A stretch of 50,959 nucleotides of DNA, from positions 1 through 50,959 of the forward strand of contig CAMYIN010000042.1 of NCBI GenBank assembly GCA_947258495.1, read 5' to 3'. Position 1 is the first letter of the stretch. Each line of letters begins with the position of its first letter. Origin of the DNA: an uncultured Gammaproteobacteria bacterium (lineage in GTDB: Bacteria; Pseudomonadota; Gammaproteobacteria; Arenicellales; JAANXG01). The position numbers and the translations under genes are program-made. Of this stretch, positions 1 to 50,959 are shown piece by piece. The notes below the pieces were generated by a model, which was not told the DNA's origin, searched no databases, and saw only the letters and a program-made list of their open reading frames with translations.

Positions 1-1062
1 CAATACCACCTGACCCTGACCGTGTTTGCACCCCTCCCAGGCACGCGCAAGCAGTCCCAGCTCTTCCTGCCTGCCGACGAGCGGCAACCCACTGCCGACA
101 CGCCTGGCCTCACTGCGATTTTCTACGTCATCCTCGGCCAAGACTTGCCACAGCCGTACCGGCTCAGAGATGCCCTTGAGCTCGTGCGGACCCAAGTCCT
201 CATACTGGAACGAATCCCCCAGCAGCTGAACCGTCGCCGGCGCCACGACCACCTGATCGGGGTCGGCCACGCCCTGCAACCTGGCCGCCAGGTTCGGCAC
301 GTCTCCGACCACCGCCGCGTCCTCGCTAGCGCCCTCCCCCACAATATCTCCGATCACCACCGCTCCCGTCGCTACGCCAATCCGTACCGCCAAGTCGATC
401 TCGTATTGTTTACCGATCCCGGCGTTGAGGTCCGCCATAGACTGCGCTATCGCGAGGCCCGCCCTGACCGCGCGCTCGGCGTCCTCCTCGTGGGCCCTTG
501 GATAGCCGAAGTACACCAGCATGCCGTCGCCCATATGCTTCGCGATATGGCCCTCGTAGCGATCAACGACTTTGGCACACGCGTCCCGATACAGTCGCAG
601 AACTTCACGCAGGTCTTCCGGGTCCAGCCGTTCGGACATTGCCGTAGATCCCACCAGGTCGCAGAACATCACCGTAAGCTGGCGGCGTTCCGCCTCCGTG
701 TCCGATGGAGTCGTCGATGCGGTGTCGTTGGAGACCCGGAGTTGGGGACCGGATTGGACGGCGGCGTCGACCGCGTTGTTCTCGGACTCGGTGGAATTGA
801 CGGCAGCGAGGTTCTGGGACAATCCCGAGTGCGTTTGGGAAGAGACAGCATCAGACGAAACCGCTGACGGCTCCGTGCCCAGCCACACCAATACCTCACC
901 ATGGTCGTCGGCGGCGAGCCGCTGCCCGACGATCAGCTCATAGCGGAGGTCGTTGAGGGTGGCATCGTCAAGCCCGAGTTCACGCTTGAGCGTAGCGTAG
1001 GAAATACGCCCTTGTCTTTGCAACATCCATTTGACGACTGCCAGATTTTCGAAAAAGTCCAT
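1..1062 (-). CDS. Class III adenylate/guanylate cyclase fused to AAA ATPase (3' end outside window)
   Basis: The frame opens at an ATG at 1062 and stays open to the left edge, giving 354 codons with no stop, so the C-terminus lies outside. Residues 1-50 look like a small helical or winged-helix region (starts MDFFENLAVVKWML). Residues ~60-115 are a Ser/Thr-rich linker. The cyclase domain begins with ERRQLTVMFCDLVGSTAMS (first metal Asp) and continues with KHMGDGMLVYFGYP (second metal Asp). Near the edge LVGRQEEL opens an AAA/STAND-type ATPase domain. Such proteins usually run past 1000 residues, with TPR repeats at the end. The predicted role is cyclic nucleotide synthesis coupled to an ATPase/TPR sensor in the cytoplasm. 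The ligand and the cAMP versus cGMP choice cannot be told. The family call is firm. Confidence 0.88.
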   Translation of the reverse strand, partial: MDFFENLAVVKWMLQRQGRISYATLKRELGLDDATLNDLRYELIVGQRLAADDHGEVLVWLGTEPSAVSSDAVSSQTHSGLSQNLAAVNSTESENNAVDAAVQSGPQLRVSNDTASTTPSDTEAERRQLTVMFCDLVGSTAMSERLDPEDLREVLRLYRDACAKVVDRYEGHIAKHMGDGMLVYFGYPRAHEEDAERAVRAGLAIAQSMADLNAGIGKQYEIDLAVRIGVATGAVVIGDIVGEGASEDAAVVGDVPNLAARLQGVADPDQVVVAPATVQLLGDSFQYEDLGPHELKGISEPVRLWQVLAEDDVENRSEARRVGSGLPLVGRQEELGLLARAWEGCKHGQGQVVL

Positions 1063-1437
1063 ACTGTCTGCTCAACCGGATTACCGGCATACTCAGGCGT
1101 CGAACCGGAGTCAAATCGTCCTTCACACCTTATGGGCGATTCTACCACTTTCAATATAATCTTCGCTTCGCAGTCGTTTACCCTCCGTCACGCATGCAAC
1201 CTCTATAATTCTTACTAAACTACTATACATTTGAACGTTTAATGCAAGCGCATTATGAAGACAAAACGCGTCGATGCTTAGTCAGGCTATGAAACGACCC
1301 TATCGTCATCGACACTGCGCGCTATGGTGGCTCCCAGCCCGGTTGTGGGTTCATGCCTATCCCCCGCGATTCGATCGGCGTCCCGTTTAAGTAAGCTTGA
1401 GATTGGAAACGCGCTGGTAGAAAGAAAATTGGGCGAC
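1063..1437. other. Non-coding gap with no recognised feature
   Basis: This 375-base gap lies between the divergent cyclase and asparagine-synthetase-like genes. Part of it, around 1140-1260, is AT-rich and should carry both promoters, but I find no hexamer pair with good spacing. If the synthetase-like gene starts at the upstream ATG (1324), the gap shrinks by 114 bases. Confidence 0.4.
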
Positions 1438-3225
1438 ATGACCAGATCCGCTTCATGCCGCATTGGTATCCATTTCAGCAACCTGCCTTGCGCGCTTGAA
1501 CGGCCGCTGAAGCGGACTACGAAACATGTCGGTAAATGGCCAGTATCGAGCGACTGGCTAGGGGCCACGCTATATACACGCGGCGCGGATGAGATGGTGC
1601 ACCATCGCGATTCCCGCGGAATCGAGGTTCTGCTCGACGGCTACGTCTCAGACGTCGTCGGCATCTCCACCAGCGTGAGCTTTCCCGCCCGCGCCGCCGA
1701 CCTTGGGAACCTGTGGAGTTCGCACGGACGTCGGCTGCTTACTGCGCTGCGCGGCTCCTACGTCTGCCTCATCGTTGATCATGCGCGGCGCGAGGCTGTG
1801 CTGTTCAACGATCGCCAAGCTTCTCGCTCTCTGTATGTTCGATCGCTGGGCGAAAGCAAGCTTGCGATCGCGCCGAGCATTTACGCTTTGGCGGCTCTTG
1901 GCCCTCTTTCGATCGACCCTGAAGCGGTCTGCGAGTTCGCGCTCAGTCGATCCTTCTTCGATCGGCGCACGCTGTTTACAGAAATTTCCCGTTTCCCGAT
2001 GGGAAACTGCCTCACAGTGACTCCGTCGGCGACGAAATTGGAAACGTATTGGGATTCATTACAAGTTCCCATCGACGCATCCCCAGATCGACATGCATTG
2101 TTGAACTCGCTGCACGATCAGATCGCTACGGGGGTCCGTCGGGTCCTGAACGCCACCTCCAATCAAGTCCTTTTCCTGAGCGGCGGCATCGACTCGCGAA
2201 TCGTCCTCGGCACGCTGCGTGAACTGGGCGCCGATACCGTGCCGGTCGCCATCTACGGAGATTCCGACGATCCAGGGAGCGACATGGCAATCGCACGATC
2301 CATCTCCAACGCGCTGCATATTACCCGCCATGAGTTTCATATGGATGTTTCGGCGCCCGATTTCGTGAACTTCGCCGCGCCCTCCGCGCTGGCGTTCGAT
2401 GGATGCGCCGAAAGCATAGACTGCGCGCCACTGGTAGATTTTTATACCCAGCTTGCGCACGGATTCGAGACCTTTGTGAACGGTGATGTCAGGATTGGTG
2501 GAAAACCTTCCGTGCACGGCTACGAGGATGCACTACGGTCGACACATTTCCATCCCCTGTCCGCGGTTCCGGTTTTTGAGCGCGCCTGGCTCAAGCCGGA
2601 TGCCTTGATGCAGGTTGAATCGACGAGGCGGCTTATGCTCGAGGCCTGGGTCCGCGAGATACCTCACGACGGACCCGATCGTTTCAAAAATATACTCTAC
2701 CAACTGAACCGAGGGGGAAACTACACGAACGCGCTGGCTGCCGGAAAGCGCAGTTTCCTAGAGCAAGCCAGGCCACTTCTCGACGAAGATTTGACGGAAT
2801 TGCTCTTGCGGCTCCCACAAAGCTTGGCGACCGGCAAGATTCTTTTTCAAGAGTACCTGGCCCGATTCCATCCTGATCTCGCCAATTTTCCGTATGCGAC
2901 GCGATCGTCGATTCCAACCGCTGAGAAATTTCGATGGCTTCTACATCGGAGCGATGAATTTGCCGGTTTCGTGCATCGCAACCTCGTTGAGACCATGGAG
3001 CAGGAACTGGAGCAAATACTCGACAAGTCTGAGATCGCCCGCTTCATTTCCGCGATCAATCGGGAAGGCACGATTGCCGCTTTCTATTATCGATGGTTTC
3101 ATCGCTTGCCCGGAGGTTGGCGTTTCATGAAACAAGCGCCATCGCCGCACCTCAACCCAGTCGCGGTGTTGCTGCGCCTTCTGCAATTGAATCTCTTTCT
3201 GCGCCGGCTCGCGGGCGATTCGTGA
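1438..3225 (+). CDS. Asparagine-synthetase-like protein (AsnB family, degenerate glutaminase half)
   Basis: The product is ~595 residues from the ATG at 1438. An in-frame ATG at 1324 would add 38 residues that do not look like the family. Neither start has a strong ribosome site. The N-terminal half resembles a class II glutaminase fold (NDRQASRSLYV matches the family's DRxGxxPLY segment) but has no Cys at position 2. The C-terminal half is an asparagine synthase domain with the ATP-pyrophosphatase loop LSGGIDSR at ~250. Family members amidate aspartate or modify peptides and surface glycans. Without the Cys, ammonia or another amine is the likelier donor. No glycan or peptide-maturation genes sit beside it, so the substrate is unknown. 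It is convergent with yceH, 62 bp away. Confidence 0.8.
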   Translation: MTRSASCRIGIHFSNLPCALERPLKRTTKHVGKWPVSSDWLGATLYTRGADEMVHHRDSRGIEVLLDGYVSDVVGISTSVSFPARAADLGNLWSSHGRRLLTALRGSYVCLIVDHARREAVLFNDRQASRSLYVRSLGESKLAIAPSIYALAALGPLSIDPEAVCEFALSRSFFDRRTLFTEISRFPMGNCLTVTPSATKLETYWDSLQVPIDASPDRHALLNSLHDQIATGVRRVLNATSNQVLFLSGGIDSRIVLGTLRELGADTVPVAIYGDSDDPGSDMAIARSISNALHITRHEFHMDVSAPDFVNFAAPSALAFDGCAESIDCAPLVDFYTQLAHGFETFVNGDVRIGGKPSVHGYEDALRSTHFHPLSAVPVFERAWLKPDALMQVESTRRLMLEAWVREIPHDGPDRFKNILYQLNRGGNYTNALAAGKRSFLEQARPLLDEDLTELLLRLPQSLATGKILFQEYLARFHPDLANFPYATRSSIPTAEKFRWLLHRSDEFAGFVHRNLVETMEQELEQILDKSEIARFISAINREGTIAAFYYRWFHRLPGGWRFMKQAPSPHLNPVAVLLRLLQLNLFLRRLAGDS

Positions 3226-3287
3226 CTCCGGCAACTTCCAGGAACGTGCCCCCCAGCACCGCACAGGACCAACCACGGAGACCGCGG

Positions 3288-3947
3288 CTAGAGTAACGTC
3301 TGCAATTTCTCCCTCAGTTGGGCGACCTCCGCCTCCAATTGACCGACCCGGTGCTCCAGTTCGGATACGCGAACGCGCTCAGAACTCGAAGCACTCCTCG
3401 CCGCCGTGGCTTGGACAGCGTGGGCGTCGACGTCGATGGGACCGGACAAGAGGTGCACGTATTCGGAGTCCTTGCGCCCCGGCGTGCGCGGTAGTTTCAC
3501 CACCAGCGGATCGCCGTCGCGCTCCATAAGGGTGGTGAGTGCCGCCACGACGGCCGCATTGTCGACGAAGGTGTGCAGCCGTCCGCTGTGCGCCCTCAGT
3601 TCTCCGGGTGTCTGAGGTCCGCGCAGAAGCAGTAAACAGACAATCGCAAACTGCGCAGGATCGAATTGATAATCGCTGAAAGTGGTGTTGCACAAGCGCT
3701 GCTTGTATTTTTCCACCCCGCTCTTGAAATTCTCCTCCACCTGAACGAGATTTTTCGCCGCCAGATCCCGGGCGGTGCGCTGCACCACGCCCTGCTCCAA
3801 GGACATCACCGGACTACGTCCGGATTTCTGGTTACAGGCATTGGTCAGGGCGTTCGCGGTCAGCGGATAGTTGTCCGGCGTGACGACGGATTTCTCCATC
3901 AGGCAACCGATCACCCGGGCTTCGTTGTCGGTCAGGTTCACCTGCAT
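3288..3947 (-). CDS. yceH: YceH family protein (DUF480, winged helix)
   Basis: The product is 219 residues, normal for the family. It opens with LTDNEARVIGCLMEKSVVTP and NYPLTANALTNACNQKSGR, the hallmark start of YceH/DUF480. Two winged-helix units are predicted (~1-80 and ~90-170). A C-terminal heptad-like helix (~190-219, with VSELEHRVGQLEAEVAQL) suggests dimerisation through a coiled coil. The protein is presumably cytoplasmic. Its biochemical role is unestablished and a DNA-binding function is only implied by the fold. The acylase gene ends 87 bp upstream on the same strand, so the two could be co-transcribed. The family call is secure. Confidence 0.92.
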   Translation of the reverse strand: MQVNLTDNEARVIGCLMEKSVVTPDNYPLTANALTNACNQKSGRSPVMSLEQGVVQRTARDLAAKNLVQVEENFKSGVEKYKQRLCNTTFSDYQFDPAQFAIVCLLLLRGPQTPGELRAHSGRLHTFVDNAAVVAALTTLMERDGDPLVVKLPRTPGRKDSEYVHLLSGPIDVDAHAVQATAARSASSSERVRVSELEHRVGQLEAEVAQLREKLQTLL

Positions 3948-4034
3948 GGGCGGGCTGTCATGAAAATCATCGGCTTCGACCTTGTCCGGCGGCCGCTGTC
4001 GTATATGGCAGAAACACTCCTATGTACAACATGC

Positions 4035-5999
4035 TCAACGTGCTCGCTTCGCGACTTTCTTGTTTCGCGCAGGAACAAACGTCGTCAAGGTCTCCGCGCG
4101 CTCCTTGATCTCATTATTGCGAGTCAACAAGGGGATGGCGTCGTTCGTGAGCCAGAGTCGCAGCAGCTGGTCCGCGTAGTGCGGGGTACCCGGCACGCCG
4201 CTGGTACCCCCCGGCCAGGCAGATCGCGCCTGCACACGGGGAGGTGTGGCTTCCGCGACGAAGCGGTGCACCGGCCCGCGGTCGAACATGAACGCGTTCG
4301 CGTCAGCGGCGCGGGCGTCGTGGCGGGAGGCGTCTACGGTCTCGAAGCCGCCGTCGACGGGAATGCCCATCAAACCTTCGAGCGGCGGTGGTAAAGCACC
4401 GCCCGCCGGCGGGACATTGAACGGGCCGCCCAACGGGTGTGCGAACACGATGCGGTGCAGTCTGCCCCAGCGATAATCGGTTTGATCGGTCGAGCCGCCG
4501 AACGCCGCTGCAAAGGCGTCGCCCGCCAGCAGGTCCAGGGCGTCGACGAGGCTTTTCAGGACCATGATGTCCCGCCGATGTGCCGGCTCGCTCACCCCGG
4601 GAACGTTGAAGAAGCTGAGACCGGACATACCGACTCCCTGGTTGGCGTCGAAGTTGTCCAGCAGGTTGCGGAGCGCCTTCATCGCCTCGCGATTCCCCGG
4701 CACCGGCAGCTCAATCGGAAACGGTATGATTTCTTCGATCCCTTTCAAGGTCGCATCGATGGTGTTGCTGATGAATTGCCCTCGCCAGACGCCGTAGATC
4801 GTTGCGGCCACGCTGGCGGCGATCTCCGCCCCGCTCGGCGGGGCGAGCACGCCGTCGATATCGCTGGCGTCGTAGCCTTGGTCGATGCCGGTGGGCGCGG
4901 TGTAGTCCCAGGATGCCAGCCGTGCCACCGCCTCGGCCGCCAACGCGGCCAGCGTCGGGGACGTGCCGTCCGCACCCGCGTTGGCGAACGCGCCGCTGAT
5001 GAACGGTACGAACACCTGGGCATCCCCGAGGACGACATCCGCCTGGATCTCCTGCATTTCGGCAAACGAGATCTTGCGATCTCCGGTCGCCAGCTTTTCC
5101 TCAACGAGCGCCGTGATGCGCCCCGCCCGGATACCGATATCGAACGCGGGATTGAGGTAGAAAATGCCCCCGCCGGGCCGCAACCGGTTGAGGGCGTCGT
5201 TGTCCAGGCTGAGGCCCAACGGGTCGTTGTTGGCGTTGACGAACCAGCCCGCGGGCGGATTGACGATCTGCGGCATCTCGGTGAATGGCAGAATCTCGAA
5301 CGGAACGGCCTGCAGCGCGGCGGGCGCTTTCGATGCATCCGCGACCGTCGTCGCGGGATCGAACGGCGCGGACCGGAACAGATCCTCGAAGAACAGGGCA
5401 TCGCCGTCGAAACCGGCGATGTCGCCCACGATCCGATACGTCTCCAGATCGACGGTACGCTGGATATCGCCGAGGTCGAACGACAGGCCGAAGGCGATCA
5501 GTTTGGCGACAGCCACGCTGTCGAGCGCCGTCCAGGGCGCAAACTGCGTGAGTTCCAGCGCCGCATATTCGGGAGGCAGAGAATGCCGGGCCACGTAAGC
5601 GTTGACGCCCGCCGCGTACGCCGTAAGTGCCCCGCGGGTGCGAGCCGACAATACCTGCATGGAACGCTGCGCCGCGCGCCGAAGCCCGATCGTCCGCAAC
5701 TCGACGTCGCTGGGCAGAGCCGCCGGACCGAGCAGCTCCGCAAGGGTCCCGCTGCCGCGTCGGCGCGACACGTCCATCTGGAACAACCGGTCCTGCGCGT
5801 GCACGAATCCCTGCGGAAAAAACAGATCGTGTTCGTTATTGGCGCGCACGTGCGCGATTCCATGTACATCCCGCGTTATCGATGCGGCGGCCTTCAGGCC
5901 GGGGAGTTTCGTAGGCGCACCAGCGCTAAGGCCTTTGCCGGCGGCGAGTGAAGGGATCAACAGGAACGCCGTCAGACAGCAACTTAACTTCGTTTTCAT
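4035..5999 (-). CDS. Penicillin-acylase family protein, apparently lacking the catalytic Ser segment
   Basis: The product is 654 residues. The ATG at 5999 is preferred because GGGGAGGATATA precedes it and a Sec signal peptide follows (MKTKLSCCLTAFLLIPSLAAG). Family signatures are clear. The alpha-chain part has the start ITRDVHGIAHVRANNEHDLF, then FVHAQDRLFQMD, then RRRGSGTLAELLGP. A late beta-chain part has NPPAGWFVNANNDPLG, then RAGRI and LQ.D-like EIQADVVLGDAQ, and a GTSGVPGTPHYADQ C-terminus. The roughly 200-250 residue section that normally carries the N-terminal nucleophile (SNxW) and HGP motif is not visible. The alpha part runs straight into the late beta part near residue 230. It would be a periplasmic or secreted protein of the acyl-homoserine-lactone/beta-lactam acylase superfamily. 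Catalytic activity is doubtful. Confidence 0.8.
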   Translation of the reverse strand: MKTKLSCCLTAFLLIPSLAAGKGLSAGAPTKLPGLKAAASITRDVHGIAHVRANNEHDLFFPQGFVHAQDRLFQMDVSRRRGSGTLAELLGPAALPSDVELRTIGLRRAAQRSMQVLSARTRGALTAYAAGVNAYVARHSLPPEYAALELTQFAPWTALDSVAVAKLIAFGLSFDLGDIQRTVDLETYRIVGDIAGFDGDALFFEDLFRSAPFDPATTVADASKAPAALQAVPFEILPFTEMPQIVNPPAGWFVNANNDPLGLSLDNDALNRLRPGGGIFYLNPAFDIGIRAGRITALVEEKLATGDRKISFAEMQEIQADVVLGDAQVFVPFISGAFANAGADGTSPTLAALAAEAVARLASWDYTAPTGIDQGYDASDIDGVLAPPSGAEIAASVAATIYGVWRGQFISNTIDATLKGIEEIIPFPIELPVPGNREAMKALRNLLDNFDANQGVGMSGLSFFNVPGVSEPAHRRDIMVLKSLVDALDLLAGDAFAAAFGGSTDQTDYRWGRLHRIVFAHPLGGPFNVPPAGGALPPPLEGLMGIPVDGGFETVDASRHDARAADANAFMFDRGPVHRFVAEATPPRVQARSAWPGGTSGVPGTPHYADQLLRLWLTNDAIPLLTRNNEIKERAETLTTFVPARNKKVAKRAR

Positions 6000-6458
6000 T
6001 ATATCCTCCCCGCTTGCTGGCACCGTTCTCCACGCACCTGCCTGGGAACGCCTTGGGACACGTTCTCGGTCCCTGGCGTTCACGCGCTGAAACAGTAGAA
6101 AACGATGATAACGTTTTTCGCCCCGGCCTTCATCCGGCTCGCGCAAAGCCGCTGACGCACGACAGTCAAGTATGTCAAACTGCGCGTTTCGCCCGGTGCG
6201 TATTCAGATCCCAAAACAATCGACGTGACGACGTAACACCTAGTGCAAAACCGCTCCGGTTTGTCCGAACCCCGGCGCATCACGCCCGCATGGGCGCGAT
6301 CCAGACCGGTTCCGGCGGCAGCGGTTCATGTCCCGGAATTTCTGATAACCTTGGGCGCACATCTCGGAAGCGACGCGGTGGATTCTCGGTCGCGCTCCAC
6401 ACCGCGCGTATGCGATTTTTTAATACCTGTGAGATATTCGCTAACAATTGAGGCCGGA
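6000..6458. other. Intergenic region between divergent genes, with an imperfect palindrome
   Basis: This gap of about 430-460 bases separates the divergent acylase and unknown exported protein genes. It must hold both promoters, but I cannot assign -35/-10 pairs with confidence. The one structured element is a 22-base imperfect palindrome at 6279-6300 (ATCACGCCC and GGGCGCGAT arms). Confidence 0.4.
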
Positions 6459-7073
6459 TTGCGCAAGCCGCCCCGCCGATCTCCTCCGGGTCGGCAGCGC
6501 ATCCTCGCCCGTGTCCTGTTCATCGGCGTGATTTCGTGTCCATTACAGGCGGATGAGTTGGATCCCGTAAATCCGGCGGAGGGCGTGCGCACCTGGCGCT
6601 GGGCGGGAGACGGCGTCAGCCTGCGCCTGACTCAGATCCTCCCCGACCAGGTGCGCGGGTTCTATCAAGCGCGGGGATTTACCGCCGCGGACGCGGAATC
6701 GATCGCGCAGGTATGCGTGTTTCAGACGGTGATGCGAAATGAATCTGTTCCAGGTCTGGTCGAAATAGATCTCAAGCACTGGTGGATCGCGCTCGATGGC
6801 GGCAAAGTTGGCCTCAAGATCGAGAAACAGTGGCAAACGGAATGGGAGCGTCGCCGGGTCTCTCCACCCGCCCGGCTCGCGTTTCGATGGGCGTTATTCC
6901 CCACCGTGCAGGCGTTTGCAGCGGGTGATTGGAATATGGGCATGACCACCTTCGCCCTGCCGCCTTCCACGGTGTTCGATCTGCACTTCAATTGGCGCGT
7001 CGGCGCGCAAGAATACGAGTCGGTAGTGCGCGGCGTCGCCTGCCCGGCCGAGGCCACGGGAGACGCATCATGA
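6459..7073 (+). CDS. Exported protein of unknown function, translationally coupled to tlpA
   Basis: I do not recognise the family. The start is uncertain. TTG at 6459 has GAGG five bases upstream and gives 204 residues; GTG at 6429 gives 214. The N-terminus has a basic region followed by ILARVLFIGVISCPLQA, a Sec signal. VISC also fits a lipobox, so a lipoprotein is possible. The mature part has two cysteines outside the signal, in AQVCVFQT and near the end in RGVACPAE. It is rich in Trp and beta-prone segments. The stop overlaps the start of the TlpA gene as ATGA. That coupling suggests a periplasmic client or partner of the thioredoxin, possibly through a disulfide between its two cysteines. 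Confidence 0.75.
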   Translation: MRKPPRRSPPGRQRILARVLFIGVISCPLQADELDPVNPAEGVRTWRWAGDGVSLRLTQILPDQVRGFYQARGFTAADAESIAQVCVFQTVMRNESVPGLVEIDLKHWWIALDGGKVGLKIEKQWQTEWERRRVSPPARLAFRWALFPTVQAFAAGDWNMGMTTFALPPSTVFDLHFNWRVGAQEYESVVRGVACPAEATGDAS

Positions 7074-7606
7074 GGCACCAGGTCCGGTTTTGGTCGCAAG
7101 GTATTGCAGGGGTAGTGCTGCTTCTGGTTCTCAGCACCGTGCACGCGGAGTCGGCTCAGACCCTGCTACCGATTCCCGAGCGGCCGATGGCGCCGGAGTT
7201 CGTTCTCGTCGACGCCGACGGCAAGCAGCACCGGCTGAGTGACTACCGCGGAAACGTCGTCGCCATCAATTTCTGGGCGACCTGGTGTCCCCCCTGCCTG
7301 CGCGAAATGCCTTCGATGCAGCGATTGTGGGACCGCTGGAAGAACAAGAACTTCGTCATTCTCGCGATCGACGTCGGCGAGGACGATGAAACCGTGTTCC
7401 GTTTCACCATCGAGCTCGACACGCCGCTCGAGTTTCCCCTGCTGCTGGATCGGGAAGGAAAGGTCGTCGCCCAGTGGCCGGTGCTGGGCCTGCCGACCAC
7501 GTTCATACTCGATAAGCAGGGTCGAGTCGTCTACCGCGCTGTCGGTGGGCGCGAGTGGGACCAGGCGGAATTCTACGGGCCGATCGAATCGTTGCTGCTC
7601 GAATAG
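7070..7606 (+). CDS. TlpA-type periplasmic thioredoxin (thiol-disulfide oxidoreductase)
   Basis: The product is 178 residues. The ATG at 7070 overlaps the upstream stop (ATGA), and a signal/anchor segment GIAGVVLLLVLSTVHAES follows. The thioredoxin fold begins with APEFVLVDADGKQHRLSDYRG. The active site WCPPC is at ~71-75 in NFWATWCPPCLREMP, and the cis-Pro is in LGLPTTFILD. This is the AhpC/TSA-Redoxin TlpA/ResA group, which reduces periplasmic disulfides, often in cytochrome c or copper-protein maturation. No cytochrome-maturation gene lies nearby. The overlapping exported protein is the obvious candidate substrate. Family assignment is firm and the client is inferred. Confidence 0.9.
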   Translation: MRHQVRFWSQGIAGVVLLLVLSTVHAESAQTLLPIPERPMAPEFVLVDADGKQHRLSDYRGNVVAINFWATWCPPCLREMPSMQRLWDRWKNKNFVILAIDVGEDDETVFRFTIELDTPLEFPLLLDREGKVVAQWPVLGLPTTFILDKQGRVVYRAVGGREWDQAEFYGPIESLLLE

Positions 7607-7655
7607 CCGGCATCGCTGTCGTCGATCGTCACCACGGTCCGGATATCGTTCGCTC

Positions 7656-9551
7656 TCATTTCGGCAGGCCCGCTTTGCGCAGGCCTGTTATGTAATAGTT
7701 CAAATCCGCCGGATTTTTGTAGGGTACCCGCCGCTCCTCCTCGCCCAGGGAAAAATCGACACGCAAGCTGAGCACCTGCGCCCCTTCCCATTCGGCGTCT
7801 TCGACTCTTCCCATGTTGCCGTATAACGACGCGAGCGTAAGATGGGCTCCGGGAAAATGCGCATTCTTCTCAATGACCTTTTCGAAGGCGTGGATGGCTT
7901 CGCCGTTTTTTCGCAGAAGCATGTAGGCGTGGCCCTCGATCCAGGTGTAGAAGAACGCGTACCGCGGATTCAAGGCCATGGCTTTGTGCAGCGCCTCGAG
8001 GCCTTCTTCAGGATGGCCGGCGTAGACGAGCGCTTGTGCGAGCTGCGCGAAACCGTCCGCGTAGTTGGGATGCAGCCGGACCGATTCACGTGCCGTGTCG
8101 ATGGCTTTGTCGTGTTGCTTTGCCGTCAGATACAGATTGCTCAGCGCAAAATAGACCTGACGCAATGTCGGATCCAATTGCAGAGCTCTCTCCGCAGACT
8201 CGAAGGCGCGGGCGAACAATTCCTCGCTGGGTTCGCTCCAGCCGAAGAGCACGTCTATGCCGTGAGTGAGGGCGACGTCGGCGTAGGCACGGGCGAAATC
8301 CGGATCGTGTTGGGTGGCGCGAATGAAAAGGTCGCGCGCCTCGGCGTTGGTCTCGCGGGTAAACCGCCGAAACCGCTCCAGGCCGCGCAGCAGCAGGTCG
8401 TAGGCGTCCGGGTCCACCGGAGCCGCCTGGCTCAGCTGCTGCTTCTCATCCGTGGTCAGCGTAACCGCCAGCGCGGACACGATCTTGCGGCTGACTTCGT
8501 CCTGCAGGGCAAAAACGTCCGTGAGTCTGCGGTCGAAGCGTTCCGCCCAGATGTGGCCCCCGGTGCCGGCGTCGACCAGCTGCGCGTTGATACGCACCGT
8601 ATCCCCGGCCCTGCGCACGCTGCCTTCAAGGACATACTTGACGCCCAGATCCTGCGATACCTGGCGCGCGTCCGGCGACTGGCCTTTGTACGCAAAGGTC
8701 GAATTGCGAGCGATCACAAACAGGCCCGATACCTTCGACAGGTCGGTAATGAGGTCATCGGTCATGCCGTCCGCAAAATAATCCTGCTCGGGGTCGCCGC
8801 TCATGTTCTGAAACGGCAACACCGCAATCGAAGGTTTGCCGGTTGAAGGGTCGGCGTCCTTACCGACGCGTGCCGTTTCGCCGATCGATCCCTCCCAGGT
8901 CCACTGCAGCGCAACACCGATTGCTACGGCGACCAGGAGTGCCGCGATCGCAAACACCGACAACAACCGCGTCCGCTTGTTTGATCCGGTGCCCCGGACC
9001 CTTGCAACCGTGGCCGCGGGTGACGCCAGGACCTTATAGACATGCAGCGGCTTGGCGATGTTCTTGAGTGCTTTTTCGCCCAAATAGACATAACCGACGG
9101 ACAGCTTGTTTTCGATCTGCTCGTACACATTCGACGCAATGCAGATCCCGCCCGGGTCCGCGAGTGATTCAAGGCGTGCCGCGATATTGACGCCGTCGCC
9201 CAGGAGGTTGTCGTCCTCCACTACGACGTCTCCCAGATTGACGCCGATGCGGAAGCGCATGCGACGCTGCTCAACGACATCGACGTTATGCTCCTCCAGC
9301 GTCTGTTGAATCTGTACTGCGCAACGCACCGCAGAAACCGGACTCGCGAACTCCGCGATTACGCTGTCGCCGGCACTGCCGAACACACGTCCGTGATGCT
9401 CACCGATGAGACGATCGATGATTTTCCGGTATGTGTTGAGTCTTTGCAGAGTCGCCTCCTCGTCCGCGCCCATGAGTCGACTGTAACCGACGGCGTCGGC
9501 GGCAAGGATCGTGGCAAGACGACGTTTCAACTGCGAAGGTCCTTTATCCAA
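7656..9551 (-). CDS. Class III cyclase with membrane segment, TolB/FlgO-like domain and TPR repeats
   Basis: The product is 631 residues from a TTG at 9551. A stop lies just upstream and no ATG precedes the domain, so the start is probable but lacks a clear ribosome site. Domain order: cyclase at ~8-185 (RRLATILAADAVGYSRLMG, SAGDSVIAEF), one membrane helix at ~205-225, then a TolB/FlgO-like domain at ~240-380 (KPSIAVLPFQNMSGDPEQDY, DLGVKYVLEGSVRR). TPR-like repeats follow at ~390-610. Both metal-binding Asp residues are present, so cyclase activity is plausible. The architecture is common in proteobacteria, but its signal and effector are unknown. The topology puts the cyclase inside and the TolB/TPR part in the periplasm. 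Confidence 0.9.
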   Translation of the reverse strand: MDKGPSQLKRRLATILAADAVGYSRLMGADEEATLQRLNTYRKIIDRLIGEHHGRVFGSAGDSVIAEFASPVSAVRCAVQIQQTLEEHNVDVVEQRRMRFRIGVNLGDVVVEDDNLLGDGVNIAARLESLADPGGICIASNVYEQIENKLSVGYVYLGEKALKNIAKPLHVYKVLASPAATVARVRGTGSNKRTRLLSVFAIAALLVAVAIGVALQWTWEGSIGETARVGKDADPSTGKPSIAVLPFQNMSGDPEQDYFADGMTDDLITDLSKVSGLFVIARNSTFAYKGQSPDARQVSQDLGVKYVLEGSVRRAGDTVRINAQLVDAGTGGHIWAERFDRRLTDVFALQDEVSRKIVSALAVTLTTDEKQQLSQAAPVDPDAYDLLLRGLERFRRFTRETNAEARDLFIRATQHDPDFARAYADVALTHGIDVLFGWSEPSEELFARAFESAERALQLDPTLRQVYFALSNLYLTAKQHDKAIDTARESVRLHPNYADGFAQLAQALVYAGHPEEGLEALHKAMALNPRYAFFYTWIEGHAYMLLRKNGEAIHAFEKVIEKNAHFPGAHLTLASLYGNMGRVEDAEWEGAQVLSLRVDFSLGEEERRVPYKNPADLNYYITGLRKAGLPK

Positions 9552-9633
9552 CTGGGATAGTCAAAATCGGTATCGACCAGTCGAGCCGTCGACGCGCGTT
9601 ACCGGACGAAGTGTGCGAATTCGGAGCACGAGC

Positions 9634-10386
9634 TTACGAAGCGTGACGATTCTGTCGCATCCGCTTGTGCAGCGCTACCGGTTTCCCGCGTCCGCGGATC
9701 CGGAGGTTGAGCAGCTCGACGGAAACCGAAAACGCCATGGCGAAGTAGATGTATCCCTTTGGAATGTGTAAATCAATGCCCTCTCCGATCAGCGCAATCC
9801 CCACCAGCACGAGAAAGCTCAATGCCAGCATCTTCACGGTGGGATGCTGGTCTATGAATTCGCTGATGGCCGCGGCTGAAAACATCATGACTATGACAGC
9901 TATGACTACGGCGATGATCATCACCGCGATGTCGTCCGCCATTCCGACCGCCGTGATCACGGAGTCGAGTGAAAAAACGATATCGATGAGAGCGATCTGA
10001 ACCAGCACAGAGACAAAGCTCGCGGTGGGACCCTTTACCGTTTCCGCTCCTTCACCTTCGACCGCACTGTGGATTTCCAGGGTGGCCTTGGCGAGGAGAA
10101 ACAATCCACCTCCGAGCAAGATCAGGTCCCTTCCGGAGATGTCGACTTCGAGCACGGTGAACAACGTGGATTGCAGTCTCATGATCCAGGTGATGAGCAA
10201 CAGCAGCAGTATGCGCATGCCCATGGCGAGACTCAGGCCCACGATCCGCGCGGTCTGGCGCTGGGATTCGGGAAGCCGGCCCACCAGGATGGAAATAAAA
10301 ATGATATTGTCGATGCCGAGCACTATTTCCAATACCGTCAGCGTCGCCAGCGCAATCCAGGCCTCGGGGGATGCGATCCATTCCAT
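9634..10386 (-). CDS. TerC family integral membrane protein
   Basis: The product is 250 residues from the ATG at 10386, preceded by GAGGTAAC. A longer frame to 10449 lacks family sequence. It begins MEWIASPEAWIALATLTVLE, then carries the TerC signature EIVLGIDNIIFISILVGRLP and the internal repeat DIVFSLDSVITAVGMADD. About seven membrane helices are expected. The conserved acidic residues inside helices (the Asp of GIDN and SLDS) are the family's presumed metal-binding sites. TerC proteins are linked to tellurite resistance and, better supported, to Mn2+ export in exoenzyme metallation. There is no other ter gene here, so a metal-ion role is likelier than tellurite resistance. The C-terminus is basic and cytosolic. 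Confidence 0.9.
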   Translation of the reverse strand: MEWIASPEAWIALATLTVLEIVLGIDNIIFISILVGRLPESQRQTARIVGLSLAMGMRILLLLLITWIMRLQSTLFTVLEVDISGRDLILLGGGLFLLAKATLEIHSAVEGEGAETVKGPTASFVSVLVQIALIDIVFSLDSVITAVGMADDIAVMIIAVVIAVIVMMFSAAAISEFIDQHPTVKMLALSFLVLVGIALIGEGIDLHIPKGYIYFAMAFSVSVELLNLRIRGRGKPVALHKRMRQNRHAS

Positions 10387-10708
10387 AAGGATAGTTACCT
10401 CAATCAGATTTTCGTCATTGGTGAACGCGGGGTGGCTAAGGTGCCACACGATTCGGGAAAGTCTAAAACCTATTTCTTGATAATGCCGCGTCGATGCTAC
10501 TCTTGCGACCGTCCGGGATTCAATACTTGCTGACTCGTACGTGCTTGTGCCCCGAGGTCGCGGTTGACCTTCCGAGACGCACTTTTAACCAATGTTTATA
10601 TGGAACTACGCAAGAATGCGGCAGTCTTTGTCACTAGGAATACGCATTCACTCGACTTTGGGATTCGGAAAAGACGGCCGGCCATAATCGATACCAACGC
10701 ACCACAGC
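10387..10708. other. Divergent intergenic region, no assigned site
   Basis: These 322 bases lie between the divergent terC-like and patatin genes. A pair of 7-base inverted arms, GAATGCG (10614-10620) and CGCATTC (10643-10649), is present. Its 22-base spacing and weak complementarity leave it unassigned. No convincing promoter hexamers were found. Confidence 0.35.
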
Positions 10709-11620
10709 ATGTCTGAAGAACGAACGGTATCCTTAGTGCTCGGAAGCGGTGGAGCCCGCGGTCTCGCGCACATTGGCGTCATCGAGTGGCTTACTGAGAA
10801 CGACTTCAGGATTCGATCCATAGCAGGTTCGTCGATGGGTGCACTGATCGGGGGTGTCTACGCCGCCGGAGAACTGGAGACATACAAAGACTGGGTTACG
10901 GCGCTCGAAAAGCGCGACGTATTGCGGCTTCTGGATCTGTCTTTCGGCACCACCGGGTTGTTCAAGGGAGAGCGCATCATCGAAACTCTGAAAGATCTCG
11001 TCGGCGAATGCGATATCGAGGACTTACCGATATCTTTCACCGCGGTGGCAACGGATATCGAACAAGAGAAGGAAGTCTGGCTGACCAAAGGCCCGTTATT
11101 CGACGCGATTCGCGCCTCCATCTCGGTTCCGACCGTATTTACGCCTTACGAGTTCAATGGACGCCGTTTGCTCGATGGAGGTCTGGTGAATCCATTGCCG
11201 ATCGCGCCCACACTGAGAGATACCACCGACCTCACGATCGCCGTGAGCCTCAGTGGCCGTCCGGGTGGCACACGGCGACCCGAATTTGAGGACGGCAAGG
11301 AGCGCACACGATCCGGGCTTACCAAGTACCATGCGCGAATTCAGAAATTCATAGAAGACCTGCAGGAGCGCTTGACCAAAGACGGCACCGAAGATTGGGA
11401 TTTCCTGGACGTCATCTGGATGTCGCTCGATACCATGCAGAATACCATCGCGAGAATGAAATTAGCGGCGTACACGCCGGACATTACCATCACCATCTCG
11501 CGTGATGCCGCTCGTTCGTTCGAGTTCTATCGGGCGCGGGAACTCATCGATCTCGGCCGCAGTGCGGCGCGAGAGATGCTGGACAAGAAATTCAATGACG
11601 ACGGCGGCGAATCCGGCTGA
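10709..11620 (+). CDS. Patatin-like phospholipase (RssA/NTE type)
   Basis: The product is 303 residues. It starts MSEERTVSLVLGSGGARGLAH, with the oxyanion loop GSGGARG at ~12-18. The nucleophile elbow GSSMG is at ~40-44 (Ser-42), and the Asp of the catalytic dyad is in DGGLVNPLP at ~155. All catalytic elements are present. The family comprises Ser/Asp lipid acyl hydrolases with no signal peptide, acting at the inner face of the cytoplasmic membrane. The C-terminal ~100 residues form an extra charged helical region beyond the core. The downstream YceI lipoprotein gene starts inside this gene's last codons, so the two are probably translationally coupled. The physiological substrate is unknown. 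Confidence 0.92.
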   Translation: MSEERTVSLVLGSGGARGLAHIGVIEWLTENDFRIRSIAGSSMGALIGGVYAAGELETYKDWVTALEKRDVLRLLDLSFGTTGLFKGERIIETLKDLVGECDIEDLPISFTAVATDIEQEKEVWLTKGPLFDAIRASISVPTVFTPYEFNGRRLLDGGLVNPLPIAPTLRDTTDLTIAVSLSGRPGGTRRPEFEDGKERTRSGLTKYHARIQKFIEDLQERLTKDGTEDWDFLDVIWMSLDTMQNTIARMKLAAYTPDITITISRDAARSFEFYRARELIDLGRSAAREMLDKKFNDDGGESG

Positions 11621-12437
11621 CGACGCCAAGGCCGCCCCCTCCAGGCCGTCGTCCGGGGTCCTTGGAAGGATTTGGGGGCGCAACAACAAAGGCCGCAGTG
11701 CCGGGGCGAACGCGAGATCGCGATGTCTCGCGGCGGGCGTACTCTTGTGCGTGCTCGGCGCTTGCGTGCAGCCACCCGAGGCACCGCCCTTGGTTCGGCC
11801 TGCGTCCATGCCGAATGGGTTCCCGTTACAACGATACCAGGCCGGCTACGGCCCCGGCGGACGGGTATTTAGAGTGCAACCGGCTGAGTCCGTCGTGACT
11901 GTACGCGCCTACCGCGGTGGACGCCTGGCGAGCCTGGGTCACAACCACACGGTCAGCAGCCGCGGCGTCAACGGATTTTTGTTTTGGGCGGACGCTTCGA
12001 CCGCCGCGTCGCGGGGCGATCTGTATCTTCCCGTAGCGGGGCTCGTGGTCGACGAACCCGGCGATCGCGCCGCCGCGGGCTCCGACTTCAAGTCGCACAT
12101 CCCCCAGGAGTCGGTACGGCGCACGCGGGACAATATGCTCGGCGAACGGGTGCTCGATGCCGCACGTCACCCGTTTGTCGTGATGCACGTCGCGACCGTG
12201 ACGGGTACGCCGCCGGACGTGGTTGTGACACTAAAATTGGCTATCCGCGGAACCACACGGAGCTATCGGATACCGACTCGGATCGAGGTACTTCCGGAGG
12301 CGATAACCGCGAGTGGAACGCTGGATTTCAAGCAAAGCGACTTCGGTATACGACCGTTTGCCGCCCTGGGGGGCGCCCTGCTGGTCGAGGACGCGCTTTC
12401 CGTGAGTTACCGCATCTACGCGGTTCCGGCTGGTTGA
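11595..12437 (+). CDS. YceI-domain lipoprotein
   Basis: The product is ~280 residues from the ATG at 11595, which overlaps the patatin gene by 26 bases. The start is not certain, because ~50 residues precede the lipobox. That segment ends in RCLAAGVLLCVLGACVQ, with LGAC as a good lipobox. The mature part has a YceI-like lipocalin fold: FRVQPAESVVTVRAYRGGRL, LGHNHTVSS, then IPQESVRRTRDNMLG and TASGTLDFKQSDFGIRPF. YceI proteins bind isoprenoid-type lipids in the periplasm. This one would be membrane-tethered. The GHNH pattern is typical of the lipoprotein subgroup. Coupling to a phospholipase suggests lipid handling, which is inference. Confidence 0.82.
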   Translation: MTTAANPADDAKAAPSRPSSGVLGRIWGRNNKGRSAGANARSRCLAAGVLLCVLGACVQPPEAPPLVRPASMPNGFPLQRYQAGYGPGGRVFRVQPAESVVTVRAYRGGRLASLGHNHTVSSRGVNGFLFWADASTAASRGDLYLPVAGLVVDEPGDRAAAGSDFKSHIPQESVRRTRDNMLGERVLDAARHPFVVMHVATVTGTPPDVVVTLKLAIRGTTRSYRIPTRIEVLPEAITASGTLDFKQSDFGIRPFAALGGALLVEDALSVSYRIYAVPAG

Positions 12438-12516
12438 TGCGGGCGAGCACCGGGATCGTTCGAGACGGGTGACCGATTCGTCCCGACCAAGCCAACTGGC
12501 GGGACTGATCCCACCT

Positions 12517-13392
12517 TTATTCGGGGATGTAGATACCGGCACTGCGTATGGCGCGCAGGATCTCCTTGGTCGCAAGCTCCATCGTCTCGACGGCACTATC
12601 GAAATCTCCGCCGGCCGCCTGCTGCTCGGCGAGGTTGCGGGTATCGGCCGCCTTACCCATGAACATGTCTACCATTTTCAATGCACCCGGTTTGTCCTTC
12701 ATCTTTTCTTTGACGAGCAAGTCGACCAGCATTCGATGGGTATCGTTACGGCCCACCTCGTAGTTGTATTCGTCTTCCTTGGTTTCGAAGTGCAACTCAC
12801 GCACCAGAGTTTCGCCGCCGCGCAGCTGTTCTATGCCCACGGAAGCGGCGGCATAGGCCTCATCGAGGACTTCGCGCGCGTCTGCGGTATTCCCGGCCTT
12901 GCGTAAGGTTTCCGATTCCGCGATTTTGGCGGTAACCAGGATCCGCAACTCGCTGTTTCCCGCCTGCGCCCCCTTTTCCTGGCTGATACGGTCGTGGGTG
13001 TCGAGCAACGCGTTAAGACTTTCCAGACGATTTGCGTATTCACGCTCGCGCTTTTCAAGCGCCGCCTTCTTGTTGCCCGCCAGACGGGTGGCCTCGAACA
13101 TGGTGCGGATCGCTTTGTTCAGCAGATCGTGACCGGCCTTGTGATCTCCCGCCTTTATCGCCTCCACGGTCTGTCGATAAAGGTCCTTGGCTTCCTCACG
13201 TTTCGACTGAGCCTGCGGATTTCCGCTCTCCTCGATCTGCCGAGCGGCTACCGAAGTCTCGATCAACTTCTCCAATGACTGCAGTCTCGCTTCGCTGACG
13301 GCAGCCGTGGGATCGGTGTCCGCGCGCTGAGCCAGGGCGAAGCCGCCTGCAGCGACGGAGACAACCAGGAGTATGAGAACCGCTTTGTTCAT
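12517..13392 (-). CDS. Exported all-helical protein of unknown function
   Basis: The product is 291 residues. A clear Sec signal opens it (MNKAVLILLVVSVAAGGFALA, cleavage after ALA). The mature part is almost entirely predicted helix and highly charged, with repeated Ala/Lys/Glu runs. Helical-hairpin spacing suggests TPR-like or coiled-coil packing (AGDHKAGHDLLNKAIRTMFE; AGNTADAREVLDEAYAAASV). It has no cysteines that I can see and no enzyme motif. I do not recognise a named family. Periplasmic location is well supported, but the function is not. It stands alone, convergent with the YceI gene and facing away from the hydrolase-OsmC gene. Confidence 0.8.
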   Translation of the reverse strand: MNKAVLILLVVSVAAGGFALAQRADTDPTAAVSEARLQSLEKLIETSVAARQIEESGNPQAQSKREEAKDLYRQTVEAIKAGDHKAGHDLLNKAIRTMFEATRLAGNKKAALEKREREYANRLESLNALLDTHDRISQEKGAQAGNSELRILVTAKIAESETLRKAGNTADAREVLDEAYAAASVGIEQLRGGETLVRELHFETKEDEYNYEVGRNDTHRMLVDLLVKEKMKDKPGALKMVDMFMGKAADTRNLAEQQAAGGDFDSAVETMELATKEILRAIRSAGIYIPE

Positions 13393-13869
13393 CGCATTAT
13401 CTCTTTCGATCCACGCGTGTCGCCGTTTTCGACCCGCAATATCGCATCAATTATAATTTCATTTTTGTATATAAAACATGGGTTGTCGAACTACGAATAT
13501 CAAGTCAACGATTTTTGTGGGGCGGTTCGGTCTTTATGTTATAAATTGTCAATTCCTGGATCAACGCGTCACCGGTGTATGCTATTGAATCTCTACGCGC
13601 GCACGTATGGGGTTTGGTACACGATCAATCGTTTCGTGACCCACCGATGTTTAGCGGATATTCTGTAAATTTTCGGTGTCCGCGGCTCGTTGATCTCTGC
13701 GCCGCGCCGGCGCCTGCCTGCAGCCACCGTTGCTGTCCGGCGATTGAGACGTTGGATGATTTGTATCGACCAATACAATAGCGAAATTCGAAGGCCGCAA
13801 TGGCCGGCGCTACGCAACGACGGTGATTTGGAATACCTGATATCCCGTTAAAACCCGAAGGATACGCCT
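13393..13869. other. Long AT-richer intergenic region with two candidate promoters
   Basis: The 477 bases between divergent genes are more AT-rich than their surroundings, especially 13440-13560. On the minus strand TATAAT at 13455-13450 could serve the helical exported protein, but its -35 (TGTTTT) is poor. On the plus strand a better pair lies at 13752-13779, listed separately. I see no RNA gene or mobile-element remnant in the rest. Confidence 0.4.
13752..13779 (+). promoter_or_regulatory. Candidate sigma-70 promoter for the hydrolase-OsmC gene
   Basis: TTGGAT (13752-13757), a 16-base spacer and TACAAT (13774-13779) form a near-consensus pair ending about 90 bases before the start codon at 13870. 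It is supported by sequence match only. Confidence 0.4.
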
Positions 13870-15099
13870 ATGCCCACCGAACGTATCAGTTTTGCCGGAA
13901 CGGATGGAATCTTGGATGCCCGTCTCGACCAACCACGCGGCCGCCCGAGGGCCTACGCACTGTTTGCACACTGCTTCACCTGTTCCAAAGAAACGGTGGC
14001 CGCTTCCCGCATCAGTCGCGCTCTCGCGGAGCGGGGCATAGCGGTGCTGCGTTTCGATTTCACCGGCCTCGGCGGCAGCGAAGGGGAATTCGCCAACACC
14101 AATTTCAGCTCCAACGTTCAGGATCTGCTGAAGGCCGTTGAGTATCTGCGACAGAACGCGGCGGCCCCAGGCATTCTGATCGGGCACAGTCTGGGCGGCG
14201 CTGCGGTACTGAGTGCCGCCGCCGAGGCGGTGGAAGCGCTCGCTGTCGTCACCATCGGCGCTCCAAGTGACCCCGCGCACGTGCGTCATCTGTTTTCCGG
14301 ACAGGTCGAAGAGATAGCCGCCCTGGGTGCGCAGACAGTCAGCTTGGGTGGACGAGAGTTTTTAGTGCGCAAACAGTTCCTCGACGATATTGCTGAGCAA
14401 CGATTGTCGGAAAAGATCCGCATCATGCGCAAGGCCCTGTTGATCCTGCACAGCCCACAGGACGAGGTCGTCGATATCGATCACGCGCGGACGATCTATC
14501 AGGCGGCGCTGCACCCGAAGAGCTTTATTTCGCTGGACGGTGCGGATCACATGCTGAGACGCAAACAGGACGCAGAATACGTAGCGTCCATGGTCAGCGC
14601 ATGGGTGGATCGCTATCTCCCCACCTCCGATGAGAAGGCGGTGCCGGATAACCGTCCGCGGACGGTAAAGGTTTCAGAAGCCGTACAGGGCCGGTACGCG
14701 CAGAATGTCGAACTCGGCCCCCATCGGCTGCGCGCGGACGAACCGGAGACCTACGGCGGGGACGATACAGGACCTTCGCCATACGATCTTCTGCTCGCGG
14801 CGCTCGGTGCCTGCACCTCCATGACCCTGCGCATGTACGCGGAGCATAAGAAGCTGGCGCTCGATCACGTCGAAGTCGAATTGTCGCACCAGAAGATCCA
14901 CGCCAGCGATTGCGAGAGCTGCGACACCAAGACCGGGAAGATCGATCGCATCGATCGGACAATTCATCTTGAAGGTAGGTTTGAACCGGAACAGCGCGCG
15001 CGGTTGCTGGAGATCGCCGATAAGTGTCCGGTGCATAGAACCCTGCACTCCGAAGTGTTGGTGAAGACGCGCTATCGAGACGTGTCGCAGACCGCTTAA
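13870..15099 (+). CDS. Alpha/beta hydrolase-OsmC fusion protein
   Basis: The product is 409 residues. The ATG at 13870 has GAAGGA eight bases upstream. Residues 1-255 are an alpha/beta hydrolase, with nucleophile elbow GHSLGG at ~100 and a terminal His in GADHM at ~222. Residues ~270-405 are an OsmC/Ohr-like domain with its two peroxidatic cysteines, in [12 protein letters not shown] and DKCPVHRTL. Extra cysteines occur in [11 protein letters not shown]. OsmC proteins reduce organic hydroperoxides. The attached hydrolase might release peroxidised acyl groups for reduction, but that link is inferred. The fusion is recurrent in proteobacteria, with the hydrolase always N-terminal. No signal peptide is present, so it is cytoplasmic. 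Confidence 0.93.
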
Positions 15100-15178
15100 T
15101 CGGAGGAAAAATTCCAAACGATTCGGGATCGGCGATGTTATGATCGCGCCCATCCACAGCAACGTAAGAACTTGAATC

Positions 15179-15577
15179 ATGAGCTACTCGAAATGCACCT
15201 TCCTGCTCGCTTGTGCGGTGAGTGCCTCGACCGTTTCCGTCGCCTGGGCGCAGTCGTCGACGGTCACGCCGCCCATTGTTCCGGATTTTACCGCCGTCGA
15301 CCTCAACAAGGACTCGGGCGTCGACCGCGACGAATTCGGCCGCATTATCATCGACCGTTTCGAGAGCAAGGACTTGAATCGGGATGGCGCTCTCTCCCTG
15401 GACGAGTTCGGCAAACCCCTCGAGAATACGTTTAACGAGGCAGACCTAAACAGGGACGGAAAATTGTCGCAGGAAGAGCTGCTGGAATTGCGTTTGCGGG
15501 AATTCGACCGCGTCGATCGCAACCGCAATAACATCTTGGGCCCGATCGAATACAGACAATGGGGATTGGACGACTGA
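15179..15577 (+). CDS. Secreted EF-hand calcium-binding protein
   Basis: The product is 132 residues. The signal peptide ends near VAWAQ (residue ~25). Four EF-hand loops follow: DLNKDSGVDRDEF (41-53), DLNRDGALSLDEF (65-77), DLNRDGKLSQEEL (89-101) and a weaker DRNRNNILGPIEY (113-125). The first three have acidic residues at 1, 3, 5 and a Glu at 12. The fourth has Asn at position 5 and is probably low affinity. The loops are ~24 residues apart, so they pair as two EF lobes. This is a small periplasmic or secreted Ca2+ binder, acting as buffer or sensor. No partner is encoded adjacent and the physiological role is unknown. Confidence 0.88.
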   Translation: MSYSKCTFLLACAVSASTVSVAWAQSSTVTPPIVPDFTAVDLNKDSGVDRDEFGRIIIDRFESKDLNRDGALSLDEFGKPLENTFNEADLNRDGKLSQEELLELRLREFDRVDRNRNNILGPIEYRQWGLDD

Positions 15578-15598
15578 CGTTCTGCAATGCTGCAATGG

Positions 15599-15894
15599 GG
15601 TCGGACCAAGTCGAATTCCACTAACCTATTGTTTTACATATATATTATTTCGTCATTTCACGATTTTGTGTTCTTAGACGGCGATTTTTAGCCGAAAAAT
15701 AACCGTAAATCCGTTCGACGCGCGCCAGGCGTGTACGACGATGCGGTTTAGTGCATGCATGCGCCTCGCCCTCGACGAAGTTGCTTGCGTGGTTACTAAG
15801 CGCGTTTTCCCACCCAGATGGCGCTTCTAAGCGTGAATTAAAGGGAAAAAAATAATATTTCGTTGCTTTATCAAAGGCTTAACTTGGTCCGACC
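15599..15894. mobile_element. MITE-like non-coding element with 13-bp terminal inverted repeats
   Basis: GGTCGGACCAAGT at 15599-15611 is repeated exactly in inverted orientation at 15882-15894, bounding 296 bases with no plausible gene. The interior is AT-rich at both ends. On the left, AATGC/TGCAATG duplications touch the repeat. The shape suggests a defective IS or a repeat mobilised in trans. From memory, similar GGGGTC-type ends flank REP-associated tyrosine-transposase genes in gammaproteobacteria. No transposase is present here, and target-site duplication is not evident. Confidence 0.5.
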
Positions 15895-15907
15895 TCGCTG
15901 AGTACCC

Positions 15908-15943
15908 CGCTGATTCCCGCTGATTCCGGTGATTCGCTGATTC
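15908..15943. repeat. Short tandem repeat, unit CGCTGATTC(C)
   Basis: There are four tandem copies of an 8-10 base unit: two exact CGCTGATTCC copies, one degenerate GGTGATTC and one GCTGATTC. They lie 13 bases beyond the inverted-repeat element and upstream of the sigma-factor gene. Confidence 0.6.
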
Positions 15944-15973
15944 GCGCGGATCGCATGCGTTGCAGCGGCGGGC

Positions 15974-15998
15974 GGAATAAAACGCTCGATAAGGCGTC
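15974..15998 (+). promoter_or_regulatory. Candidate ECF-type promoter for the sigma/anti-sigma operon
   Basis: GGAAT (15974-15978), 16 bases and CGTC (15995-15998) resemble the GGAA...CGT promoters used by many ECF sigma factors. It lies 30 bases before the sigma gene, which fits autoregulation. A looser version, GGAAC-N18-CGTG, occurs at 17308-17334 before the DsrE-like gene. Confidence 0.35.
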
Positions 15999-16027
15999 CT
16001 AAAATCCAAGTAAATCGGGAAAGGTGG

Positions 16028-16582
16028 ATGACGCTGCTTCACAGTCGCCGGCAAAAAGAGATTCGCAAAAGGCTCGAAGGCATGCGGCCGCGGTTGTACC
16101 GTGTGGCGTTTGCCTGGACCCACAACCGATCTCTGGCCGAGGATCTTACCCAGGACACGCTGGTCAAGGCGCTGCAGGCCGCGCGTCAGCTGCGCGAGCT
16201 CGAGTCGCTCGACGCCTGGTTATTTCGAATCATGAGTAACTGTCGGCGCGACCATTTTCGCAATCAAGTCAGCACCGAAAACGTCGATAACTACGATCTC
16301 GTCGACGAGCGTACGCCCGAGACGCGGAGCAGCGAGCAGCAGCTGATCCAGAAGGTTCGCGATTCGGTCGAAGCACTGCCCGAAACGCATCGCCAGACGT
16401 TAACCCTCGTGGACATCGAAGGTTTTTCCTATATGGAGACCGCATCGATCTTGGAAATACCCGTCGGCACCGTAATGAGCCGCTTGTCGCGGGCTCGCGC
16501 GCGATTGCGTAAGTTGCTCGCGACTCAGCACGTCGACGTTCGCGGCAACGACAGCAATGCGCGTCTAAGGAGAATAAAGTGA
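16028..16582 (+). CDS. ECF sigma factor (sigma-70 family)
   Basis: The product is 184 residues. Region 2 has RSLAEDLTQDTLVKALQ and SLDAWLFRIMSNCRRDHFR at ~38-80. Region 4 has a helix-turn-helix in FSYMETASILEIPVGTVMSRLSRAR (shown in part) at ~133-160. No region 3 is present, as expected for ECF factors. The stop overlaps the next gene's GTG as GTGA, the usual sigma/anti-sigma coupling. It differs from the RpoE-type sigma at 36477-37064, so the window encodes two separate ECF systems. It should direct transcription in response to release from the membrane anti-sigma factor. Its regulon is unknown, though the adjacent DsrE-like gene is the prime candidate. Confidence 0.93.
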   Translation: MTLLHSRRQKEIRKRLEGMRPRLYRVAFAWTHNRSLAEDLTQDTLVKALQAARQLRELESLDAWLFRIMSNCRRDHFRNQVSTENVDNYDLVDERTPETRSSEQQLIQKVRDSVEALPETHRQTLTLVDIEGFSYMETASILEIPVGTVMSRLSRARARLRKLLATQHVDVRGNDSNARLRRIK

Positions 16583-17292
16583 CCGAGATGGAGCACATTA
16601 CCGAGGAAATGCTCAACGCGTTCATCGACCAGGAACTGGCCGACAACGACATGATGCACGTCTACTTGGCGATGTCTAAAGATCCCGACCTTCGCGATCG
16701 TGTCTGCGAACTGCGTGCCAATAAGGAACTTCTGCGCGCCGCGTATCGTCAGGTCCCGGCTCCACGAAAATACCAACGCCCGCCCGGCTTGCTTCCCCGG
16801 ACGGCGATGGCCGCGGGCATTATGTCGTTGGGAGTGGGCGCATTGCTGGGCTGGTATGCGCACTCGTTCTCCCAGTCAGACAATCCGCCTAGAACGGTTG
16901 CCCGCGCATATCAAACCTTCGACTCGAAAGTAAAGGTCGTGTTTCACGTCAGTCGAAACGACGCCGCTGCATTCGCACAGATTCTGGACGAGGCCGAGGC
17001 GTTAGTCGCGGCTGAGGACGACAAACGTTCGAACAATTCCGTCCGCATCGTCGCGAACGGCGACGGTCTGTTCCTGCTGAGCGCAAAAGCATCGCCATTC
17101 AAAGACAGAATCCGCATTCTCAGCGAAAAATACAATAATCTCGTGTTTGCCGGATGTTCGCAGACGCAAAAACGACTCCAACGTGAACGCGGCCTGAGCG
17201 TAGATCTGCTTCCCCAGGTAAGCACAGTCAATTCGGGCGTGTTCGAAGTCCTTCGCCTGCAGGAAGCCGGGTGGAAATACATACCGATCTAA
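16579..17292 (+). CDS. Membrane anti-sigma factor with periplasmic DsrE-like domain
   Basis: The product is 237 residues from a GTG overlapping the sigma gene's stop. Residues 1-75 are a cytoplasmic anti-sigma-like region (EEMLNAFIDQELADNDMM), without the HxxxCxxC zinc motif. One membrane helix follows (TAMAAGIMSLGVGALLGWY, ~76-95). The periplasmic part (~115-237) aligns along its whole length with the DsrE-like protein encoded next. KVVFHVS matches KLVIQVS, VRIVANGDGLFLL matches IEIVAYGPGLSML, FAGCSQT matches FSACGNT, and EAGWKYI matches EQGWTYV. Both have a single Cys at the same place. The DsrE fold is usually soluble and handles sulfur or disulfides, so this looks like a thiol or ligand sensor. 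The anti-sigma role is inferred from position and topology. Confidence 0.8.
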   Translation: MTEMEHITEEMLNAFIDQELADNDMMHVYLAMSKDPDLRDRVCELRANKELLRAAYRQVPAPRKYQRPPGLLPRTAMAAGIMSLGVGALLGWYAHSFSQSDNPPRTVARAYQTFDSKVKVVFHVSRNDAAAFAQILDEAEALVAAEDDKRSNNSVRIVANGDGLFLLSAKASPFKDRIRILSEKYNNLVFAGCSQTQKRLQRERGLSVDLLPQVSTVNSGVFEVLRLQEAGWKYIPI

Positions 17293-17462
17293 CGGATTCA
17301 CGGTGTTGGAACAACTCCGATCGAGATATTCGTGTTTCCTATGGAATAAATTTGACCTGGATGACGTCATAACCGGCGAGCTCCGGACGACGCTCGCGGT
17401 GTTTATCCGATGAGCCGTTCGTTTCAATACCCATTACCCCTAAATCCGAGGAGAGAATATTG

Positions 17463-17900
17463 ATGCAACCACTCAGATCCACCACGAGCCTGGCCTTGGT
17501 CCTGCTGCTGGCGATGATCGGATTGCAAGGCAACGCGTTTGCGGATGCCAAACACAAGCTCGTAATTCAAGTAAGCACCGACGATGTGCGAACCCAAAAC
17601 ATCGCCCTAAACAATGCGGTAAACCTGCAGAAAGCGCTCGGAGACGATGTGCAGATCGAGATCGTCGCCTACGGTCCCGGCCTGAGCATGTTGACGCCCA
17701 AGAGCCCCGCATCCAAGAGGGTGCCGGATCTGGCCTTGTATGAAAACATAACTTTCAGCGCCTGCGGCAACACCATGAAGAACGTTTCCAAGAAGACCGG
17801 CAAAGACGTGACCCTGGTCGACGGCGTTAAAGTGGTCCCCGCGGGTGTACTCCGCATCATGGAGTTGCAGGAACAGGGCTGGACGTATGTGAGGCCTTAA
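17463..17900 (+). CDS. Exported DsrE-like protein
   Basis: The product is 145 residues. The ATG at 17463 has GAGGAGAG upstream; a TTG directly before it is the alternative. The signal peptide is SLALVLLLAMIGLQGNAFA. The mature protein is a DsrE/DsrF-like domain with one cysteine, in FSACGNTMKNV, and the ending RIMELQEQGWTYVRP. It is a paralogue of the C-terminal half of the anti-sigma factor before it. Cytoplasmic DsrE proteins transfer sulfane sulfur in sulfur oxidation, and exported single-Cys relatives are of unknown function. It may compete with or signal to the anti-sigma factor's sensor domain. A strong hairpin terminator follows directly, closing the unit. Confidence 0.85.
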   Translation: MQPLRSTTSLALVLLLAMIGLQGNAFADAKHKLVIQVSTDDVRTQNIALNNAVNLQKALGDDVQIEIVAYGPGLSMLTPKSPASKRVPDLALYENITFSACGNTMKNVSKKTGKDVTLVDGVKVVPAGVLRIMELQEQGWTYVRP

Positions 17901-17924
17901 TCCAAGTTCGCCATTTACAACGGA

Positions 17925-17969
17925 AAACGCGTGCGGTCGGTCATTGAAGGACCGCACGCGTTTGTTTTC
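17925..17969. terminator. Strong hairpin, probable bidirectional terminator
   Basis: A perfect 14-bp stem (AAACGCGTGCGGTC at 17925-17938 paired with 17950-17963) encloses an 11-base loop. TTTGTTTTC follows on the plus strand and an A-run precedes it, which would read as T on the minus strand. It lies between the convergent DsrE-like and spermidine-synthase-like genes. Confidence 0.85.
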
Positions 17970-18021
17970 GAAACGTCGCTGCGCCGCAGCCGCCCGGCCG
18001 TGGCTTTACACAGAACTCGCG

Positions 18022-19629
18022 TTAATTGATCAGCGCGTCCCAATCCGTGGTCTCGATGATCGTTCTCCTCACCGATTCCCTCAACCAGGCGTCGAAAAAA
18101 TCGATCGGACTGTAGTCGTCGGTCAAAACGATCGCGTTCGCGTGTGTAATCTCGGAGAGGGGCTGTCGCAGAGCCCTTTCAACAATTTCACGCGCAAACG
18201 GATGAATTTGATATTGACTCAGTATGTTCGTATCGAGAGTGCGGGGCTCGCCGTTGTACGCCACCACGATCAGGTTTCCGAAACCGGGACCGGTTTTGGT
18301 ATCGAAAGTAGGATAGACGACGACGTTGTCATACACATTTTTCAGCGTGCGGAACACGGAGGCCGTAATGTACGTTTTATCGCGCACGCTGCCGCTCAGG
18401 TTAATTGCCAATACGCCGTTTGCATTCATGATCTTCGCCATCCGCTCCAGGGCCTCCAGGCTGAGGACGTGCGCAGGCGTGGTATCGCCGTTGAAAATGT
18501 CCAGGATCACATAATCGTAAGCGCTGTCATTGGTATCGATGAAGCGCCGGGCATCGGTGATCTCTACCGTGCCCGAGTTGATGAATGCAAAATACCGCTT
18601 CGCCAGGTCTACGACTTTGGGGTCGATTTCAACAACATCGAAGGCCACGCCCCGCTGCTCGTACCAGCGCGGTACAATGCCTGGGCCCAGCCCGAGCGCC
18701 ACCCCGCGCTTACCTTCGGGATTGAGGGCGTACGGAACCAGTTGCATGAGATAAGAGTACGCGTATATCGACAAGTCGCTGCGCATATCCAACCCGCCTT
18801 GAATCAATCCGTCAATGACGAGTTCACGCGTATGCAGGTGCCGATAGGTATAGTCGATCACCTTCAGATTCCCATAGAAGCTGTCTGCGGCCTCGATGAC
18901 CGTATAACGCGTACCGTTATCCATGAGTTTGGTGTTGAGATTCTCAGGCAACGGCAGCAACAGCGGAAACGCCATCGCCGCCAGGGCCAGCCATTTACGA
19001 CGGAAGAACAAAAAATAACCGACAGCAAGGACTATCAACAGAGCGCCAACGACCTGGAAAATCCGGTTGACACCCAGATATCCAATGAGAAAGAAACCGG
19101 TGAGCAAGGTTCCGGCTACGCTGCCCAAGGTGGACAATGCGTACAAACCACCCACGGTCTTGCCTATGGAGCGGATTTCGCGTGCGGCAATCTTGACCAG
19201 AAACGGCGAGACGCAACCGAGCAGGAACAACGACGGCCCGAACAGCAGCAGAGTGCTGAAAAACGTTCCGCCGCGCAGACCCAGCGGCACCGTGGCCTGC
19301 AGGACTGGATTCTTCAGTAGCGGTACGCACAACGCGAGACCACCGGCCAACAAAATGATGAAATAGAGCCGATCCGGTCGACCGTTACGATCGGCCATCA
19401 TGCCACCGACGGCGTAACCACCCGCCAGTGCCATGAGCGTCACCGTGATCAGGGACGTCCAGACGAACAGACTCACACCGAAAAATGGTCCGATCACGCG
19501 TGATCCCAACACCTCGATCACCATCACCATGGCGCCGGCAATTACTGCCGTAATCATGAGATAGATTAGAAAATAACGCGGATGGTTTGGGTTGTCTGTG
19601 GTCTCGGTGTCGACAGATCTCTCGCTCAT
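18022..19629 (-). CDS. Membrane-fused spermidine synthase-like protein
   Basis: The product is 535 residues. Residues ~15-215 form about seven membrane helices (LIYLMITAVIAGAMVMVIEV, then SLGVFWT-type loops). Residues ~225-500 form a spermidine-synthase/SAM-methyltransferase-like fold with GVALGLGPGIVPRW, FDVVEIDPKVVDLA and YVILDIFNGDTTPAH. Family members are annotated as fused MFS/spermidine synthase. The Asp of DIFNGDTTP replaces the usual D-D pair of true spermidine synthases (LDSTDP type), so aminopropyl transfer is uncertain. The substrate is unknown. The synthase part is cytosolic or periplasmic depending on topology. No other polyamine gene is nearby. The call is firm at family level. 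Confidence 0.88.
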   Translation of the reverse strand: MSERSVDTETTDNPNHPRYFLIYLMITAVIAGAMVMVIEVLGSRVIGPFFGVSLFVWTSLITVTLMALAGGYAVGGMMADRNGRPDRLYFIILLAGGLALCVPLLKNPVLQATVPLGLRGGTFFSTLLLFGPSLFLLGCVSPFLVKIAAREIRSIGKTVGGLYALSTLGSVAGTLLTGFFLIGYLGVNRIFQVVGALLIVLAVGYFLFFRRKWLALAAMAFPLLLPLPENLNTKLMDNGTRYTVIEAADSFYGNLKVIDYTYRHLHTRELVIDGLIQGGLDMRSDLSIYAYSYLMQLVPYALNPEGKRGVALGLGPGIVPRWYEQRGVAFDVVEIDPKVVDLAKRYFAFINSGTVEITDARRFIDTNDSAYDYVILDIFNGDTTPAHVLSLEALERMAKIMNANGVLAINLSGSVRDKTYITASVFRTLKNVYDNVVVYPTFDTKTGPGFGNLIVVAYNGEPRTLDTNILSQYQIHPFAREIVERALRQPLSEITHANAIVLTDDYSPIDFFDAWLRESVRRTIIETTDWDALIN

Positions 19630-19990
19630 TTTTTATCAAGGCATAGCGCGCATCGATAGCCGACGCGACGTACCACCGTCGATTCCCGCGAGCGCGGAAA
19701 CACTGCCGCACGCCCCGTCATCATGTACGGCGCCCGCGCACTGCAATTTTACGTTTTCTACCCTCGCCGTGGCGGAATCCGGCTATGCACTCTATTATGG
19801 CAGATGTTGGACTAGTCGCCTGCGTTGTCTACATCGAATACGGCGAGCAGGGTCTAATCCCGTGGTCTGGTCGCAGGAAATGCGTGTTCTCGGCAGTCGT
19901 TAAAGCACCACGCTCAGGAGAAATAATTGACTGGCGTCAACAAAACGTGCCCCGGCGTTGGAGTACGATGATAACAATCGGAGCAGACTG
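19630..19990. other. Intergenic region carrying the operon's regulatory site
   Basis: These 361 bases separate two divergent genes. Only the FNR-type palindrome and its -10 (19927-19969) stand out. The rest, 19630-19920, shows no gene, repeat or RNA that I can support. Confidence 0.4.
19927..19969 (+). promoter_or_regulatory. FNR/CRP-family site with class II promoter geometry
   Basis: TTGAC-TGGC-GTCAA at 19927-19940 is a perfect 5-4-5 palindrome of the FNR/ANR/FixK type. TACGAT at 19964-19969 makes a reasonable -10. If transcription begins about seven bases later (~19976), the palindrome is centred near -42, the class II activator position. It precedes an oxygen-sensitive enzyme operon, which fits anaerobic induction. 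Confidence 0.6.
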
Positions 19991-21622
19991 ATGAATGAAA
20001 AGCGGCACGACATGACCCGCCCTCCCGACCTGCAACACGGTCAATTCTCGGGTCCGCGGCGCATCCGGCGTCCCACTTACGTCGATCTTCTCCCTCCCTG
20101 TAATCAAGCATGTCCGGCAGGGGAAAACATCCAAGGCTGGCTGGCCCTGGCGCAGCAGGGTCAGTTCGAGCAGGCGTGGCAGCTGTTGATGCTGGACAAC
20201 CCGATGCCCGCGGTTCACGGCCGTGTTTGCTATCACCCGTGCGAGGACAGCTGCAACCGGTCGCGCCTGGACGCCACTGTGAGTATCCATGCGGTGGAGC
20301 GTTTTCTCGGCGATAAGGCGCTGCAGAAAAACTGGCAGCCCGGGGAAATCGGCGAGCCCACGGGCAAACGCGTGTTGATCGTGGGCGCCGGCCCCAGCGG
20401 TCTGTCCGCAGCTTATCATCTCGCCCGACTGGGACATGCCGTGGACATACACGAGGCGGGACCGCTCGCCGGCGGGATGATGCATTTCGGCATACCGAAA
20501 TACCGCCTGCCGAGAGACGTACTGGACGCCGAGGTTCGACGCATCGAGGCCATGGGAGTGAAAATCGTCACGGAACACAAGGTGGAAGACCTGCTGGCCG
20601 AAAAAAAAGCCGGTAACTTCGACGCCGTTTTCATGGCTATCGGCGCGCACCTGAGCAAACGTACCGATATCCCTGCGCGCGATGCCGGTAAGATGCTCGA
20701 CGCAGTCAAATTCCTGCGCGATGTGGAAGCGGGCATTCAACCCAAGCTGGGTCGCCGAGTGGCCATCTACGGCGGCGGCAACACGGCAATGGACGCGGCT
20801 CGGGTAGCCAAACGGCTGGGTATCGACGAAGCCTTGATTATCTATCGGCGCGACCGCGCACACATGCCTGCGCACGATTCGGAAGCCGACGATGCGTTGG
20901 AGGAAGGGGTAAGAATTCACTGGCTGCGCACTATCAAGGAGATAGATCAAAGCAGGTTCACCGTGGAAATCATGGAGATCGACGACAATGGACGCCCGCA
21001 GCCCACGGGAGAATTCGAGACCCTGGAGGCGGACTCCCTCATCATGGCCCTGGGACAAGACGTGGACGCGTCCTTCTTACGCGGCGTACCCGGCCTCGAG
21101 TTCAACCCGGACGGTACGGCGATTGTCGACGACAATTTGATGACCGGATATCCGGGCCTCTTCGCCGGCGGGGACATGGTGCCCTCGGAAAGAACGGTGA
21201 CGGTCGCAGTGGGGCACGGTAAAAAGGCGGCGCGGCACATTCACGCCTATCTTTCCGGTGGCGTCTACGAATCGCCGGCGAAACACGACCTCGCGAGCTT
21301 CGACAAACTGCACGTCTGGTATTTCACAGACGCCGCACAAAGGCCGCAGAAGCACATCGACGTCAAACGCCGCATCAGCAGCTTCGACGAAGTGGTCCGC
21401 GGGCTGCGCGAGAAAGAAGCCGTCTACGAGGCGCGGCGGTGCCTCTCCTGCGGCAATTGCTTCGAATGCGACGGTTGTTACGGAGCGTGCCCGGAAGACG
21501 CCGTCATCAAGCTAGGTCCGGGAAAACGTTACCGGTTTGATTACGCGCTCTGCACCGGATGTGCGATCTGTTTTGAGCAATGCCCGTGCCACGCCATTGA
21601 TATGATTCCCGAACCCGCTTGA
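19991..21622 (+). CDS. GltD-like NAD(P)H oxidoreductase with C-terminal ferredoxin domain
   Basis: The product is 543 residues. The ATG at 19991 has GGAG seven bases upstream. Residues ~30-110 hold the N-terminal 4Fe-4S part seen in glutamate synthase small subunits (CNQACPAGENI at ~37, then RVCYHPCEDSCNR). The FAD site GAGPSG is at ~133 and the NAD(P)H site GGGNTAMD at ~261. The C-terminus (~485-540) adds a dicluster ferredoxin (RCLSCGNCFECDGC and CTGCAICFEQCP). It probably passes electrons between NADPH and ferredoxin for the NifJ enzyme encoded next, rather than making glutamate. No gltB is present. It is the first gene of a three-gene unit, cytoplasmic. Confidence 0.9.
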   Translation: MNEKRHDMTRPPDLQHGQFSGPRRIRRPTYVDLLPPCNQACPAGENIQGWLALAQQGQFEQAWQLLMLDNPMPAVHGRVCYHPCEDSCNRSRLDATVSIHAVERFLGDKALQKNWQPGEIGEPTGKRVLIVGAGPSGLSAAYHLARLGHAVDIHEAGPLAGGMMHFGIPKYRLPRDVLDAEVRRIEAMGVKIVTEHKVEDLLAEKKAGNFDAVFMAIGAHLSKRTDIPARDAGKMLDAVKFLRDVEAGIQPKLGRRVAIYGGGNTAMDAARVAKRLGIDEALIIYRRDRAHMPAHDSEADDALEEGVRIHWLRTIKEIDQSRFTVEIMEIDDNGRPQPTGEFETLEADSLIMALGQDVDASFLRGVPGLEFNPDGTAIVDDNLMTGYPGLFAGGDMVPSERTVTVAVGHGKKAARHIHAYLSGGVYESPAKHDLASFDKLHVWYFTDAAQRPQKHIDVKRRISSFDEVVRGLREKEAVYEARRCLSCGNCFECDGCYGACPEDAVIKLGPGKRYRFDYALCTGCAICFEQCPCHAIDMIPEPA

Positions 21623-21689
21623 ATTGGACACATGCCGGTATTGGCGCAATACGAGACCAATGCTGCAGCGGCTTATCGAGACTGAGAAT

Positions 21690-25271
<3,582 letters not shown>

Positions 25272-25346
25272 TCTTGACGAAAACAACAGGCACGCGGGCG
25301 GACGAAACACGGCGAAATCATCCGAGAAACCCCGGAGGATATGAAT

Positions 25347-26351
25347 ATGGATCTACAGACCACGTACATGGGTTTGAAGCTGAAGCATCCTATCGTTGCG
25401 TCGGCGTCTCCCCTCTCAGAAGAGGTCAGCAACATCAAGAAAATGGAGGATGCCGGCGCTTCCGCGGTAGTCATGTTTTCATTGTTCGAGGAACAACTGA
25501 AGCACGAAGAAGCCGCTATGGAGCACTTTATGTCTCATGGATCAAACAGCTTTGCCGAGGCGTTGAATTATTTCCCTAAGGTGGAGGAATACCACGCAGG
25601 ACCGGAACGCTATCTTGATATCGTGCGACGCGCCTCGGAAGCCGTGGATATTCCGATAATTGCGAGTCTCAACGGCATCACCAACGAAGGTTGGATCGAT
25701 TATGCCAAATATATACAGGAAGCCGGTGCCAGCGGCCTAGAACTCAATATTTACTACATTCCCGCGGACATCACCATCCCGGGGGCAGAAGTAGAGGGGC
25801 GTTACCTGGAGATCGCCAGGCACGTGAAGGCGTCCGTAACCGTACCGGTCGCATTCAAGTTAAGCGCCTACTTCAGTTCGTTTGGGCACCTGGCGAAGCA
25901 ACTCGACGATGCCGGCGCCGACGCCCTCGTCTTATTCAACCGATTCTGGCAACCCGATTTCGACATAGACAAGCGCGAAATCGTGCATAGCCTGCATCTC
26001 AGCAGACCGAGTCAGATACGGATGCGTCTGCTTTGGATCGCGCTCCTGTACGGTAGAATCAAAGCCTCCCTTGCCGCCACAACCGGCGTATACAGCCACG
26101 TCGAGATCATAAAATACCTCATGGCCGGCGCCGACGCCGTGATGACCACCTCGGCATTGTTGAAGAACGGCATCACCTTCCTGAGCACCTTACGATCGCA
26201 ACTCATGGAGTGGATGGAGAAAAACGAATACAGCTCGGTGTCACAGATGAAAGGCTCCATGAGTCAGCGCCACGTTGCCGACCCCACCGCCTTCGAACGC
26301 GCCAACTACATTAAGATCCTGGAGCGCTATAAGAGCAAGTACGCACTTTGA
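25347..26351 (+). CDS. Dihydroorotate dehydrogenase-like FMN protein
   Basis: The product is 334 residues. The ATG at 25347 lies eight bases after GGAGG; the one at 25341 is too close. The TIM-barrel and FMN pattern of DHOD is recognisable: YMGLKLKHPIVASASPL, IIASLNGITNEGW, then AGADALVLFNRFWQPDFDI and a phosphate-binding end (MAGADAVMTTSALLKNG). The family's NxSCPN catalytic stretch reads ELNIYYIPAD, so the catalytic Cys/Ser and Pro-Asn are missing. Pyrimidine synthesis is therefore unlikely. Its place behind nifJ suggests a redox partner in the pyruvate module. The reaction is unknown. Confidence 0.88.
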   Translation: MDLQTTYMGLKLKHPIVASASPLSEEVSNIKKMEDAGASAVVMFSLFEEQLKHEEAAMEHFMSHGSNSFAEALNYFPKVEEYHAGPERYLDIVRRASEAVDIPIIASLNGITNEGWIDYAKYIQEAGASGLELNIYYIPADITIPGAEVEGRYLEIARHVKASVTVPVAFKLSAYFSSFGHLAKQLDDAGADALVLFNRFWQPDFDIDKREIVHSLHLSRPSQIRMRLLWIALLYGRIKASLAATTGVYSHVEIIKYLMAGADAVMTTSALLKNGITFLSTLRSQLMEWMEKNEYSSVSQMKGSMSQRHVADPTAFERANYIKILERYKSKYAL

Positions 26352-26379
26352 TTTCTGCACGCTACGCGCGAGGCCGGCG

Positions 26380-26413
26380 TGGATCCGGGGTTGGATCCGG
26401 GCTCAAGCCCGAG
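26380..26413. repeat. Short direct repeat plus small hairpin after the anaerobic operon
   Basis: TGGATCCGGG is repeated directly at 26380-26389 and 26392-26401. The second copy runs into CGGGCTCAAGCCCG, a 5-bp stem with a 4-base loop. It lies 29 bases past the last gene of the pyruvate operon and may weakly terminate transcription. There is no T-run. Confidence 0.35.
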
Positions 26414-26598
26414 TTGGTGTGCGTGGGTGGCGATTTCTACGGCAATAAACATATAAATAACATGTAGATATATAATATTTGTAAGGTATCGATGGAGAAT
26501 GGAATCGGTTTCATTGAACGCGCGAGAATTTACTGCTACCTTGCTGACTATACTGGAGTAAATATCAAATCTTGGCCTCAGCCACTGGAGCTCGAACA

Positions 26599-27174
26599 AT
26601 GTCCAAAAAAATCCGCTACCTGTTCACCCTTCTTCTTGGTTTTGCCGTAGTCAGCCCCACTTTCAGCGCCGAGGAGGCGACGTGGTTCGGACAACGGGCA
26701 ACAGGCAAATGGTTGGTCGGCGTCAAGGGTGGTACGGTCAAGAACGGGAACGACGACTTCGATGACGCCAATTCGGGCGGCGTTTTGCTGGGCTACGAGT
26801 TTTCCCGCGCCATCGCCTTCGACGGAACCGCGTCGGTCGAGTTCGAAGGCACCAACTCTTTTGACGATGGCGATATCGGTGGCGCCACCACCCTTGGCGT
26901 TCCCGGTCGCTGGGACGTCGAGACTTACGGTCTCTATTTCGCCTACCGCACGCCGGGGACCGTGTATTTTAAGGGACGATTAGGAGGACAACATTCGGAC
27001 GTCACCAGCAAATTCGGGTCGTCTCGCGCCAGTGACGACGACGCCAGCCTCGCCGGCGGTGCCGGTTTGGGCGTCAAGCTGGGGGAATGGGGAAAGATCG
27101 AACTCGAGTGGACCGGGGACAGCGGCGACAACGACCTGCAATTCATCAGCCTGGGAGGCGTGTTTCAGTTCTAG
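26599..27174 (+). CDS. Small outer-membrane beta-barrel protein
   Basis: The product is 191 residues. The ATG at 26599 has GGAG eight bases upstream. The signal peptide is KIRYLFTLLLGFAVVSPTFS. The mature part alternates polar and hydrophobic residues with Gly-rich strand starts: WLVGVKGGTVKNGND, GGVLLGYEFSRAIAFDGT, GLGVKLGEWGKIELEW. It ends LGGVFQF, and the terminal Phe is the classic outer-membrane insertion signal. Size and pattern fit an 8-stranded OmpW/OmpA-like barrel. Charged Asp-rich loops (NDDFDDAN, SRASDDDAS) suggest cation binding at the surface. The specific role is unknown. It stands alone with its own terminator. Confidence 0.85.
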   Translation: MSKKIRYLFTLLLGFAVVSPTFSAEEATWFGQRATGKWLVGVKGGTVKNGNDDFDDANSGGVLLGYEFSRAIAFDGTASVEFEGTNSFDDGDIGGATTLGVPGRWDVETYGLYFAYRTPGTVYFKGRLGGQHSDVTSKFGSSRASDDDASLAGGAGLGVKLGEWGKIELEWTGDSGDNDLQFISLGGVFQF

Positions 27175-27202
27175 CGTCGCCACGCCCGAAATTGTTGTTC
27201 GC

Positions 27203-27230
27203 AGAACCGGCCTAGGGCCGGTTCTTTTTT
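27203..27230 (+). terminator. Rho-independent terminator of the barrel gene
   Basis: A perfect 10-bp stem (AGAACCGGCC at 27203-27212 with 27216-27225), a 3-base loop and a run of six T form a textbook terminator on the plus strand, starting 28 bases after the stop codon. Confidence 0.92.
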
Positions 27231-27323
27231 ACGCGCTTTCCATCGGCATACGGGCACTGTCGGTCCGCCCCCGCTATTGTCCCCGGAGTGCCTTACGATC
27301 GTACCTGCCGAATAATGTCCGGT

Positions 27324-28061
27324 TCAGCTTCCTTCACGAATCAGTCGCTTCATTTCCCGTACTGCGAGGTCAAGGCCGTGCGTAACCGCGCGTGCTACGA
27401 TCGCGTGCCCGATGTGTAACGTATCGATCTCCGCAATGGCGGCGACCGGCTGAACATTATGGTAATGCAATCCGTGTCCCGCGTTGACTTGTAACCCCAG
27501 TGCACTCCCGGAAGAAGCCGCTCGTTGCAGACGCAGCAACTCTTCATTACGCACCGAGGCGGTCGTAGCGTTGGCATAACAACCCGTGTGCAATTCCACC
27601 ACTTCCGCCCCGACTTTCAACGCGGCCTCTATCTGTTCGATATCCGGATCGATGAACAACGATACTTTGACGCCCGAGCCCTTCAATGTCGCGCAGAATT
27701 CTCCGAGAAAATCCAACTTATCGATGACATTAAGTCCACCTTCCGTCGTCAACTCCTCCCGTTTTTCCGGCACCAGACAACTCTCATCCGGCATGATCCT
27801 GGAGGCGATGCTGAGCATTTCCGGCGTAGCGGCCATTTCCAAATTCAGCGGTGCCGTAATAAGGGAAATCAACCGCTCCACATCATGATCCTGAATATGG
27901 CGACGATCTTCGCGCAAATGTACGGTAATGTAGTCGGCGCCGGCGTCTTCGGCCACGAATGCGGCATGCACCGGGTCCGGATACCGCGTACCTCTGGCCA
28001 TACGCAAAGTGGCAACGTGATCGATATTAACGCCAAGTCTTTTAAGATTTTTATCGGTCAT
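27324..28061 (-). CDS. pdxJ: Pyridoxine 5'-phosphate synthase PdxJ
   Basis: The product is 245 residues. The ATG at 28061 overlaps the recO stop as TGATG; a GTG three bases earlier is the alternative. It joins 1-deoxyxylulose 5-phosphate with 3-amino-2-oxopropyl phosphate to make pyridoxine 5'-phosphate. Conserved pieces are [34 protein letters not shown] (active-site His and Glu neighbours), [10 protein letters not shown] and [14 protein letters not shown]. The length is typical of the TIM-barrel octamer. It is last in the lepA-lepB-rnc-era-recO-pdxJ block, the usual gammaproteobacterial arrangement, although its chemistry is unrelated to the other genes. Confidence 0.97.
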
Positions 28062-28798
28062 CACACGGTCGGGCAGCTGTACATTTCCGTGTTTCCAAGT
28101 CGGGCATTAAACCAACGCCGGCTGTGCAGCACACGCTGGCCCAGATGGCGCCCGAGCATGATTCGCATCAATCGCTTGCATTCTTGTTTGACTTCTTCAT
28201 CGGCCGGCTCTTCGCGCTCCAGGGCGATGAGCGCGGCTCCCTTAATGACTATACCGTCGTATACCTTTCCGTCGTCTTTGATTGCCCCCAATTCCGGAAC
28301 GTAGTGATAATTTGCTTTTGGATCGATGGCGTCTCCGGTCTGCGCATCTTGATCGAGTATCAATGCGTAGCCCAACTCTCGCAGCAACTGTTTTTCGAAA
28401 AATCGCAGCAACCATTCACGATCGGAGGACGCAGACAATGTGTGCAGCACTTGCCTATATCGATCAAACAGGCCCGGGTGCGAATCGTAGCGATGAAGCA
28501 GATACATTAATAACTCGTTGATATAAAACGCACAGATTCTTTCGTCTCCGGTGAGATCCAGGAACCTTCGGTCCGGCTCCGCCGCCGCCAGGATCGGCAG
28601 CTCGCCCTTCCCCGCCCAACTCAACAGCAGGGATTGAAACGGATACAGCACGCCTCTCATTCCGGATTTGAGCCGTCGCGCTCCCTTCGACAGAAGACAT
28701 AACCGACCGTAGTCACGGGTAAACGCTTCCACCAGAAGGCTGGATTCGCGGTATGCTCTGGTATGCAGTACGAAGCCGGGCTGTTGGTGTACTCTCAA
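28061..28798 (-). CDS. recO: DNA repair protein RecO
   Basis: The product is 245 residues. The start is a TTG at 28798 overlapping the era stop as TTGA; no ATG or GTG fits. RecO anneals single strands and helps RecR load RecA on SSB-coated gaps. The N-terminal OB fold begins [20 protein letters not shown] and continues [14 protein letters not shown]. The helical domain contains the INELLMYLL stretch. The zinc cysteines seen in some RecO proteins are absent, as in E. coli. The final domain is shifted by a few residues at the C-terminus. Coupling to era and pdxJ on both sides is by one- to four-base overlaps. Confidence 0.95.
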
Positions 28799-29715
28799 GT
28801 CAGGTCTTCGTTGTAACCCAGTTCGGCAAGCGCCGCCGGGTTATCGGCCCAGCCGGTCCGCACTTTTACTCGCAATTCTAGGTGCACCTTTTTTCCCAAG
28901 AAGCGTTGCATTTCCATGCGTGCACGGGTTCCGATCTGCTTCAACTGGCGCCCCTGTTTTCCTATCACAATCGCCTTGTGGCTCGGTTTGTCCACCCATA
29001 TCAGGTTCTGAATACGGATTATCGAGTTTTCGTCGTCGAATTCTAGCAATTCTACCGCCGTCGCATAGGGAAGTTCCTGTCCCAATTGGCGAAATAATTG
29101 CTCTCTGACAAACTCGGTGCAGATGAAGCGCTCGTTCCGATCCGTAACCTGCTCCATGGGAAATCCGACCGGTCCATTCATCAGGTTGTTTTCCAACGAC
29201 GTAATCAAGCGGTCTGTGTTTGACCCGTTTTTCGCCGAAATCGGAACGATCTCTGCAAACTCGTACAATTTGCGAGCCTTGTCGATGAGCGGCAATAATG
29301 CATCCTTGTTTCGCAGACAATCGATCTTATTAATCGCCAAGAGCACAGGTACCGGATTATTCACCAAGGTCTGAAGGACATCGCTATCCTCCCTTTGCCA
29401 ACCGCGACAGTCAATTAGCATCACTATGGCGTCCACGTTCTCCATGCCGGCCATCGCGCTGCGGTTTGTAACGCGGTGCAGCGCTTTGGCGCGCTTGTTT
29501 TCCAATCCCGGAGTATCAATGAATACGATCTGCGAATCCTCCGTGGTGCGAATGCCGAGAATACGATGCCGAGTCGTCTGCGGACGATGGGACGTTATGC
29601 TGATCTTTTTACCGACCAACCGATTCAATAATGTGGATTTACCGACATTTGGCCTTCCCATCAGCGTGGTATAGCCGAACTTGAGATTCGACCCGCTATC
29701 GAGTGAGCGTTTCAT
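28795..29715 (-). CDS. era: GTPase Era
   Basis: The product is 306 residues. The ATG at 29715 follows AAGAAGG and starts inside the rnc C-terminus (20-base overlap); the longer open frame has no family sequence. Era binds 16S rRNA and acts in 30S maturation and growth control. G-motifs are visible: G1 GRPNVGKST, switch region SHRPQTTRHR (G2), G3 DTPG in VFIDTPGLE, G4 NKID, then SAKNG (G5). The KH domain ends the protein (HKAIVIGKQGRQLKQIG). All are intact. Joint expression with RNase III fits their shared rRNA-processing role. Confidence 0.97.
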   Translation of the reverse strand: MKRSLDSGSNLKFGYTTLMGRPNVGKSTLLNRLVGKKISITSHRPQTTRHRILGIRTTEDSQIVFIDTPGLENKRAKALHRVTNRSAMAGMENVDAIVMLIDCRGWQREDSDVLQTLVNNPVPVLLAINKIDCLRNKDALLPLIDKARKLYEFAEIVPISAKNGSNTDRLITSLENNLMNGPVGFPMEQVTDRNERFICTEFVREQLFRQLGQELPYATAVELLEFDDENSIIRIQNLIWVDKPSHKAIVIGKQGRQLKQIGTRARMEMQRFLGKKVHLELRVKVRTGWADNPAALAELGYNEDLT

Positions 29716-30367
29716 ATGCCTTCTTCGCCGCAGACTGTTCCGCTCTACGACGGCTCTTTGCGCTTGCGGTAAAGGTCTCATCGACATCCGGTATTCTGCA
29801 TTCCACTTCGAAAACCTGCAGATGCGGTTCTCCACTGATACTCATGATGGAATACACGGGAAGGTGCAAACCGCGTTGTTGAAGATACTCCTGGAGGCGG
29901 CTTTTTGCATCTTTGTAGACGCTTTCCGGGTCCAGCAGTTCGAGGTGCTCGCGGAATTTGTCCGATACAAGCGCTTTACACGCGTCCATACCCCCGTCTA
30001 TATACATGGCGCCAATGATTGCTTCGACCGTGTCGGCGAGTATGGAGTCCCTCTCCGCTCCGCCGCTCTTGAGTTCTCCTTCTCCTAACACGATGATTGG
30101 GCCGAGTTCCAGGGCTCGCGCGACTTTAACCAGGGTATCCCGTCGCACGATCGTCGACCGCATCCGCGTCAATTGTCCCTCGGTCAAACTCGGAAAACGG
30201 TGATACAACCATTCCGCGACGACGAATCCCAGAATGCTGTCACCCAGGAATTCCAGCCGCTCGTAGTTGTCAGAACCTTTGCTGCTGTGAGTAAGCGCCC
30301 TTTCTAGAACTTTTGTATCTGAAAACCGATAACTGAGCTTGGACTGTAGTTCTTCAATCTCACGCAT
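29696..30367 (-). CDS. rnc: Ribonuclease III
   Basis: The product is 223 residues. The ATG at 30367 overlaps the upstream stop as TAATG. RNase III cuts double-stranded RNA and processes the 30S rRNA precursor. The signature ERLEFLGDSILG (~38-49) carries the metal-binding Glu and Asp. The second acidic cluster is LADTVEAIIGAMYIDGG (~110-126). A double-stranded-RNA-binding domain follows (DAKSRLQEYLQQRGLHLP, then SRRRAEQSAAKKAYETL). The length is standard. It is followed by era with a 20-base overlap. Confidence 0.97.
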   Translation of the reverse strand: MREIEELQSKLSYRFSDTKVLERALTHSSKGSDNYERLEFLGDSILGFVVAEWLYHRFPSLTEGQLTRMRSTIVRRDTLVKVARALELGPIIVLGEGELKSGGAERDSILADTVEAIIGAMYIDGGMDACKALVSDKFREHLELLDPESVYKDAKSRLQEYLQQRGLHLPVYSIMSISGEPHLQVFEVECRIPDVDETFTASAKSRRRAEQSAAKKAYETLTR

Positions 30368-30741
30368 TAGCGCCGGTCGATATCGACCCTGTTGGCAAAG
30401 TTTATCAGCGCGCTCAAATTATAAACAAGCGGTACGACTACCTCATAATCTATGGTAATAACCAACTTCTTATCACTTTTGTCTACCAGCAACGATTCGT
30501 TTAGGTCTACGATCTCGTGCGCGTAATCGATATAGAGTTTGTTGTCCAATTCTTTGACGATCTGGCGTCGAGTCATATTCGCAACACGCGGATCGCTGGC
30601 GAGCTCATCGAGGGCGTCCTGAAGTTTCAAGTTATCGAAGTAAGGCGGAAACAACCGCATAAACAGCAACGCCAAGACGACGACGATCAAGACGATCGCG
30701 GATACGCTCCAAAAAGTCCAACCTGACTGCTTTTTTCTCAT
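30367..30741 (-). CDS. DUF4845 single-pass membrane protein
   Basis: The product is 124 residues from the ATG at 30741, eight bases after lepB. A longer in-frame start inside lepB is less likely. The N-terminus is MRKKQSGWTFWSVSAIVLIV with one membrane helix to ~residue 30. The rest is a periplasmic domain with the pattern LFPPYFDNLKLQDALDELAS then MTRRQIVKELDNKLYI. DUF4845 proteins are found between lepB and rnc in many gamma- and betaproteobacteria and have no known function. Location and size match exactly, so the family call is good although the role is not known. Confidence 0.9.
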   Translation of the reverse strand: MRKKQSGWTFWSVSAIVLIVVVLALLFMRLFPPYFDNLKLQDALDELASDPRVANMTRRQIVKELDNKLYIDYAHEIVDLNESLLVDKSDKKLVITIDYEVVVPLVYNLSALINFANRVDIDRR

Positions 30742-30749
30742 TAATGGCC

Positions 30750-31550
30750 TCACCTGATACTGTTTCCAATTCGTCCCCAATTAACACCGCCGCCAGATGA
30801 CACGTCCCAGCTGAACCAGATCAGGAACGCATGACCGATGATGTTCTCCTCGGGGACGAAACCCCAAAACCTACTATCGTTACTATAGTCCCGGTTATCT
30901 CCCATCACAAAGTAGTGGTTTTCGGGAACGGTAAAACTCATGCTCGTAGTGCGTTTTCTGGAATCTGTCAGGATATCGTGCCTGGAATCTCCCAAAGTCT
31001 CGATATATCGATCCGCCACGATGTGTCGCTGTCCTGCCTCGTCAAACGGATACTCCCCAATACGATCTTTGTCGACGCGAGCGCCATTAATGAAAAGCTC
31101 CTTGTTTTTATACGCGACCGTATCTCCCGGGAGACCCACTACGCGCTTTATGAAGTTGATGCTTTCGTCATGAGGAAATCTGAACACCATTACGTCTCCC
31201 CGCTCTGGCAAGGACACATCCATGACCTTGTCGTTGATGATGGGAAGTCGAATCCCGTACTTAAATTTGTTGACGAGTATAAAATCACCGACATGCAGGC
31301 TCGGTAACATGGATCCTGACGGTATGCGGAAAGGTTCGACTATGAAGGAGCGTAGAATAAATACCAGTAGAATGACGGGAAAGAAAGCCTTGGCGTACTC
31401 CACAATCCAGGGCTCTTTCTCCGTAACGACCGCTTCCTGCGGTGCCGATCCCACGGTTTCCATGACGCGCTGCCTGCGAAAAAGGCGATCGATGAACCAG
31501 ATACCGCCAGTCACTATCAACGCAATGAACAGGACCAAAGCAAAATCCAT
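30750..31550 (-). CDS. lepB: Signal peptidase I
   Basis: The product is 266 residues. It removes signal peptides from Sec/Tat-exported proteins at the periplasmic face. Two N-terminal membrane helices (~1-22 and ~55-72) flank a cytosolic loop. The catalytic Ser is S80 in FRIPSGSMLPSL. The Lys general base is K136 in SINFIKRVVGLPGD. The box GDNRDYSNDSRFWG completes the site. The length is typical, shorter than E. coli LepB because the loop inserts are smaller. It lies three bases after lepA, and its substrates include the many exported proteins of this window. Confidence 0.97.
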   Translation of the reverse strand: MDFALVLFIALIVTGGIWFIDRLFRRQRVMETVGSAPQEAVVTEKEPWIVEYAKAFFPVILLVFILRSFIVEPFRIPSGSMLPSLHVGDFILVNKFKYGIRLPIINDKVMDVSLPERGDVMVFRFPHDESINFIKRVVGLPGDTVAYKNKELFINGARVDKDRIGEYPFDEAGQRHIVADRYIETLGDSRHDILTDSRKRTTSMSFTVPENHYFVMGDNRDYSNDSRFWGFVPEENIIGHAFLIWFSWDVSSGGGVNWGRIGNSIR

Positions 31551-31553
31551 CTT

Positions 31554-33362
31554 CTAATCCCCCTGAACTCGCAATACGGCCAGGAACGCCTCCTGCGGGA
31601 TTTCCACGACACCGATCTGTTTCATTCTTTTTTTCCCTTGTTTCTGCTTTTCGAGCAGCTTTTTCTTGCGGGTAATATCGCCTCCGTAACATTTGGCGGT
31701 TACATTCTTACGCAAGGCCTTAACCGTCTCGCGCGCTATAATCCTGGAACCAATGGCAGCCTGAATAGCAACGTCGAACATTTGCCTGGGTATCAACGTC
31801 CGCATCCGCTTGACTAACTCCCGCGCTCTGTATTCGGCCTGTTGTCGGTGGACGAGCATAGATAAAGGATCTACGCGTTCCCCGTTTATCAAGATATCAG
31901 CTTTACAGATGTCGGCCTCGCGAAAGATCTTGAATTCATAATCCAATGATGCGTACCCGCGAGTCACGGATTTGAGCTTGTCAAAAAAATCCAATACGAT
32001 CTCGTTCATCGGCAGATCGAACGTCAACATCACTTGACTTCCAAGGTATTGGATATTCCTTTGTACGCCGCGCTTTTCCATACACAGGGTTATCGCCGGA
32101 CCCACATAGTCCTGCGGCAACAAGATGTGAGCCTCGATGATCGGTTCCCTAACACTGCGTATTTCCGAGGGCTCCGGCAACTGACTTGGATTATCCACCA
32201 ATACCACGCTTCCATTGGTTGTTTCAACTTCGTACACAACTGTAGGAGCGGTCGTGATGAGTTCCAGATCGTATTCCCGTTCCAATCTCTCCTGAATGAT
32301 CTCCATATGCAGCATCCCCAGAAAACCGCAGCGGAATCCCAGGCCAAGCGCCTCCGAAGTCTCTGGATCGTACCGTAAAGACGCGTCGTTGATACTCAAA
32401 CGATCCAATGCGTTGCGCAAGGCGCCATAATCCAGAGAATCCACGGGATACAAGCCGGCGAATACTCGAGGCTTGATCTCCTGGAATCCGTCCAAGGCAT
32501 GTTCGGCCGGAGATATACCGCTTGTTACGGTGTCGCCCACGCGGACATAACGAATGTCCTTGACGCCCGCTATCAGATAGCCGACCTCCCCAGCCATGAG
32601 CCGGAGCGCCGGCTTTCGCTTCGGCGTAAAAATACCCACCTCTTCCGCAACATAGTCTTTTTGGGCCGCCATCATTCTGACTTTATCCTTTACGTTCAGG
32701 ATACCGTCGAAGACGCGTATCAACGATACCGTGCCGAGATAGTTGTCGAACCACGAATCCAAGATCAACGCCTTGAGCGAAGCACCGGTATTGCCCCTGG
32801 GCGGCGGTAAATTGGCAACAATAGACTCCAATACGTCGTCAACACCCTGTCCCGTCTTGGCGCTGCAATACACGGCATGCTCGCCGGAAATACCGATGAT
32901 ATTCTCAATTTCATCCAACACCCGCTCGGGTTCGGCCACGGGCATGTCTATTTTGTTCAGAACCGGGATCACTTCGAGGCCCAGATCGACCGCTGTGTAG
33001 CAGTTCGCCACGGTCTGGGCCTCTACACCCTGAGACGCGTCAACCACCAGCAACGCTCCTTCGCAGGCAGCAAGAGACCTGGAGACCTCGTAGGAAAAGT
33101 CCACGTGGCCCGGTGTGTCGATGACGTTCAACTGGTAGGTGACTCCGTTCTTAGCCGGATACTGCAAAGTCACGCTCTGCGCTTTAATGGTGATACCGCG
33201 CTCGCGCTCCAATTCCATGGAATCGAGCACCTGATCCGCCATTTCACGCGAAGTCAGTCCTCCGCATCGCTCAATAAATCGGTCGGCGAGGGTGGACTTT
33301 CCGTGATCAATATGCGCGATGATCGCGAAGTTCCTGATTCTTTCCAAGTCGTGAATAATCAT
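31554..33362 (-). CDS. lepA: Translation elongation factor 4 (LepA)
   Basis: The product is 602 residues. The ATG at 33362 gives the standard start, [19 protein letters not shown], with the P-loop. GTPase motifs continue with [12 protein letters not shown] (G2), [13 protein letters not shown] (G3), NKIDMP (G4) and [11 protein letters not shown] (G5). The C-terminal LepA-specific domain ends [21 protein letters not shown], typical for the family. The factor binds ribosomes and affects translation initiation or stalled complexes. All parts are intact. It precedes lepB by three bases. Confidence 0.98.
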
Positions 33363-33504
33363 CCGCTCGATAATGGAGTTTCATCGCCGGTAGCGCCAAT
33401 CGTCAGCAACTGCCGTTACCACGGCACGCGAAGAGGCCGCTGAGAGCACCTTTGTCGCAAGCAGAAGAAAATACTGCGGATTGTTTCAGCGTTCGCAGAA
33501 CTGG

Positions 33505-34935
33505 CTAGTTTCTATTCTCCGCGCCGCTGTTTTTCTTCAAGGCGAGGAACAGCGAATGATTTTGCCGTCTAATCAGAATCGGAACGGATTTACCTGGCGT
33601 CAAGCCTTCGATTATCTCCCTGAGCTCTTCAATGTTCCTGACCGGCTTGTCCTGGATTTGGACGATGACATCGCCGGCCTGGACGCCCGCACGGCTTGCC
33701 GGTCCCGACTCCACTTCAACCACAAAGACGCCTTCTTCCAGACCCGTGCTCTTTTTCTGCTCGCGGGTCAGGTCTTTAACGGTCATACCCATCAATTGCT
33801 CGTCTTGCTTTTTCTCCCGGGCCCGAAGCGCGATTTCCTGTTCCTCTTCCGGCAACTCTCCGATGGTGACCTTTACGGTCTGCAAGTTCCCGCCGCGCAA
33901 TATCTTTAACTTCACGGTCTCGCCAATGGGCGTAAGGCCGACCAGGGGAGGCAAGTCCGCCATCCTCGACAATTCCTGGTCGTTGTAGCTCAATATGATG
34001 TCGCCGGGTTTGAGATTGGAGTCCGCAGCGGGGCTGTTGCGAAGTATCTCGGACACCAGAGCGCCGACCGGTTTTGCCATCCCAAAAGACTCCGCCAGTT
34101 CTCGCGTCACGTCCTGGATGAGCACACCCAGCCAACCTCGGGACACCTTTCCGCTTTGACGAAGCTGGCTCGCGACTTCCGTTGCGATATCTATGGGCAC
34201 CGCGAACGACAGCCCCATGAAGCCGCCGGTTCGACTGTAGATCTGCGCGTTTATGCCGACGACCTCGCCGTCGAGATTGAACAACGGTCCACCGGAGTTC
34301 CCAGGATTTATCGCCACATCGGTCTGTATGAACGGGACGTAGTTTTCATTGGGAAGGCTGCGACCCTTGGCCGACACGATGCCTGCCGTCGCGGTGCTTT
34401 CGAATCCGAAAGGCGACCCGATCGCGAGCACCCATTCTCCCACAGACAATTGTTCCGGATTGCCGATCTTCACCGTCGGCAATCCGTCGGCTTCTACCTT
34501 TAATAGTGCCACGTCGCTGCGGCGGTCGGCCCCGATTACCTTGGCTTCGAGCTCCCGACGGTCACTGAAGCGGACGATGATCTCGGTCGCGTCCGCGATG
34601 ACGTGCGCGGACGTCATGATGTAGCCGTCCGCAGATAGGACGAAACCCGATCCCAGCGATCGAGCATCCCGCTCGTCGGGAAGTTCGTCGAAGAAGCGGC
34701 GGAAAAAATCCCGAAACGGGCTGTCCTCGGGGATATCGGGAAGATTGAACTCTTTGGGTATTTTTCGCTGTTTCAATACTTGCGTGGTACTTATATTGAC
34801 CACCGATCCGGCGTTCTGCTTGACCAACGCAGCGAAATCCGGCAATCCACCGCGATATCCGAATGCTGGATGATAAACGCAAAACAACGCCAAAAAACCG
34901 GTGATTTTCAGGTATTTGGTCAAATTCACAATCAA
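33505..34935 (-). CDS. mucD: MucD/DegP-type periplasmic serine protease
   Basis: The product is 476 residues from a TTG at 34935, with GGAG upstream and only two bases after rseB; GTG at 34929 is the alternative. The signal peptide is KYLKITGFLALFCVYHPAFG. The catalytic triad is H111 (MTSAHVIADA), D141 (RRSDVALLKVEA) and S214 (INPGNSGGPLFN). Two PDZ domains follow (~260-360 and ~380-470). It is a quality-control protease that degrades misfolded envelope proteins. Linkage to rseA-rseB matches the Pseudomonas mucD arrangement. I see no rseC/mucC between. Confidence 0.95.
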   Translation of the reverse strand: MIVNLTKYLKITGFLALFCVYHPAFGYRGGLPDFAALVKQNAGSVVNISTTQVLKQRKIPKEFNLPDIPEDSPFRDFFRRFFDELPDERDARSLGSGFVLSADGYIMTSAHVIADATEIIVRFSDRRELEAKVIGADRRSDVALLKVEADGLPTVKIGNPEQLSVGEWVLAIGSPFGFESTATAGIVSAKGRSLPNENYVPFIQTDVAINPGNSGGPLFNLDGEVVGINAQIYSRTGGFMGLSFAVPIDIATEVASQLRQSGKVSRGWLGVLIQDVTRELAESFGMAKPVGALVSEILRNSPAADSNLKPGDIILSYNDQELSRMADLPPLVGLTPIGETVKLKILRGGNLQTVKVTIGELPEEEQEIALRAREKKQDEQLMGMTVKDLTREQKKSTGLEEGVFVVEVESGPASRAGVQAGDVIVQIQDKPVRNIEELREIIEGLTPGKSVPILIRRQNHSLFLALKKNSGAENRN

Positions 34936-34937
34936 AC

Positions 34938-35909
34938 TTACTCCGATCTCTTCACAGACATGGCAATCATTTTCGCGGTCGCCTCGGGCACCTCACCGAC
35001 AACGGTAACCTGATGGCCGTCGACGACCCTGCCGTAGGCGCTGACCGCCCCAATGCTGTTTGGCCCACTTATGGGCTCGGTTTCCGCATCCGCCATTTTG
35101 TCGACGAATATCGAAACGGCGGTCAAGCCGTCTGAATATACCAGATGTTCAACCATTTTTTGCCGCATCGGGGACATTCGCCGCATTTTGCGAGAAAGCA
35201 TGAAGCCGTCGGGGACCCGAGTCGCCGCCCAATGGCCGCTGTCCTCGACCGCGCCCTTGCCCTCAGCCCTGTTGACCCCGAACCAGACGAGCTTATCCTT
35301 TCGCGTTGCCGGTTCGAGGTCCTGTTCGGACACCGCTTGTCCGATGCGGATGTCCGTGAACATGTATTGCTCGATCGCATCGCCTTGTATCCCCATCAAC
35401 GACGCCTTGAGCAACAACCCAGTCTCTTCGTCCACCCACAATTCATGGCCATAACGATACTGGTCCCTGGGAAATATCCAGATCTGAACCGCAGTCCGAT
35501 CCGCGATTCGATCCTTTCGGCCCATGGAAATACGGTAGTTCTTTTCGAGCTTGGAGACGCGCTTGGGAAGAATATGGGGAAAATTGTTATCCGAGACCTG
35601 ACGATATTCATGCACGCCCATGTTGCGGTCCGGAAGGTAACACCAAACCTGTTCGGCGTCGCGGACGATTTCACGTGGAGAACCGTTCAAGGAGTAAATG
35701 CGTTCCCTCAAAACCCCTGCGCTGGACTGGTGCACTACCCGCATGACTTCTATCTGACTTTCTTGCACATAAATGAACGTGCCCTGATAGTCCAGTTCCA
35801 TGGCGGCATCGTTCATCTTCATCAACCAGTCCTTGATGTCACCGTCCGCACGGGTTGAAATAGCCATCGAAAGAGAGACAGCGAGCCCGACGAGTCTCAG
35901 GAGGTTCAT
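34938..35909 (-). CDS. rseB: Sigma-E regulator RseB/MucB
   Basis: The product is 323 residues. The ATG at 35909 overlaps the rseA stop as TAATG. The signal peptide is NLLRLVGLAVSLSMAISTRA. The mature part has an N-terminal LolA-like beta domain (AMELDYQGTFIYVQESQIEVM, then LRERIYSLNGSPREIVRD) and a C-terminal domain (TRVPDGFMLSRKMRR, then SDGLTAVSIFVD). RseB binds RseA in the periplasm and protects it from proteolysis; lipid or lipopolysaccharide signals release it. Family identity is clear. Confidence 0.95.
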   Translation of the reverse strand: MNLLRLVGLAVSLSMAISTRADGDIKDWLMKMNDAAMELDYQGTFIYVQESQIEVMRVVHQSSAGVLRERIYSLNGSPREIVRDAEQVWCYLPDRNMGVHEYRQVSDNNFPHILPKRVSKLEKNYRISMGRKDRIADRTAVQIWIFPRDQYRYGHELWVDEETGLLLKASLMGIQGDAIEQYMFTDIRIGQAVSEQDLEPATRKDKLVWFGVNRAEGKGAVEDSGHWAATRVPDGFMLSRKMRRMSPMRQKMVEHLVYSDGLTAVSIFVDKMADAETEPISGPNSIGAVSAYGRVVDGHQVTVVGEVPEATAKMIAMSVKRSE

Positions 35910-36475
35910 TACTTTTCGTCGTAGCTCACGAACTTCGCGTACGACACCAAACCATTGAGCCCTGACATCGGCGTGAATTCGCCGTGTTCCACCAAAAATG
36001 CGTTCAACTGCTCTTCGTGTTCCGGGTGGGTATTGACCCACCTCGTGGAGCCGTCGACGGCAGTCGTCGCAGTATCCTGGATTGTTGCCGGAACGATATC
36101 GTCGCGTGCTATGTATATGCCGAGCACTACAGCGATCATCAGCGATAATGCGGCGACGCCCGCCGGTTTCCAATTTTCTTCAAAACCGAAGAGTCCCGAT
36201 CTCGCCTGCCGCTTCGGTGGATCTCCTGGCCTATCGTGGTGGATCATGCGCCCGACGCATTGCATCAGCTCTGGGCACAAAGTGACGAGTTCTCTGCGAA
36301 CAGAGGCTCCGATAACGTGATACCGATTCCATAGATCCGCAAGCCGCTTATCCCGGCTGACCATTTTCAACAGCTTTTCCCGGTCGCGTCCGGACAACTC
36401 GTCGTCCAACAATGCCGAAATCTTTTCTTTCAGCACAGTTTCGTCTTTGACATCTCTTTGCTTCACACACCTCAC
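35909..36475 (-). CDS. rseA: Anti-sigma factor RseA/MucA
   Basis: The product is 188 residues from a GTG at 36475, just after rpoE. A second GTG three codons later (36466) has a better ribosome-site spacing, so the first three residues are uncertain. The N-terminal domain (LKEKISALLDDELSGRDREK) binds the sigma factor. One membrane helix follows (GVAALSLMIAVVLGIYI, ~107-123), and a short periplasmic tail to 188 binds RseB and proteases. Sequence identity is loose, but order, size and topology match. Confidence 0.93.
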   Translation of the reverse strand: MRCVKQRDVKDETVLKEKISALLDDELSGRDREKLLKMVSRDKRLADLWNRYHVIGASVRRELVTLCPELMQCVGRMIHHDRPGDPPKRQARSGLFGFEENWKPAGVAALSLMIAVVLGIYIARDDIVPATIQDTATTAVDGSTRWVNTHPEHEEQLNAFLVEHGEFTPMSGLNGLVSYAKFVSYDEK

Positions 36476-36476
36476 C

Positions 36477-37064
36477 CTATTTCAACAATGGTCTCAGATT
36501 CTTGTCGATCGCCTCTCGTGCCCTGAATATTCGAGATCGGACGGTTCCTATCGGACAATCCATGACGGTGGCGATTTCTTCATAGCTCAACCCTTCAAGT
36601 TCTCTAAGAGTTATCGCCAATCGCAAATCCTCGGGAAGCTCTCGCACCGCCTTCGATACTCGATCGGCCAACTCTCGACTCAGCAAGTTTGACTCCGGAG
36701 TACCGATGTCCCGGAGGTTTCGGCCCGATTCCGTCAGTTCGGCATCACTGGCTTCGACATCGGTATTCGGCGGTCTGCGGCTCTGAGCAACCAGATAGTT
36801 CTTCGCCGTATTTATCGCTATGCGGTACAGCCATGTGTAGAACGCACTGTCTCCACGAAAGCCCCCAATCGCGCGATAGGCTTTTACGAACACCTCCTGA
36901 GCGATGTCCTCGATTTCGGACTGGTCGTAAACGTACCGGGAAATGAGATTTGAAACCTTGAACTGATATTTGCGAACCAGCAGATCGAAGGCGCTTTTGT
37001 CGCCCTTCTGCACCCGTTTTACAATACTTGCATCAACGCCCTGTCGATCTGTTTTCGGCTTCAT
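36477..37064 (-). CDS. rpoE: RNA polymerase sigma-E/AlgU
   Basis: The product is 195 residues. Regions 2 and 4 are well conserved: VRKYQFKVSNLISRYV and SEIEDIAQEVFVKAYR, then SAFYTWLYRIAINTAKNYLV, and later LEGLSYEEIATVMDCPIGTV with the helix-turn-helix. It transcribes envelope-stress genes including its own operon. The gene order rpoE-rseA-rseB-mucD is the AlgU arrangement. A candidate self-promoter is at 37106-37132. It is divergent from nadB, as in many gammaproteobacteria. Confidence 0.96.
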   Translation of the reverse strand: MKPKTDRQGVDASIVKRVQKGDKSAFDLLVRKYQFKVSNLISRYVYDQSEIEDIAQEVFVKAYRAIGGFRGDSAFYTWLYRIAINTAKNYLVAQSRRPPNTDVEASDAELTESGRNLRDIGTPESNLLSRELADRVSKAVRELPEDLRLAITLRELEGLSYEEIATVMDCPIGTVRSRIFRAREAIDKNLRPLLK

Positions 37065-37105
37065 TCTGTCAAAGCCAAAATCGACGACTGTTCGACGTTA
37101 TCGAA

Positions 37106-37132
37106 AAAGACAATAACGTTGGCGTAAAGTTC
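37106..37132 (-). promoter_or_regulatory. Candidate sigma-E autoregulatory promoter for rpoE
   Basis: On the minus strand GAACTT (37132-37127), 16 bases and TCTTT (37110-37106) resemble the RpoE/AlgU consensus GAACTT-N16-TCTGA. It lies ~42-68 bases upstream of rpoE. The -10 is imperfect. Confidence 0.45.
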
Positions 37133-37221
37133 TGCCGAATTCACGGAACTATTCGGTTAATTTGGAATTAGTTACAAATGCTCTGATCAAGCTATTGCAA
37201 AACCGGGCGGCTGATCGCAGG

Positions 37222-37227
37222 TATAAT
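37222..37227 (+). promoter_or_regulatory. Candidate -10 element of nadB
   Basis: A consensus TATAAT lies 41 bases before the nadB start codon. TTGCAA further upstream is too far (21 bases) for a standard -35. It is supported only by the hexamer. Confidence 0.4.
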
Positions 37228-37267
37228 ACCTGAAAAATAATCTGCCCGCCGGGGCCGCACATCCTCC

Positions 37268-38914
37268 ATGAAGTCCTCTTACAACGCAGATGTCTTGGTC
37301 ATCGGAGCCGGACTGGCCGGTCTGAGCCTGAGTTTGCGACTGGCGCAGGCGGGCCACCAAGTCACGATACTCGCCAAAGAAAAACTTACCGAAGGCTCCA
37401 GCCTGTATGCGCAAGGCGGTATCGCCGCAGTGCTCGGCGAACACGATTCGTTCGACGCACACATCCGAGATACCCTCGATGCCGGTGCAGGATTGTGTCA
37501 CACCGACGCAGTGGATTTTATCGTCCGCCGCGGCCCCGACAACGTTCACTGGCTTATCGATCAAGGCGTGGAATTCAGCCGCGAAAACGACGCCAGGGGC
37601 CAGCGGAACTTTCATTTGACGCGCGAAGGCGGTCATAGTCATAGACGAGTTATCCATGCGCAGGACGCGACGGGTCGAGCGGTGGAGAACACCTTGGAGT
37701 CGCAGGTGCGGGACCACGCCAAGATCCAGGTTCTGGAAGGTCATATCGCTGTGGACCTCATCAACGCCGGCAAGCTGCGATGCGAACCTCCGGAACGTTG
37801 CCTGGGTGCATATGTGCTCGACACCAGGGAAAATCATGTGTTTCCGATCGCCTCCCGTATGACCGTGTTGGCAACCGGCGGCGCCTCGAAGTCGTATCTG
37901 TACACCAGCAACCCCGATACCTCGACCGGCGACGGCATTGCTATGGCATGGAGGGCCGGTTGCCGGGTCAGTAATTTGGAATTCGTTCAATTTCACCCGA
38001 CATGCCTGTATCACCCGCATGCGAAGTCGTTTCTAATTTCGGAGGCGGTACGCGGTGAAGGTGCACGATTGGTACTGCCGGATGGATCTTCCTTCATGTC
38101 GCAACATGACCCGCGTGGCGAACTTGCTCCTCGGGATATCGTCGCGCGTGCCATTGACTACGAGATGAAACGCCACGGATACGATTGTGTGTATTTGGAT
38201 ATCACGCACAAGTCGCCTGAATTCGTTAAAGAGCACTTTCCAACCATCCACAAGCGATGTCTCAGTTTCGGCATCGACATGACGAAACAGCCGATTCCGG
38301 TGGTGCCGGCCGCGCACTATACATGCGGCGGCGTCATGACGGATCTGTGCGGTCGGACGGACCTGCAGGGGCTATATACCATCGGAGAATCCGGATTTAC
38401 CGGCTTACACGGCGCGAACCGGCTGGCGAGTAATTCGTTATTGGAATGCCTGGTACTCGCGGAATCGGCCAGCCGAGATATCAACGATCGTATCTCGGCA
38501 CCGGTGTTCGAGCTTACGGAGCTTCCGGCGTGGGACGAAAGTCAGGTAACCGATCCGGACGAGCAGGTAGTGGTGTCCCACAACTGGGAGGAACTGCGGC
38601 GCTTCATGTGGGATTACGTGGGAATAGTGCGAACCACCAAGCGACTGCGCAGAGCTCAGCGTCGCATCGGTCTACTGCAGGATGAAATCCGAGAATATTA
38701 TGTGAATTTTAAGATCAACGATGATCTCATAGAGCTCAGAAACCTCGTCATGGTGTCCGAGCTCATCGTGCAATCGGCGTTAAATCGAAAGGAGAGTCGA
38801 GGATTGCATTTTACGCTGGACTTTCCAGCTCTGGACGAAAGCTCCCACCCCCAGGACACGGTGCTCGTACCCGGCAATTTCGTCGGCAGTCACCTCGCCC
38901 CCGTCTGGCAGTGA
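37268..38914 (+). CDS. nadB: L-aspartate oxidase
   Basis: The product is 548 residues. It oxidises L-aspartate to iminoaspartate, the first step of de novo NAD synthesis. The FAD site is [19 protein letters not shown] at ~11-29. The flavoprotein signature is [17 protein letters not shown]. Active-site regions follow: [26 protein letters not shown], and [12 protein letters not shown] ~350. It is a paralogue of the SdhA flavoprotein encoded in this window. It lacks a signal peptide and is cytoplasmic. Convergent ygfX begins nine bases past its stop, with no clear terminator between. Confidence 0.96.
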
Positions 38915-38922
38915 ACATTACG

Positions 38923-39333
38923 TCATCGCAGAAGAAATACTCTTAACCTGCGGAAGTTGTCATGGCCCGCTGAATGATCCGTCAAGATAATCGGGTGTCC
39001 TCTCCGTCTTGTTTTAGAAAACCGGACGAGGACGCAACCGGAGTTGAGATAGCAACCTGCGATTCGCATGCCGGATAAGCGTTCACCGTTACGACGATAA
39101 ATTGTCCAGGTTTCGTCGACTTCCAGAACCAGCGAAGCGATTGCCGACGGATGCGTTCGTGTCACGTGCAAAAGCGCGCACCGACGGTGGCTGACAACGA
39201 CCGCGGCGGCGGCGGCTAGTGTCAATAGAAACGGCAGTTGAACGTAACCAAGCAACGCCCCGGTAGCCAGATGTGCAAGGTGATTGAGTACCGCGAGTCG
39301 TCTATCGGTTCTTAGCGTTATGACTAGCGGCAT
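38923..39333 (-). CDS. ygfX: YgfX-like membrane protein (CptA family)
   Basis: The product is 136 residues. It overlaps sdhE by 32 bases, as ygfX does in other gammaproteobacteria. Two adjacent membrane helices lie at ~14-48 (LAVLNHLAHLATGALLGY, then LLTLAAAAAVVV), followed by a cytosolic beta-rich tail. The sequence LEVDETWTIYRRNGERLSG fits the family. In E. coli the protein was proposed as a toxin acting on FtsZ/MreB with SdhE as antitoxin; the claim is disputed and SdhE is now known for flavinylation. The identification rests mostly on position, size and topology. Confidence 0.75.
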   Translation of the reverse strand: MPLVITLRTDRRLAVLNHLAHLATGALLGYVQLPFLLTLAAAAAVVVSHRRCALLHVTRTHPSAIASLVLEVDETWTIYRRNGERLSGMRIAGCYLNSGCVLVRFSKTRRRGHPIILTDHSAGHDNFRRLRVFLLR

Positions 39334-39556
39334 CTCGAATCCGTTCGATGAGCCCCGCGAATTCCGCGTCCGAGGGCGATGTTCTTCCGTAGATCCAATC
39401 CATCAACGATGGGTCTGGAACTTCCAGCAGTTCCTCGAACTTTCTTTGCTCCGTCGTCGTCAACAGTCTGAAATCGTTTTCCAGGAATCCCTGCAGCGCA
39501 ATGTCCAACTCACGTACACCGCGCCGACACCGCCAACGTAACCGCGCGTTCGACAT
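39302..39556 (-). CDS. sdhE: FAD assembly factor SdhE
   Basis: The product is 84 residues, the normal size. It has the signature RGVRELDIAL (RGxxE motif) at ~12-21, needed for binding the flavoprotein, then FEELLEVPDPSLMDWI. SdhE promotes covalent FAD attachment to SdhA. It lies seven bases after sdhB on the same strand, so it is made together with its target. Confidence 0.95.
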   Translation of the reverse strand: MSNARLRWRCRRGVRELDIALQGFLENDFRLLTTTEQRKFEELLEVPDPSLMDWIYGRTSPSDAEFAGLIERIRDAASHNAKNR

Positions 39557-39563
39557 GCCGGCA

Positions 39564-40343
39564 CTAACGCCTCGAAACCAGGAGTTTCTTGATTTCTGCG
39601 ATCGCCCTCCCCGGATTCAAGCTCTTGGGACAGGTCCTGCTGCAGTTCATAATCGTGTGGCATCGATACAGCCGGAACGGGTCCTCGAGTTCGTCCAGAC
39701 GTTCGCCGGTCGCCTCATCACGACTGTCTACGATCCACCGATACGCCTGCAGCAGAGTGGCCGGCCCCAGGTACCGGTCTCCGTTCCACCAATAGCTCGG
39801 GCAACTGGTGGAACAACACGCACACAGAATGCACTCGTACAGCCCGTCCAACCGGCTGCGTTCCTCCTTGGACTGTAATCGTTCGCGATCAGGCGGTGCG
39901 GCGGTCTTGGACTGCAACCACGGCTTGATCGAGGCATATTGGGCATAGAAATGCGTGAGATCGGGAACCAGATCCTTGACCACGGGCATATGCGGCAGCG
40001 GATAGATTTTGACGTCTCCGTTCACCTCATCTATGGGCTTGGTGCAGGCGAGGGTGTTGGTGCCGTCTATGTTCATGGCACAGGAACCGCAGATACCTTC
40101 GCGGCAGGAGCGCCGAAAGGTCAGCGTTGGATCTACCTCGTTCTTGATCTTTATGAGCGCATCCAAGACCATGGGCCCACACCGATCCGTGTCCAGCGTG
40201 TACATATCGGTGCGCGGGTTTTCTCCGGCGTCGGGGTCCCAGCGATAGATCTTGAAGCGCTTTATGCTTTCCGCCTCCTGCGGTTCGGGATGCGTCAGGC
40301 CCTTCTTGATTTTGGAGTTTGCCGGCAGCGTGAATTCGACCAT
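39564..40343 (-). CDS. sdhB: Succinate dehydrogenase iron-sulfur subunit
   Basis: The product is 259 residues. It carries three clusters. The [2Fe-2S] is in [15 protein letters not shown] ~68. The 4Fe-4S starts with [12 protein letters not shown] ~157, and the 3Fe-4S uses [13 protein letters not shown] ~213. It moves electrons from FAD to quinone. The start [15 protein letters not shown] and end KKLLVSRR are standard. It sits 54 bases after sdhA. Together with sdhA/C/D it forms complex II. The sequence is closest to the gammaproteobacterial/mitochondrial-type SdhB. Confidence 0.97.
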
Positions 40344-40397
40344 TGCTGGAACTCTTGCTCGATTATGCTCGCTCGTTATCGTGTTGCGGCGATTGCG

Positions 40398-42185
40398 TTA
40401 ATACACCCGCGCCTTCGGCGGTATGGGTTCCACTTCTTCGGTAAGGGTGTAATCGTGAACCGGACGATAATCGATGCGCAATGGACCTGCGTCGTCTAGC
40501 CACGCGAGCGTGTGTTTCATCCAATTGTCGTCGTCTCTTTCCGGACAGTCCTCACGCGCATGCCCACCGCGACTTTCCTTGCGATTACTCGCGGAATGAA
40601 TGGTCACCACCGCTTGTCGCAGCAGATTGTCCAGTTCCAGCGCCTCCGCCAGGTCGGTATTCCAAATCATGGACCTGTCGACGACCTTCACATCCGAAAA
40701 GGATTCCCAGACCTCGGACATTCTTGCCATACCTTCCTCCAGTACCGAACCGGTACGAAATACCGCGCAATTGTTCTGCATCGTTTTCTGCATGTTCAGC
40801 CGAATCTCCGCGGTCAGCAGGGAGCCGTTTGCGTTACGTATTCTGTCCAGCCGCTCCAAACTCGCCTCGGTAGAATCCTTGAACGTAGATCGCGTTGCCT
40901 CGCCGGGCTGAATTGTTTCCGCAGCCCTGTGCGCCGCGGCGCGCCCGAAGACGATCAGATCCAACAGCGAATTCGACCCCAGGCGATTCGCGCCGTGCAC
41001 CGACACGCAGGCCGCCTCGCCGATAGCCATCAAACCCGGCACCACGTGATCGGGGTTGCCGTCGTGCGACGTCAGGACTTCGCCGTGATAATTGGTGGGA
41101 ATGCCACCCATGTTGTAGTGCACGGTGGGTAATACCGGTATGGGCTCTCTGGTAACGTCAACGCCTGCAAAGATCTTGGCGGTTTCCGAAATCCCCGGAA
41201 GACGCTCGGCGAGCAAGTCGGGGCCGAGGTGTTCCAGATGCAGAAAAATGTGGTCTTTGTCCGCGCCTACGCCGCGACCGTCCCGAATCTCCAGCGTCAT
41301 GGAACGCGAAACGACGTCCCGGGACGCCAGGTCCTTGGCGTTGGGGGCGTACCTCTCCATGAAACGCTCGTCTTCCGAATTCGTCAGGTAGCCGCCCTCT
41401 CCTCGGGCTCCCTCCGTGATCAGGCAGCCTGAGCCGTATATTCCGGTAGGATGGAACTGGACGAACTCCATGTCCTGCAGGGGCAGGCCGGCACGCAAGA
41501 CCATGGCGTTGCCGTCTCCCGTGCAGGTATGCGCGGAAGTGCAGGAGAAATAGGCGCGCCCATAACCGCCCGTCGCCAGAACCACCAGCTGGGCGCGGAA
41601 ACGATGGAGCGTGCCGTCTTCGAGGCACCAGGCCAAGACACCTCCGCACTCACCGTCTTCCATCAACAGATCAAGAGCGAAATATTCTATATAAAACGTC
41701 GCGTCGTGTTTCAGCGACTGCTGATAGAGCGTGTGCAAAATCGCATGCCCCGTACGATCCGCGGCGGCGCAGGTGCGCATTGCCTGCCCCTGGCCGAAAT
41801 GCGTCGTCATCCCGCCGAAGGCGCGTTGATAAATCTTGCCGTCCTCGGTACGGGAAAAAGGAACCCCGTAGTGCTCCAGCTCGATCACGGCCGCGGGGGC
41901 CTCTCGACACATGTATTCGATAGCGTCTTGATCTCCGAGCCAATCGGAGCCTTTAACGGTGTCGTACATATGCCAGCGCCAGTCGTCCTCACCCATATTT
42001 CCCAGTGCCGCGCTCATGCCGCCCTGCGCCGCCACCGTGTGGCTTCGCGTCGGAAAGACCTTGGTGATGCAGGCGGTGGACAACCCCGCAGCAGCCATAC
42101 CAAACGTCGCGCGCAGACCGGCGCCTCCGGCGCCTACGACTACGACGTCGTAGCTATGGTCGACGATCTGATATTCTCGGGTCAT
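40398..42185 (-). CDS. sdhA: Succinate dehydrogenase flavoprotein subunit
   Basis: The product is 595 residues. It oxidises succinate to fumarate. The dinucleotide fold is [20 protein letters not shown] ~14. The covalent-FAD His is in [15 protein letters not shown]. Catalytic parts follow: [29 protein letters not shown], and the Arg-rich [20 protein letters not shown]. The C-terminus ends [10 protein letters not shown] as usual. All key elements are intact. It is three bases after sdhD. Confidence 0.98.
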
Positions 42186-42188
42186 CGA

Positions 42189-42572
42189 TCAGACTCCAAC
42201 CGCGATCCGGAGCAGCAGAACCGCCGCCACCAGCGTAATCAGCAAGGTGACGAAATTCAGCCCTATGAGGCTCGTCATCTTCAACCATTCCGTATGCACG
42301 TAATCCTCAATTATTACTTGTACTCCGAGCAACGCATGATAAAAGGCGGTTAGCACGAACATGATCAGCAGTGACGCGACAATCGGTGACCGCATCCACT
42401 CGACCACCGTCTGATGGTCGGCACCGGCGAGGGAGGCGAGCGAAAACACGAACCAAACACTCAGCGGCACAAGCGCCACGGACGTCACCCGTTGCCACCA
42501 CCAATGGGAAACACCCTCCTTGGAAGACCCCAAACCGATCGCTCTGCCCAGGGGCGAACGCAAACTCATCAT
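42189..42572 (-). CDS. sdhD: Succinate dehydrogenase membrane anchor SdhD
   Basis: The product is 127 residues. ATG at 42572 or 42569 both overlap the sdhC stop; GGAGG lies 6-9 bases upstream. Three membrane helices are visible (ALVPLSVWFVFSLASL, IVASLLIMFVLTAFYHALLG, LIGLNFVTLLITLVAAVLLL). The heme/quinone segment is FYHALLGVQVIIEDYVHTEW. It anchors the complex and binds quinone with SdhC. Confidence 0.94.
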   Translation of the reverse strand: MMSLRSPLGRAIGLGSSKEGVSHWWWQRVTSVALVPLSVWFVFSLASLAGADHQTVVEWMRSPIVASLLIMFVLTAFYHALLGVQVIIEDYVHTEWLKMTSLIGLNFVTLLITLVAAVLLLRIAVGV

Positions 42573-42967
42573 CCTGCCCCTCCGCGAGCGGCGTAGCCGA
42601 GCAGCCAGGTGAACACGGTCAATCCCACCGAGGCCGCCACCACAACCCAACCCGACTTGTACAACACCGGAATGTCGAGGCCGAGGCCCGCGTCCCAAAG
42701 CAGATGACGGATCCCGTTCAGCAAGTGATAAAACAATGCGTAGCACCACATGAACACGGCCGCGCGCCCGAGGATGCCGCCGAAAATCTCCTGGGATGCG
42801 GCGAAGGCGTCGGCGCCGTCGGCGACCGCCCAAAACCAATACACCAGTACCGGCGCGCCCAGAGCCAGAAACACGCCGGTGGCGCGGTGGGTAATCGACA
42901 ACACCGACGTCAGTTGTGGGCGGTAGACCTGGAGGTGGGGCGACAACGGACGGTTGGTCGGCGTCAT
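42569..42967 (-). CDS. sdhC: Succinate dehydrogenase cytochrome b556 subunit
   Basis: The product is 132 residues. The start NRPLSPHLQVYRPQLTSVLS is the family signature, followed by SITHRATGVFLALGAPVLVY. The heme ligand His is in YHLLNGIRHLLWDAG at ~84-98. There are three membrane helices. It is the first gene of sdhCDAB and its stop overlaps sdhD. Confidence 0.96.
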   Translation of the reverse strand: MTPTNRPLSPHLQVYRPQLTSVLSITHRATGVFLALGAPVLVYWFWAVADGADAFAASQEIFGGILGRAAVFMWCYALFYHLLNGIRHLLWDAGLGLDIPVLYKSGWVVVAASVGLTVFTWLLGYAARGGAG

Positions 42968-43003
42968 TCTGTTATTCTGGTTCCATTAATCAATTTTATG
43001 GCG

Positions 43004-43009
43004 ATTATA
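43004..43009 (-). promoter_or_regulatory. Candidate -10 element of the sdh operon
   Basis: TATAAT on the minus strand (43009-43004) stands 37 bases before the sdhC start. The -35 region is weak, so an activator may be needed. Confidence 0.4.
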
Positions 43010-43073
43010 CGCTACCTTATAAAACCGCGACGATGCAAGCGAACATGCCGGGCGTCGACACGCCGGCGCGCAA

Positions 43074-43352
43074 CTAGAAATCGACACAACGACCTTTGCG
43101 TTCCCAGTCTCCGTAGCGCGTCGGTTCGGGGCCGGTCGGCCCCCCTATTTCCTTCGGCTTGTTGCGACGTCGCGGCACGGGCGTGCGGGCGTGGTCGTCC
43201 CCGGGAACGGCTTCAGGATGATGCTTGTTTTTCTTTGTCACGGTAAGATGGTGCAACGCAATAAACCGGTATTCTGTACTGAATTGCGCCTCCATGACAA
43301 GCACGACGCCCGTCTTCCCTTGGCGCATTCCAAGTCTGCTACGATAGCGCAT
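43074..43352 (-). CDS. DUF1674 / SDHAF4-like succinate dehydrogenase assembly factor
   Basis: The product is up to 92 residues; the start is uncertain (a Met at residue 20 or a GTG near residue 37 could be used). The C-terminal 25 residues give the call: KEIGGPTGPEPTRYGDWERK followed by CVDF, the DUF1674/SDHAF4 signature. In mitochondria and alphaproteobacteria SDHAF4 binds the flavinylated SdhA and shields it until SdhB joins. It lies 106 bases upstream of sdhC on the same strand, so a role in complex II assembly is well supported by both motif and place. The N-terminal part is not conserved. Confidence 0.82.
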   Translation of the reverse strand: MRYRSRLGMRQGKTGVVLVMEAQFSTEYRFIALHHLTVTKKNKHHPEAVPGDDHARTPVPRRRNKPKEIGGPTGPEPTRYGDWERKGRCVDF

Positions 43353-43483
43353 GCACCCAGGCGCGGCTACGGGTCTTGCGCGTTACGCCACGCTCGTTGC
43401 GGACTTCCGGCGATTGCGGTGGAAACGCGTTTTCAGGGACCAGGCCGTAGCCGGTATTGATCTCAAATTCACAAGCGTGTCCT

Positions 43484-44425
43484 ATGCTTAACGACAATTT
43501 TCTATGTGATTTATCGATGCTGGCGTGGATAAACGTCGACGGCGACGAGGCGGAATCTTTCCTCCAGGGCCAACTCACGAACAACGTGAACGACCTCGAC
43601 GGCGCCCACAGCCAACTGCACGGGTACTGCAATCCCAAAGGAAGGCTGATCGCGGTCCTGCGCATCGCCAGGCGCGGCGGAGGATTCTTGGCGCAGCTTC
43701 CGGCTATGCTCGCCGGTCCTGTGGTAGAGCGCTTGCGCCAGCACGTCCTGCGCGCGCGCGTCGAAATCGAGCGTGTGGACGATCTTGTCGGCTTGGGCCT
43801 CGCCGGGCATGAGGCGGTCGCGCGGCTCGCCGGCGAACTTGGTGCCCTGCCGGAATCCAACAGCGGATTCCGTCACCACGGCGATTTGGCGATCTGGCGC
43901 GTGCCGGGGCCGGTTCCGCGGCTACAGCTGCTGGGGCCGGAAGCCCACATCCGCTCCCTGCGCCAAAGTCTGGAACGTGACCTGGCGAGCGCCGCGAGCC
44001 AAGGCTGGGCGCTGTTGGATATCTACGCCGGGATCCCCCAGATACAACCTGAAACCAGCGAACTGTTCGTTCCGCAATCGGTCAACCTCGACCTCGTCGG
44101 CGGCGTCAGTTTCAAGAAGGGCTGTTATACCGGCCAGGAAATCGTGGCCCGCATGCATTATCTGGGAAAACCGAAGCAGAGGATGATCCGCGCCGAGGTC
44201 GTCACCGATGTTGGCCCCGAACCCGCCGCTAGGATCTATTCCCCTGAGCACGGAGAGCAGAGCGCCGGGACCGTAGTGCAGGCGGAGCCCGCTGGACCAG
44301 ACCGTTTCGAAATCCTGGCGGCAGTTCAGATCGCCGCTTACCGGAGCGGTCAAATGCTGCTCAATTCCACCGCGGGTCCGGCGCTGCAGCCCAAGTCGCT
44401 GCCCTACGAATTGAACCTGGATTGA
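43484..44425 (+). CDS. ygfZ: Folate-binding protein YgfZ
   Basis: The product is 313 residues from the ATG at 43484. It has the YgfZ/GcvT-like fold and the signature KGCYTGQEIVARMHYLGKPK with the conserved Cys at ~209. YgfZ is a folate-dependent factor that supports iron-sulfur enzyme activity and some tRNA thiolation. Its place next to the sdh locus fits support of SdhB clusters. It is convergent with ftsB, three bases away. Confidence 0.94.
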   Translation: MLNDNFLCDLSMLAWINVDGDEAESFLQGQLTNNVNDLDGAHSQLHGYCNPKGRLIAVLRIARRGGGFLAQLPAMLAGPVVERLRQHVLRARVEIERVDDLVGLGLAGHEAVARLAGELGALPESNSGFRHHGDLAIWRVPGPVPRLQLLGPEAHIRSLRQSLERDLASAASQGWALLDIYAGIPQIQPETSELFVPQSVNLDLVGGVSFKKGCYTGQEIVARMHYLGKPKQRMIRAEVVTDVGPEPAARIYSPEHGEQSAGTVVQAEPAGPDRFEILAAVQIAAYRSGQMLLNSTAGPALQPKSLPYELNLD

Positions 44426-44428
44426 ATG

Positions 44429-44734
44429 TCACCGCGCGATGGGGGCGGGCGGCAGTTGCTGGTCGATGACTTGATAGAAGATCTCGCCGGGTTTGATCAT
44501 ACCCAGCTCGGAACGCGCGCGTTCCTCCAGGGCGTCGCTCCCTTGTTTTAGATCGATCACCTCGGCGTGCAGCTTCTGATTGCGTTCGCCAAGTTCAGCG
44601 TTGTCCTGTTTCTGTAGGACAACACTTTGCTCCAGTTGCCGCAGCTTGACGATACCGTGGGGACCGAGCCATAGGGAATACTGCAGATAAATTAACAGCA
44701 GAGCAAGCAATCCCAATATGAGCTTTATTATCAT
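44429..44734 (-). CDS. ftsB: Cell division protein FtsB
   Basis: The product is 101 residues. One N-terminal membrane helix (IIKLILGLLALLLIYLQYSL) is followed by a periplasmic coiled coil (LRQLEQSVVLQKQDNAELGE and EVIDLKQGSDALEERARSEL). It ends GMIKPGEIFYQVID, the family pattern. FtsB links FtsQ and FtsL in the divisome. It follows eno as in other gammaproteobacteria, with 23 bases between. Confidence 0.96.
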   Translation of the reverse strand: MIIKLILGLLALLLIYLQYSLWLGPHGIVKLRQLEQSVVLQKQDNAELGERNQKLHAEVIDLKQGSDALEERARSELGMIKPGEIFYQVIDQQLPPAPIAR

Positions 44735-44757
44735 CCGTTAGCCGTTCAGCAATCGTT

Positions 44758-48665
<3,908 letters not shown>

Positions 48666-48691
48666 CTACAAATCCAATTCGCAATGCGCTG

Positions 48692-50074
48692 TTACAGCGG
48701 GCGGACATCGATCGCGATGCCCGCCTCCCCGGTGCGCGCGACATAGGGCTCGCAATACCAGTATCCCCCTACCGCGGCGATCTCTTCGCGCACGTAGATC
48801 AATGGAATACGTTCCCGAACCCAGGGAGGTACGCGATGCTGTTGAAGTAATTTCTTCAGCTTGCTGTGGTGATCGCGATCGGGTAAGCGGCATCGCTCGC
48901 CTCCACGACGCCAGCGAATCGTCGCCGATAGGGGTGTGCGATCACGGGCCAGACCGTGGCCCTGTACCGGAACCGGCACCAGTTGCACCATCAGTTCCGG
49001 TATCGGCATCGTCGTCCGCAGGTCCCAGGACTTGGCCTCCGGCGTCTCGCCGCGAGGTGCCGTTTTCAGCAGGTACAGCCAATCGTCGTAGCGGCGAACC
49101 GTGGTCTGAGACCACTGCAGCGACGCGCTCGACGGCGGGCGCTTGCGCACGAATCCGGCGATCAGCAACTGCAATTGCCGCTGCGTCGGGCGGTCGAAGC
49201 CCCGCAGACGAAACCAGTAAGCGAGGAAATTGCTGAGTCGCCGGCGCGACACTTCGCTGAGGGGCGATAGGCGCAACTGATATCCCGGCCCCGACAGGGG
49301 GTGCGCAGGCCTCTCCTGGGTAGCACCCAGATCCTCCGCCGCAACTTCGTCCAGCAACGCCTGGGTCTTTTGCAAACGCATAGCGGTGGCGGCAAGCACC
49401 TCGACCACCCCCGGCCAGCGTTGCTGCAGCATGGGTAGAACCCTGAGCCGAATCAGGTTTCTCGAGAAGCTCAGTTCATAGTTTGAACTGTCTTCGATCC
49501 AGTCCAGCCGATGTCTGTACGCATAGGCCTGGATCTCCCGGCGCCCGTGCCGCAGCAACGGCCGCACGATTCGAAGCCGCCCGAAATCCGCGCTGCGGCG
49601 CATTGCGGATAATCCACGAACCCCGGAGCCCCGCACCAGATTGAGCAGTACGGTCTCCGCCTGATCGTCGCAATGGTGCGCCAACATCAGACAAGCACCG
49701 TCCGGCACGCACACCTCGAACCAGCGGTAACGCGCTTCCCGCGCGCGTGCCTCCGGGCCCGGTCCGCCCTCCACGGAAATCTGCAGGCGCTCGCTGTGGA
49801 AAGGCACTGACCACTGCGCGCACAAATGCGAACAGAAACCTTGCCACGAGTCCGCATCAGGGTGCAGTCCATGGTGGGCGTGCAGCGCCGTCAGTTCAAT
49901 GGCGGACACGTTTCGCAGCGCACACAGCAAATGCAACAGGACGACGGAGTCCATGCCCCCGCTGAGACCGACAGCGATGTGCGCGTTGGGAGGTATCTCG
50001 AGAGACGTGAAAACGGTTTGGTGAAAGATTTCCGCGTCTAATTCACGGCCGGGGTTGTAACCGGCGTGGGTCAT
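48692..50074 (-). CDS. tilS: tRNA(Ile)-lysidine synthase
   Basis: The product is 460 residues. The ATG at 50074 overlaps the accA stop as ATGA. It attaches lysine to C34 of tRNA-Ile (CAU). The ATP-pyrophosphatase loop is [16 protein letters not shown] ~35-50, with [19 protein letters not shown] ~130. A C-terminal TilS substrate-binding domain follows ([12 protein letters not shown] ~385, [13 protein letters not shown]). It is found between accA and pyrG as in other gammaproteobacteria. Confidence 0.96.
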
Positions 50075-50847
50075 CCCTGCGTTTGATATCTGCCGTATCC
50101 CATCAAGCGTTCGTATCGGCGTGCGAGCAGGTCGTCCGTCGACATCTGCGACAATTCCTTCATCTGCTTGGTGAGCGCCTGTTTCAGCGTTCTCGCCATC
50201 TTGCCGAGATCACGGTGTGCACCGCCCAGGGGCTCCGGTACCACCTCGTCTACAAGACCGAGTTTCTGCAAGCGCTCCGCGGTCATACCCAAGGCTTCGG
50301 CCGCATCCGGGGCCCTTTCCGAGGCTTTCCAGAGGATGGATGCGCATCCTTCGGGGGAAATCACCGAATACGTGGCGTACTGCAGCATCAACAGACGATC
50401 GCATACGCCTATTGCCAGCGCTCCACCGGATCCGCCTTCGCCGATAACGGTGGACACTATGGGGACCCGAAGTTCCGCCATGGTATGGAGATTCCGCGCG
50501 ATGGCTTCGCTCTGTCCACGCTCCTCGGCCCCCACGCCGGGATATGCTCCGGGCGTGTCTATGAAGGTAATGACCGGCAGCTGAAAGCGCTCGGCGAGGC
50601 GCATCAATCGCAGTGCCTTGCGGTAGCCCTCCGGTCTCGGCATGCCGAAATTACGGTGGACCTTTTGCTTCGTATCCCGACCTTTCTGATGCCCCAGCAA
50701 CATGACGGCGCGGCCGTCGAGCCTGGCGAGCCCACCGACGATGGCGTGATCGTCGGCGAACATGCGATCGCCGTGGAGTTCCTGGAAAGCTTCAAAAATA
50801 GCGGGGTAGTAATCGAGCGGATACGGCCTTTGCGGGTGGCGCGCCAA
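50071..50847 (-). CDS. accA: Acetyl-CoA carboxylase carboxyltransferase subunit alpha (N-terminus disrupted)
   Basis: This intact part covers the conserved AccA core from [13 protein letters not shown] onward (258 residues), versus ~317 in complete proteins. Motifs: [73 protein letters not shown] and [11 protein letters not shown]. All belong to the carboxyltransferase fold that, with AccD, moves carboxyl from biotin to acetyl-CoA. The only possible start in this frame, TTG at 50847, is inside the conserved domain and is not a real start. The missing N-terminal segment continues upstream in frame but holds two stops (next entry). It overlaps tilS by four bases. Confidence 0.93.
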
Positions 50848-50959
50848 CTGGGTGTTTTACTAGTGTGTGGGCCACCCGAAGATACTTTCCGTTAGCTTTT
50901 CACTTTTTCCCCGTCGACCGTCCATCCCATCGGTGATATTCATTTCGTCCCCCACCCCA
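50848..50959 (-). other. accA: Damaged or error-bearing 5' part of accA with two in-frame stops
   Basis: Reading on in the accA frame upstream of 50847 gives NTQ, then TAA (50859-50857) and TAG (50862-50860). Then come residues aligning without gaps to the family: MNITDGMDGRRGKSEKLTES-IF against E. coli [22 protein letters not shown]. Counting from IF, the stops fall exactly on the conserved Trp-Gln of the A/PWQ pattern: TGG would become TAG and CAA become TAA by one base each. Several further substitutions cluster here, and the last bases are low-complexity C/A. The simplest reading is base errors at the end of an assembled sequence. A real loss of an essential gene is unlikely. Confidence 0.7.

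Follow-up and report, generated by a model that had tools for sequence, protein, structure and literature searches.

A DsrE-fold domain in an anti-sigma factor and an exported DsrE-fold protein form a candidate sulfur-responsive ECF sigma system with links to sox genes

The window, that is, the whole 50,959-nucleotide stretch of DNA that was analyzed, carries three genes on its forward strand that an earlier note had described as encoding an ECF sigma factor, an anti-sigma factor with a DsrE-like C-terminal domain and a free exported DsrE-like protein, and all three are present where it had placed them. The first (16028–16582, + strand) encodes a sigma factor of 184 residues. It contains regions 2 and 4 only, which at a length of about 180 residues is the makeup of an ECF sigma factor, and both regions score above the curated cut-off (Pfam Sigma70_r2, 53.5 bits; Sigma70_r4_2, 54.3 bits), as does the protein with NCBIfam TIGR02937. 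The second gene (16579–17292, + strand) encodes a protein of 237 residues, a putative anti-sigma factor of the class I membrane-bound type that would inhibit its cognate sigma factor, as judged from its predicted structure, hydropathy and full-length conservation in relatives. Its GTG start at 16579 overlaps the sigma stop codon TGA (16580–16582); this 4-base GTGA overlap, which the earlier note had pointed out, recurs identically with the GTG start in five copies from the same genus (L007–L011). The gene thus adjoins and overlaps its sigma gene, the arrangement by which class I anti-sigma factors are recognized. A sigma gene adjoins 73 of 75 called anti-sigma genes, and for both exceptions the ORF list of all frames contains a sigma ORF.

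The anti-sigma factor is laid out as an N-terminal helical domain (residues ~9–57, with predicted helices at 9–16, 22–34 and 36–57), a single membrane helix (~74–94) and a C-terminal DsrE domain (115–237). The membrane helix shows a hydropathy peak at 76–94, and the model places a helix at 81–97 with low confidence. The N-terminus reached the curated model NCBIfam NF052375 only below its cut-off (E 0.003), and Pfam returned no anti-sigma domain in the window protein. The zinc motif Hx3Cx2C was found in none of the 80 anti-sigma proteins collected in the DsrE-fusion build, so the N-terminal anti-sigma domain would be of the non-zinc kind.

The DsrE-fold domain of the anti-sigma factor (16921–17289, + strand) probably lies on the periplasmic side. 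From residue 121 on, pLDDT values are mostly 92–97, with one loop block at 76, and the model matched the DsrE-type structure 1l1s (Foldseek E 2.9e-8, TM 0.86 by target length), as well as 2pd2, 2qs7 and, weakly, 2hy5. The third gene (17463–17900, + strand) encodes a free protein of 145 residues with a Sec-type signal peptide (residues ~1–28, assigned by eye); in our judgement, the ATG at 17463 is a more likely start than the TTG at 17460. The model of this protein also matched 1l1s (TM 0.90 by target length), together with 2pd2, 1jx7, 2hy5 and 2d1p. The two predicted structures therefore share the DsrE fold, and are not the unrelated folds that the earlier note had named as evidence against its reading. 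PF02635 was the best Pfam match of both proteins at scores below its cut-off of 22.7 bits (17.3 bits for the whole sequence and 18.6 for the domain in the anti-sigma factor; 21.3 in the free protein), so that neither belongs to the family by the sequence threshold and both belong by fold.

Sequence comparison agrees with the models. A sequence search matched both window proteins to the solved DsrE-type protein MTH1491 (1l1s; 4.7e-13 and 1.2e-4), and BLASTP aligned them with each other at 36% identity over 121 residues (E 9e-19), pairing Cys193 of the anti-sigma factor (codon 17155–17157, + strand) with Cys101 of the free protein (codon 17763–17765). The full-length alignment of the anti-sigma C-terminus with the free protein, the shared cysteine and the shared ending, all noted before, are thus borne out, and the sequence search, BLASTP and the predicted folds rule out that the two DsrE regions resemble each other by chance.

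Cys193 and Trp232 are each present in 80 of the 80 collected anti-sigma proteins, a set that consists of matches to profiles from ten seed proteins, all ten of which carry the cysteine; apart from that of Cys193, no column of the domain holds five or more cysteines. The DsrE domains of these 80 proteins form one clade with support of 100/99, and the one “free” row within it is identical to an anti-sigma row and is a cut duplicate. A single origin of the fusion between anti-sigma factor and DsrE domain is therefore well supported by the computation. DsrE folds need not carry sulfur, and some have no proven activity. This fact and the Pfam scores under the DsrE cut-off would agree with a domain that has lost its sulfur chemistry and serves only as a structural or protein-binding module for a generic envelope cue. 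We consider this very unlikely, because the cysteine has been kept throughout the set while identity with the window anti-sigma factor falls to about 28–33%, and because the fusion is nearly confined to genomes with a SoxZ match, as described below.

In the free DsrE proteins, the conserved cysteine was found in 59 of 62 readable sequences, and one of the three misses is a cut ORF; the alignment leaves aside one masked sequence (L032) and one that has no cysteine (L037), and the count was redone on the 62 rows. Of 65 anti-sigma genes at 63 loci, 38 have a free DsrE gene no more than 6 kb away, as do 12 of the 23 named ones; the named genes were not hand-picked, and five of the 12 belong to one genus. 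In the remaining 27 of the 65, some of which lie on cut contigs, the free gene is not linked. The question in the earlier note of whether a free gene always follows is thus answered in part: linkage is frequent, contrary to the case of genes never linked that it had set against its reading, and is not universal. The free DsrE gene is often followed by a porin-like gene; a PDB search with the porin-like protein gave nothing useful.

Plasmids of Rhizobium and Azospirillum likewise encode exported free DsrE proteins, and so do genomes without a full-length anti-sigma match that belong to a different class of the phylum, in our reading the Alphaproteobacteria. We rejected the matches in that other class as anti-sigma factors, since coverage of the model by the strong matches begins only at residue ~56–120; the callable genes among them encode exported free DsrE proteins. 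In the plasmid records, no place covered 80% of the query. Some loci do without the free DsrE protein, and it occurs elsewhere in the absence of the anti-sigma factor, so it has a life of its own. The same observations bear on the idea that it is a regulatory partner, which would form a mixed oligomer with the DsrE domains of the anti-sigma factor and either keep the brake on until loading with sulfur, in the manner of RseB, or release the brake; since its own gene is in the regulon, a feedback loop would result. Oligomers are common among DsrE-type proteins, and the free protein is kin to the anti-sigma domain, has the same fold, is under the same promoter and is encoded within 6 kb in the 38 cases above. 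The 27 unlinked anti-sigma genes and the free proteins found elsewhere in the phylum speak against such a partnership, which we regard as possible and rather doubtful.

The candidate ECF promoters of the earlier note are borne out by two exact copies of one ECF-type pattern. The first, GGAATAA-N14-CGTC (15974–15998, + strand), precedes the sigma/anti-sigma operon and is kept in all six genus members; the second, GGAATAA-N15-CGTC (17343–17368, + strand), precedes the free DsrE gene. Two exact copies in the window compare with 0.13 expected by chance. Because the free DsrE gene has a sigma-type promoter of its own, the single regulatory unit suggested earlier stands as one regulon, probably with two transcription starts. 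The terminator reported after the third gene was also recovered (17921–17970, + strand) as a G+C-rich 12-bp stem that encloses an 11-base loop and precedes TTGTTTT (−28.1 kcal/mol; z −2.15, with equal folding in 7 of 200 shuffles). A simple hairpin scan with a loop limit of 8 missed it, and an Rfam search gave no match.

Across the family loci, the exact motif preceded 37 of 73 sigma genes, 20 of 50 free DsrE genes, 3 of 29 porin-like genes, 4 of 31 sox genes (one of the four being a doubtful SoxB call) and 4 of 721 other genes, and the reversed control gave 0 in every class. Each of the four other genes opens the sigma operon of its locus (L042, L046, L048 and L049), so they support the motif and do not weaken it. 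When one mismatch was allowed, the counts were 54 of 73, 31 of 50, 3 of 29, 5 of 31 and 17 of 721, and the reversed control gave 0 for sigma, free DsrE and sox genes, 4 for porin-like genes and 16 for other genes. Genome-wide, 15 fusion-bearing genomes held 53 exact matches versus 29 in the backward control, which implies that many single sites are due to chance. Of 59 exact matches in other genomes, 30 were inspected: three precede soxX (L187, L192, L193), two soxB (L168, L188), one precedes an unlinked DsrE gene (L176), four lie at the sigma locus itself (L169, L172, L185, L186), and the other 20 precede no recognized gene.

We also compared the sequence upstream of soxZ in genomes with and without the fusion, using 40 loci per side among the matches listed, some of them from one genome, with two dropped for short upstream sequence. 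Reading toward soxZ, the exact motif was found at 6 of 38 loci with the fusion versus 0 of 40 without, and the relaxed motif at 11 of 38 versus 1 of 40; on the opposite strand, the exact and relaxed counts were 1 and 1 of 38, and 0 and 1 of 40. The six exact motifs lie 1183–1285 bases before soxZ, directly ahead of soxX in both that were checked (L187, L193). In these unlinked sox operons of fusion-bearing genomes, the motif was absent from 32 of 38 (exact) and 27 of 38 (relaxed). Upstream of soxX and soxB in the window genome (G000:C14), there was no motif within two mismatches, so we do not claim control of sox for this genome. The motif is thus common to the sigma and free DsrE genes across the family and to soxX, soxY or soxB in several relatives, and within the genus of the window no targets are recognizable apart from the sigma operon and the free DsrE gene.

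In a class-wide sample, the full-length fusion was found in at least 65 genomes besides that of the window, under at least 40 family labels, and 64 of them have a SoxZ match among the matches listed. Counted with the window genome, 65 of 66 fusion genomes have a SoxZ match versus 132 of 303 without the fusion (among the matches listed, with partial fusion matches such as G149, G422 and G316 scored as without; Fisher 1.9e-19, kinship ignored). Three of the 65 matches are weak (G185, 1.4e-4; G265, 1.3e-5; G244, 5.9e-6). The 132 genomes show that the fusion is not needed for Sox. The spread across genomes and the single clade rule out a local or lineage oddity. The fusion leans to genomes without SoxC, and its co-occurrence with FCSD (FccB) is weak (28 of 65 versus 86 of 304, p 0.015, kinship ignored).

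In two loci that were chosen because SoxZ had already been seen beside the fusion (L130 and L131), the sigma/anti-sigma pair stands directly ahead of soxX-soxY-soxZ-soxA in the same direction; soxB comes next in L131, where all five sox genes score above the NCBIfam equivalog cut-offs. Overall, 10 of 77 fusion loci have sox genes in their flanks (L037, L042, L047, L048, L051, L052, L054, L123, L130 and L131, the call in L048 being a partial SoxB), and the other 67 have none in the flanks examined. The 40 neighborhoods and 20 regions were hand-picked, mostly by assembly length, so that linkage rates there describe a non-random sample, and some named loci may duplicate organisms of other loci. 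A SoxB match in L098 (9.1e-30) is, in our judgement, probably another 5'-nucleotidase. GlnE, GroEL-like and GroES-sized neighbors were rejected as partners, since their recurrence, in 6 to 8 loci, looks like chance synteny.

ECF systems usually serve stress responses. The main task of the system might accordingly be to protect the cell from reactive sulfur, thiol oxidants or metals in the periplasm, with a link to sox that arises only because sulfur oxidizers meet such stress, and the short list of recognized targets in the window's genus would suit this explanation. It fits poorly with a motif directly ahead of soxX, soxY or soxB in several genomes and with sox genes that trail the sigma/anti-sigma pair in the same direction in L130 and L131, and we think it unlikely.

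Given the architecture, the fold, the invariant cysteine, the shared promoter and the co-occurrence and partial co-location with sox genes, we consider it probable that the locus encodes a trans-envelope, sulfur-responsive ECF switch, which supports the sulfur link anticipated by the earlier note. The anti-sigma factor would tether the sigma factor to the inner membrane and display its DsrE domain in the periplasm, where reactive sulfur species, met or made during oxidation of thiosulfate or sulfide, would change that domain. The likeliest signal would be sulfane sulfur or a thiosulfonate loaded on Cys193, which it may reach directly or by way of the free DsrE protein or a Sox carrier. The altered domain would cause the anti-sigma factor to let go of the sigma factor, so that sulfur would activate rather than repress the system, and the freed sigma factor would transcribe GGAATAA-N14/15-CGTC promoters, namely those of its own operon and of the free DsrE gene, joined in some members of the family by those of sox genes. 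A more specific version can be suggested tentatively: the anti-sigma DsrE domain may be the periplasmic sulfane-sulfur receptor for Sox-type oxidation in the window's class (mostly without SoxC), and the free DsrE protein, made by the switch, may take up sulfur in the Sox cycle and deliver it to the receptor cysteine; the cell would then read the flux of thiosulfate oxidation and not the concentration of a compound.

To our knowledge, the extracytoplasmic sensing of reduced sulfur by lithotrophic bacteria is poorly understood. If the switch operates as proposed, then for at least 40 family labels within the window's class it would supply a named receptor domain, cysteine, promoter sequence and target set; the DsrE fold would join the sensor domains of anti-sigma factors, and DsrE proteins would have a signaling role beyond sulfur relay. 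The motif could then be used to find sulfur regulons in uncultured bacteria. Our literature search returned no published description of such a system.

The RpoE-RseA-RseB system pairs an ECF sigma factor with a membrane-bound class I anti-sigma factor, and RseB is a soluble exported protein encoded alongside. The window system resembles it in the small two-region sigma factor, the overlapping anti-sigma gene, the N-terminal helical domain, the single membrane helix with a C-terminal part past it, the GGAA...CGTC promoter ahead of the sigma gene and the gene for a soluble exported protein, here the free DsrE protein. It differs in its far-side domain, which has a DsrE fold and an invariant cysteine, and in a regulon that points to sulfur oxidation. 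The main text of the paper compared for class I anti-sigma systems does not contain the term DsrE. With proteins of the DsrE/TusD/YchN fold (PF02635; 1l1s, 2pd2, 1jx7, 2hy5, 2d1p), the window proteins share the fold and a conserved cysteine located where a core strand ends, and they differ in being exported or fused to an anti-sigma factor and in scoring under the Pfam cut-off.

Other systems tie ECF sigma factors to sulfur oxidation. In an epsilonproteobacterium, mutants showed that ECF sigma factors regulate soxCDXYZAB, through seven pairs with overlapping regulons; that study, made without knowledge of the activating signals, resembles ours in the tie to sox genes, and the term DsrE is absent from its text. 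In Sinorhizobium meliloti, the sigma/anti-sigma pairs of RpoE1 and RpoE4 (ECF26) serve a sulfite response activated by thiosulfate and taurine and involving SorT, sorAB and periplasmic sulfur oxidation (PMC3511301). Their anti-sigma factors are of the COG5662 type, a “lipoprotein 15” protein is described, and the targets are sulfite dehydrogenases, not sox; the sole string match to DsrE in that article is DsRed in the references (PMC3511301). Control of sox genes by proteins that sense sulfane sulfur through cysteines, as in the proposed switch, is described for the ArsR-type DNA-binding repressors SoxR and sHdrR (PMC10451225). SoxR is linked more often to complete than to truncated Sox systems (PMC10451225), whereas the fusion leans the other way, to genomes without SoxC.

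The window is contig C42 of a genome of 3.18 Mb in 217 contigs, and it carries the sigma, anti-sigma and free DsrE genes as three in a row. The first (16028-16582) encodes an ECF sigma factor of 184 aa, in which sigma regions 2 and 4 both score above the Pfam cut-offs. The second (16579-17292) has a GTG start at 16579 that overlaps the stop of the sigma gene, as the earlier note had described, and its 237-aa product, the anti-sigma factor, consists of a helical N-terminal domain, a single hydrophobic stretch at about residues 74-94, and then a C-terminal DsrE domain. The third (17463-17900) encodes an exported free DsrE protein of 145 aa. The proposed alignment between the tail of the anti-sigma factor and this secreted protein held over the full domain length, with 36% identity over 121 aa (E 9e-19), and a folding check bore out the terminator suggested 3' of the third gene.

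PF02635 was the top Pfam match for both the anti-sigma factor and the free DsrE protein, yet it remained under its cut-off. Sequence searches linked both proteins to two of known structure, MTH1491 and ST0148, a link that the free family also showed by profile. AlphaFold2 models, which were built on relatives, gave pLDDT values of mostly 92-97 for the anti-sigma DsrE domain and a mean of 85 for free DsrE, and the Foldseek matches of both models included 1l1s, 2pd2 and further structures of the DsrE/YchN/TusD type. Among 80 distinct proteins with both domains, drawn from the fetched loci, Cys193 and Trp232 of the DsrE domain were present in all 80, Gly231 in 78, Gly163 in 77 and His123 in 76; Cys193 was the sole column in this domain with five or more cysteines. 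The cysteine that the earlier note had regarded as shared held. Its counterpart was found in 59 of the 62 readable free DsrE proteins, and one of the three exceptions is a cut ORF. Free DsrE proteins without the usual cysteine are encoded at 6572-7180 (+) of locus L037, inside a sox cluster, and at 1304-1732 (+) of locus L069.

A tree was built from the 80 anti-sigma DsrE domains and 62 free DsrE rows. It placed the former in a single group (support 100/99), and the closest rows outside this group were free exported proteins. The lone "free" row within the group duplicates an anti-sigma row in cut form. The inner forks are weak because the alignment has just 123 columns. These sequence relationships point to one event in which the anti-sigma/DsrE fusion would have arisen.

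A scan of 60 near relatives gave full-length matches in all five genomes of the same genus and in four others. Named species genomes yielded 28 loci, 23 full-length and five with the N-terminal part only (four Thioalkalivibrio and one Candidatus Endobugula). These loci are mostly gammaproteobacterial, with Arenicellales, Chromatiales, Rhodocyclales/Rhodocyclaceae, Hydrogenophilaceae and Pandoraea terrae also represented, and three are labelled "Proteobacteria" without a class. They include the five same-genus genomes, all labelled Gammaproteobacteria, and on this ground we take the window to belong to that class. Of 369 genomes sampled class-wide, 143 had some match, and at least 65 besides the window's own had the full-length fusion, under 40 family labels. 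Another sample, of 398 genomes, spanned the phylum. Here the full-length matches, among the matches listed, were confined to the window's genome and two of the same class; strong matches in another class covered the DsrE part only and were exported free DsrE proteins wherever the gene was callable. No plasmid record covered 80% of the anti-sigma query. Within the present sampling, the fusion seems to be restricted to a single class. At three loci from the other class (L198, L199 and L204), exported free DsrE genes lie 3' of a conserved small gene set, and neither a sigma nor an anti-sigma gene was present in the 1.5 kb to each side, which implies an independent role for the free protein.

The sigma gene adjoins 73 of the 75 called anti-sigma genes, and in the two exceptions (the second copy in L095, and L111) a sigma ORF is present in the all-frame list. 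For 38 of 65 anti-sigma genes (63 loci), a gene for free DsrE is no more than 6 kb away; it sits directly downstream, as in the window, or, in many cases, is oriented divergently to the sigma gene. At 22 loci there is a neighbour encoding a signal-peptide protein of 342-527 aa, most with a final phenylalanine, which usually adjoins free DsrE and has a recurring NWLMLQGTE-type start (for example L043, 3239-4570 (-); also L131, 10919-12200 (+)). We read this neighbour as an outer-membrane porin-like barrel; searches returned no Pfam match for three members, no NCBIfam match for one and no credible PDB match for one. At L095 (8059-10394) and L096 (7569-10523), two sigma/anti-sigma(DsrE) pairs stand back to back and are flanked on each side by a free DsrE gene, which suggests duplicated sensors. 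The window's genome has a second sigma/anti-sigma pair (L154, contig C65, 2529-9450) beside a sulfur-transport protein (PF04143), a gene that by eye we take to be TusA-like, and a short ORF close to a DsrE match; the N-terminus of its anti-sigma factor is related to that of the window's, but the protein has no DsrE match and no Pfam match.

The association with sox genes is seen most directly in L130 and L131, which were chosen for fetching since SoxZ had already been seen beside the fusion. In both, soxX, soxY, soxZ and soxA come after the sigma/anti-sigma pair and share its orientation. In L131 soxB is the next gene, and all five sox genes of this locus exceed the NCBIfam equivalog cut-offs. 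Sox genes occur in the fetched flanks of 10 of 77 loci (L037, L042, L047, L048, with a partial SoxB, L051, L052, L054, L123, L130 and L131). Of the 66 genomes in the class-wide sample that have the full-length fusion, counted from the matches listed and including the window's, 65 gave a match to SoxZ (PF08770, E up to 0.001), versus 132 of the 303 that lack it (Fisher 1.9e-19, relatedness ignored). Three of these 65 matches are weak (G185, G265, G244), and two of all 197 SoxZ-positive genomes fall under the family cut-off. Flavocytochrome c (PF09242) was tied far less to the fusion (28/65 versus 86/304). SoxC above its cut-off was rarer among SoxZ genomes with the fusion (9/64 versus 39/132, p 0.012), which indicates a leaning of the fusion towards truncated Sox systems. 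A complete soxXYZAB is present in the window's genome on another contig, C14 (L152, 7363-14557), and near it lie a DrsE_2 (PF13686) gene and a gene that by eye is presumably TusA-like.

An alignment of six genus members revealed GGAATAA and CGTC, 14-15 bases apart, 5' of both the sigma gene and the free DsrE gene, and the window has exactly two copies (15974-15998 and 17343-17368) versus 0.13 expected. Within 400 bases upstream of called genes at the fusion loci, the exact motif preceded 37/73 sigma, 20/50 free DsrE, 4/31 sox, 3/29 porin-like and 4/721 other genes, and the reversed motif, used as control, none. The four others each open the sigma operon of their locus (L042, L046, L048, L049). 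With one mismatch the counts were 54/73, 31/50, 5/31, 3/29 and 17/721, versus 0, 0, 0, 4 and 16 for the reversed motif. The promoter-bearing first genes of these four operons are lipoprotein-like, the L048 copy matching PEGA and SHOCT, and a small heat-shock protein (HSP20) gene lies downstream in L042. The exact sox matches precede soxY (L051, L052), soxX (L123) and a doubtful SoxB call (L098). In the 3 kb upstream of soxZ, the exact motif occurred in 6/38 cases in fusion genomes versus 0/40 in genomes without (Fisher 0.011), and the relaxed motif in 11/38 versus 1/40 (Fisher 0.0012); the opposite-strand control gave 1 and 1 of 38, and 0 and 1 of 40, respectively. The six exact motifs sit 1183-1285 bases before soxZ.

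Some of the evidence does not fit control of sox. Most unlinked sox operons examined in fusion-bearing genomes are without the motif, and upstream of the window genome's own soxX and soxB there is no copy with up to two mismatches, so the tie to sox in this genome is one of co-occurrence only. Whole-genome motif counts are noisy, with 53 exact matches forward versus 29 backward in 15 fusion-bearing genomes and 6 versus 16 in 15 others. Of the 59 forward matches, 30 were read in context: three precede soxX (G139, G181, and G225, here on the sigma gene's contig), two soxB (G139, G320) and one an unlinked DsrE gene (G186), four are at the sigma locus, and 20 precede nothing recognised, including all six from genomes without the fusion. 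Seven exact matches with a spacer of 13-16 occur in the window's genome, two of them at the three-gene locus. The single further match with spacer 14/15 may be due to chance; it overlaps the start of a gene that we judge to be cutA-like, upstream of one that we take to be dsbD-like.

DsrE-type proteins of known pathways (DsrEFH, TusBCD) relay sulfane sulfur on a cysteine. DsrE/TusA homologues reportedly transfer thiosulfate, going by a title (Liu et al. 2014) cited in PMC9861516. The sigma factor and a membrane-anchored brake, whose outer end would be the DsrE domain with its one cysteine, most likely form a functional pair, and in the simplest reading the signal would be sulfur reaching Cys193. 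Since free DsrE is both a target and kin of the sensor, it may deliver sulfur, buffer sulfur, or form mixed oligomers with the sensor. The sigma factor could be released through proteolysis or through a change of shape.

The DsrE-type anti-sigma system is a real, widespread variant of ECF signalling, and apparently one undescribed so far; its tie to sulfur oxidation has strong computational support, and the sensing chemistry is a proposal. Searches of the main texts of open-licence papers turned up no account of an anti-sigma factor that bears a DsrE domain, and some of the papers may mention one. The nearest physiology comes from Sinorhizobium, where ECF factors control sulfite oxidation (PMC3511301), from Arcobacter, where they control sox genes (PMC3445524), and from the sulfane-sulfur repressors (PMC10451225).

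Directly 5' of the three-gene locus, the window encodes an alpha/beta hydrolase-OsmC fusion (13870-15099 (+)), with both domains above the Pfam cut-off. Further along, genes at 33505-37064 (-), named by eye from their translated starts, resemble what we take to be a classical RpoE-RseA-RseB-DegP operon, so the genome seems to combine the DsrE-type system with a conventional sigma system for envelope stress.
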